From: Candidatus Gastranaerophilales bacterium
GTDB taxonomy: Bacteria > Cyanobacteriota > Vampirovibrionia > Gastranaerophilales > Gastranaerophilaceae
Direction: 5' to 3'
Length of the DNA stretch: 40,588 bases
Assembly: GCA_944325605.1 (NCBI GenBank)
Contig: CALVAX010000015.1
Span: 1-40,588, forward strand
Each line of letters begins with the position of its first letter. Position 1 is the stretch's first letter. Below, one piece after another: positions 1 through 40,588 of the stretch. The notes under the pieces are model-generated. The model was not told where the DNA came from. It saw nothing but the letters and a program-made list of their open reading frames with translations, and ran no database searches. The translations under genes and the position numbers were made by a program.

Positions 1-218
1 TCGCTTGAAAGCTCGTTTACTACGCGTTCCACGATGAACGTACTTTTCTTATGCAATGCTTCGTTTTTATCCGGTTTCGCGCTTTGCAGCGTTGGGATTA
101 ACAATACCGCCAACACTCCGATTACTACGCAGCTGATTAAGATTTCCATCATTGTGAAGCCGCGGAAATAACCACTTGCACCGGCTTTTACAAACAAATG
201 TTTCCATAAATTTTTCAT
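1..218 (-). CDS. Type IV prepilin-like protein, N-terminal part (cut by window edge)
   Basis: Reading leftwards from an ATG at 218, the frame stays open to the window edge, about 72 residues. The protein has a short basic leader, then G20|F21-T-M-M-E25 followed by a hydrophobic stretch rich in V, I and L up to about residue 43. This is the class III (prepilin peptidase) signal: cleavage before F21, with the conserved Glu at mature position 5. Type IV pilins and type II secretion pseudopilins share it, so the exact class is open. The start is supported by an AGGAGC ribosome-binding site about 8 bases upstream. The gene is transcribed divergently from yebC and sits behind an unusually long leader with a strong promoter. 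Confidence 0.85.
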   Translation of the reverse strand, partial: MKNLWKHLFVKAGASGYFRGFTMMEILISCVVIGVLAVLLIPTLQSAKPDKNEALHKKSTFIVERVVNELSS

Positions 219-428
219 ACTTTTTGCTCCTAATATATAATATTCTACTTTTTCTCGTGTTTAGATATGACAAAACACAGTCTTAAATAAGTTTCTAAGG
301 CTGCGATTTTGCAACGGAACAAAGGGCATCATAATATATATGATGTCCACCCAAGCCAAAATTTAAATATTTGGACCGGGATCGCATAAACTGATTATTG
401 TTCCTTTTGCTCAATTTATAGTAATTAC
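219..428 (-). promoter_or_regulatory. Long structured 5' leader of the prepilin mRNA, possible pseudoknot or cis-regulatory RNA
   Basis: The leader holds two complementary pairs in interleaved order along the RNA: GGAACAA (404-398) with TTGTTCC (322-316), and TGCGAT (386-381) with ATCGCA (307-302). If both form, this is an H-type pseudoknot. Between them lie two hairpins, CCAAA/TTTGG (374-370 with 360-356) and CATCAT/ATGATG (345-340 with 332-327). It does not match the c-di-GMP-I, c-di-GMP-II, preQ1, purine or glutamine riboswitch consensus sequences as I remember them. A regulatory role is inferred from structure and position only. Confidence 0.45.
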
Positions 429-434
429 ATATTT

Positions 435-463
435 ATTATAACATTTGTCAGTGTAATTTTCAA
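435..463 (-). promoter_or_regulatory. Sigma-70-type promoter of the prepilin gene
   Basis: On the minus strand, TTGAAA (463-458) and TATAAT (440-435) are 17 bases apart. Predicted transcription start is near 428, which gives a leader of about 210 bases before the ATG at 218. Confidence 0.75.
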
Positions 464-474
464 GTCCTTACAAT

Positions 475-503
475 TTGTATTTTAGAAATATTTTTGTTAT
501 CAT
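475..503 (+). promoter_or_regulatory. Promoter of the yebC operon
   Basis: TTGTAT (475-480) and TATCAT (498-503) are 17 bases apart, followed about 25 bases later by the GGAGG ribosome-binding site (528-532) of yebC. Confidence 0.55.
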
Positions 504-538
504 AAAAACAGAATGTATTTCAGATTTGGAGGAAAACA

Positions 539-1288
539 ATGTCAGGACACTCAAAGTGGTCAACTATTAAACGCAAAAAGGCCAAAGTCGACAGCCAGAG
601 AGCTGTTGTTTTTCAAAAGTATTCAAGGGAATTAATCGTGTCGGCACGCCTCGGCGGCCCTGATCCGGCCGGAAATTTCAGGCTGAGAACGGCTATTGAG
701 CAGGCTAAGGCCGCAGGACTTCCTAACGACAATATTAAAAGAGCTATTGAAAAAGGTGCCGGCTCCGGTGCTGCTGACAATTACGAAGAACTTACTTATG
801 AAGGTTATGCTCCGGGCGGTGTTGCTGTCGTTGTCGAGGCTATGACCGACAATCGCAACCGTACAGCAGGAGATATCAGAAGTTTCTTTACTAAATACGG
901 AGGAAGCCTCGGCGCTACAGGATGTGTCGGCTGGATGTTCGACCCCAGAGGCGTTATTACGTTTGACGATTCCGTTGATTACGACAAACTTTTTGAAACT
1001 GCTATCAGCCTTGATGCGCTTGATATTACAGAGGATGATGGCGAATATAAAGTCTACACTACTGTAGAAAATTTTCAAAATGTCGTAGAAGGTTTGGAAA
1101 ATGCCGGATTAAAAAGCGTTTCGGCTGAACTTACCAGAATTCCTCAGAACACAATCGAAATAACAGATGAAGAAACTGCCGGACAAATCCTTAAATTGCT
1201 GGAAAAACTGGAAGAACACGACGATGTACAAAATGTTTATGCTAATTTCGATATCTCAGATGATATTCTCCAAAAATTAGAGGGCTGA
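539..1288 (+). CDS. yebC: YebC/PmpR (TACO1) family protein
   Basis: This is a full-length member at 249 residues, opening with the diagnostic MSGHSKWSTIKRKK signature and continuing with the conserved helices (the NFRLRTAIEQAKAAGLPNDN region) and the GG-rich central domain. The family is usually annotated as a DNA-binding regulator, and more recent work links bacterial and mitochondrial members to translation, so the exact role here is open. The start is set by GGAGG seven bases upstream. It is the first gene of a compact operon: its TGA stop overlaps the ATG of the diguanylate cyclase by one base (TGATG), which suggests translational coupling. Confidence 0.95.
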   Translation: MSGHSKWSTIKRKKAKVDSQRAVVFQKYSRELIVSARLGGPDPAGNFRLRTAIEQAKAAGLPNDNIKRAIEKGAGSGAADNYEELTYEGYAPGGVAVVVEAMTDNRNRTAGDIRSFFTKYGGSLGATGCVGWMFDPRGVITFDDSVDYDKLFETAISLDALDITEDDGEYKVYTTVENFQNVVEGLENAGLKSVSAELTRIPQNTIEITDEETAGQILKLLEKLEEHDDVQNVYANFDISDDILQKLEG

Positions 1289-2646
1289 TGTTAGATTTAA
1301 TAGAAAAATTATCCCAAAAACTCGACAGCGCCGAAAATTCCAAAAGTCTGGTCAGCGCTTTAAGGGACTTTTTTATTAAAAATTTCAAAATCTCTCGCCT
1401 TGATGCTTTTGTTCTGGACAAGGAAACTAACCGGCTTGTAGATTTTTCAAAAGATTGGGTCAGCCCTGATTGTGATTTGGTTCAATCCAAAGAGCTTCAG
1501 GATATTTTGCCAAAAATTACCCGGAACAAATATATTACAGATTATAAAAATTTTATATTCTTCTCACTTCCCAAAAACGGAAAAAGTCTCGGAATTATAA
1601 AAATCGAAGGCGGCCGCTCGCTTGATAAAATAATCGAATTTATGCATACGGCCTCATATATTATTTCCATAAAAATCCAGAATGTTATGCTTGCAGAAAG
1701 TATGAAAAAAAATCTGGACTTCTATGAATTGATGAAAAATATCGCTAAAATCATTGAAACTCAATATGAGCTTAATTATGTAATCCCGCTCATCGGTGAA
1801 ATGATAGATAAATTTATGTCGAATTGTCTTATTTATATATTTATAAGACATAAATCTAAAATGGAATTGATGTGGCCTGCAAACTGCAAAGACAAAACTA
1901 TCCTTGAAGAAGCTGAAAAACTTACAGAAAAATACAATTACAACATTTTCCAAAACGGCAAAACCGGAATATTTCCGCTTGTGAACGAAAACAGACTTCT
2001 GGGCTGCATTGCGGCTAAAACAATGAGCGGAGAGTTCTCTCAACAGGAAATAAACCACATTGAACAGCTTGCAAAACAAGCCTCCTCCACCATAAACAGA
2101 GCGATTGTTTACGGCGAAATTCTGAAACACGCAACCCTTGATGCTCTGACCGGATTCTACAACAGACGCCATCTTGAAGAAAGAATAAAACAGGAAACTT
2201 CTAAAGCTAAACGTCAGAAAACATCTCTCTGCGTCATTATGACGGATATAGACTTTTTTAAACGCGTCAATGACACATACGGTCATGCTGCTGGCGATCT
2301 TGTACTTCAGACAGTTTCAAAAACAATCCGCTCCCAGCTTAGAGAATACGATATCGCAGGCCGGTACGGAGGCGAAGAGTTTGCACTGCTCCTGCCTTTC
2401 ACCAGAATGGAAGAGGCTGTTATGGTCGCTGAAAGACTTAGAAAAGCTGTTGAAAACAAAAAAGTCGATCTTTCTAAAATAAATCCGGAAAAAACACTTG
2501 ATCCTATTAATATTACAATCAGTTCCGGAATTTATGAATTCAAGCCGCAGGATTCAGCGGAAGATTTGCTGAAAAAAGCTGACAAAGCACTTTATGAAGC
2601 TAAAGAATCAGGAAGAAATAAAATAGTGGTGAATAAAGATGAATAA
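1288..2646 (+). CDS. Diguanylate cyclase (GAF-like sensor region plus GGDEF domain)
   Basis: The protein has 452 residues. The C-terminal GGDEF domain (about 285-450) carries GGEEF at 361-365, which is catalytically competent, and an RxxD product-inhibition site (R352-D355) exactly five residues before it. It should therefore make c-di-GMP from two GTP under feedback control. The roughly 280-residue N-terminus has no membrane segment or signal peptide, and residues about 140-275 look like a cytoplasmic GAF-type sensor ending in a linker helix. It overlaps yebC by one base and tsaE by eight. c-di-GMP commonly controls type IV pili and surface attachment, and prepilin genes occur nearby; the link is only contextual. 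Confidence 0.93.
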   Translation: MLDLIEKLSQKLDSAENSKSLVSALRDFFIKNFKISRLDAFVLDKETNRLVDFSKDWVSPDCDLVQSKELQDILPKITRNKYITDYKNFIFFSLPKNGKSLGIIKIEGGRSLDKIIEFMHTASYIISIKIQNVMLAESMKKNLDFYELMKNIAKIIETQYELNYVIPLIGEMIDKFMSNCLIYIFIRHKSKMELMWPANCKDKTILEEAEKLTEKYNYNIFQNGKTGIFPLVNENRLLGCIAAKTMSGEFSQQEINHIEQLAKQASSTINRAIVYGEILKHATLDALTGFYNRRHLEERIKQETSKAKRQKTSLCVIMTDIDFFKRVNDTYGHAAGDLVLQTVSKTIRSQLREYDIAGRYGGEEFALLLPFTRMEEAVMVAERLRKAVENKKVDLSKINPEKTLDPINITISSGIYEFKPQDSAEDLLKKADKALYEAKESGRNKIVVNKDE

Positions 2647-3118
2647 AAACAAATACGAAAAAATCTGCCATAACTTGGATGAAACAAAAGAACTTGCATA
2701 CAGGTTTGCAAATCTGGCGCAAAACGGATGCTTCGTAAGCCTTTACGGAGAAATCGGAGCCGGCAAAACCGCATTTATAAAACTCGCAGCCGAAGCTCTC
2801 GGTGTCAAAGAAAAAGTTACAAGCCCCAGCTTTGTAATTCTAAACGAATATCACACGGCTAAAATCCCAATTTACCATTTTGACCTCTACAGGCTTGAAA
2901 ATGAAGGAGTCAAAACAATTCTTGATGAATTAAGGGAATATTCCGAAGGCAAACAGATAACATTTGTCGAATGGGCAGAATTTTCTCAGGACGAAATTCC
3001 TTTTAACCATATAAAAATCAACGTCACTTATGAGGACAATGAAGATAGAAAATATTCTTTTGAAGCTTTCGGTGATGACAATATAAAAATTACGGAAGGA
3101 CTCAACAATGACAGATAA
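2639..3118 (+). CDS. tsaE: tRNA threonylcarbamoyladenosine biosynthesis ATPase TsaE
   Basis: The protein has 159 residues, typical for TsaE. The Walker A motif GEIGAGKT is at 37-44, followed by the family's TSPSF element and a conserved VEW segment. TsaE is the ATPase that works with TsaB and TsaD to make the universal t6A37 modification in tRNAs reading ANN codons. The gene begins inside the end of the diguanylate cyclase (8-base overlap) and is followed by tsaB with an 11-base overlap, a usual pairing. TsaD and TsaC are not in the window. Confidence 0.93.
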   Translation: MNKNKYEKICHNLDETKELAYRFANLAQNGCFVSLYGEIGAGKTAFIKLAAEALGVKEKVTSPSFVILNEYHTAKIPIYHFDLYRLENEGVKTILDELREYSEGKQITFVEWAEFSQDEIPFNHIKINVTYEDNEDRKYSFEAFGDDNIKITEGLNNDR

Positions 3119-3749
3119 AAATTATATCCTTTGCTTTGATACCTGCTTAGAAAAAATGTATATTACACTTTCCACAGACAACTCAATCATTGAATCTGAA
3201 ACCGTTGAAAATCATGATTTGAAATATCACAGCGCATTTTTAATTTCATCTGTCGGGCAGATTCTGAACAAGCACAACCTAAAACCCGAAAACATTCAGC
3301 TTATCGGGATAAACAACGGCCCCGGCAGCTTTACCGGTATAAGAGCCTGCACTACAACCGCAAGAGTTATGGCACAGCAGCTTGATGTTAAAGCCGTAGG
3401 CGTTTCAAGTCTTGAGATTATAACAAAAGCCTATGAAGATACAAAACATCCCTCAAAACCTGTCTTGACAGCACTTGATGCCAGAAAAAATATGGCCTAT
3501 TTATACCTGAACAATGAAATCAAAGGCGCTGTTGCGATTGACAAAATCAAGGAAATTATAGAAAACGGAGATTTTGAAATTCTGACAGATGACAAACTCC
3601 AGCCTGTTCTCGGAGGAACTTCTTATCAAAAACTTCATCTCCCGCTCGGAGAAAAATTAGCTGAACTTACAATTCAAAAATCAAAAACAGAGGATTGCGA
3701 CTGGAGAAAGCTTAAACCGCTTTATATACAGCCGCCTCCGATGGGATAA
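3108..3749 (+). CDS. tsaB: tRNA threonylcarbamoyladenosine biosynthesis protein TsaB
   Basis: The protein has 213 residues, a little short of typical TsaB length (about 220-240). It belongs to the ASKHA fold: an N-terminal FDT motif and the family signature NGPGSFTGIRACTTTARV mark it. TsaB is the non-catalytic paralogue of TsaD that forms the TsaB-TsaD-TsaE complex for t6A37 synthesis. The start overlaps the end of tsaE by 11 bases. It is the last gene of the yebC operon, and a clear intrinsic terminator begins 11 bases after its stop. Confidence 0.93.
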   Translation: MTDKNYILCFDTCLEKMYITLSTDNSIIESETVENHDLKYHSAFLISSVGQILNKHNLKPENIQLIGINNGPGSFTGIRACTTTARVMAQQLDVKAVGVSSLEIITKAYEDTKHPSKPVLTALDARKNMAYLYLNNEIKGAVAIDKIKEIIENGDFEILTDDKLQPVLGGTSYQKLHLPLGEKLAELTIQKSKTEDCDWRKLKPLYIQPPPMG

Positions 3750-3759
3750 TATTTATAAC

Positions 3760-3797
3760 TGCCGGTTACATTTCTTAATGAACCGGCAAAATTTTTA
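3760..3797 (+). terminator. Intrinsic terminator of the yebC-tsaB operon
   Basis: An 8-bp stem TGCCGGTT (3760-3767) / AACCGGCA (3781-3788) with a 13-base loop is followed by AAATTTTTATT. Confidence 0.8.
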
Positions 3798-3817
3798 TTC
3801 AGGAGTTTTACTATAAT

Positions 3818-5428
3818 ATGAAAATAACAGAAATCAGGAATTACTCATTAAATGCACCTAAAAGAGTTTCATTGAATAATCGTTCCGATTATTCACGGAA
3901 TAAATCATTTATTCCGCAAAATGACAGTTTTCAAAAATCGCAGGAGGCGCCCTGCGGCATAACCTTCACGGCAAATCCGGCAAGTCTGCTTGAAAAAAGA
4001 ATCCACGCAATCACAACAAGCTCAAAAATAAAAACCAAGAAAGAATTCCGCGAACTTGCGCGCAACCGTGTTATCCACTGTTTCTACTGCCAGAAACCCG
4101 TATTCAGCCCGGATTTTGTAGATGAATTAAATATCAGAGGGGTGTTTGACGGCTCTATTGAAAATTTTGTAAAAGAACTTGCGCCTTACAAACCGTACCT
4201 TAAACCAACATCCTACGATATATTCAAATACATAGAAGAAACCGCAAAACGTGCTCCGCAAACCCACCTTTCACGTGCGCTGCAAATTTTGAACGAAGAC
4301 GCAATTCTGGATTTGAGGCAAAAACAGCTTCCTATATTCAAACAGATTGAAAATGAATTTCAAGAGCTTCCATCCGGAGTGCGGGAAAGAGTTTTAAAAG
4401 TCCTTAAAATACATAAAAACAGACTTAAAGGAATACCACAGCACGAAGAATTCAGCCCGAAAGACTTCAGTTACAAAATAAAAAAATCTTCGGAAACAGT
4501 TGTAAAAAATATTCACAGGACTCCGCTTTCAAATTATGCAGATACAATGCTTGCAACAACGCAGACAAAATACCGTAACATTTACGACAACAATATAATC
4601 AACAAAACGTTCCAGCACAACGACAATCTGGATTACAACCTGCCGGTGAACTTAAGAGGCATGCAGCTATATCTTGTAGAACAGATAAAAAAAATAGGAA
4701 TAAAAATCGGCAGAAACGATATTCTGACGACCTGCAAAATGGCAGAAGATATCCTGCTCGGGAAACCTGTTAAAATGAAGTTCAGCAACAAAGCGTTCTG
4801 CCACGATCTTGAAAAAGTTTTAAACGGCTACAAAAACGAAAAAATCAAAAGAAAAATTTTTAAAACTGTTGCAAAACTCCCGACATCTTCAAACAACCTT
4901 AGTTCTTTTATTGCAAAACACGAATTTTCAAGCTCTGCCACAATAGGCTATGAACTATTAAAACCTTCAATTACAACATTAGAGCACATGCAGCCTGAAT
5001 CAACCAAAGGCTCAAATGTAAATCATCTTGGCAACTTTGCGCATGCCTGCGGCCCTTGCAATCACAAGCGCTCATCGGGAAATATGGCTGTATATCTTGA
5101 AAAGTTTCCCAAAACCAGTCCCCAGGTTTATTTTAACGACATGATAGGCGTTGTAAACGACGGATTTATATCGCTTGAAGATATTTTGCGTATGAAGGAA
5201 ACAATCTACATGCAAAGCGGACGCAATATGAATATGTCCCAGTTGTCTACGAATGTTTTGAGGGAAAACTTTCCGCCGAACAAAGCGCAGGAAAATTTCG
5301 ATTATTTTATAGAGCTGGCAAATAATTATCTAATATCAGGGCGCGACATTCTCTGGCTGCAGCAGGAATTACGCAAAAGATGCGGCATTGCAGTCAAAAT
5401 GACCAATCTGAAAGCAATTTTTTATTAA
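3818..5428 (+). CDS. HNH-endonuclease-like protein with a large internal insertion
   Basis: The protein has 536 residues. A first CxxC (C88-C91, in HCFYCQKP) and a second element with H390, N402 and C411-G-P-C414-N415-xx-R418 together match the zinc-bound HNH fold (CxxC ... H ... N ... CxxCN). Here the two cysteine pairs are about 320 residues apart, where 20-60 is usual, so a mostly helical Lys-rich domain is inserted. The N-terminal ~50 residues are low-complexity and polar and end in ITFTANP, a signature shared with other proteins in this window. There is no signal peptide. The start lies about 12 bases after AGGAG. Nuclease activity and target are unknown; the zinc site alone could also be structural. 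Confidence 0.75.
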   Translation: MKITEIRNYSLNAPKRVSLNNRSDYSRNKSFIPQNDSFQKSQEAPCGITFTANPASLLEKRIHAITTSSKIKTKKEFRELARNRVIHCFYCQKPVFSPDFVDELNIRGVFDGSIENFVKELAPYKPYLKPTSYDIFKYIEETAKRAPQTHLSRALQILNEDAILDLRQKQLPIFKQIENEFQELPSGVRERVLKVLKIHKNRLKGIPQHEEFSPKDFSYKIKKSSETVVKNIHRTPLSNYADTMLATTQTKYRNIYDNNIINKTFQHNDNLDYNLPVNLRGMQLYLVEQIKKIGIKIGRNDILTTCKMAEDILLGKPVKMKFSNKAFCHDLEKVLNGYKNEKIKRKIFKTVAKLPTSSNNLSSFIAKHEFSSSATIGYELLKPSITTLEHMQPESTKGSNVNHLGNFAHACGPCNHKRSSGNMAVYLEKFPKTSPQVYFNDMIGVVNDGFISLEDILRMKETIYMQSGRNMNMSQLSTNVLRENFPPNKAQENFDYFIELANNYLISGRDILWLQQELRKRCGIAVKMTNLKAIFY

Positions 5429-5455
5429 CAAAAGTAAACATTTTTCTAAAAATAT

Positions 5456-5483
5456 TAAATTTTGCAAAACAAAATGCCGATAC
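5456..5483 (+). promoter_or_regulatory. Sigma-28 (FliA/SigD)-like promoter
   Basis: TAAATTTT (5456-5463), 12 bases, then GCCGATAC (5476-5483) matches the flagellar sigma-28 consensus (TAAAGTTT, 11 bases, GCCGATAA) at 14 of 16 positions with one extra spacer base. It lies 41 bases before the ATG at 5524. A second copy with the same spacing lies before the filament-like gene at 37977. Confidence 0.55.
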
Positions 5484-5516
5484 CCTGTATAGTAATAAAC
5501 AAAAATTAACAGGGTA
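5481..5516 (+). promoter_or_regulatory. Perfect 8-bp inverted repeat over the -10 and ribosome-binding site
   Basis: TACCCTGT (5481-5488) and ACAGGGTA (5509-5516) are exact inverted copies separated by 20 bases. The right arm contains AGGG, the likely ribosome-binding site for the ATG at 5524, and the left arm overlaps the -10 of the sigma-28-like promoter. It could be an operator or, if transcription starts further upstream, a hairpin that hides the ribosome-binding site. Confidence 0.45.
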
Positions 5517-5523
5517 ATCAAAA

Positions 5524-5820
5524 ATGGCTGACACACAATTTACGTTCAACAGGCCTTACAAACCCTTCGGCATGAATGTCAAAGTGCCCGAAATCGGTGA
5601 AAAGACCTTACAACAGGCAGGCAAGACTTTAAGCAACATTGCAAAAAGTCCGGTAGATCCGCTTTTCAAATTTCTGGAAGAAAACGAGGAAGTATTTAAC
5701 GGCGATATCACGTTCCAGATAAACAAACTTTTCGCGGAAGGATTCACTATAGGGTCTGCGATGAGAATGGAGGATGAAAAAATCAACGGAATGCCTCCGA
5801 GCTTTGACATGCATTTTTAG
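5524..5820 (+). CDS. Small protein of unknown function (98 residues)
   Basis: I do not recognise this protein. It is soluble, mildly acidic, without signal peptide, membrane segment or cysteine. The N-terminal third is Pro/Phe-rich (NRPYKPFG), and the rest is probably helical with an amphipathic stretch (ITFQINKLFAEGFTIGSAM). The start follows AGGG by nine bases. The gene stands alone: the gap to the upstream HNH-like gene contains a sigma-28-like promoter and an inverted repeat. The sigma-28-like promoter suggests co-expression with the filament-like protein at 37977. Length is close to that of the anti-sigma factor FlgM, but I see no sequence similarity to it. Confidence 0.7.
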   Translation: MADTQFTFNRPYKPFGMNVKVPEIGEKTLQQAGKTLSNIAKSPVDPLFKFLEENEEVFNGDITFQINKLFAEGFTIGSAMRMEDEKINGMPPSFDMHF

Positions 5821-5893
5821 TTTAAAATAGAGATTAATAACGAGGATAACTTGCGCGCGATACAGCGCGCGGCGGAATAAACAGAGGTTGGTA

Positions 5894-6412
5894 GTGTACG
5901 GGTTAAAAAAGCATATTAAAAATACAATAATACTCTTGTTTACAATTTTTGCATTTTCAGGAATTTGTTATGCGCAAAATTTAAAATGGAATAAAATGCC
6001 GCTTTTAGTCTGTATGCCTCCGAATGCAAACAACTCTTTAATGAAAGAAGCCTTTACTAATTGGCAGAAAGCAACAAAAAACAAAGTTTCTTTTGTGTTT
6101 TTAACAGCAAACGCTTGCCCTGATGCGCAAATTACAGTGAGCTACGCCCCGAATAAAAGAAAATCAAAAACAGATTTTTCTTATGTCGGAAATTATTTTA
6201 CAAAAGCGCACATTGAAATGGGGCTTTTAACAAAAGAAGGCAGACCGTCAGACAAAGCTCTTCTGCTTGTGCTTATGATGCATGAAGCAGGTCACGCCAT
6301 CGGCATAATCGGACACTCAAACACCCCCTCAAGCGTAATGCAGCCGACAGTAAAGAAAGATTTTTATATTACAGAAGATTCAATACGAGAGATTAATAAA
6401 CTGTACAAATAA
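5894..6412 (+). CDS. Secreted matrixin-like metalloprotease, altered zinc motif
   Basis: The protein has about 172 residues from the GTG at 5894, preferred over an in-frame TTG at 5888 because AGAGG (5883-5887) is six bases before the GTG and abuts the TTG. A Sec signal peptide (hydrophobic core ending GICYA) is followed by a small catalytic domain with HEAGHAIGIIGH and a Met-turn (SSVM), as in M10 matrixins. The third zinc histidine is one residue further along than in the canonical HExxHxxGxxH. There is no pro-domain cysteine switch. It is the first of two tandem paralogues and probably acts outside the inner membrane. Confidence 0.85.
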   Translation: MYGLKKHIKNTIILLFTIFAFSGICYAQNLKWNKMPLLVCMPPNANNSLMKEAFTNWQKATKNKVSFVFLTANACPDAQITVSYAPNKRKSKTDFSYVGNYFTKAHIEMGLLTKEGRPSDKALLLVLMMHEAGHAIGIIGHSNTPSSVMQPTVKKDFYITEDSIREINKLYK

Positions 6413-6451
6413 GATAAAAAACTTAATAGAACTATATTTATGGAGAAAAAC

Positions 6452-6976
6452 ATGAAAAAACTACTTTTATTTCTAATGATTTTAATTTTAACAACAGCCC
6501 CTGTGCTGGCAGTAGAAAAAATCGGAACCTGGCAAAAGATGCCGATTAGCGTATATATTCAGGAAAGCCGGCGCGATTATCTGATGAAAAAAGCCTTCGG
6601 GGACTGGCAATCAGCAACGAACAGAGTTGTAGAATTTGAATTTGTCGACAATCCGGATGAAGCGCAAATTGTTGTAACATTTGAAGATAAAGTTTCGGAC
6701 AGAGCAGAAAACGCCGTAGGTCTTACATACCCTTATGTGGATAAGAACGGACACTTTACCGGAGCCAAAATTATTATAGCTAAATACTCAGACAGCCAGA
6801 CCATAAAAATGACAAACCACCAGTTAATGAAAATTATGAGACATGAAATAGGACACGCAATAGGGCTTGAACATACAAATTCGCCAAACTCAATTATGAA
6901 CCCGACAACAAACAAATGTCTTGACATAACAAAAGATGACATTAAGCTCTTAAGAACGATTTACGGAGCAGATTAA
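6452..6976 (+). CDS. Secreted matrixin-like metalloprotease
   Basis: The protein has 174 residues from the ATG at 6452. An in-frame ATG at 6440 overlaps the GGAG ribosome-binding site, which lies six bases before 6452. A clear signal peptide (MKKLLLFLMILILTTAPVLA) precedes a short domain that starts with a W-x-K-M-P element shared with the upstream gene. The zinc motif HEIGHAIGLEH is canonical M10, followed by the Met-turn NSIM. The two genes share domain order and the WQ(K/S)AT segment, so they are a tandem duplication. The substrate is unknown. Confidence 0.87.
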   Translation: MKKLLLFLMILILTTAPVLAVEKIGTWQKMPISVYIQESRRDYLMKKAFGDWQSATNRVVEFEFVDNPDEAQIVVTFEDKVSDRAENAVGLTYPYVDKNGHFTGAKIIIAKYSDSQTIKMTNHQLMKIMRHEIGHAIGLEHTNSPNSIMNPTTNKCLDITKDDIKLLRTIYGAD

Positions 6977-6982
6977 GAAAAA

Positions 6983-7132
6983 TCAATAATGTTCATCATC
7001 AAAAATTTTAAAATCTTGAGGAATACGTTTTTCGATTTCGGAAAACAACTCGGCCAGTGATAGGCAGAAGACTTCGGTGTTTTTTAGCGCAATCAATTGA
7101 GCTTCGACTTCTGCTAGTTCTATTCGTGTCAA
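6983..7132 (-). pseudogene. Possible remnant of a small gene
   Basis: A 49-codon frame on the minus strand runs from TTG (7132) to TGA (6983) and has coding-like content (TRIELAEVEAQLIALKNTEV, then an acidic C-terminus DDEHY). No ATG or ribosome-binding site precedes it, and a stop lies a few codons upstream. It reads like the C-terminal end of a decayed small protein. I cannot assign a family. Confidence 0.25.
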
Positions 7133-7418
7133 AGTAGATTTTTGAATAACATTTTAGGATGAAAAGAGCTTGCAGGTTGAACCGTCAGCCAAACAAAGAA
7201 ATTTTTGAATTATCAGAGGACATTAAGATAAAATTTCGGATTAGTAAATCCGACCTACTCAACTGATATTGTTTTGCTAAGAGATGCTAATTAATATTTC
7301 TGTCAACTTTTGTTGGTCAGCACGTCCAACCTGCTAATCTACCCTAACCTTCCTCGACCTGGTGAGGAAACTATTTTACCTGATAAGCATCCAACCTTTC
7401 TACTATATCACTTCTCTC
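7133..7418. other. Non-coding interval upstream of pnp
   Basis: The interval holds two short hairpins that recur elsewhere: CGGATT-AGTA-AATCCG near 7233-7248 (related sequence near 16900) and GTTGG...CCAAC at 7312-7330. No gene is visible. An open frame extends upstream of pnp through this interval, but it precedes the promoter. Confidence 0.5.
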
Positions 7419-7446
7419 TTCACATAAATTTTGTTTGCTGTATAAT
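7419..7446 (+). promoter_or_regulatory. Promoter of pnp
   Basis: TTCACA (7419-7424) and TATAAT (7441-7446) are 16 bases apart. Predicted start near 7453 excludes upstream start codons and supports translation from 7511. Confidence 0.6.
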
Positions 7447-7510
7447 AAAAATGAACAAACAGAAGTGTATAACAAAAGCGCACAGGAAGTGCGGGAAAGA
7501 CAAGGTAATT

Positions 7511-9658
7511 ATGGTACCGGAAACAAAAAAATTCGAAATTGAAATCGGCGGAAAAACAGTTACCGTCGAAACCGGGAAGTATGCTAAATCCACTAATGGT
7601 TCTGTTACAGTAAGATGCGGAGATACAATGCTTTTTGTTCACTGTGTTGTATCAAAAGAACCAAGAGTCGGAATTGATTTCTTCCCTTTGTTAATTGATT
7701 ATGAAGAAAGAATGTCCTCAATCGGGCGTATTCCTGGCGGTTACAACCGTTCAGAAGGCAAGGCAAGCGATAAAGCAATCCTTGTTTCGCGTTTGATTGA
7801 CAGACCGATAAGACCTCTGTTCCCGAAAGGATACAGAAATGATATTCAAATCGTAGCGCAGTTGTTCAGCTACGACCAGCAAAACCAGCCTGATACTCTT
7901 GCAATGCTCGGGGCATCATGCGCTTTAATGCTTTCAGGCGCACCGTTTGAAGGGCCGATTGGCGCAGTCAGAGTTTCACGTGACGAAAACGGCAATATGA
8001 TTGCAAACCCGACACACCAGCAGGCTGACAAATCAGACCTAGACATTGTTGTTGCCGGAACTCATGACAGTGTAATTATGGTTGAAGCAGGATGCAAATT
8101 CGTAACAGAAGACGATATTATGAATGCCGTTGAATTTGCTCAGGCCGAAATCAGAAAACAGTGCGACGCTCAGGTTGAATTTGCAAAAGAATGCGGAGTT
8201 GTTAAAGAAGAATTCGTAAATCCTTACGATACTTCAGAAATCAAGAAAATCATTGATGAAACAGCTCACGATATGATTTTTGATGCATACCACAACTTCG
8301 ACAGAGAATACAGACAAAACAAACTTGAAGAAGCAAAAGCTCTTGTTAAAGAGAAAATTGATGCCCTTCCTGAAGACGATTACATCAAGAAAATCATTGA
8401 AGAAACCGGAATTGACTTTGTAGCGGAAGAATTCAAAAATGCTGAAAAGAAAATTATGCGTACAATGATTCTGGATGAAGGCGTCCGTGCAGACGGAAGA
8501 AAGCCGCACGATGTCCGTCCTATCTGGTGCGAAGTTGGCGTAATCCCGAGAGCCCACGGTTCTGCGGTATTTACAAGAGGTCAAACTCAGGTTCTTTCAG
8601 TTGCAACACTTGCAGGCCCCGGAATGAAACAGGAACTCGACGGGGTTGATCCTGAAACTGAAAAAACTTATATGCACAAATACATCTTCCCGGGATTTTC
8701 AGTAGGTGAAGTTAAACCATTAAGAGGCCCCGGAAGACGTGAAGTCGGACACGGCAACCTTGCAGAACGCGCAAACATTCCGGCACTTCCTTCTCAGGAA
8801 GAATTCGGCTACACAATCCGTGTAACTTCAGACGTACTTGAATCCAACGGTTCAACCTCAATGGCTTCAACCTGCGGCTCTTCAATGGCTCTGATGAATG
8901 CCGGCGTTCCTGTTAAATGTATGATAGGCGGTGTTGCAATGGGTATGATTACCGAAGAAGGTAGAGAACCTGTTGTTTTGACAGACATTCAGGGCATTGA
9001 AGACTTCCTCGGCGATATGGACTTCAAAGTAACAGGAAACGATGACGGAATTACTGCTCTTCAAATGGATATGAAAGCAAAAGGAATTGCAAATGATACC
9101 TTGCGCCGCGCACTTGCACAGGCAAAAGAAGGCAGACTGCATATCCTCGGCGAAATGAGAAAGGTAATTACAAAACCGGCAGACCACCTGTCACCGTTTG
9201 CACCGAGCATTACGACAATGACAATTCCTGTTGACGACATCGGAACAGTCATCGGACCCGGCGGAAAACAAATCCGTGCGATTATCGACGCTTCAGGTGC
9301 CGAAATCGACATTCAGGACTCTGGTGTTGTAACGATTACATCAAACGATCAGGAAGGCGCTGAAATCGCAAAACGCATGATTCGTGATCTTACATTCAAA
9401 CCCGAAGTCGGCATGATTATCAAAGGCAAAGTTGTTAGAATTATCCCGATTGGCGCGTTTGTAGAACTCGGCGGCGGCAAAGACGGTATGGTTCACATCT
9501 CGCAAATCTGCCACGAAAGAATTGACTCAATCGAACCGCACGTAAAAATCGGCGATGAAGTAATCGTAAAAGTTATCAAAATTGATGAAAAAGGCCGTGT
9601 AAACCTTACAATCAAAGGGGTTACAGAAGAAGAAAAGGCACAGCTTTTAAATCAATAG
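7511..9658 (+). CDS. pnp: Polyribonucleotide nucleotidyltransferase (PNPase)
   Basis: The protein has 715 residues from the ATG at 7511 (AAGG five bases upstream), the usual length. It has two RNase PH-like domains with the conserved DFKVTGNDDGITALQMD active-site segment in the second, then a KH domain (VIGPGGKQIRAIID) and a C-terminal S1 domain (IPIGAFVELGGGKDGMVHIS). It degrades RNA phosphorolytically from the 3' end and takes part in mRNA turnover. The usual neighbour rpsO (S15) is absent; pnp stands alone with its own promoter and terminator. The start at 7511 excludes about 67 codons of open frame that lie before the promoter. Confidence 0.97.
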   Translation: MVPETKKFEIEIGGKTVTVETGKYAKSTNGSVTVRCGDTMLFVHCVVSKEPRVGIDFFPLLIDYEERMSSIGRIPGGYNRSEGKASDKAILVSRLIDRPIRPLFPKGYRNDIQIVAQLFSYDQQNQPDTLAMLGASCALMLSGAPFEGPIGAVRVSRDENGNMIANPTHQQADKSDLDIVVAGTHDSVIMVEAGCKFVTEDDIMNAVEFAQAEIRKQCDAQVEFAKECGVVKEEFVNPYDTSEIKKIIDETAHDMIFDAYHNFDREYRQNKLEEAKALVKEKIDALPEDDYIKKIIEETGIDFVAEEFKNAEKKIMRTMILDEGVRADGRKPHDVRPIWCEVGVIPRAHGSAVFTRGQTQVLSVATLAGPGMKQELDGVDPETEKTYMHKYIFPGFSVGEVKPLRGPGRREVGHGNLAERANIPALPSQEEFGYTIRVTSDVLESNGSTSMASTCGSSMALMNAGVPVKCMIGGVAMGMITEEGREPVVLTDIQGIEDFLGDMDFKVTGNDDGITALQMDMKAKGIANDTLRRALAQAKEGRLHILGEMRKVITKPADHLSPFAPSITTMTIPVDDIGTVIGPGGKQIRAIIDASGAEIDIQDSGVVTITSNDQEGAEIAKRMIRDLTFKPEVGMIIKGKVVRIIPIGAFVELGGGKDGMVHISQICHERIDSIEPHVKIGDEVIVKVIKIDEKGRVNLTIKGVTEEEKAQLLNQ

Positions 9659-9675
9659 GATAGGATTAACAAGGC

Positions 9676-9708
9676 GGCGGGAACGGTTTTAACCGTTCCC
9701 GCCTTTTT
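9676..9708 (+). terminator. Strong intrinsic terminator of pnp
   Basis: A perfect 13-bp stem, GGCGGGAACGGTT (9676-9688) with its complement ending at 9703, is followed by TTTTT. Confidence 0.92.
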
Positions 9709-9785
9709 ATAAATTGCACAGGCTGATGTCATCCTGCGTCTTTTTATTTGTAGGATGTGGTAAATCTATAATTTACCTCATCCTG

Positions 9786-12752
9786 CTACTTGATTTGTAT
9801 GTTAAATACTGTGCCGTCTTTCAATATTAATTGGGTTATATCATCAGCAACCTTAACCACCTCAATTCCAAATTGATTAGCTTGATCTATTAAACGAGTG
9901 ATATCTTCAAAGTAGTACTCTTGCTGTGATTTGGCGAAAGGAGCATCAGGATATAATTCCATACATTTATTGAACAATACTCTAAGCTCTTTACTATGGT
10001 CACCATGAAGGAAGGTATCTTTAGTGCTAAGGCATATCGGATTTTCAGCTGTACCTTGGAATTTATAAGCAAATACAGTGCCGTCTTTCAGGGTAATTTT
10101 ATTAATTGTTTGCCAATCAGAAGAACATCCAACTCCTAAGTCTTGAAGAGCAAGGCCTAACTCAAATATCGAGCCGCCGGTTTTACAATGAGAATCAGCA
10201 TTTTTTCCTAATGTATCCGGATAAAGCTCTTTTAGTTTTGCAATCAATAACAGCCTTCCTTCTTCATCGTTAAGACTTATCGGATTTTCTTCAGTACCTG
10301 CGGCAGGCTTTGCTTCTGTAGGTTTGGTTTCTGCTGCTTTCGGCGCTTGTTCCGCAGCTTTTGGCGCTTCTACAGGCCCGAGTTCTGTTGTTTCGTATGT
10401 TTTATCGTCAAATCTGATTTTTACCTGAGTTCCGTCTTCTTTAGTGCGGATACCTTCATAGATTCCGTCACCAACTCTTGTTAACTCACCCTCACCCAAT
10501 GGGCCTTTAGTTTTAATTTTTTCAACAACTCCGTTATTGTACAATTTGGTGTTTTCATATCCGTCAGCGCCTTTAAAATTATGCTCTATTTTTTTGCCGT
10601 TTGAATCATATTTAGAATTTGTTTCGCAGATAAATTTGCCATCCTTATCAAAGCTTGTAGATTTTAAAATGTCACCTTTTGCATTCCACTGATATTCACG
10701 GACTGTGCCGTCAGGCTTTACTTCCTTTTCAGTACTGACAACTTTGTTGTAATCAACAGCAGCATTTTCAGCAGGTTTTTCTGTTGGCTTAGCTTCTTCA
10801 GCCTTCGGGGCTTCTTCGACAGGTTTTGGCTCTTCAACAGGCTTTGCTTCTGCTTTCGGGGATTCCTCAACAGGTTTTAGCTCTTCGACAGGCTTTGTTT
10901 CTGCTTTCGGAGCTTCTTCTACAGGCTTTGACTCCTCAACAGGTTTCGGCTCGGCTTTCGGGGATTCCTCAACAGGTTTTAGCTCTTCGACAGGCTTTGT
11001 TTCTGCTTTCGAAGCCTCTTCTATAGGTTTTGACTCCTCAACAGGTTTCGGCTCGGCTTTCGGAGCCTCTGCTGCAGGTTTTGTACCGGCCTTAAGCTTC
11101 ATTGAATAAGTACCTGCACCGTCAACTGACAGATAAAGTTTACCGTTATGGGCAAAAACATTTACTCTGTTCCCAAGAAGAACTGCTGACTCTGTAAGAG
11201 TCTTTAAAGCTCCAGCCTCAGTAAATTCAGGAGAGTTATATATTTTTAAATCTTCTAAAAATCTTTTAACAAGATCTTTGTTTTTCGGATTATCATTAAG
11301 TAATGCTTTAATAAATTCCTTCAAATTTTTGTCATCACTGAGCGACTTCGCCTCAGGGAATTTTGTTTCTGCCTTTGGTGCTTCTTCTACAGGCTTCGGC
11401 TCTTCAACCGGTTTTGCTTCTGCTTTCGGTGCTTCTTCTATAGGCTTCGGCTCCTCAACTGGTTTTGCTTCCGCTTTCGGTGCTTCTTCTACAGGCTTCG
11501 GCTCCTCAACTGGTTTTGCTTCCGCTTTCGGGGCTTCTTCTACAGGCTTTGACTCTTCAACCGGTTTTGCTTCTGCTTTCGGAGCTTCTTCTACAGGCTT
11601 TGACTCTTCAACCGGTTTTGCTTCTGCTTTCGGAGCTTCTTCTACAGGCTTTGACTCCTCAACTGGTTTTGCTTCTGCTTTCGGAGCTTCTTCTACAGGC
11701 TTCGGCTCCTCAACAGGTTTTGTTTCTGCTTTCGGAGCTTCTTCTATAGGCTTCGGCTCCTCAACTGGTTTTGCTTCCGCTTTCGGAGCTTCTTCTATAG
11801 GCTTCGGCTCCTCAACTGGTTTTGCTTCCGCTTTCGGTGCTTCTTCTACAGGCTTCGGCTCCTCAACTGGTTTTGCTTCCGCTTTCGGGGCTTCTTCTGT
11901 AGGCTTCGGCTCCTCAACTGGTTTTGTTTCCGCTTTCGGGGCTTCTTCTACAGGCTTCGGCTCCTCAACTGGTTTTGCTTCCGCTTTCGGGGCTTCTTCT
12001 ACAGGCTTCGGAGCTTCGGCTGCAGGTTTTGCACCTTCCGGAGCCGGCTGGTTCTGCTGTGCTTCTGCTTTTTTAGATGCCATTTTCTTACCTTTTGCGG
12101 CACCGCCTTTGATAATACCAAATGCCGGAACCGCTGCCGCAACTTCGACAGCCCCGTCCATTGCCTGTGACATGCTGGCTTTTGCTTCAGCCTCGGTTGT
12201 TGAATCGTAATATTTTTGAGTTCCCTCAATTATATTTTTGCCGCCATTGAAAGTCATATAACCCGCAAGCCCGAGCCCTGCAACTTTTGCAGTTCCCGCA
12301 ATTCCTGCAACAACCGCAGCACTTGCACCGGCTGCAGCGGCAACAGGTGCGGCAAACGCTAATGCAGCAACGGTACCGACAGTCATTGCCGTTCTTTTTA
12401 AGCTAAATCCGTTTTCATCACAGAACATGCCTTTTACAAAATTTTTACCGCTGTTCAATGCAATTTCGCCGATTTCCCCCCAGCTTAATTCATGACGTTT
12501 TTTTACATCCGAAAAAATAAACTCATACTCAGGTTTTTCGACATTCTCAGTCTTATCTTCAGCTTTTGCAAAAGTTATCATCAGCCCTTTCTTTGGCTTC
12601 AAATTTGTTGAGTCTGCTGAAACTGTATCAGCAGAAACTGCAGGTGTTGAATAAAAAATGTTTTCATCAACTTCAACCGTGTCCTTTTTGGCATTCTCGT
12701 AATTTTTCCCTAAATTAAATCTGATAACTTGAACTCTTAAATCGTCTGACAT
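9786..12752 (-). CDS. Large repeat protein with Pro/Glu/Lys/Ala 17-residue repeats
   Basis: The protein has 988 residues from the ATG at 12752 (GGGGA eight bases upstream); an in-frame TTG two codons earlier is less likely. There is no Sec signal. In order: a polar N-terminus; an Ala/Gly-rich hydrophobic region (about 120-170) that could insert in a membrane; 12 copies of a 17-residue unit of the type APKAEAKPVEEPKPVEE; a globular segment of about 90 residues; five more units; a segment with D-G-K and G-D-G turns resembling wall or RHS-like short repeats; and two copies of an ~80-residue domain, each starting ENPI and ending LKDGTVF. I infer a surface or periplasm-spanning rod with C-terminal heads. 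The function is unknown. Confidence 0.85.
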   Translation of the reverse strand: MSDDLRVQVIRFNLGKNYENAKKDTVEVDENIFYSTPAVSADTVSADSTNLKPKKGLMITFAKAEDKTENVEKPEYEFIFSDVKKRHELSWGEIGEIALNSGKNFVKGMFCDENGFSLKRTAMTVGTVAALAFAAPVAAAAGASAAVVAGIAGTAKVAGLGLAGYMTFNGGKNIIEGTQKYYDSTTEAEAKASMSQAMDGAVEVAAAVPAFGIIKGGAAKGKKMASKKAEAQQNQPAPEGAKPAAEAPKPVEEAPKAEAKPVEEPKPVEEAPKAETKPVEEPKPTEEAPKAEAKPVEEPKPVEEAPKAEAKPVEEPKPIEEAPKAEAKPVEEPKPIEEAPKAETKPVEEPKPVEEAPKAEAKPVEESKPVEEAPKAEAKPVEESKPVEEAPKAEAKPVEESKPVEEAPKAEAKPVEEPKPVEEAPKAEAKPVEEPKPIEEAPKAEAKPVEEPKPVEEAPKAETKFPEAKSLSDDKNLKEFIKALLNDNPKNKDLVKRFLEDLKIYNSPEFTEAGALKTLTESAVLLGNRVNVFAHNGKLYLSVDGAGTYSMKLKAGTKPAAEAPKAEPKPVEESKPIEEASKAETKPVEELKPVEESPKAEPKPVEESKPVEEAPKAETKPVEELKPVEESPKAEAKPVEEPKPVEEAPKAEEAKPTEKPAENAAVDYNKVVSTEKEVKPDGTVREYQWNAKGDILKSTSFDKDGKFICETNSKYDSNGKKIEHNFKGADGYENTKLYNNGVVEKIKTKGPLGEGELTRVGDGIYEGIRTKEDGTQVKIRFDDKTYETTELGPVEAPKAAEQAPKAAETKPTEAKPAAGTEENPISLNDEEGRLLLIAKLKELYPDTLGKNADSHCKTGGSIFELGLALQDLGVGCSSDWQTINKITLKDGTVFAYKFQGTAENPICLSTKDTFLHGDHSKELRVLFNKCMELYPDAPFAKSQQEYYFEDITRLIDQANQFGIEVVKVADDITQLILKDGTVFNIQIK
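10790..11075 (-). repeat. Second 51-bp repeat block, five units (coding)
   Basis: Units alternate as PKAEPKPVEESKP and KAETKPVEELKP, giving a higher-order period of 102 bp (34 residues). This is more diverged than the first block and separated from it by a globular segment. Confidence 0.85.
11365..12010 (-). repeat. 51-bp tandem repeat, 12 units (coding)
   Basis: The 51-bp unit encodes 17 residues and is nearly identical between neighbours, differing mostly at A/T (Ala/Thr), P/S and V/I/T positions. Such arrays change copy number by slippage or recombination, so length is expected to vary between strains. Confidence 0.9.
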
Positions 12753-12842
12753 AGGCAAATTCCCCTTAATTTTTTCCTCTATACAGTTATAAAAAAAAAT
12801 TAATTAGCAGAATTGCGCTTTTTATGATTTATAAATTCACAA

Positions 12843-12872
12843 TTGTTTACATAAAGATTTTTATGCTAAGAT
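12843..12872 (+). promoter_or_regulatory. Promoter of the PfkB kinase gene
   Basis: TTGTTT (12843-12848), 18 bases, then TAAGAT (12867-12872) with an extended -10 (TGC just before it). Confidence 0.5.
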
Positions 12873-12897
12873 AAAGACAACTGGAGGATATTAAAAT

Positions 12898-13944
12898 ATG
12901 TGTGACGTAATTACAATCGGAAGTGCCACAATGGATGTTTTCGTCGAAAGTGATGATGCTAACATCGTATCTGTTTATACTAAAAACAAAAAATCAGAAT
13001 TCATGAGCTACCCCTACGGCGCAAAAGTCGAGATTGAAGATTTCACATCACAGGTCGGCGGAGGCGGGGTCAACACAGCCGTAAACTTCGCAAACCTCGG
13101 ATACAAAACAAGTGCAATCTTTAAAATCGGTGATGATATTTATTCAGAAGGAGTTCTTGAATCTTTCAAAAACAAAAACATTGACCTTTCAAATATAATT
13201 CAAGACCCCAAAGTCAGCACAGGATTTTCAATTATTCTTGTAAGCTTTCAGGGCGACAGAACCGTCCTTGCCCACAGAGGCGCAAATGCAATGATCAAAA
13301 AATCTGACATCAATTTTGATGCCATTAAAAATGCAAAACTTTTATACATTGCCCCTATGAACGGCGACAGTACTAAAGTTCTCGATGATATTGCAACTTT
13401 TGCAAGCGAAAATAAGGTCTTTGTCTGCTTCAACGCCGGCTCTACAAGTATTAAAAAAGGGTTTAACTACCTCAAAAAAATTCTCGACAATGCCAATATC
13501 GTTGTTATGAATAAAGAAGAAGCCTCACTTGCAACTAAAATTCAGGTAAGACCCGACACCAGAGAAGTTAAATACTCTGAAGAACCCCTTCATCCGGATA
13601 TTAAGGAAATGTTTAAAAAATTAAAAGTCAGGGATTACCAGATTGTAGTTATAACTGACGGCAAAAACGGCGCTTACGCCTATGACGGTAAAAAATTCTA
13701 TATCTGTCCGGTTTTTGACGGCCCGGTTGTTTCGACCCTCGGCGCCGGAGATGCTTTTGCTTCCACGTTCTGCGCTGCATTAGAAAGAAACAGGCTGGAT
13801 ATAGGAAAATCATTGATGTATGCTTCAGTAAATTCAGCGGGTGCAGTGTCTGAATTCGGTGCAACACAGGGACTTCTGACTTTCGAGCAAATAGAAGAAA
13901 AACTTAAAAATAAACCCGACTATACTTTCAAAATCGTCGAATAA
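12898..13944 (+). CDS. PfkB-family carbohydrate or nucleoside kinase
   Basis: The protein has 348 residues. It carries both PfkB signatures: the N-terminal GGGGVNTAVNFANLGY substrate-side motif and the C-terminal STLGAGDAFASTF motif with the catalytic Asp. The family phosphorylates sugars or nucleosides (ribokinase, fructokinase, adenosine kinase) with ATP. The N-terminal DVFVESDD and an inserted basic segment do not let me name the substrate. The start is set by GGAGG with a ten-base spacing. It is divergent from the large repeat protein and separated from the downstream redox cluster by a fresh promoter. Confidence 0.9.
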   Translation: MCDVITIGSATMDVFVESDDANIVSVYTKNKKSEFMSYPYGAKVEIEDFTSQVGGGGVNTAVNFANLGYKTSAIFKIGDDIYSEGVLESFKNKNIDLSNIIQDPKVSTGFSIILVSFQGDRTVLAHRGANAMIKKSDINFDAIKNAKLLYIAPMNGDSTKVLDDIATFASENKVFVCFNAGSTSIKKGFNYLKKILDNANIVVMNKEEASLATKIQVRPDTREVKYSEEPLHPDIKEMFKKLKVRDYQIVVITDGKNGAYAYDGKKFYICPVFDGPVVSTLGAGDAFASTFCAALERNRLDIGKSLMYASVNSAGAVSEFGATQGLLTFEQIEEKLKNKPDYTFKIVE

Positions 13945-13963
13945 TTATTAAAAATAATAAACT

Positions 13964-13993
13964 TCTGTACTAAAGCCTTTTTTGTAGTATAAT
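13964..13993 (+). promoter_or_regulatory. Promoter of the NfnA-Etf cluster
   Basis: TATAAT (13988-13993) is preceded by a weak -35 (TTCTGT, 13964-13969). The AGGAGAG ribosome-binding site of the first gene follows at about 14011. Confidence 0.5.
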
Positions 13994-14027
13994 GAAGAAA
14001 AAAGAGTTATAGGAGAGAATTAACAAA

Positions 14028-14873
14028 ATGGGATATAAAATTTTAGCAAAAAAAGAAATTTGTCCGAACCAGTATGAAATTACGGTAGATGCACCTTACG
14101 TTGTAAGAAATGCAAAAGCCGGACAGTTTATAATCTTCAGGGCTGACGAAAACAGCGAAAGAGTTCCGCTTACGATAGCCGATGTTGATAAAGAAAAAGG
14201 TGAATTAACTTTAGTCTTTATGGCTGTCGGCTATTCAACCAAAAAGCTTGCAGCATTGAATGAAGGCGATGAAATCCATGATATAGTTGGCCCTTTAGGC
14301 CAGCCGACACATATTAAAAAATACGGAACTGTTGTTTGTCTTGCAGGAGGCTACGGCGCTGCTCCATGCTACTTGATTGCAAAGGCCTTCAAAGAAGCCG
14401 GCAATAAAGTTTACATGATTATGGGCGCAAGAAATAAAGACCTTATATTCTGGGCTGACAAAATGAAGGATGCCTGCTCTGAATTATTCATAACAACAGA
14501 TGATGGCTCACTGGGCGAAAAAGGTTTCGTAACCCAGGTATTGGAAAAAATCATGAACCGTGAAAAAGTAGATTATGCTATTGCGGTAGGCCCGATGCCT
14601 ATGATGAGAGCGGTTGCAGAAATGACTAGAGGCAAAGGTATATACACAGAAGCCAGCATGAACCCGATTATGGTAGACGGAACAGGTATGTGCGGAGCAT
14701 GCCGTGTGACTGTCGGCGGAGAAGTTAAATTTGCCTGCGTAGACGGTCCTGATTTCGATGCGCATAAAATTGACTTTGATGAAGTTATAAACAGAACACG
14801 TATCTACAAAGATCAAGAAAGAAAACGTGATGAAAATTGTAACCTTCTAAAACAAGCTTCATTACAGAAATAA
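14028..14873 (+). CDS. NfnA/SudB-like ferredoxin-NAD(P)+ oxidoreductase flavoprotein subunit
   Basis: The protein has 281 residues. The order is that of the ferredoxin-NADP reductase superfamily: an FAD-binding barrel with RVPLTIAD (about 45-52), an NAD(P)-binding fold starting CLAGGYGAAP (104-113), and a C-terminal MCGACRVTVGG...FACVDG segment whose C222, C225 and C237 bind a [2Fe-2S] cluster. It is the small, NAD(H)-side subunit type of NfnAB and sulfide dehydrogenase. The large partner (NfnB/GltA-like) is missing next door; instead a small Cys protein and EtfBA follow within 230 bases. A role feeding electrons to or from the flavoprotein is inferred. Confidence 0.87.
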   Translation: MGYKILAKKEICPNQYEITVDAPYVVRNAKAGQFIIFRADENSERVPLTIADVDKEKGELTLVFMAVGYSTKKLAALNEGDEIHDIVGPLGQPTHIKKYGTVVCLAGGYGAAPCYLIAKAFKEAGNKVYMIMGARNKDLIFWADKMKDACSELFITTDDGSLGEKGFVTQVLEKIMNREKVDYAIAVGPMPMMRAVAEMTRGKGIYTEASMNPIMVDGTGMCGACRVTVGGEVKFACVDGPDFDAHKIDFDEVINRTRIYKDQERKRDENCNLLKQASLQK

Positions 14874-14883
14874 AAGGGAGAGA

Positions 14884-15096
14884 ATGATGGCAATAAAAAA
14901 AGATATCCCGTTTTGTCCGGTATTAAGCATAGGAACAGGTATAGACATGGTATGCACTCAGGATCGCTGCAGCTGGTACATTCCGAGTGTTAAAAAATGT
15001 TCTATGTACATAATGGCATACAACGCTTTGCTTGCAGCCAACTCAAGACAGGCAGCCCAGCGGCAAAGAAAAACGAACAACAACGCAAACAGTTAA
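14884..15096 (+). CDS. Small cysteine-containing protein of unknown function
   Basis: The protein has 70 residues with four cysteines (C11, C24, C29, C39) in the first 40 positions, including VCTQDRCSWY, then an Ala/Gln/Asn-rich tail. The cysteine pattern could hold an Fe-S cluster or zinc. I do not recognise the family. It lies 10 bases after the NfnA-like gene and three bases before etfB, with GGGAG upstream, so it is almost surely co-translated with the redox cluster and may be a linker or electron-transfer subunit. Confidence 0.7.
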   Translation: MMAIKKDIPFCPVLSIGTGIDMVCTQDRCSWYIPSVKKCSMYIMAYNALLAANSRQAAQRQRKTNNNANS

Positions 15097-15099
15097 TTT

Positions 15100-15894
15100 A
15101 TGAAAATAGCACTTTGCATCAAACAAGTTCCGGACACAACAGATATAAAGTGGACGGAACATAATACTATAAATCGCGAAGGGGTTGAAAGCATTATTAA
15201 CCCTTATGATGTTTATGCGATAGAAGCTGCATTAAAAATAAAAAACTCAAACCAGAATACAGAAATAACAGCATTAACAATGGGTCCTGCGCAAGCTGAG
15301 AGCATGCTGAGAAAAACTATAGCTCTGGGAGTTGATAAAGCAGTACTAATTTCGGACAAAAAATTTGCAGGTGCCGACACCTATGCAACAGGCAAAACTT
15401 TATCAAGAGCTGTTCAAAGTGTGCTTCCTGATTTTTCCTTAGTAATCTGCGGACAATTTGCAATAGACGGCGACACAGCCCAGACCGGCCCGAGCATCGC
15501 AAATCATCTCAACATTCCGCAAATAACCTTTGTACAGGAAATTGTCGAATGTACCACAGATTATATAATCGTAAAACGTCAGGCAGACGACGGGATTGAA
15601 ACGATTAAGGCAAAACTACCGGCGCTTATTTGCGTGCTTCAAAGCAGCGAAGAGCCTTCAAGAGCGACGATTAACGGATGCAAGCATGCGCAAAAGTCAG
15701 AAATACCGATGCTTTCAATGGAAAACCTCGGACTTCTGCCGGAAGAAACGGGGATTAAAGGCTCTCCGACTTACGTCAGCAAAGCATTCAGGCCAATCAT
15801 AACCCGCACAAACGAAAAGATTTTCTATTCCGGGAGTTCCGCTGCCGCTCTTAAAGATAAAATAACGGAATTTATGGCAGGTGCAAATGAGTGA
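15100..15894 (+). CDS. etfB: Electron transfer flavoprotein subunit beta
   Basis: The protein has 264 residues, the normal length. The signatures CIKQVPDT (N-terminus), NPYD.YAIEAAL, GADTYATG and GQFAIDGDTAQTGP are all present; the last belongs to the nucleotide (AMP or second FAD) site. The GADTYATG form is typical of anaerobe ETFs, some of which bifurcate electrons. Its partner EtfA overlaps it. No acyl-CoA dehydrogenase, FixC or FixX gene is adjacent, so the electron donor is not evident. Confidence 0.93.
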   Translation: MKIALCIKQVPDTTDIKWTEHNTINREGVESIINPYDVYAIEAALKIKNSNQNTEITALTMGPAQAESMLRKTIALGVDKAVLISDKKFAGADTYATGKTLSRAVQSVLPDFSLVICGQFAIDGDTAQTGPSIANHLNIPQITFVQEIVECTTDYIIVKRQADDGIETIKAKLPALICVLQSSEEPSRATINGCKHAQKSEIPMLSMENLGLLPEETGIKGSPTYVSKAFRPIITRTNEKIFYSGSSAAALKDKITEFMAGANE

Positions 15895-16885
15895 AACAAA
15901 AGAAATCCTCTTATACGCAGAAATAACCCGCAGCAAATACATCCACACCGTATTTTTTGAACTTGCCCAAAAAGCGGTAGAATTAGCGGGAAAGCTTGGA
16001 GATTGCAAAATTTCGGCGCTGCTGTTCGCAGAACCAAACCATCTTGAAAACTATAAAGACGGCTTTTTGAAAAGCGGGATTGATAAAGTTTACGTGTTTG
16101 AGAGCGAAAAATTCAACACTTACAACACTGAACTTTATTCAAAACTTGCGATTGAATTAATAGAAGAAATTAAGCCGGAAATAATGCTGATAGGCGCGAC
16201 AAATGAGGGTCGGGATCTTGCGCCGAGGATATCGTCAGCACTTCACACGGGTCTGACGGCTGACTGTACCGGACTTGACATAAACGAAAAAGGCCAGCTT
16301 GCGGCAACCCGCCCGACATTCGGCGGCAAATTAATGGCGACGATATTGTGTAAGACATTGCCGCAGATGGCAACAGTCCGGCCGAAAGTTTTTAAACCGC
16401 TTAAAAATGACATTTTGCGCGAGACGGAATTTGCTATAAGAAAGCCGGATTTATCAGAATTCAGGGCAAAAACGGAAATTCTTGATTTTGTAAAAACGCT
16501 GGAGAACGAAATCAATGAACTTGACAGTGCGGAAGTCATTGTTGCCGGCGGCAGAGGTGTCGGCAGTCCTGAAGGGTTTGACCTATTGAAAGAGCTGGCA
16601 AAAGCATTAAACGGCACGATTGGCGCCACACGCGGGGCAGTAGACATGGGTCTTGCGCCGAAAACCATCCAGATAGGGCAGACAGGCAAAACGGTAAGAC
16701 CGAAACTTTATATAGCCTGCGGGATTTCGGGAGCAATACAGCATCTGGTCGGAATGCAGGACAGCGGGAAGATTATCGCAATAAACACAGACGAAAACGC
16801 ACCGATATTTGAAACTGCTGATTTCGGGATAGTCGGGGACATATTCAAAGTAGTGCCGGAATTGATAAAACAATTTGAGAAGTGA
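15887..16885 (+). CDS. etfA: Electron transfer flavoprotein subunit alpha
   Basis: The protein has 332 residues from the ATG at 15887; an in-frame GTG at 15881 coincides with the AGG ribosome-binding site. The C-terminal FAD domain is intact: GGRGVGSPEGF, GATRGAVDMG, QIGQTGKTVRPKLYIACGIS and a final DxFKVVPEL. It forms the heterodimer with EtfB, overlapping it by eight bases. It is the last gene of the cluster; no clear intrinsic terminator follows, only a repeat island. Confidence 0.94.
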   Translation: MSETKEILLYAEITRSKYIHTVFFELAQKAVELAGKLGDCKISALLFAEPNHLENYKDGFLKSGIDKVYVFESEKFNTYNTELYSKLAIELIEEIKPEIMLIGATNEGRDLAPRISSALHTGLTADCTGLDINEKGQLAATRPTFGGKLMATILCKTLPQMATVRPKVFKPLKNDILRETEFAIRKPDLSEFRAKTEILDFVKTLENEINELDSAEVIVAGGRGVGSPEGFDLLKELAKALNGTIGATRGAVDMGLAPKTIQIGQTGKTVRPKLYIACGISGAIQHLVGMQDSGKIIAINTDENAPIFETADFGIVGDIFKVVPELIKQFEK

Positions 16886-16941
16886 ATTTCATTACCTGAT
16901 TAGTAAATCCGACATTTTTATTTCCTCTACCTCCGGGATTG

Positions 16942-17001
16942 TGCTAGTTCGAACCGGCGAGGAACGAGCCTTGTGAGACTGTATGCCGTATGGCTGAGGG
17001 T
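16942..17001 (+). repeat. 60-bp direct repeat, copy 1
   Basis: It matches 17688-17747 at 57 of 60 positions. The shared core is GTGAGACTGTATGCCGTATG. Confidence 0.85.
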
Positions 17002-17053
17002 AGAATTTCTTAATGAGCGTAGCGAATTTAGAAATTCGGGTAAGGGTAAACTC

Positions 17054-17229
17054 CGCCCCATTTTGTCATGCTGAGTTTGCGGATTTTCGGTAGGGTGAAG
17101 CAAAGCGGAACCCGTAAGGTGCGGGTCGGACGTTACTCCGCCCGCACCCCGAATAATCCAAGATAGTCTCAGTATCTCAACGGGATTCTGAAACAAGTTC
17201 AGAATGACAGTGTAAGACAAAATGGGGCG
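17054..17229. repeat. Inverted-repeat element A, copy 1 (with internal insertion)
   Basis: Perfect 14-bp terminal inverted repeats, CGCCCCATTTTGTC (17054-17067) and its complement (17216-17229). The interior includes ATTCTGAA...TTCAGAAT and an extra insert with an 8-bp GGTGCGGG/CCCGCACC hairpin that copies 2 and 3 lack. Confidence 0.85.
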
Positions 17230-17272
17230 AAAGTAGAGTGAATAGAGTGAATAAGTGTGTTCCTCAAATAAA

Positions 17273-17323
17273 TTCCCCTCGCCCTGCGGGAGAGGGTGAC
17301 ACGAAGTGTCAGGTGAGGGGGCG
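17273..17323. repeat. CCCTCGCC-type palindromic repeat
   Basis: A REP-like hairpin with arms CCCCTCGCCCTGCGGGAGAG and GTGTCAGGTGAGGGG around a GTGACACGAAGTGTCA palindrome. Related arms occur at 17669-17760. Confidence 0.7.
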
Positions 17324-17353
17324 GACAGAACGTGAGGCGTGAAGGGGTGATGG

Positions 17354-17574
17354 TTGCCGCTCAGCTATTGCGGCGCCAGAAAAACATCCGACCATTGCGG
17401 AATGAGCATTCAATGTTCCGTTTCAAAACTTCAAAGCAAGTGTTGTTTGAGCGTAAGCGAGTTCACTTGCTTAATTGAAACGGTTACAATTGATTAGCGA
17501 ATGAAGCACAGGTCGGGAGCTTCTTTGCGGTACTTTCTTGTCGGTACAAGAAAGTACCATATGCCACTGCAACA
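17354..17574 (+). repeat. Multi-hairpin element B, copy 1
   Basis: It matches the reverse complement of 34993-35212 at roughly 85 percent by eye. Conserved parts: nested arms CCGTTTCA/TGAAACGG and GCAAGTG/CACTTGC forming a long imperfect hairpin, then GGTACTTTCTTGT/ACAAGAAAGTACC, a 13-bp stem with a four-base loop. No coding frame is conserved. Confidence 0.85.
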
Positions 17575-17605
17575 TAAGAAAAGATTGAATATTATAAAAT
17601 TCTTT

Positions 17606-17624
17606 GTTGGGCTGAAAGCCCAAC
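17606..17624. repeat. GTTGGG hairpin, copy 2 of 3
   Basis: GTTGGGCTGAAAGCCCAAC followed by CTACA. Related copies lie at 7312-7330 and 34853-34872. It resembles the widespread intergenic GTAGGTTGGG...CCCAAC repeats of Cyanobacteria. Confidence 0.7.
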
Positions 17625-17687
17625 CTACATGCTGTCATTATGAGCGAAGCGAAGCAATCCGGCCTTTTACCCTCTCCCCTTGCGGGA

Positions 17688-17747
17688 TGCTAGTTCGAAC
17701 AGGCGAAGAATGAGCCTTGTGAGACTGTATGCCGTATGGCTGAGGGT
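17688..17747 (+). repeat. 60-bp direct repeat, copy 2, nested in a palindromic repeat
   Basis: This copy splits a CCCTCTCCCCTTGCGGGA ... GAGGGTTAGGGTGAGGGG palindrome (17669-17760) close to its centre, as expected for an insertion. Confidence 0.75.
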
Positions 17748-17791
17748 TAGGGTGAGGGGTTAAAACCTAAAAAAGGCCCTAAAAAAGACGC

Positions 17792-18097
17792 TCACATAAC
17801 CTTAAGCATCTGGAACAAATAGAAAGCGGTTTTGTCGTCAGTAATGGCGCTGACAATACGGGAGCGCATTTCGTCCGGCGAAAGCTCCTGTTTAAAAACA
17901 AAAAGCTCATAGATGTCAACTTCAAGAGCTTTAGCGATGGAAGTAAGAGTTTCGGGGGAAGGGTAATTAGCACCGATTTCTATTTTGCTGACATTTTTTG
18001 GGTCAATGCCAATCATTTCAGCGAACTTTTCCTGCGTAAGCCTTTTCTTTTTGCGCAGCATTTGAATTTTTTGACCTAGTTGAGATTTTAAACACAT
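17792..18097 (-). CDS. XRE-family helix-turn-helix regulator
   Basis: The protein has 101 residues. The Cro/C1-type HTH spans about residues 8-62 (LRKKKRLTQEKFAEMIGID ... VSKIEIG ... PSPETLTSIAKALEVD). The ~35-residue C-terminal tail is too short for a ligand domain and may aid dimerisation. It is transcribed away from the prepilin gene at 18279 with a 181-base shared control region, so it could regulate itself and that pilin. A dyad flanking the pilin -10 is a candidate binding site. Confidence 0.9.
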   Translation of the reverse strand: MCLKSQLGQKIQMLRKKKRLTQEKFAEMIGIDPKNVSKIEIGANYPSPETLTSIAKALEVDIYELFVFKQELSPDEMRSRIVSAITDDKTAFYLFQMLKVM

Positions 18098-18192
18098 AAT
18101 TCCATCGCTCCCTATTTATATATAATTACAATTCCAAAGGGGTAAAATAACTATTTGAAAGACAGAAAAATATTTATTTTCTATCCGCCATA

Positions 18193-18221
18193 TTGACAAA
18201 AATCTATTCATGGGATATAAT
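18193..18221 (+). promoter_or_regulatory. Perfect consensus sigma-70 promoter of the prepilin gene, with flanking dyad
   Basis: TTGACA (18193-18198), 17 bases, TATAAT (18216-18221): an exact consensus. ATGGGA (18210-18215) and TCCCAT (18233-18238) are inverted copies that bracket the -10, so a bound repressor would block it. Confidence 0.85.
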
Positions 18222-18278
18222 TATAAATAAATTCCCATATGTCGAGTGGAATTAGATGTAACAAACGGAGGTATTTAC

Positions 18279-19118
18279 ATGAAGAAAACTATTGGTATGG
18301 GCGGTTTCACGCTCGCAGAAGTGTTGATTACATTAGGTATTATTGGTGTTGTAGCCGCAATGACAATGCCTACCTTGATTAACTCAACACAGGGCGCACA
18401 GTACAAAACAGCGTTTAAAAAATCATTATCCGTTCTTTCTCAAGCTGTTGTCATGAACATTGCGCTTAACGACTATGACCTGTCACAGGTTGTTGCAGGA
18501 AATAACGAGATAGAGGCTAACGATGGAGGGACTCCAGACGATACAAGTGATGATATTGCAGCTGCAGCTGCTGGTGGACCACAATCTTTATATGACCTAT
18601 TTAGCAATCGTTTAAATGTTGTTAGGACTGCAAACGGTAAAGATTTTACAACAACAGCAGGACAGTCTGATGCGTACACAATTATAAGCTTAGGTAGTCA
18701 AAATGATCAGACTGATAAGACAACATTTAGAACAAATCACTGTAAAACAGGATGCGCAAACAACTACCCATCACTAGAGGGTACAGCACCACTAGCAAAA
18801 TTTGGAGCTAATGCAACTATGTTGTTTATGAATGATGGTATTACTTTTATATTTGATAACACTCAAACTACATGTCAAGAAGCAGATACGGGTATTGGGG
18901 TAAGTGATAGCTATTGCTTTGGATACATTGATGTAAACGGTCAGAAGGCACCAAACAGAATAGTTCAATGTGATGGAGGAACTATTACAGGAACTGCAGG
19001 AGGTGATGATGCAACCTGCACAGTAACAAACCCGACAGACATCTACCCGATTGCATTGTATAACCAGTCTGTTGTTCCGGCATCCGCTGCTGCAAGAGCT
19101 GTATTGTACAACAAATAA
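18279..19118 (+). CDS. Type IV prepilin-like protein
   Basis: The protein has 279 residues from the ATG at 18279 (GGAGG seven bases upstream); the longer open frame from a GTG at 18246 reads through that site. A nine-residue leader ends GG|F10-T-L-A-E14 and runs into a hydrophobic helix (VLITLGIIGVVAAMTMP), the class III signal with the conserved Glu5. The C-terminal two thirds are Asp/Thr/Gly-rich with four central and C-terminal cysteines in CKTGC- and TTCQ-type contexts that could form disulfides, plus a DVNGQKAPN element common in pseudopilins. It sits behind a perfect promoter and is followed by a hairpin terminator. Pilin versus pseudopilin cannot be decided here. Confidence 0.92.
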   Translation: MKKTIGMGGFTLAEVLITLGIIGVVAAMTMPTLINSTQGAQYKTAFKKSLSVLSQAVVMNIALNDYDLSQVVAGNNEIEANDGGTPDDTSDDIAAAAAGGPQSLYDLFSNRLNVVRTANGKDFTTTAGQSDAYTIISLGSQNDQTDKTTFRTNHCKTGCANNYPSLEGTAPLAKFGANATMLFMNDGITFIFDNTQTTCQEADTGIGVSDSYCFGYIDVNGQKAPNRIVQCDGGTITGTAGGDDATCTVTNPTDIYPIALYNQSVVPASAAARAVLYNK

Positions 19119-19168
19119 ATCTTTAACATTTGCATAATATAAGTTACAAAAAAAATGCAAATTACCGG

Positions 19169-19200
19169 AAGCCTTACTTGTAACAAAGTGGGGCTTTCTA
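19169..19200 (+). terminator. Terminator-like hairpin after the prepilin gene
   Basis: An 11-pair stem (two G-U) from AAGCCTTACTT (19169-19179) and AAGTGGGGCTT (19186-19196) with a six-base loop. The T-tract that follows is short. Confidence 0.55.
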
Positions 19201-19245
19201 CTAAAAAACAATAAATCTTTTTTAATAAACTATTTGTTATAATTC

Positions 19246-19279
19246 TCGCCTGTGCTCACCACGGGCGATTTTCTTTTTT
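19246..19279 (+). terminator. Intrinsic terminator upstream of fic
   Basis: TCGCCTGTG (19246-19254), loop CTCAC, CACGGGCGA (19260-19268), then TTTTCTTTTTT. It also lies within reach of a TATAAT at about 19238, so it may act on a short leader transcript before fic. Confidence 0.75.
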
Positions 19280-19306
19280 ATGTTATAATTATAACCAGAG
19301 GTACTT

Positions 19307-19915
19307 ATGGTTTTAGAAAATAAACTCGGTATTACCGAATCTGCTGAACTTGCAAGGATTGAAGAAAAATTAAGCAAAAAAAAAGCGCTTGAATTATTTG
19401 AATGCGGTCTGCCGCATTATCTTGAAACCGGTAAGTTTGAAACGCTGGCTTATATCCACAAATTTCTGTTCGGAGAAATTTACGACTTCGCCGGTGAAAT
19501 CCGCTCTGTCAACATTGCTAAAGGCAATTTCCGCTTTGCGCCGGTTATGTATTTGAAAAATGCGCTTGAACATATCGACGCTATGCCGCAGTCAAATTTT
19601 GACGAAATTGTCGAAAAATACGTCGAAATGAATATCGCACATCCTTTCCGCGAAGGCAACGGCAGAAGTACACGTATCTGGCTTGACTTTATCTTTAAAA
19701 AAGAATTGAATAAAGTTGTTGACTGGAATAATGTCGATAAAGAAAACTACCTCGCTGCTATGGAAAGAAGCCCTGTTAAAGATATCGAAATTAAGCATAT
19801 TTTAAAAAACGCTCTGACTGATGATATCCACAACAGAGAAGTTTTTATGAAAGGAATTGATGCCAGTTACAACTACGAAGGCTATCATTTCTACAAAACC
19901 GGAGAGCTTGATTAA
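19307..19915 (+). CDS. fic: Fic/DOC-family protein (probable AMP-transferase)
   Basis: The protein has 202 residues. The catalytic loop [12 protein letters not shown] (112-123) is fully canonical, and the flap hairpin (GNFRFAPV, 73-80) is present. Such enzymes usually transfer AMP from ATP to Ser/Thr/Tyr of a target protein. I see no clear (S/T)xxxE(G/N) inhibitory helix at either end and no adjacent antitoxin-like gene, so how it is kept in check is unclear. The start is set by AGAGG five to six bases upstream of ATG. The C-terminal MKGID.SY.YEGY segment matches a common short Fic subfamily. Confidence 0.93.
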
Positions 19916-19977
19916 TAAAATTCTTTGTTCGTGGTAAAATAATTCTGTTGATATTAGATTTACAAGGAAGGGATATT

Positions 19978-21258
19978 ATGACAAATAAAGTTGTTGTTGG
20001 CGCTCAATGGGGCGACGAAGGTAAAGCCAAAATTACAGATATTCTGGCGCACGATGCAGATTTAATCATTCGCTATCAGGGCGGCTGCAATGCCGGTCAC
20101 ACTGTCGTTGCAGACAACAAAACTTTTAAATTTCACCTTATCCCCTCAGGTATTCTCTACAAGGGCAAAACCTGCTTCTTAGGCGCCGGAACTGTTATTC
20201 TGCCGGAATTCTTTGAACAGGAAGTGAACGAACTTATCGCTCAGGGAATTGACGTTTCCGGACTCAAAATAAGCCCGCTTGCTTCTATTACAATGCCTTA
20301 TCACACCGAAATCGACGGCTACTCCGAAAGCACCGCCGGTAAAGGTAAAATCGGGACTACTAAAAAAGGTATCGGCCCAACTTACACAGACAAAGCCGCA
20401 AGAATAGGGCTTAAAATAGGCGATCTCTATTCAGAAGAAACTTTAAACGAAAAACTTGACATAATCCTTCCTGTCAAAAACAAAACACTTGAAAAAGTCT
20501 ACGGGCTTCAGCCGTATACAAAGGAATGCCTGCTTTCTCTATGTGAAAAATATGCAGAAATTTTCAAACCATACGTGTGCTTTGAGTGGCAGGAACTTCT
20601 CGAAAATTCACGCAAAAAACAAATCCTTTTTGAAGGCGCTCAAGGAGTTATGCTGGATGTGGACTACGGAACTTATCCTTTTGTAACTTCTTCAAACCCG
20701 ATTGGCGGCGGGGCTTCAACAGGAAGCGGATATGGCCCGACTATGATTGATGAAGTTATCGGGGTTGCTAAAGCTTACGTGACCCGCGTGGGCGAAGGGC
20801 CTTTTGTCACTGAACTTACTGACGAAACCGGCGAAAAAATCAGACAAATCGGTCACGAATTCGGGGTTACGACAGGCCGCCCGAGAAGATGCGGATGGTT
20901 TGATGCCGTTATTATGAGATATTCGGTGCTTGTCGGAGGCTTGACGTCCGTTGCACTCACTAAAGCCGATGTCTTCGATACATTCGACGAAATTAAAGTC
21001 TGCACGGCTTACAAAGACTCACGCGACGGCAAAATCTATAAACATTATCCGACTGATGTTTTTATGCACAAATATCTTGAACCGGTTTACGAAACCCACA
21101 AGGGCTGGAAATCTGATATCTCAGGAATTAGAGATTATGAAAAGCTTCCGGAAAATTGCAGAAAATATCTCGAAAGACTTGAAGAACTTCTCGGCGTCCC
21201 GGTTTCTATCGTCAGCGTCGGCCCTGACAGAGAACAGACGATTTTTAAAATGCAATAG
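19978..21258 (+). CDS. purA: Adenylosuccinate synthetase
   Basis: The protein has 426 residues from the ATG at 19978 (AAGGAAGGG upstream); the open frame extends ten codons further without a ribosome-binding site. It makes adenylosuccinate from IMP, aspartate and GTP in AMP synthesis. Signatures: QWGDEGKAK (10-18) with catalytic Asp13, GGCNAGHTV with the catalytic His, KGIGPTYTDKAARIGL, and VTTGRPRRCGW. The P-loop-like motif reads GDEGKAK instead of the usual GDEGKGK. It stands alone between fic and a prepilin gene. Confidence 0.97.
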   Translation: MTNKVVVGAQWGDEGKAKITDILAHDADLIIRYQGGCNAGHTVVADNKTFKFHLIPSGILYKGKTCFLGAGTVILPEFFEQEVNELIAQGIDVSGLKISPLASITMPYHTEIDGYSESTAGKGKIGTTKKGIGPTYTDKAARIGLKIGDLYSEETLNEKLDIILPVKNKTLEKVYGLQPYTKECLLSLCEKYAEIFKPYVCFEWQELLENSRKKQILFEGAQGVMLDVDYGTYPFVTSSNPIGGGASTGSGYGPTMIDEVIGVAKAYVTRVGEGPFVTELTDETGEKIRQIGHEFGVTTGRPRRCGWFDAVIMRYSVLVGGLTSVALTKADVFDTFDEIKVCTAYKDSRDGKIYKHYPTDVFMHKYLEPVYETHKGWKSDISGIRDYEKLPENCRKYLERLEELLGVPVSIVSVGPDREQTIFKMQ

Positions 21259-21276
21259 GACGGGAAGTTTTATTAA

Positions 21277-21350
21277 AGTGAATAGTGATTAAGTTCTTTT
21301 TGGCGCTGCGCACAATTATTAACTCTGCGTTGCAAACTTATTCACTTCAT
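21277..21350 (+). repeat. Intergenic repeat E, copy 1
   Basis: GTGAATA...AAGTTCTTT..GGCGCTGCGC.CAATTATTAACTCT.CGTT followed by CTTATTCAC. It matches 34896-34965 in the same orientation and can fold by pairing its outer GTGAATA..AAG and CTTATTCAC ends. Confidence 0.75.
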
Positions 21351-21368
21351 CAAATAAATCCCATTACA

Positions 21369-21397
21369 TTGAAAAGCTCCAAAATCTATGTTAAAAT
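21369..21397 (+). promoter_or_regulatory. Strong promoter of the phase-variable prepilin gene
   Basis: TTGAAA (21369-21374), 17 bases, TAAAAT (21392-21397), then AAGGA and the ATG at 21438. Confidence 0.7.
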
Positions 21398-21437
21398 AAA
21401 AGAGTAACAAACGTGAATGTGAAAGGAACCAGAAAGC

Positions 21438-21607
21438 ATGAAAAGCCGCACCATGATTGAATTCCACGGAGGGGGGGGGGGCATAACCAAGCTCCTGCAA
21501 GCTATTTAGCCGAAAGTAATGGAATTAAGCGTCATCCTGAGCCGAAGGCGAAGGATCCAAATAAAAAGCAAGTAGATTCTTCAGTCGCTTCGCTCCTTCA
21601 GAATGAC
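21438..21607 (+). other. 5' part of the prepilin gene with an 11-G tract, out of frame
   Basis: An ATG at 21438 with AAGGA upstream opens MKSRTMIEFHGGGGG and, with the present 11 Gs, stops at TAG 21507-21509 after 23 codons. One extra G (or two fewer) would join this start to the frame that runs without a stop through 21482-21607 into the prepilin at 22471, for a 344-residue product. The first repeat (21531-21607) is read through in that frame. Confidence 0.65.
21471..21481 (+). repeat. Homopolymeric 11-G tract
   Basis: Eleven consecutive Gs (preceded by GGA) within the first 15 codons. Tracts of this length slip in replication and are the classic device of phase variation, but they also attract sequencing and assembly errors. 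Confidence 0.85.
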
Positions 21608-21778
21608 GTGCAGGGTGCGTGGGAATTTCTCGGGCTTTGCGCTCAGAATGACAAGGCAGCACATGGAGATTCTTCGGGCTTCCGCCCTCAGAATGACATA
21701 AAAAAGGACGTCATCCTGAGCCAAAGGCGAAGGATCCACTTAAAACGTAATTGGATTCTTCACTTCGTTCAGAATGAC
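21531..21778. repeat. REP-like GTCATCCTGAG...CAGAATGAC repeats, three units
   Basis: 21531-21607 and 21710-21778 are close copies (GTCATCCTGAGCC, AGGCGAAGGATCC, then GATTCTTCA and TTCAGAATGAC). Between them lie partial units ending CTCAGAATGACA (21619-21652 and 21665-21697). All sit inside the 5' part of the prepilin gene, in an open frame. Confidence 0.8.
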
Positions 21779-22471
21779 AGGAGAAAATCCAAACATGCCG
21801 CCTTCACCATGGCAGAAGTCCTCATAACCATCGGAATAATCGGATTAGTTGCGGCTATGACAATGCCTTCTTTAATTAATAATCACAGAAATAAAGCTTT
21901 AGAAGCAGGTCTGAAAAAAAATTATTCAGTTATCTCTCAAGCTCTGGCAATGTATCAGGCACAGAACGGGATTACACTGACCTCGGCCGATATCCGCCCG
22001 AGAGAATTGAAATCTTTAATTATGCCGTATTTTAACGTTTTGATTGACTGCGGGATTGGAACGGAAGAAGAGGCTTGCATTTTTAATGACCTTGAAAATA
22101 GTTCGAATTCTGACAATATTTATAAGACTTATAATAATAATACTTTAGATCTTGGTTATTTTGATGACGGTCAGTTTATATTAACTGACGGCAGTATGAT
22201 ATTTATTGAAAATTCAACGGTTGAAAATGATCCGAGACGTTATATTTCAGTTGATGTAAACGGTTATTTAAAAAGGCCTAATAAGTTAGGATTTGATTTA
22301 TTTATGTTTCAAATAGATAAAAATGGAAAAATTTTACCAATGGGAGCATCCGGAACTGATTACGAAGATGAAAGGTACTATTGTTCTCCAACTTCGGTCA
22401 GTACAATGAACGGGGCGGCATGCACGTATAAGGCATTAACTGATAAGTATTATTTTAAAAATCTGCACTAA
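21608..22471 (+). CDS. Type IV prepilin-like protein, probably phase-off or disrupted
   Basis: The frame from GTG 21608 to 22471 has 287 codons. The true pilin begins at AFTMAEVLITIGIIGLVAAMT (F at 21803): a prepilin helix with Glu5, preceded by Ala at -1. It is followed by a pilin-like body with a DVNGYLKRPN element and four cysteines, as in the pilin at 18279. No start codon with a ribosome-binding site lies near the helix, and the GTG at 21608 has none. The only credible start is the ATG at 21438, one base out of frame because of the G-tract, with about 120 leader residues encoded by REP-like repeats. It is either a phase-variable gene in its off state or a pilin broken by repeat insertion. 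Confidence 0.7.
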   Translation: MQGAWEFLGLCAQNDKAAHGDSSGFRPQNDIKKDVILSQRRRIHLKRNWILHFVQNDRRKSKHAAFTMAEVLITIGIIGLVAAMTMPSLINNHRNKALEAGLKKNYSVISQALAMYQAQNGITLTSADIRPRELKSLIMPYFNVLIDCGIGTEEEACIFNDLENSSNSDNIYKTYNNNTLDLGYFDDGQFILTDGSMIFIENSTVENDPRRYISVDVNGYLKRPNKLGFDLFMFQIDKNGKILPMGASGTDYEDERYYCSPTSVSTMNGAACTYKALTDKYYFKNLH

Positions 22472-22584
22472 GCACAAAAATTATCACATCTGCCAATATA
22501 AAAAATGTTTTTAAAAATTTACAAAAAGGCAATTTTTATTTTTCCCGTGTTTTTATTATCATATAAGGTAGTAAGGAAAAGTAT

Positions 22585-25416
22585 ATGATAAAAATTACCC
22601 CGAATTTTACGGCAGGCAGCGTTCAGGCTGTTAATAACGATATCAGGAAAGACAACCAAAATAACCAAAATATCCCGGCTCCGTCTATTGAACAGAATGC
22701 ACTGCCAAATATTCAACCGGATTTTGCAGTAAAAACACCGATGGTATACTCTAAACTCGGAGATTTTAACATTCCATGCGGGTTAAAAGGCAGCCTGTAT
22801 AAACTTGCAAACGGACAAAGAGTTATACTTATCCCAAAAGACGGCCCGACCGTTGTTAAAACTTATGTCAACACAGGTTCTATGAATGAACCGGACGACT
22901 TGCGCGGAATCAGCCACTACATTGAACACAACCTTTTTAACGGTTCCAACGGGCTTGAATCCGGAGAATTTTTCCAAAAAGTCGACCAAATGGGCGCCTC
23001 GACAAATGCCAGCACCGGTTTTTCCGAAACTAACTATTTTATAAGATCGAATCTTCTCGGCAAAAACGATCTTGAAAATAAAATTAAAATTCATGCTTCC
23101 ATGCTTGAAACACCTAAATTTGCTCAATCCATGCTTGACAAAGAAAAGGGTATTGTTAATTCTGAAATTAATATGATTACAGGCGATCCTGTCAACATCG
23201 GACTTAATAAGGCTCTCAAAAATCTCTACCAGATTAATACAAAATCCGTTGATATGATAGGCGGAACAACTTCTAATATTAACAGCCTTACACGTGATAA
23301 TATTGTGAATTATTTCAACACAAACTACTATCCGGCAAACATGACAACGGTTATTACAGGCGAAATCGAGCCGGAAAAAACAATACAGCTTGTTGCGAAA
23401 TATTTTAATTCAACAAAACGTCCTCCGGCATCCAGACATTTTGAAAATCTCAACCCGATTAATAAGCCGGTTCGTGAAGATATTATCTCTGATAAAGCTA
23501 CAGCAACTTCTGTAATTCTGACTTTTGACGGGCCGAAAAACAACGATACAAAAGCTAAAATTTTAACTCAGGCTCTGGCTCAAATCCTTACAATGTCAAA
23601 AACTTCCAGAATTGACAAAAAACTGCTGGATTACAACAGCAGCGCCATCACAGAAATTGAACGCATAAGTACAAAACCTGATGACGGACGGGCAATTATG
23701 ATTATGGCTGACGGAACAGAAGAAAATTCTGAAAAAATAATAAAAACAATTTATACAGAAATTGCCAAAATAGCTTCTAATCCGCCGGAAGATGATGAAC
23801 TTAACGTTGTAAAAAAACGAATGCTTAAAGATTTTTCAAATCTTCTTGAACAGTCTGCTTACACAAATGCGCTTATCGGCGGAGCTTTTTTGGATAATGA
23901 TTTGAATATTGTGACAGATTTTGAAAAAATAGTTAATTCTATCACTCCGGAAGATATCACTCAAACAGCAAAAAAATATCTTGATCTAAACAAGTGTTCT
24001 ATGGTTGTTGTGCACCCCGCTGCGGCAAGTGAAGAAAGCATTAACAGAAATTATACGGAAACAAAGAAAATACCCTTCACAGGCTCTACAGCACCCAAAC
24101 ACGCAATCGACATGCAGGGTGTAAAAGAATATCGTCTGGACAACAATTTTGCGGTAGTCCTTCATGATACTCAAAACAAAAATGCCTGCTTTGATATTCT
24201 GTATTCAAGCAGCAAATATCCGCAAAACACGAAACCCGCCGCAGATGCGCTTCTGTTTAAAATTCTGAATGCAGGAACAATGGATAAAAATGAGATTGAA
24301 TACCAGCAGGATCTTGATAAAAATTCAATAGATACAGTTTTTGCCTCAGGTCAGACAGATTTGAAAATCAAATCAGACTTTTATGCCGACGATATGGAGC
24401 ATGCCCTTAAATCAGCAAAAGAAGTTCTTACCAATCCAAGGTTCAAAGAAGAAACTCTGAACAGGATGAAACGTGAGCTTACGGATGACATAAAAACCAT
24501 GGATAAAGATGCCTCTGATAAACTTCTCCCGGAATTGTACAAAGGTCTTCCGCAAGGCTATTCCAAAGAGGAAATTCTCAACTCCATTGATTCGGTAACA
24601 CTTGACGATATCAAATCTTTATATAATTACATTCTCAAAAACGGACAGGCAAACATAGTTGTATCTGCACCATTTTCAACAAAACCAGAACTTAAACAGC
24701 TTGTCTTTAACGAAATAGCTGAATTACCGCAGGTTGCGCCAAAAAATTCTAATATAAAAGATATTTTTGAGGAAATTCCCCAAACAAAGGTGCTGACAGA
24801 TGTACATTCAAAATCGCAGGCTCAAATAATTGAAGCTTACAAATTCCCGATGAGCCAGAATATGAAAGACGAAATTACACTTAATCTTTTGAACACAATT
24901 CTCGGCGGAACCCCTTCATCACGACTATTTCAAGATCTGAGGGAAAATCAAAAACTTGCATACTCGGTGCATTCAAATGTGAATTTCATGGATAATATAG
25001 GCACTCTTACTCTGGAAATCGGCACAACAACCGAAAATAAAGAAACCGGAGAAGTAAGTTACAACAACCTCCAAAAGGCAATTGAAGGATTTAACAAACA
25101 TATTCAAAAACTTAAAACAGAAAAAGTTACCGACACTGAATTAAAAAATGCCAAACTTAAACTAAAAGATTCAATTCTTAACGCAAATGAAACCAACAAG
25201 GGTAAAAACGGTTCACTTGAATACGGGTTAATTTCACCTTACGGCATATATCAGGAAAACAAAATTCTTGAAACCATTGATGAAATAACACCTGATGATA
25301 TTTATAATGCAGCAAATTACATATTCAAAGGCAAACCGCTCTATTCAATTCTTGCAACAGAAAATACGCTAAAAGAAAACAAAACCTATCTGGATTCACT
25401 TGCCCAAACGGTTTAA
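22585..25416 (+). CDS. M16-family (pitrilysin/insulysin-type) zinc peptidase
   Basis: The protein has 943 residues in four M16 domains. The inverted zinc motif HYIEH (111-115) and the later EKGIVNSEIN (Glu194 as third ligand) make the N-terminal half catalytic. The second half (from about 505) lacks the motif and keeps the substrate-binding GG.PSSRLFQDLRENQKLAYSV. There is no Sec signal; instead a ~50-residue Asn/Gln/Pro-rich N-terminus begins MIKITPNFTAGS, sharing the F-T-[GA] element of other proteins here. It degrades or trims peptides; the cellular location is unclear. Its stop overlaps the convergent DUF378 gene by four bases. Confidence 0.93.
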   Translation: MIKITPNFTAGSVQAVNNDIRKDNQNNQNIPAPSIEQNALPNIQPDFAVKTPMVYSKLGDFNIPCGLKGSLYKLANGQRVILIPKDGPTVVKTYVNTGSMNEPDDLRGISHYIEHNLFNGSNGLESGEFFQKVDQMGASTNASTGFSETNYFIRSNLLGKNDLENKIKIHASMLETPKFAQSMLDKEKGIVNSEINMITGDPVNIGLNKALKNLYQINTKSVDMIGGTTSNINSLTRDNIVNYFNTNYYPANMTTVITGEIEPEKTIQLVAKYFNSTKRPPASRHFENLNPINKPVREDIISDKATATSVILTFDGPKNNDTKAKILTQALAQILTMSKTSRIDKKLLDYNSSAITEIERISTKPDDGRAIMIMADGTEENSEKIIKTIYTEIAKIASNPPEDDELNVVKKRMLKDFSNLLEQSAYTNALIGGAFLDNDLNIVTDFEKIVNSITPEDITQTAKKYLDLNKCSMVVVHPAAASEESINRNYTETKKIPFTGSTAPKHAIDMQGVKEYRLDNNFAVVLHDTQNKNACFDILYSSSKYPQNTKPAADALLFKILNAGTMDKNEIEYQQDLDKNSIDTVFASGQTDLKIKSDFYADDMEHALKSAKEVLTNPRFKEETLNRMKRELTDDIKTMDKDASDKLLPELYKGLPQGYSKEEILNSIDSVTLDDIKSLYNYILKNGQANIVVSAPFSTKPELKQLVFNEIAELPQVAPKNSNIKDIFEEIPQTKVLTDVHSKSQAQIIEAYKFPMSQNMKDEITLNLLNTILGGTPSSRLFQDLRENQKLAYSVHSNVNFMDNIGTLTLEIGTTTENKETGEVSYNNLQKAIEGFNKHIQKLKTEKVTDTELKNAKLKLKDSILNANETNKGKNGSLEYGLISPYGIYQENKILETIDEITPDDIYNAANYIFKGKPLYSILATENTLKENKTYLDSLAQTV

Positions 25417-25616
25417 TCAAATTTTGACAAATCTCTGTATGCAGTAATAGCATAAATAATTGCAGATATGCCGACAAGAATATAAATAATTCTTGCAAAA
25501 AGTGTCATATCTCCAAAAATCAACGCCACAAGATCAATTCCGAAAGCACCGACAAGCCCCCAGTTAAGCGCACCGATAAGAACCAGAACAAATGTAATAA
25601 TTTTCACAATATGCAT
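25413..25616 (-). CDS. DUF378-family small membrane protein
   Basis: The protein has 67 residues with two membrane segments: VKIITFVLVLIGALNWGLVG and IIYILVGISAIIYAITAY. The ALNWGLVG motif followed by D and a final YILVGISAIY segment is diagnostic for DUF378, whose function is unknown. AGGAGA precedes the ATG. It is convergent with the M16 gene (four-base overlap). Confidence 0.9.
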   Translation of the reverse strand: MHIVKIITFVLVLIGALNWGLVGAFGIDLVALIFGDMTLFARIIYILVGISAIIYAITAYRDLSKFD

Positions 25617-25695
25617 AAAATTTATCTCCTTTTATGATTATTGTGATACGCATTTAGCATAAAAACATCCGACTAATTGTTTACCCGATTAGGCA

Positions 25696-26088
25696 TTATT
25701 TATCCGATATTTTGACATTTTTTTCGCTGATTGCCCAGGTTGCACCTGTTCTGTCAAGTACAAATCTTATCGGTACATAAACCTTTTTCCCGCAGGCGCT
25801 GACAGTCCATAATTCTTCCCATTTTCCGTCAACATAAGCGCCGTTTTCGGTTTTAAGATCGTAAGGCTGCTTTGTAACCTTTGTATCAGTCACCGAGTAT
25901 TTTTGGCAATCCTGAACTTTTATTTGTGCCATTGTATAAACAGGCATCAAAGTGTCGTATTGAAGTTTTTCATTTCCGAGTGTGCCGCCCGGCAGCGGCA
26001 GATTATAAGAAAGTTCCGGTTTCGCAAATGCAGCAGCACTGCAGAATAACAAAACTCCGACCATTATATTTTTTAAAATTAATTTCAT
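25696..26088 (-). CDS. Secreted small protein of unknown function
   Basis: The protein has 130 residues. A signal peptide (hydrophobic core, cleavage after AAAFA) precedes a ~107-residue beta-rich domain with two mature cysteines (DCQKY and SACGKK) that could pair. The segment GKWEELWTVSACGKKVYVPIRF looks like the core of a compact periplasmic fold, but I do not recognise a family. AGGAG is six bases before the ATG. It lies downstream of gap on the same strand but beyond its terminator. Confidence 0.75.
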   Translation of the reverse strand: MKLILKNIMVGVLLFCSAAAFAKPELSYNLPLPGGTLGNEKLQYDTLMPVYTMAQIKVQDCQKYSVTDTKVTKQPYDLKTENGAYVDGKWEELWTVSACGKKVYVPIRFVLDRTGATWAISEKNVKISDK

Positions 26089-26135
26089 TTTAAACTCCTT
26101 ATTTTTAACTTTAAAATCAATATATCATTTTGCAA

Positions 26136-26173
26136 ATAAAAAAACAAGCCCGAAAGATTCCGGACTTGTTTTC
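26136..26173 (-). terminator. Intrinsic terminator of gap
   Basis: On the minus strand AACAAGTCCG ... CGGGCTTGTT forms a long stem (26172-26159 with 26151-26138, one G-U) followed by a T-run. Confidence 0.85.
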
Positions 26174-26194
26174 AATATTATAATTCCAACAAAA

Positions 26195-27205
<1,011 letters not shown>

Positions 27206-27242
27206 TTACTCCTTCTTATTATGTAAATCTTATAACATGTTT

Positions 27243-27271
27243 TTTATATCACCAACAAAAAAACTAATCAA
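27243..27271 (-). promoter_or_regulatory. Promoter of gap
   Basis: On the minus strand TTGATT (27271-27266), 17 bases, TATAAA (27248-27243). Confidence 0.6.
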
Positions 27272-27326
27272 TAGGTTTAGACCGTGTGAATTATTAAGAA
27301 ATAGTTAATTTTTCAACCCTAATATG

Positions 27327-27355
27327 TTGAACACATACAGTGACTTTGTTATACT
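27327..27355 (+). promoter_or_regulatory. Promoter of the small membrane protein gene
   Basis: TTGAAC (27327-27332), 17 bases, TATACT (27350-27355). Start near 27362 supports translation from 27393, not from an ATG at 27324 that overlaps the promoter. Confidence 0.7.
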
Positions 27356-27392
27356 CATTTTGAGGCTGTATCGCCTGAAGGATTTAGACATA

Positions 27393-27713
27393 ATGAAGAT
27401 TCAAAGTATAAAAAGCTATCAATTTACAGGAACCAACCAAAAAGCAAGCTGGCTTGACAGAATTCACGAAAACACAAAGAATAAAGCTGATATGACGGAT
27501 TCAATTGTTGTACCGAGAACCATTTTTAAAGGATATCTGGGCATTATGACAGGCACAACCCTTGTGACACTCGGCGGGCTTGTGAACAGAGCTAAGCACC
27601 CTAAAATCTTTAAAGGCACAATGGCTGCGGGGCTTTTAACTTCACTCTATGGAACCTGGGCTTTTGTAAGACCGTTTGTTGTGAAAGATACAAAAGGAGT
27701 TCAAAAAGGATGA
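27393..27713 (+). CDS. Small membrane protein with F-T-G N-terminus
   Basis: The protein has 106 residues from the ATG at 27393 (AAGGA ten bases upstream). It begins MKIQSIKSYQFTGTNQKASW, an F-T-G signature seen in other proteins here. Two moderately hydrophobic segments (GYLGIMTGTTLVTLGGLV and GTMAAGLLTSLYGTWAFV) are separated by a basic NRAKHPK loop, so it is likely a two-pass membrane hairpin. The family is not recognised. It lies 55 bases before the GH15-like gene and may be co-transcribed with it. Confidence 0.7.
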   Translation: MKIQSIKSYQFTGTNQKASWLDRIHENTKNKADMTDSIVVPRTIFKGYLGIMTGTTLVTLGGLVNRAKHPKIFKGTMAAGLLTSLYGTWAFVRPFVVKDTKGVQKG

Positions 27714-27768
27714 AAATAAAATAAATCAAAATAACGGGATAGGCAAAATACGAAACAGGAGAATTTAA

Positions 27769-29469
27769 ATGCAAATCAATAAGGTCTCTATACTTAACTT
27801 GACTATATCTAAAACCTACCGGACGCACCAAACCGATAATTACACGAAGAATCAACTACCATCCGGCAAATTTATTCTGCCAAAAGACACTGTATCCTTC
27901 AGCGGGAAATTATCTCCTAAACCTTTGGCCAGATTATTTGATAATTACAGACCGGATAAAATGATTAAAGACGGGGCTCAATTTAATATTCATAATCATC
28001 AGATTTTTGCAAGAATGAAAAATTCATATTCAGCAAAAGAATTTAAAAAACTTTTTGATTACGCAGACCAAAAAGGTGTTTTTTCTCTTAATATAAATAA
28101 AAAAAGCCATTATATTACAACAAGCCTGATTACCCCTAAAGAAAATCCTCTTATGGGAAAACTTGTTTGGGTAACGGACAGCGCACGCTATATGCCTATT
28201 TTAAAGGACAAATACCCTCTTGCTGCAGTTCCTTTAATGGAAAACATGTCTAAATTTTACAAAAAACAAGAAAAAAATTTTAATAAAATAATCAATGACC
28301 CGATTCAATATGAATTTAACCACGACTGGCCTAATACGGCAAAAAACGGCATTGGTCATGTTTTTAATCCTAAAAAAATGGTAACGCACAAATGGTTTGC
28401 ACATACACGTCTTGATTCACCGGGACTTTATCTTCAAACAATGTGCGATTTGATAAAAGACGGTTTTAGCGGCGCAAAATACGGTTATAAAAAAGCGTCG
28501 GATATATCTCAAAACTCAATAGATGCAATTTCAAACACAACAGCATACCTGAAAGCAATTGACTATCCTTACGCAAAAGATACCGGAGCCTGGGAAGAGA
28601 AAACATTTAATATTACTCCGTCAAGCGATGTTGCAATAATTAATGAAGCTTTTAGAAAAATTATCGACTTGATGTATTCTAAAACAAACAATCCGGAAAT
28701 TTTGAAAGTCCGCCGGCGTATTTTAGACACCAAACACGGCAAAGTTTTTGCGGATGAAGCGGGATTAAGAGAAATGCTTAAGATTGGTGAATACAGAATT
28801 AAAACAAACAGTTTTGAAGAAGTTCCGGGGGAAAGAAATTTGGATGGAGCCTTAAGTTTTGTTCCTCATTCTGAAAAATTCAGTGATGATGTAATCGAAG
28901 ATGCTCGTATTATAATCTCAAGAATGCAGGCACTTGAATCCGATTTTGCAAATACCGGACAGTCTTACTATCGTGATTATCCAAAATTGGTTCGCGAAAA
29001 CGGCACACTAAGATACCTTAACGACAGATATTTGAACATGACTTCGGGGCACGAAATTAATCGTTATGTTCTTAATAAAAACACTGAAGCACAATGGTTT
29101 ATGACAAGTGATATTTCAAAAAGCTACGGAATTGCGGCAAAAAGACTTTTAGATAAAATTGAAAAAGACGGTTGTGCCAAACAAGATTCTGAAACGTTAA
29201 AGCTTTTACATACAGCAATTGATAAACAAACAGAATTCATTAACCGCGCATACGGAAGAATTACAGGAGAAAACACATTTAAAGCCAACGGAAAATCATG
29301 TCCGGCATTTCAGGTGCCGGAAGCCTATCAGGCTGTAAAAAATTCCGATGGAGAGATAATTTTTGTTCCGGGAACCCATACTCCTCTGGGCTGGGCTCAG
29401 GCTTCTTTATATGACGCTTCAAAGCTTCTGCTGGAAAATCTTACAAGAATTGAAAAATTATCAATTTAA
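27769..29469 (+). CDS. Probable GH15/phosphorylase-kinase-like (alpha/alpha) barrel protein
   Basis: The protein has 566 residues. Features recalling the glucoamylase (GH15) and phosphorylase b kinase alpha-subunit toroid are HKWFAHTRLDSPGLYLQ, then Y-A-K-D-T-GAWEE (candidate catalytic Glu pair) and the C-terminal THTPLGWAQASLYDASKLL. The assignment is tentative because I rely on short motifs. The first ~50 residues are polar and end VSFSGK, again the F-[ST]-G signature; there is no Sec signal. A role in alpha-glucan breakdown or in glycan control is possible. GGAG precedes the ATG. Confidence 0.68.
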   Translation: MQINKVSILNLTISKTYRTHQTDNYTKNQLPSGKFILPKDTVSFSGKLSPKPLARLFDNYRPDKMIKDGAQFNIHNHQIFARMKNSYSAKEFKKLFDYADQKGVFSLNINKKSHYITTSLITPKENPLMGKLVWVTDSARYMPILKDKYPLAAVPLMENMSKFYKKQEKNFNKIINDPIQYEFNHDWPNTAKNGIGHVFNPKKMVTHKWFAHTRLDSPGLYLQTMCDLIKDGFSGAKYGYKKASDISQNSIDAISNTTAYLKAIDYPYAKDTGAWEEKTFNITPSSDVAIINEAFRKIIDLMYSKTNNPEILKVRRRILDTKHGKVFADEAGLREMLKIGEYRIKTNSFEEVPGERNLDGALSFVPHSEKFSDDVIEDARIIISRMQALESDFANTGQSYYRDYPKLVRENGTLRYLNDRYLNMTSGHEINRYVLNKNTEAQWFMTSDISKSYGIAAKRLLDKIEKDGCAKQDSETLKLLHTAIDKQTEFINRAYGRITGENTFKANGKSCPAFQVPEAYQAVKNSDGEIIFVPGTHTPLGWAQASLYDASKLLLENLTRIEKLSI

Positions 29470-29632
29470 ATTTTAAACATCAGGGGCTTTTACAGGATGA
29501 GGCAGCCTTCTACTGGAATTTATTAACTTTTCAGTGCTATCCCCCTCCTCGAAATCAAAGATTTTGGTCCTCACTCCAGGGGAGGACAATAATTTTTTAA
29601 ATACAAACCATTGAAATGCTAACAAATTCCTT

Positions 29633-31006
29633 CTACTGAGGGGAAACGCAGGCGGCAATCGCATCCATAAGACGCTTAACTTTTACAATTTCAATTTTGC
29701 CGATATTTTGCGGAACATCATTTGCATAAGGGATTATTGCTTTTTTGAACCCTGTTGCGATAGCTTCGTTAAGGCGTTTTTCAATGTTGTTTACCGGATG
29801 CACCTCGCCTGACAGCCCGATTTCGCCGATAATCACTGTTTGCGGGTCAACAACAACATCTCTTGCGCAGGTAGCAACTGCAATTGCAATACCCAAATCC
29901 GCGCTGGGCTCGTCAACTTCAATCCCGCCGGTTACATTCACATAAACATCCTGCTTTGAAAGGTTAAGCCCGACTCTTTTTTCAAGAACAGCAAGAATTT
30001 GATGAAGGCGGCTAAGGTCAACCCCGTTAGTGACGCGTCTCGGCGCAGCATAAGGTGTTGTTCCGACAAGCGCCTGAATTTCCACCAGAAGCGGACGGGT
30101 GCCTTCGTTTGTGACAATAATCGCGCTCCCGGGTGCTGCAACCTGCGAACGCTCGTTCAGAAAAAGTTCATTCGGATTTGTAATACATTTTAGGCCGTTA
30201 GCATTCATCTCAAAAATTCCGACTTCCGACGTATTGCCGAAACGATTTTTCATTGAGCGAAGCATTCTGTAAGACTTGTACTTGTCCCCTTCAAAATAAA
30301 TAACCGTATCAACCATATGCTCTAAAACTTTTGGCCCCGCAATGCTTCCTTCTTTTGTAACATGACCGATTACGACTGTTGTAATGTTTTTACTTTTTGC
30401 AATGTGCATCAAAACGTTGCAGCATTCTCTAATCTGGGAAACGCTTCCTGCGGTGCTTGCAACATTATTTGAATAAATTGCCTGAATACTGTCTATCACA
30501 ACAAAATCAGGCATCAATTCTTCAATCTGGATTTTGATGTTTTCCATATTTGTCTGCGGATATATAAAAAGGCTGTCAGAATTTATTCCGAGCCTGTCTG
30601 CCCGGAGTTTAAGCTGATTTGCACTTTCTTCTGCCGAAACATAGAGAACTTTTTTGCCGTTTTTGCAGATTTCGCCGCAGGTTTGAAGTGTTATTGTAGA
30701 TTTTCCGATTCCGGGGTCGCCTGCAAGAAGCACAAGAGAACCTTCAACAAAACCGCCTCCTAAAATCCTGTCAAATTCAGAAATATTAGTCCGTAATCTG
30801 ACGCTTTCATCAACCTCTATATCTTTTAGAAGCTTTGGTTTTTCGGTATTTATAAATTCATTTGCAGCTGCATTCGGAGTTTTGCCGGTAAACTGAACTT
30901 CTTCGGTCAAAGTTCCCCAGCTTCCGCACTCGGGGCACTTTCCGAGGTATCCGGCAGTTTCATACCCGCATTCCGTACAAATCCATTTTGACTTTAATTT
31001 TGCCAT
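29633..31006 (-). CDS. radA: DNA repair protein RadA (Sms)
   Basis: The protein has 457 residues. In order: a C4 zinc finger (C10, C13, C24, C27), Walker A GDPGIGKST, Walker B FVVIDSIQ, the RadA-specific KNRFG motif, and a C-terminal Lon-protease-like domain (TGGIEVDEPSADLGIA) without the Lon catalytic Ser. RadA is a RecA-like helicase that processes recombination intermediates. No ribosome-binding site precedes the ATG; an excellent promoter places the transcript start on the A of the ATG, suggesting a leaderless mRNA. Confidence 0.96.
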   Translation of the reverse strand: MAKLKSKWICTECGYETAGYLGKCPECGSWGTLTEEVQFTGKTPNAAANEFINTEKPKLLKDIEVDESVRLRTNISEFDRILGGGFVEGSLVLLAGDPGIGKSTITLQTCGEICKNGKKVLYVSAEESANQLKLRADRLGINSDSLFIYPQTNMENIKIQIEELMPDFVVIDSIQAIYSNNVASTAGSVSQIRECCNVLMHIAKSKNITTVVIGHVTKEGSIAGPKVLEHMVDTVIYFEGDKYKSYRMLRSMKNRFGNTSEVGIFEMNANGLKCITNPNELFLNERSQVAAPGSAIIVTNEGTRPLLVEIQALVGTTPYAAPRRVTNGVDLSRLHQILAVLEKRVGLNLSKQDVYVNVTGGIEVDEPSADLGIAIAVATCARDVVVDPQTVIIGEIGLSGEVHPVNNIEKRLNEAIATGFKKAIIPYANDVPQNIGKIEIVKVKRLMDAIAACVSPQ

Positions 31007-31012
31007 ATGATG

Positions 31013-31041
31013 ATTATATTATTCTTGTTATTGTTAGTCAA
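31013..31041 (-). promoter_or_regulatory. radA promoter, apparently leaderless
   Basis: On the minus strand TTGACT (31041-31036), 17 bases, TATAAT (31018-31013); the ATG is at 31006, seven bases past the -10. Confidence 0.75.
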
Positions 31042-31074
31042 TCAGTGAAGATTTTAATTATACGTAATTATAAT

Positions 31075-31169
31075 AACTAAGCCATTTTGTCATGCTGAGT
31101 TTATCTCAGTATTTCTGCTTAATTCTGAAACAAGTCAAAACAACAGAAAAAAGACAAAATGGCTTAGTT
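31075..31169. repeat. Inverted-repeat element A, copy 2
   Basis: Perfect 17-bp terminal inverted repeats AACTAAGCCATTTTGTC (31075-31091) and its complement (31153-31169). The inner CATTTTGTC and AATTCTGAAACAAGT are shared with copies 1 and 3, while the outer bases differ in both arms together. Confidence 0.85.
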
Positions 31170-31186
31170 TAGAGATTTAATCCGGT

Positions 31187-32365
31187 TTATTCACCGGCAG
31201 GAACAGCTGCTGAATCTCCTTCTGCGGGCGTTTTCTGCACGGGTTGAGAATTGTCAGCCTGTGAGCCGGAATCAGTTGACTCAGCATCCTCTGTTTCTTC
31301 CACTGTCGGTTTGCCTGTTGAGTTAATTAAATTTAAATCATAAACTCTGAGCGCAAAATACGGAGCTTTTCTATCGTATTCCTGCAAAAATACAACAAAA
31401 GTATCATCAAAATAACATTTTCTCGGAGCCTGTTTTTTATCATCAGGAACCAATGCACAATTTTTTGCAATCATTGCTGCTTCACTTTTTAATTTGACAC
31501 CTTCGTTATTCATTGTAAATTGTAAGGTTTGAATAGCCTCATCAATCATCATATCTGTGCCTTTTATCTGCTTCTTTGTCAATTCCGGATACTTCTGCAT
31601 TTTATATAAATTCAAATTCGGTACCCTTAATTCGTCTTTCGGCAAAAAGTCATGCCAGCCCATGTATCCGCGTTCTTTGTAAATCATATCTTTGTATAAT
31701 TTGTCGAAAGTTTTGTTATCGTCTGTTCTGTAAAGGTAAACAACATCCTTGCCTTCTGTTTTGATAGAAACGGCAAAATCATCTCTGGAATTGTAAAATA
31801 GAATTCTTACCATATCATCAAGCTTTGAATCGGATTTCGGGCTTATTCCAAAATAGTCAACTTTGCCGCTGAATTTTGAAAATCTTGCGGGTTCAAGTTT
31901 GTCAAATGCAGTCATAAATTTGAAGTTTTTCTTCAACATTGCATAAAACAAATACTTGTTCGGAGCGGGTGCCCAGTCTAAAGAATCTAAAATATCGCTT
32001 TTTTCGTTAAATTTCTGCATTAAAGCTGTTTCAATTTGAGTTTTCAAATCCGGAGAAACAAGACCAAAAGTCTTATAATAAGAGTTTGCGCTGATCATAT
32101 CCGATTTGAATTTTTGTTTGTTTAACTGTTTTACACATTCATTTTTTTCATCATCAACAAATTTTACCGGCCCTTTGACAATGTTGTCCTGAAAATCATT
32201 CCATACAAGCTGGAAAGTTCCAACCCATGCTCTGTTTTGCTGTTTTGTTTTTGACTGCATAGTCGGAACAAGAACAAAATCAGTATTTGTTTCGTCCTTT
32301 CCGAAAGCCAGAACCGTTCCGGCGCATAAAGCTAAAATTGCAATTAGTGCAAATAGTTTTTTCAT
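31187..32365 (-). CDS. Secreted protein of unknown function (392 residues)
   Basis: A typical signal peptide (MKKLFALIAILALCAGTVLA) is followed by a mature domain with an aromatic, conserved-looking stretch (NRAWVGTFQLVWNDFQDNIV) and a region ending CYFDDTFVVFLQEYDRKAPY that reads like a beta-rich core. The last 40 residues are a low-complexity acidic Ser/Thr/Gln/Pro tail. No catalytic motif is obvious and I cannot name the family. AAGGAG lies close before the ATG. Element A copy 2 lies just after the stop and separates it from radA. Confidence 0.8.
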   Translation of the reverse strand: MKKLFALIAILALCAGTVLAFGKDETNTDFVLVPTMQSKTKQQNRAWVGTFQLVWNDFQDNIVKGPVKFVDDEKNECVKQLNKQKFKSDMISANSYYKTFGLVSPDLKTQIETALMQKFNEKSDILDSLDWAPAPNKYLFYAMLKKNFKFMTAFDKLEPARFSKFSGKVDYFGISPKSDSKLDDMVRILFYNSRDDFAVSIKTEGKDVVYLYRTDDNKTFDKLYKDMIYKERGYMGWHDFLPKDELRVPNLNLYKMQKYPELTKKQIKGTDMMIDEAIQTLQFTMNNEGVKLKSEAAMIAKNCALVPDDKKQAPRKCYFDDTFVVFLQEYDRKAPYFALRVYDLNLINSTGKPTVEETEDAESTDSGSQADNSQPVQKTPAEGDSAAVPAGE

Positions 32366-32421
32366 ATTTTCTCCTTACTTAACTGCTACACTATTTTCCG
32401 GTGCAACTCATTTATTGCATT

Positions 32422-32790
32422 TCAATCCAGATTCAAATACCTTAAGAAACTTTTAATATTACCCATAGCATTTTTAGCATGTGGAATATCAGCTTCTTTG
32501 TAGTATTTTTCGTAATTTCTTATTATATTATCCGGCAAATCTTCTCCGCTTGCAAGTATTTGTGAAATAAGTTCAAGATACTCATCCTGCTCTTCCTTGT
32601 AGTCCAAATCTCTTTTTCTCAAATCCTCATCTGCCTCCAGATGAACAAGCGCATGAAATGCCGCCTGAATACTTTTATCTTTTGTATCAGGCGGAAATTT
32701 CAATAAAGCTTCGCGCACCGGAATAAATCCGATTAGTGCTTTCTTTACAAGCTCTGATACAAGAAGTCTTTCCTCAAGATTTTTATCCAT
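32422..32790 (-). CDS. Small helical protein coupled to a BlaI-type regulator
   Basis: The protein has 122 residues from the ATG at 32790, which overlaps the stop of the upstream regulator (TAATG); a longer open frame into that gene is less likely. It is all helical and strongly charged, with an HALVHLEADEDLRKRD segment and a C-terminal NAMGNIKSFLRYLNLD. There is no signal or membrane segment. I do not recognise the family. Translational coupling suggests it works with the BlaI-type protein. Confidence 0.75.
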   Translation of the reverse strand: MDKNLEERLLVSELVKKALIGFIPVREALLKFPPDTKDKSIQAAFHALVHLEADEDLRKRDLDYKEEQDEYLELISQILASGEDLPDNIIRNYEKYYKEADIPHAKNAMGNIKSFLRYLNLD

Positions 32791-33131
32791 TACACAAGAA
32801 GCCCGCTGCACTCGTTTTCAATAAAACGCAGCATATCCGGATAACTTCCGTCAAAAAACTGCTCCGAAACTGTATTTAAAGCTTCAACAGCCATTTCACG
32901 CTTGTTCATAGCTGCACGGTAATAGAATTTTTTGCCAACCTTATATCTTACAAGAATGCTTTTCAGTGTTAATCTGTCCATCACTGTTTTGATAGTTGTG
33001 TAAGCTCTTTCCACACCATTCTGAGCAAGATTATCCACTACATCCTGTATTGAAATATCACGTTCTTCACATTCGGCGGTAAGTGTCCAAATTGTATTTA
33101 AAATATCAATTTCCAGTTTGCCGCAAGCCAT
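32790..33131 (-). CDS. BlaI/MecI/CopY-family transcriptional regulator
   Basis: The protein has 113 residues from the ATG at 33131 (GAGG five to six bases upstream); a longer frame to 33203 would overlap the promoter. It opens with a winged-helix DNA-binding domain: LEIDILNTIWTL, then AYTTIKTVMDRLTLKSILVR and the wing YKVGKKFYYRA, which match BlaI/MecI. The C-terminal dimerisation helices are present but short. No BlaR1/MecR1 sensor-protease or beta-lactamase gene is near. A TTAC-N7-GTAA dyad overlaps its own -10, consistent with autoregulation. Confidence 0.87.
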   Translation of the reverse strand: MACGKLEIDILNTIWTLTAECEERDISIQDVVDNLAQNGVERAYTTIKTVMDRLTLKSILVRYKVGKKFYYRAAMNKREMAVEALNTVSEQFFDGSYPDMLRFIENECSGLLV

Positions 33132-33171
33132 TTTTTCCTCACTTTTCTTAAATTTACCAATAATTACTAAC

Positions 33172-33199
33172 ATTGTAACATAAAAGTTTTTTATTTCAA
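33172..33199 (-). promoter_or_regulatory. Promoter of the BlaI-type gene, with overlapping dyad
   Basis: On the minus strand TTGAAA (33199-33194), 16 bases, TACAAT (33177-33172). TTAC-N7-GTAA at 33164-33178 covers the -10. Confidence 0.55.
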
Positions 33200-33222
33200 G
33201 CATTTATTTAGATTTTTCTCTG

Positions 33223-34374
33223 TTAAATATCATCAAGAAGATCCGGTTCTTTTTTGAAATTGGTTTTTCGCTTAACTTTTTTCATATTTTTCTTTTTTTG
33301 TTTTTCCGGAAGTTTTCTGTAAGCATTATCCAGAGAAATTTTTGTAATCGCAGTTCCGCTTCTTCTGTCAAAAAATGTAAGCCAGAAGCTTCTGTTTATG
33401 TTGTCGACGGCAAAGGAAATCTGACCGACAACCTTGTCGCCTGAATTTATTTTTTTAAACATCATTTTGGTGTCGCCAAAAATTGACGGCCGGAAAACTT
33501 TATTGTAATCATTCACAAGCGCCATATCAAGTCCTGAAAAATTTTTGTCGGACATATTTGAAATAAGAACAGTAATGGTAATTGTATTTAATTCACCAAA
33601 CGGGTCTTCTTCGTGTTCTATGTTGCTTATTCTTATATCAAGCCCGGGATAGAAAAGTTCATGCTGCCGGAGCGCTGAATCCTTATAAACAGGCAGCGGA
33701 ACCGTTGTATTTATTTTAACTCTGATTTCATCACCCGGCGCAATGAGAACTTCGTTGCCCTTTCTCATCAATGCCATTCCTAAGCCTAAAACTCCGCCTA
33801 CAGCAGCACCGCCTGCAAGAGTGTAACCCTGAGAAGCAATTGCCGCTTCAAGTCCGAGCCAGTTGAGTGCAAGCAAACCGCCGACAGCACCGCCTGCTAC
33901 AGTATAACCTACATCCTGCGCAATTATTTTTGTTGTTTCAACCGCCGGATGAAGTCTTGTAGACATCTTTCCTTCAATCGGAATTTCACGCCCGTCGGGG
34001 GTTACAAGATAGTCAAAGGCAAGTTCAAGCCATGCGCCTCTGCCAAGCCTTTTAGGATCACCTGACTGGGTAATTTTTCCGTGCGCAATCGTACCTTTTG
34101 GAATAATGACACCTTTATCGCCGTAAACTTCATTTGTGACTTCCGCGAAAAACTCATCGCCTTCCATGTTGATACTGCCGTCAAGTACCTGAGAAACTGT
34201 CATTCTTATGATATCTTTACGCTCAAGATGTTCTACTTCTCCTGTAAAAAGTTCCTGTGCTTCCTGCCTGTACTGGTCGCTGTATTCGGCATGACCTTCA
34301 AAAACAGGGTCGGCAAATACCGTTGAGGTAAGAAACATTGAACTGATTAATAATGATGAAATTATTTTTTTCAT
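33223..34374 (-). CDS. Secreted protein of unknown function (383 residues)
   Basis: A signal peptide (MKKIISSLLISSMFLTSTVFA) precedes a beta-rich domain with a GVIIPKGTIAHGKI element like those in VirB10/TrbI-type barrels. Then come two Gly/Ala-rich hydrophobic stretches (GGAVGGLLALNW and AGGAAVGGVLGLGMALM), a beta-sandwich-like segment (TITVLISNMSDKNFSG) and a very basic Lys-rich tail. It may sit in the cell envelope. The family is not recognised. The promoter places the transcript start on the A of its ATG, and there is no ribosome-binding site. Confidence 0.8.
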   Translation of the reverse strand: MKKIISSLLISSMFLTSTVFADPVFEGHAEYSDQYRQEAQELFTGEVEHLERKDIIRMTVSQVLDGSINMEGDEFFAEVTNEVYGDKGVIIPKGTIAHGKITQSGDPKRLGRGAWLELAFDYLVTPDGREIPIEGKMSTRLHPAVETTKIIAQDVGYTVAGGAVGGLLALNWLGLEAAIASQGYTLAGGAAVGGVLGLGMALMRKGNEVLIAPGDEIRVKINTTVPLPVYKDSALRQHELFYPGLDIRISNIEHEEDPFGELNTITITVLISNMSDKNFSGLDMALVNDYNKVFRPSIFGDTKMMFKKINSGDKVVGQISFAVDNINRSFWLTFFDRRSGTAITKISLDNAYRKLPEKQKKKNMKKVKRKTNFKKEPDLLDDI

Positions 34375-34380
34375 ATCAGA

Positions 34381-34409
34381 ATTATACTACGTTAATTAAA
34401 CTATAACAA
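34381..34409 (-). promoter_or_regulatory. Promoter giving a leaderless transcript
   Basis: On the minus strand TTGTTA (34409-34404), 17 bases, TATAAT (34386-34381). The ATG (34374) is seven bases past the -10. Confidence 0.7.
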
Positions 34410-34467
34410 ATTTATCGGATTTATGATAATATAAACATAATAAGTAAGGAAATTTTATGAGGTTTTT

Positions 34468-34770
34468 ATGAATTTCAAACGCTGGTACGATGTTGATGCA
34501 ACAATGAGCAGAGCGATTGCCTTATGGGAAAAGGCTGATGAGAACATTCAAACAATCTGCGCGGATTACGTAATCGACAAGCTTAAGGATCTTGATTTTG
34601 AGATGTCGCTTGATGAACAGTATAATTACATTATGCGCAGATGGTATGACAAAAATATCAGGGTTTCGCACGCTATGGAGTATTTAAAGCACGCGCCAGT
34701 TGAAATTCAGCGCCAGCTTGCGCTTGATATTATTGAGTATATTGAACAAAATTCAGAAGATAAAAAATAA
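34468..34770 (+). CDS. Small acidic helical protein of unknown function
   Basis: The protein has 100 residues, all helical by composition, with no signal peptide or membrane segment. Two similar halves, WYDVDATMSRAIALWEKA and WYDKNIRVSHAMEYLKHAP, suggest an internal duplication of a WYD-x-n-A-(I/M)-x-x-L unit. The family is not recognised. GAGG lies six bases before the ATG. It stands alone between a divergent secreted-protein gene and repeat island II. Confidence 0.75.
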   Translation: MNFKRWYDVDATMSRAIALWEKADENIQTICADYVIDKLKDLDFEMSLDEQYNYIMRRWYDKNIRVSHAMEYLKHAPVEIQRQLALDIIEYIEQNSEDKK

Positions 34771-34852
34771 CTTAATTATCCAGAAACCTTCTGGCGCCAT
34801 GATACTTTAGATTTTTGCCGGGTTATTTCAGTCAATAAGTATATGGTATTTT

Positions 34853-34872
34853 GTTGGGCAGGTATGTCCAAC
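34853..34872. repeat. GTTGGG hairpin, copy 3 of 3
   Basis: GTTGGGCAGGTATGTCCAAC; same arms as at 7312-7330 and 17606-17624, different loop. Confidence 0.65.
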
Positions 34873-34895
34873 ATACTTTAGGTGAATAAGTGAAT

Positions 34896-34965
34896 AGGTG
34901 ATGAAGTGAATAAGTTCTTTGCGGCGCTGTGCGCAATTATTAACTCTACGTTACGCACTTATTCT
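34896..34965 (+). repeat. Intergenic repeat E, copy 2
   Basis: It shares GTGAATAAGTTCTTT, GGCGCTG.GC.CAATTATTAACTCT and ACTTATTC with 21277-21350. Confidence 0.75.
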
Positions 34966-34992
34966 CCTATTTACTTTGTTACAGGCCGTAGG

Positions 34993-35212
34993 TTGCAATA
35001 CGGTACTTTCTTGTGCCGACAAGAAAGTACCGCAAAGAAACTCCCGACCGGAGCTTCGCTCACTAATCAATTGTAACCGTTTCAGATAATGCAAGTGAAC
35101 TCGTGCTTCGCACTCAAACAGCACTTGCTTTGAAGTTCTGAAACGGAACATTGATTGTTCGCTCCGCAATGGTCGGATGTTTTTCTGTTGCAGCAATAGC
35201 GGAGCGGTAATT
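34993..35212 (-). repeat. Multi-hairpin element B, copy 2 (inverted)
   Basis: This is the reverse-complement copy of 17354-17574. All main stems are kept, including the 13-bp GGTACTTTCTTGT hairpin with loop GCCG in place of CGGT, while loops and bulges differ. Confidence 0.85.
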
Positions 35213-35214
35213 TT

Positions 35215-35303
35215 CGCCCCATTTTGTCATCCTGAATTTATTTCAGGATTTAGATGAGATTCTGAAACAAGTTCAGAATGACAGTGTAAGACAAAACGGG
35301 GCG
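35215..35303. repeat. Inverted-repeat element A, copy 3
   Basis: Terminal repeats CGCCCCATTTTGTC (35215-35228) and GACAAAACGGGGCG (35290-35303), 13 of 14 paired, enclosing CCTGAA/TTCAGG and ATTCTGAA/TTCAGAAT hairpins. The whole could fold as a three-way junction. It abuts element B copy 2. Confidence 0.85.
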
Positions 35304-35406
35304 CTCCGTACCGCCTTTATGCCGTAACAAACCATTCACCCTTTCACCTGTTCAACCTTTCAACTCTCTTCACCCTTCACTCTTCACACCTCACGCTGAT
35401 AAGAAC

Positions 35407-36510
35407 TTATCGCCTTTTCAACTTTTCTATTGAGGCATTTAGAGCCGCGACAACAGTTAAAATATCACGTTCTGAAACAAACCCGAGAGTTCCTATTCTA
35501 AAAATCTTGTCTTTCAAATCATTCTGCCCGTTTGCGATGATTATATCGTAATCCTCTTTCAGAACTTTTCTTATATCAGGAACCGATATTCCATCAGGCG
35601 GAAAAACGGATGTTACGGCATAGCTTGCTTTCGTGTCATCTTCAACAAAAAGTTTCAGCCCCATCTGCCGCAGACAATCCCTTAACAGAAGCGCATTCGA
35701 CTTATGCCTTGCAAAAATATTTTCAAGACCTTCTGCTTTGAGCATTTTAAGTGCCGTATGGAGCGCAATTACAAGATTTACTGCAGGAGTGTAAGGGGTT
35801 GTATGATTTGCCAGCGATTTTTTATAACTGCTCCAGTTGAAATAAAATCCGGGATATTTGCACTGTTTATGAACTTCAAAAGCTCTGTCGCTTGCTGTCA
35901 AAAAAGCCAGCCCCGGAGGTATCATAAAGCCTTTCTGGGAACCTGAAACAACAACATCAATTTCCCACTCATCTGTTTTCAAATCCATTGCGCCGACGCT
36001 TGTAACCCCGTCAACAACGGATAAAGCGCCGTGCTCTCTAATAATTTTACAAAGAGTTTTTATATCGTTTACAGCACCGGTTGAAGTTTCAGAGTGCGTC
36101 ATTGTAACTATTTTTATTTCTTTATTAACGTCTTTATCAAGTCTTGCCTTAAGTTCAGCGGGATTAATAACTTCACCGTAAGGAACAGTCATTCTTTCAG
36201 CCGCAGCACCGTGAGATTCGGCGATTTTTGCCCATCTTTCTCCAAAATTTCCAATAACAAGCGACAGCACCTTATCTTGCGGATTTACGAGGTTTGAAAG
36301 CGCAGCATCCATAGCTCCCGTTCCGCTGGAGGCAAAAATAAACACATCATTTTTCGTCTGAAAAATCCATTTCAAATCTTCATTAACTTCATCGAAAATG
36401 CGCGAGAATTCCGAACTTCTGTGCGGGACAGGCGATTTTGCCATTTCTAATAAAACATTTTCCGGCACGGGTGTCGGTCCAGGTATCATCAATAAAGTCT
36501 TGTCTTTCAT
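35407..36510 (-). CDS. Alanine-glyoxylate/serine-pyruvate aminotransferase family protein
   Basis: The protein has 367 residues from the ATG at 36510, with GGGGG four bases upstream; an ATG at 36528 lies before that site. The fold-type I PLP signature is clear: IPGPTPVPENV at the start, SSGTGAMDAALSNL, VDGVTSVGAMD, and SGSQKGF with the PLP lysine. Family members move amino groups between small amino acids and 2-oxoacids (serine-pyruvate, alanine-glyoxylate, phosphonate or cysteine-related routes); the substrate cannot be told. It is divergent from waaA. Confidence 0.92.
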   Translation of the reverse strand: MKDKTLLMIPGPTPVPENVLLEMAKSPVPHRSSEFSRIFDEVNEDLKWIFQTKNDVFIFASSGTGAMDAALSNLVNPQDKVLSLVIGNFGERWAKIAESHGAAAERMTVPYGEVINPAELKARLDKDVNKEIKIVTMTHSETSTGAVNDIKTLCKIIREHGALSVVDGVTSVGAMDLKTDEWEIDVVVSGSQKGFMIPPGLAFLTASDRAFEVHKQCKYPGFYFNWSSYKKSLANHTTPYTPAVNLVIALHTALKMLKAEGLENIFARHKSNALLLRDCLRQMGLKLFVEDDTKASYAVTSVFPPDGISVPDIRKVLKEDYDIIIANGQNDLKDKIFRIGTLGFVSERDILTVVAALNASIEKLKRR

Positions 36511-36546
36511 TTTACCCCCTAAAAACATTGTTTAAACTTTTACATA

Positions 36547-36575
36547 TTAGCATAAATTTTTGTTTTATGTATAAT
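36547..36575 (+). promoter_or_regulatory. waaA promoter, near-leaderless
   Basis: TTAGCA (36547-36552), 17 bases, TATAAT (36570-36575). The ATG (36586) is 11 bases past the -10, so the leader would be about four bases and no ribosome-binding site is seen. Confidence 0.6.
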
Positions 36576-36585
36576 TAGTAAAGAA

Positions 36586-37827
36586 ATGTTTATATACGAA
36601 ATTTTAGCGACAATAATATTTTTAGTACTTCTTCCGTTCTACTATATTGTCAGGGTAATTCAGAAAAAATACCTGTACGGCTGGCGGGAGAAACTCGGAT
36701 TTGTAAACCCGCCGGATTTAGGCGGTAAAATCATCATGCTTCACGGGGTTTCTGTCGGAGAAGTTATCGCGCTGGAAAATCTGACTAAAAAAATTAAGGA
36801 AACGTTTCCTGACTATAAAATCGTAGTCACAACCGGCACGAAAACAGGTCAGGAGATTGCGCTGAAAAAATATGAAAAACTGGCGGATTTTATAACTTAT
36901 TTCCCGTTTGACGTGCCTTTTGCAGTGAAATCTTTTCTAAAAAAAATTCATCCGTCAGTTGTTTTGATTGCGGAAACAGAACTCTGGCCGGATTTTGCTT
37001 ATCAGTGCAAAAAGAGAAATATACCGCTTTTTGTAATTAACGGCAGAATCAGCGACAGCACATTTAACGCCTACAAACGAATGAAATTTTTCTTCAAACA
37101 TATTCTGAAGAATTACGCAGGACTTTACACACAGAGCATTGAAGACCGTGACAAACTCATCGCTATCGGGGCTCCTGCTGAAAATACCGAATTTATGGGG
37201 AATTTAAAATTTGATATTAAAAAACTCGATGTTTCTATTGATATCGGCAAAGGCGAAAACAAACTAATAATCGCCGGAAGCACCCACAAAGGCGAAGATG
37301 AAATAATTCTTGACGCCTTCAAAAATATAAAAGAAAAAGTTAAAAATGCAAAACTTCTTCTTGCCTCCCGCCATATTGAACGGATTCCGGATATTGAACC
37401 GATTGTCAAAAAGACAGGACTTCCTTACGGTTTCCGCTCAAAAGGGGACACTTTTCAGGATAAGGACATTATTCTTCTTGACACTATGGGCGAACTCGGG
37501 AAAATGTACTCAATCTGCGACTTTGCCTTTATCGGCGGAAGTTTCAACAATACCGGCGGACACAACCCGCTTGAAGCTGCGGTCTACAACAAACCGGTAA
37601 TTACAGGGCCATGCATTCATAATTTCAAAGATATATATGGCATTCTAACTCATACAAATGCAGGAAAATTAGTCAAAACGCCTAAAGAGCTTGAACAACA
37701 GATGCTGAAACTCCTTACGGATGAAAACTATTATAAAGACGCGCAAAATGACTGTTTTAAAGTTTTTGAAGCCCAGAAAGGTGCTCTTGATTTTGTAATC
37801 AACAAACTTAAATCTTTACTTTCCTAA
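36586..37827 (+). CDS. waaA: 3-deoxy-D-manno-octulosonic acid (Kdo) transferase
   Basis: The protein has 413 residues, the typical GT30 length. An N-terminal membrane anchor (IYEILATIIFLVLLPFYYIV) leads into YGWREKLG, then HGVSVGEV (catalytic Glu), TTGTKTGQE, ETELWPDF and the C-terminal FIGGSFNNTGGHNPLEAA nucleotide-sugar site. It adds Kdo to lipid A precursors at the inner membrane, so the organism should make LPS. No other LPS gene is in the window. It is divergent from the aminotransferase. Confidence 0.95.
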   Translation: MFIYEILATIIFLVLLPFYYIVRVIQKKYLYGWREKLGFVNPPDLGGKIIMLHGVSVGEVIALENLTKKIKETFPDYKIVVTTGTKTGQEIALKKYEKLADFITYFPFDVPFAVKSFLKKIHPSVVLIAETELWPDFAYQCKKRNIPLFVINGRISDSTFNAYKRMKFFFKHILKNYAGLYTQSIEDRDKLIAIGAPAENTEFMGNLKFDIKKLDVSIDIGKGENKLIIAGSTHKGEDEIILDAFKNIKEKVKNAKLLLASRHIERIPDIEPIVKKTGLPYGFRSKGDTFQDKDIILLDTMGELGKMYSICDFAFIGGSFNNTGGHNPLEAAVYNKPVITGPCIHNFKDIYGILTHTNAGKLVKTPKELEQQMLKLLTDENYYKDAQNDCFKVFEAQKGALDFVINKLKSLLS

Positions 37828-37876
37828 AATCATTAAAATCCTTACTATTCAAGGCTTTTTACAATTTTATTTTTAA

Positions 37877-37897
37877 TTTGTAACGAAATATTACAAA
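37877..37897. promoter_or_regulatory. Perfect 21-bp dyad TTTGTAA-N7-TTACAAA
   Basis: Exact inverted 7-mers (37877-37883 and 37891-37897) lie 16 bases before the sigma-28-like -35. A candidate operator for an activator or repressor; the binding protein is unknown. Confidence 0.45.
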
Positions 37898-37912
37898 AGA
37901 GGGGATAAAAAT

Positions 37913-37940
37913 TAAAGTTTTTGTTTAAATGTGCCGTTAA
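37913..37940 (+). promoter_or_regulatory. Sigma-28 (FliA/SigD)-like promoter of the filament-like gene
   Basis: TAAAGTTT (37913-37920, perfect), 12 bases, GCCGTTAA (37933-37940): 15 of 16 consensus positions, same spacer as the copy at 5456-5483. It lies 37 bases before the ATG at 37977. I see no better sigma-70 site. Confidence 0.6.
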
Positions 37941-37976
37941 CTAAGACAAGGAAACGAAATTGAAAGGGAATTTGTC

Positions 37977-39005
37977 ATGGGAATGGCAGCATCACAGGCC
38001 AGATTCTTAGGACTCACGGCCAGAAAAACAAATACTGAATATGAAGGTCAACAGATTAACCAACAAAGAACGACCTTGTCTAATCAGTCTGCTAACTATT
38101 ACAACCAGCTGCTTGGCATGTCAGTTCCGGTTCCTCCGTCTACTCAGGATTTTACTAAAACTGTTTATACTTTTTCTGACGGCGCTTTAGATAATACCAT
38201 TACTTCACTTATTGCTCAGGCTGACGGCACTTATCTTGTCAGCTATACCAGAAAATGGACTGACAATTTTGCAGCTGTTTCCGCTGGGTCTACGGTTGTT
38301 ACCAGAGCCGGGGAAGAAGGTAATTATACTTATTCTGTCGGCGCTGTGCAGCTTAGAACTTTAGGAACTATGCCGGCTGATCCGGATTCTGATCCTTATT
38401 TGAGCACTTTGAGCGAAGATCAGAGACAGAATGCTATTTTAGAAGAGCAGGAATATCTGACTAAACTTAACGAAAAATACGGCGATGCTGATTGGCAGGT
38501 TAGATATACATTTAATTCTACTACTAAGACCTGGTCTCCGTACTTCTACAAAAAAGAAGATCTTGAAAGAGATACCGTGCTTTATTCTGACAACGGAACT
38601 TCTTTATCTAACATCAAATGCTACACTATCGGGGAAGCACAGGAAACTGAAGAGGTTAAAGGGACTACTGCAAGATTTGAACAGGACAACACCGGAAGAT
38701 ACATCAGCATTACTTTGTATGATGACAATGCCGAACCTGTTACTTATTCACTTACGACATCTACTTCTACTGATCAGGAAGCTTACAATGATGCAATGAA
38801 TCAGTATGAATACGATAAAAACAGATATGAACAGTCTGTTCAGGAAATCAACGCTAAGATTGAAGTTATTCAGGCTCAGGATAAGAACCTTGAATTAAGA
38901 CTCAAACAGCTTGACACTGAACAGGATGCTATCCAGACTGAAATGGATGCTGTTCAGAAGGTTATTGAAAAGAACACTGAATCTACTTTCAAAACCTTCG
39001 GCTAG
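37977..39005 (+). CDS. Filament/hook-like coiled-coil protein
   Basis: The protein has 342 residues. The N-terminus (MGMAASQARFLGLTARKTNT ... INQQRTTLSNQSANYYNQLL) is a long amphipathic helix like the D0 ends of flagellin and hook-associated proteins. The middle is a Thr/Tyr-rich beta region, and the last ~75 residues are a strong coiled coil ending TFKTFG. There is no Sec signal, as expected for export by a flagellar or type III route. The sigma-28-like promoter strengthens a flagellar-type link, but family assignment is by pattern only. AAAGGGA precedes the ATG. Confidence 0.82.
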   Translation: MGMAASQARFLGLTARKTNTEYEGQQINQQRTTLSNQSANYYNQLLGMSVPVPPSTQDFTKTVYTFSDGALDNTITSLIAQADGTYLVSYTRKWTDNFAAVSAGSTVVTRAGEEGNYTYSVGAVQLRTLGTMPADPDSDPYLSTLSEDQRQNAILEEQEYLTKLNEKYGDADWQVRYTFNSTTKTWSPYFYKKEDLERDTVLYSDNGTSLSNIKCYTIGEAQETEEVKGTTARFEQDNTGRYISITLYDDNAEPVTYSLTTSTSTDQEAYNDAMNQYEYDKNRYEQSVQEINAKIEVIQAQDKNLELRLKQLDTEQDAIQTEMDAVQKVIEKNTESTFKTFG

Positions 39006-39193
39006 TGGACGAAGTCCACACTTACACTCTGGAACGGTGCTTGCAATGGCGCTTTTACAGAGTATTCGGACAACCGCAAAAATTCATTCCGGTTACGCTT
39101 GGAACGGTCAATGCAAAAGACAACCAAAAGGCATCGGAAAACAAACAAAAAGCACAGCTAGCGGCTGCGAAGGATAAAGCAATAATCCGATGA
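39005..39193 (+). pseudogene. Short downstream frame, possibly a gene remnant
   Basis: From a GTG that overlaps the previous stop (TAGTG), 62 codons end in a Lys/Ala/Gln-rich segment (NQKASENKQKAQLAAAKDKA) that looks coding. The first part coincides with a GTGGAC-GAA-GTCCAC hairpin and has no ribosome-binding site of its own, and a second frame is also open over 39028-39160. It may be the remains of a coiled-coil paralogue after a frameshift. Confidence 0.28.
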
Positions 39194-39266
39194 CAACTAA
39201 AGCTACAACAATTCAAAAAAATTCAAACGTTATACATTTATAGGAGAACTTATCTAAAAAACTTAA

Positions 39267-39320
39267 CCCGTAAAAACTTAATACTTTTCTGTTTTTGCGG
39301 GGGTATATATTTTTATTTTT
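39267..39320 (+). terminator. Intrinsic terminator after the filament-like gene
   Basis: An 11-pair stem CCCGTAAAAAC (39267-39277) / GTTTTTGCGGG (39291-39301), then TATATATTTTTATTTTT. Confidence 0.75.
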
Positions 39321-39352
39321 CAATTTCATTTCCTTTTTTCCCTTTAATTTAG

Positions 39353-39378
39353 CGACTTCTTTAGTCGTTTTTTTTTTG
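39353..39378 (+). terminator. Second intrinsic terminator
   Basis: CGACT (39353-39357), loop TCTTT, AGTCG (39363-39367), then ten or more Ts. It follows the first terminator by about 50 bases. Confidence 0.75.
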
Positions 39379-39392
39379 TTTATTGAGGAATA

Positions 39393-40178
39393 TTAATCAG
39401 ACCAGATTGAAAGGTTCATTATCTCAATGTCGTCATAATCCGTATATGCCGTTTGCATTAAATTTCGGCCCGTTTTTATTGTAATTTCGTTTTTAGAGTT
39501 TGGTTTTATCAGATTAGACGGGATTTTAACCCTCTGACCGTCACCGTTCAGATGAATTTCGGCTATTTTATTTCCGTTAAAGAATACTTCCGGCGGGCTT
39601 GAAAAAGAATTTTTCACATTATTCTGCCCCATTGCGCGGGCCATTGCGGTATCAATCCCGATTATAGAGCCTATGACAAGGTAGTTTGTCTTATTCAACG
39701 CAGTTGCCGCCATTGTAAATGTTTTTGAATAAAACGGGCCTGCCGCAGATATTCTGAAATCGCCGGAATTTGCCGAATTTTTGGAATAAGTGTTGTCGCC
39801 AAGGTGCATCATTTCTGTTTCAAGGCTGATATCATTGGCATTGCTTTTTTGAATACTCACAACAAGAGGCTTTGAGGCGGAATTTTGATTGATTGTAAGC
39901 GAATATGGCCGGTAACCTTCTTTTTCAACTGACATCACCGTTGGCCCGTTTATTGCAGTTCCAAGATGAAACGCGCCGTTTTCGTCAGTATAAGTTTGAT
40001 ATTGAATCTTTGGCAGTGTAATTGCAGCATTTGCAACCGGCTGGTTTGTTGCATGGTCAAGAACTCTGTTTCCGCTGACGGCGCCGGTCTTTGTAACTCC
40101 GCCTTCCACAGTTTCAGCATTAACAGAACCTGAAAATATTAATATAATTATGGCTAAAAGAGCAACTGATTTATGCAT
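39393..40178 (-). CDS. Secreted protein with carboxypeptidase-regulatory-like domain
   Basis: The protein has 261 residues. A signal peptide (hydrophobic core, cleavage after SVNA) precedes a ~75-residue beta-sandwich of the carboxypeptidase-regulatory-like type (GNRVLDHATNQPVANAAITL ... YTDENGAFHLG ... SVEKEGYRPYSLTI). The C-terminal ~140 residues look like a second beta-rich domain with FFNGNKIAEIHLNGDGQRVK, perhaps carbohydrate-binding. It is probably an envelope or extracellular protein; the function is unknown. GAGGA precedes the ATG. Confidence 0.82.
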   Translation of the reverse strand: MHKSVALLAIIILIFSGSVNAETVEGGVTKTGAVSGNRVLDHATNQPVANAAITLPKIQYQTYTDENGAFHLGTAINGPTVMSVEKEGYRPYSLTINQNSASKPLVVSIQKSNANDISLETEMMHLGDNTYSKNSANSGDFRISAAGPFYSKTFTMAATALNKTNYLVIGSIIGIDTAMARAMGQNNVKNSFSSPPEVFFNGNKIAEIHLNGDGQRVKIPSNLIKPNSKNEITIKTGRNLMQTAYTDYDDIEIMNLSIWSD

Positions 40179-40279
40179 AAATTCCTCAAGTCGTTTTGTT
40201 CTACAAAATTATTTTACGGGGCTTGCGAATTTTGAAAAACAGACAATCGAGCAATTTTGAAGATGAAATAAAAAAACAA

Positions 40280-40308
40280 TTGAAATTTAAAAATGTTTTT
40301 GGTAGGAT
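40280..40308 (+). promoter_or_regulatory. Promoter of tRNA-Leu
   Basis: TTGAAA (40280-40285), 17 bases, TAGGAT (40303-40308), about 25 bases before the mature 5' end. Confidence 0.65.
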
Positions 40309-40333
40309 AAAAACACATGACAATTTAGTTTAT

Positions 40334-40419
40334 GCCGATGTGATGAAATTGGTAGACGTGCCAGACTCAAAATCTGGTGTGGTTCACCCCACGTGCCGGT
40401 TCGACTCCGGCCATCGGCA
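40334..40419 (+). tRNA. tRNA-Leu(CAA)
   Basis: Acceptor arms GCCGATG (40334-40340) and CATCGGC (40412-40418) pair fully, with A as discriminator. The anticodon arm CCAGA-CTCAAAA-TCTGG gives anticodon CAA (UUG codons). There is a long class II variable arm (TGTGGTTCACCCCACG), and the T-arm is GCCGG-TTCGACT-CCGGC. CCA is not encoded. Confidence 0.95.
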
Positions 40420-40588
40420 TTTTTTATTGCTTTTTTACCTTTTTTTGGAGTCGAACCTCCGGTTCTTACCTCTCGCAAAACGATACTTAATCGTTTTGCT
40501 CGGCAGAGTGGCCATCGGCATTTTTTATTGCTTTTTTATCTTTTTTTGGAGTCGAACCTCCGGTTCTTACCTCTCGCAAAACAATACT
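40409..40588 (+). repeat. 101-bp tandem duplication seeded by the tRNA-Leu 3' end
   Basis: 40409-40487 and 40510-40588 match with two differences. Each copy starts with the tRNA 3' end (GGCCATCGGCA), then T-runs, then GGAGTCGAACCTCCGG, which reads on the minus strand as a T-arm-like sequence. The first unit also holds a 10-bp hairpin GCAAAACGAT-ACTTA-ATCGTTTTGC. It runs into the window edge. Confidence 0.85.

Follow-up and report, generated by a model that had tools for sequence, protein, structure and literature searches.

Poly-G tracts at the start of a dispersed prepilin gene family in gut Gastranaerophilales suggest phase variation

Phase variation through poly-G tracts is textbook knowledge in Neisseria and Campylobacter. 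In Neisseria, pilC1 and pilC2, which encode a pilus tip protein, carry a poly-G tract in the signal-peptide region; the Opa genes are switched by CTCTT repeats placed in the signal-peptide region, and a G4 structure at pilE is needed for gene conversion. The genome of Campylobacter jejuni includes many poly-G tracts. The Opa proteins of N. gonorrhoeae are encoded by about 11 unlinked, phase-variable paralogues (PMC3745409), and phage-receptor switching by the poly-G contingency genes of C. jejuni has been modelled (PMC8224891). Palindromic elements of the CGTC-type REP superfamily occur inside reading frames, for instance in Rickettsia (PMC3733652).

The window, that is, the whole stretch of 40,588 nucleotides analysed here, comes from a Candidatus Gastranaerophilales bacterium whose assembly (G000, the source genome) comprises 2.15 Mb in 30 contigs. 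The Gastranaerophilales are common, almost uncultured, non-photosynthetic gut relatives of the cyanobacteria. No paper linking them with phase variation was found among those searched; a termite-gut paper only noted the pilA, pilB, pilC, pilT and pilD genes of a melainabacterium. From the comparisons given below we consider it probable (about 0.82) that a prepilin gene of this window belongs to an Opa-like multigene family that undergoes slipped-strand phase variation and is mostly OFF by default.

The window gene lies on the plus strand and its parts, first pointed out in an earlier note on this DNA, are read directly in the sequence. A sigma-70-like promoter at 21369-21397 (TTGAAA at 21369-21374, 17 bases, TAAAAT at 21392-21397), whose region recurs in other copies of the same 5' cassette when the sequences are compared, precedes the ribosome-binding site AAGGAA at 21423-21428 (AAGGAG in most other copies) and the start codon ATG at 21438. 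As assembled, the leader frame MKSRTMIEFHGGGGGITKLLQAI (21438-21509) is OFF, given that it ends at a TAG (21507-21509) after 23 codons. Codons 12-15 of this frame hold GGA followed by 11 Gs (21471-21481), and a tract of 12 (or 9) Gs would join the leader and the pilin. With one G added, a frame of 344 codons runs from the ATG at 21438 to 22471, through the three REP-like repeats that the note had described, and enters the prepilin sequence FTMAEVLIT at 21803. The 321-nt spacer between tract and pilin (21482-21802) is built of CGTC-type REP elements, ends at a predicted cleavage site between A and F, and is free of stops when read in the pilin frame, the two remaining frames having 10 and 5. 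The pilin body (21803-22471, 222 residues and a stop) shows the FTMAEVLITIGIIG helix, with Glu5, followed by a beta-rich head. It was also correct that no other start with a ribosome-binding site serves the pilin: the sole listed start in its frame, GTG 21608, is without one. The tract is more than a chance run, because every other G run of the window is at most 5 long and GGG makes up 13% of the glycine codons of its genes. A role of the tract as a promoter spacer, in transcriptional control, was ruled out, as it lies 33 bases inside the frame. An Rfam search of 21250-22600 gave no match. The window also carries a second prepilin (18279-19118), whose leader is short and ordinary (MKKTIGMGG) and lacks a tract.

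The window gene is one member of a dispersed pilin family, neither lone nor broken. In the source genome there are 19 runs of at least 10 Gs and a search recovered 42 prepilin helices; 15 of the 19 runs are followed on their own strand, after 26-707 bases, by a prepilin frame (binomial 2e-29). Each of these runs comes after a start codon, ATG or GTG, that has a ribosome-binding site, and a 16th run, on contig 30, has the same leader and lies at the contig end. At the start of these approximately 15 pilin genes the tract is 10-13 Gs long and usually one base out of frame. The remaining prepilins are without a tract, many of them with a short leader (MKKA, MKRA) beside the helix, therefore tract-bearing and tractless prepilins coexist in the genome; the relatives with a normal short start that the earlier note had thought could betray a broken copy are separate, tractless loci. 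Three other G runs are unrelated to prepilins (L031:1409-1420, L044:1459-1469 and L045:1427-1436): one is antisense in an ORF, one intergenic, and one lies in an ORF with two overlapping open frames. Four contig ends of this assembly (the end of C9 and the starts of C13, C29 and C30) lie less than about 600 bases from a cassette copy; it is therefore likely that the assembly was interrupted by the repeats, and there may be more copies than were counted.

The members of the family have a common anatomy, i.e. a ribosome-binding site, an ATG, 7-11 codons, 10-15 Gs, about 36 bases and the sequence FT[LM]AEVLITLG. Its distribution was followed with a pattern of at least 9 Gs, 24-55 bases and codons for FT[LM]AEV, using the reversed pattern as control; the control gave 0 matches in every genome. 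Of the 14 species of the source genus, 11 carry the pattern. Across the order 41 of 383 genomes have it, and every one of them belongs to a single family of gut bacteria (Gastranaerophilales); none of the 22 genomes from the order's other families had it, and when 194 genomes were sampled across the phylum the matches again came from this family alone. A scan of 84,980 named species returned at least 80 matches; all those listed were Gastranaerophilales or Melainabacteria MAGs, or MAGs with uninformative titles, including one misnamed Fusobacterium sp. CAG:439. No match was obtained in the viral contigs searched. These figures are undercounts, because the strict pattern misses members with long spacers. 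Five genomes (G055, G167, G059, G027 and G036) contain 100-176 runs of at least 10 Gs per 2-Mb genome, and three genomes of the order's other families contain 0-2. In a 400-kb sample from four genomes, prepilin frames begin at about half of such runs. Some of the others are located in glycosyltransferase-like genes and other 5' leaders; the switch arsenal would therefore be wider than the pilins.

An unbroken G run is present in 140 of 141 leaders that have three or more glycines before the helix, in spite of the 13% share of GGG noted above; the conserved element is the homopolymer, not just glycine. Between tract and helix, an in-frame start with a Shine-Dalgarno-like sequence was found at 1 of 98 loci; therefore, the frame across the tract decides whether the pilin is read. 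At these 98 loci the tract is mostly 10-13 Gs long and reaches 15, so that all three frames are covered. Length varies across species, and is not the single fixed value that the earlier note had named as an argument against switching. Ten of the 98 assembled loci are ON and 88 are OFF by one base (~90% OFF), counts in which the start was chosen by score and the homopolymer lengths, coming from MAG assemblies, may be off by one. The ON fraction of about 10% is below the third expected of free switching (P 1e-7, the loci being related and not independent). Since the usual length is one base from ON in ~90% of the copies, the default state would be OFF, with few of many pilins made per cell. Most tract-bearing pilin genes are assembled out of frame, and annotators would therefore miss them or call them pseudogenes.

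Closely related copies differ at the tract. Close homologues have tract lengths 1-3 bases apart; for instance, one leader type (MLKRSHRADLTGGGQPYS and its relatives) occurs with 10 (ON), 11, 11, 12 and 13 Gs. In a nearly identical island of about 2 kb found in two species, the tract region of one locus (L163) has 12 Gs and is in frame, that of the second (L141) has 13 Gs and is not, and the indels are confined to the tract and its edges; few such pairs exist. In G055 two copies with 11 Gs encode 254 and 241 residues, and the six 10-G copies examined stop at 15-26. One ON copy (L267) is 91-93% identical to two OFF copies (L268 and L269) over the 150 bases after the tract. The window locus thus has traits of a contingency locus: near its 5' end the coding sequence contains a long mononucleotide tract that would set the frame ON or OFF by its length, and that length varies among homologues more than the flanks do. 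The on/off pilin switch proposed in the earlier note is accordingly favoured by the comparison of paralogues, in which the homopolymer is kept, its length differs and ON copies occur; switching in living cells may reasonably be supposed from these sequences. The genome has two MutS-type repair genes, which neither help nor exclude slippage.

Some of the same data could be read in another way, namely that the tract is kept off-frame and a low level of pilin is made through transcriptional slippage or ribosomal frameshifting, with no switching of the DNA. About 90% of the assembled copies being out of frame by exactly one base would fit this programmed slippage, as would the tight, lineage-specific usual lengths (10 in one genus, 12 in the source genus); in the former nearly all tracts are exactly 10, tighter than expected of a freely drifting repeat. 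Matched tract pairs of the sister species G055 and G167, compared as a test of switching, have 10 Gs in both and do not discriminate. Against programmed slippage, the direction of the shift needed is +1 in that genus and -1 in the source genus, and a ribosomal frameshift has only one; moreover, ON copies with full frames exist and close homologues differ in length, hence we regard programmed slippage as unlikely. A uniform sequencing artefact was discarded, given that the usual length is not the same (10 versus 12) in lineages that come from a single project. Within 100 kb of G055 (L247-L251) the lengths of G/C runs jump from 5 to 10, with none of 6-9 and 13 runs of 10, each of the latter preceded by a C.

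Because of the long leader of the window gene, the earlier note had put forward a pilin disrupted by mobile repeats as its main alternative. In favour of a pilin broken in this way, with a G tract present by chance, REP elements lie between start and pilin and are widespread in the source genome; in addition, one related locus (L057, G000:C10:38400-41000, minus strand) has decayed. At this locus the tract is interrupted (G9TG2), the spacer carries a frameshift and the body contains a stop, and it looks different from the related copies, which are intact. The 15 long spacers collected from several species (136-707 bases, in part of unrelated sequence) all lack stops when read in the pilin frame, whereas 2-19 occur in the other two, and cassette copies are separated by gaps whose lengths are multiples of 3. 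The long leaders are not damage, because all 15 are open in the pilin frame only. Besides, 86 of the 98 members lack a long insert and still bear the tract, and in a sister species (G006, L243) this cassette has stayed open; a broken pilin is, on these grounds, very improbable. The REP-built leader itself is present as described, but it is not unique to the window gene, given that at least eight related cassette copies exist in the source genome and one in the sister species. Likewise, the leader is abnormally long in the window copy, but most members have ordinary ones: the ON leaders of short-spacer members are 19-42 residues long (median 25), without repeats. Leaders of this size resemble the known type IVb-like prepilin leaders. 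The pN/pS of the repeat-built leader is 0.5-0.8, with equal or lower values in another frame. The repeats bear the CGTC end of the described REP superfamily.

The 5' end of the window gene appears to be portable. Promoter, leader, tract and repeats form a cassette of about 450 bases that stands in front of different pilin bodies, the junctions falling at the cleavage site and in the N-terminal helix; in the window, segment-wise comparison places it at 21350-21862, so that it starts with the promoter and takes in the pilin body as far as about +60. Between roughly -450 and +60 relative to the mature pilin, four copies (L033, L039, L046 and L243) are ~90-100% identical per segment, and past +60 the pilin bodies drop towards background identity. 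Per 60-base segment, the window cassette is 85-98% identical to other copies in the spacer and 74-75% around the promoter and the tract, and three more spacers (L034, L038 and L041) have their 3' part in common with it. The reverse is also seen: upstream, L033 shows no relation to the tractless L051, and from the cleavage site on the two agree (up to 97%). Likewise, a tractless copy and a 13-G copy of G010 have a 93% identical body from -18. This mosaicism is best explained by recombination in the conserved helix codons. It could also be taken to mean that poly-G acts mainly on the DNA, e.g. as a G-quadruplex that drives cassette exchange, the effect on the frame being secondary, for which pilE of Neisseria offers a precedent. 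Against such a role, the mosaic junctions fall in the N-terminal helix codons and not at the tract, in most loci the tract is 7-11 codons into an open frame with a ribosome-binding site, and recombination alone needs no single pure homopolymer; we give this idea very little credence.

With respect to the product, F1 and E5 are invariant in 20 sequences, and a cleavage site between G or A and F and a hydrophobic N-terminal helix are present. The GspG and ComGE models gave weak N-terminal matches, below the cut-offs, and the window pilin matched no family in Pfam; the Pfam domain DUF6613 (PF20318) matches the head of one phase-variable pilin (L046:436-1122). The AlphaFold model of the window pilin body (pLDDT 82.6) has a long helix and a beta head. 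A Foldseek search of the PDB with this model returned nothing significant, and in a second structural comparison the best five rows were all type IV pilins (PilA5, Z 6.1, rmsd 3.1, 100 aligned). Since the Z score is middling, the predicted pilin fold has moderate support. The genome encodes a prepilin peptidase (PF01478, one match) and ATPases of the T2SSE/PilB/PilT type (PF00437, four matches over the cut-off), and the ON products are presumably pilus subunits.

In the mechanism that we propose, slipped-strand mispairing at the poly-G tract, 7-11 codons past the start, would change its length in steps of one base. Every third length would bring the leader into frame with the prepilin, which would then be cleaved by the prepilin peptidase and assembled; at the other lengths translation would end after ~10-30 codons. 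A set-point length one step from ON may keep most pilins silent. Recombination in the N-terminal helix codons would join the switch-bearing 5' cassette to different bodies, and in some copies REP elements would have grown inside the leader with the frame kept. As a tentative extension, which we hold with considerably less assurance, a portable, default-OFF poly-G cassette shuffled onto pilin bodies could combine phase and antigenic variation in one system; if so, both the choice of pilin and its on/off state would vary, across a whole family of gut bacteria for which phase variation is not known. Adhesion, or escape from phages or immunity, are plausible functions. With a dispersed, default-OFF repertoire of ~15-20 switchable pilins per genome, the variability of the surface, adhesion and phage escape could be tested directly in the Gastranaerophilales from metagenome reads that already exist, and presumed commensals would have a strategy best known from pathogens.

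Each of the described systems resembles this family in part. As in pilC1 and pilC2, a poly-G tract near the start of a pilus gene would switch the frame; those are one or two genes and do not encode a prepilin, whereas here there are ~15 prepilins per genome. The contingency genes of C. jejuni likewise have many poly-G tracts and surface functions, but they are not prepilins, and here the lengths are 10-15 and prepilins are the main target in the source genome. The palindromic elements of Rickettsia and the CGTC-type REPs are also found in frame in coding sequence (PMC3733652); in contrast, the repeats described here follow the poly-G tract within a leader that would be removed, and they are found again and again in a single gene family. 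Judged by its way of working, the Opa family is the nearest analogue. Opa proteins are outer-membrane barrels switched by a pentamer repeat, whereas here poly-G precedes type IV prepilins and the cassette is found on different bodies; the proteins being prepilins, the likeness is one of working and not of descent. Both are dispersed families of surface-protein paralogues, each member with its own start region, where the frame sets the on/off state in Opa and would set it here.
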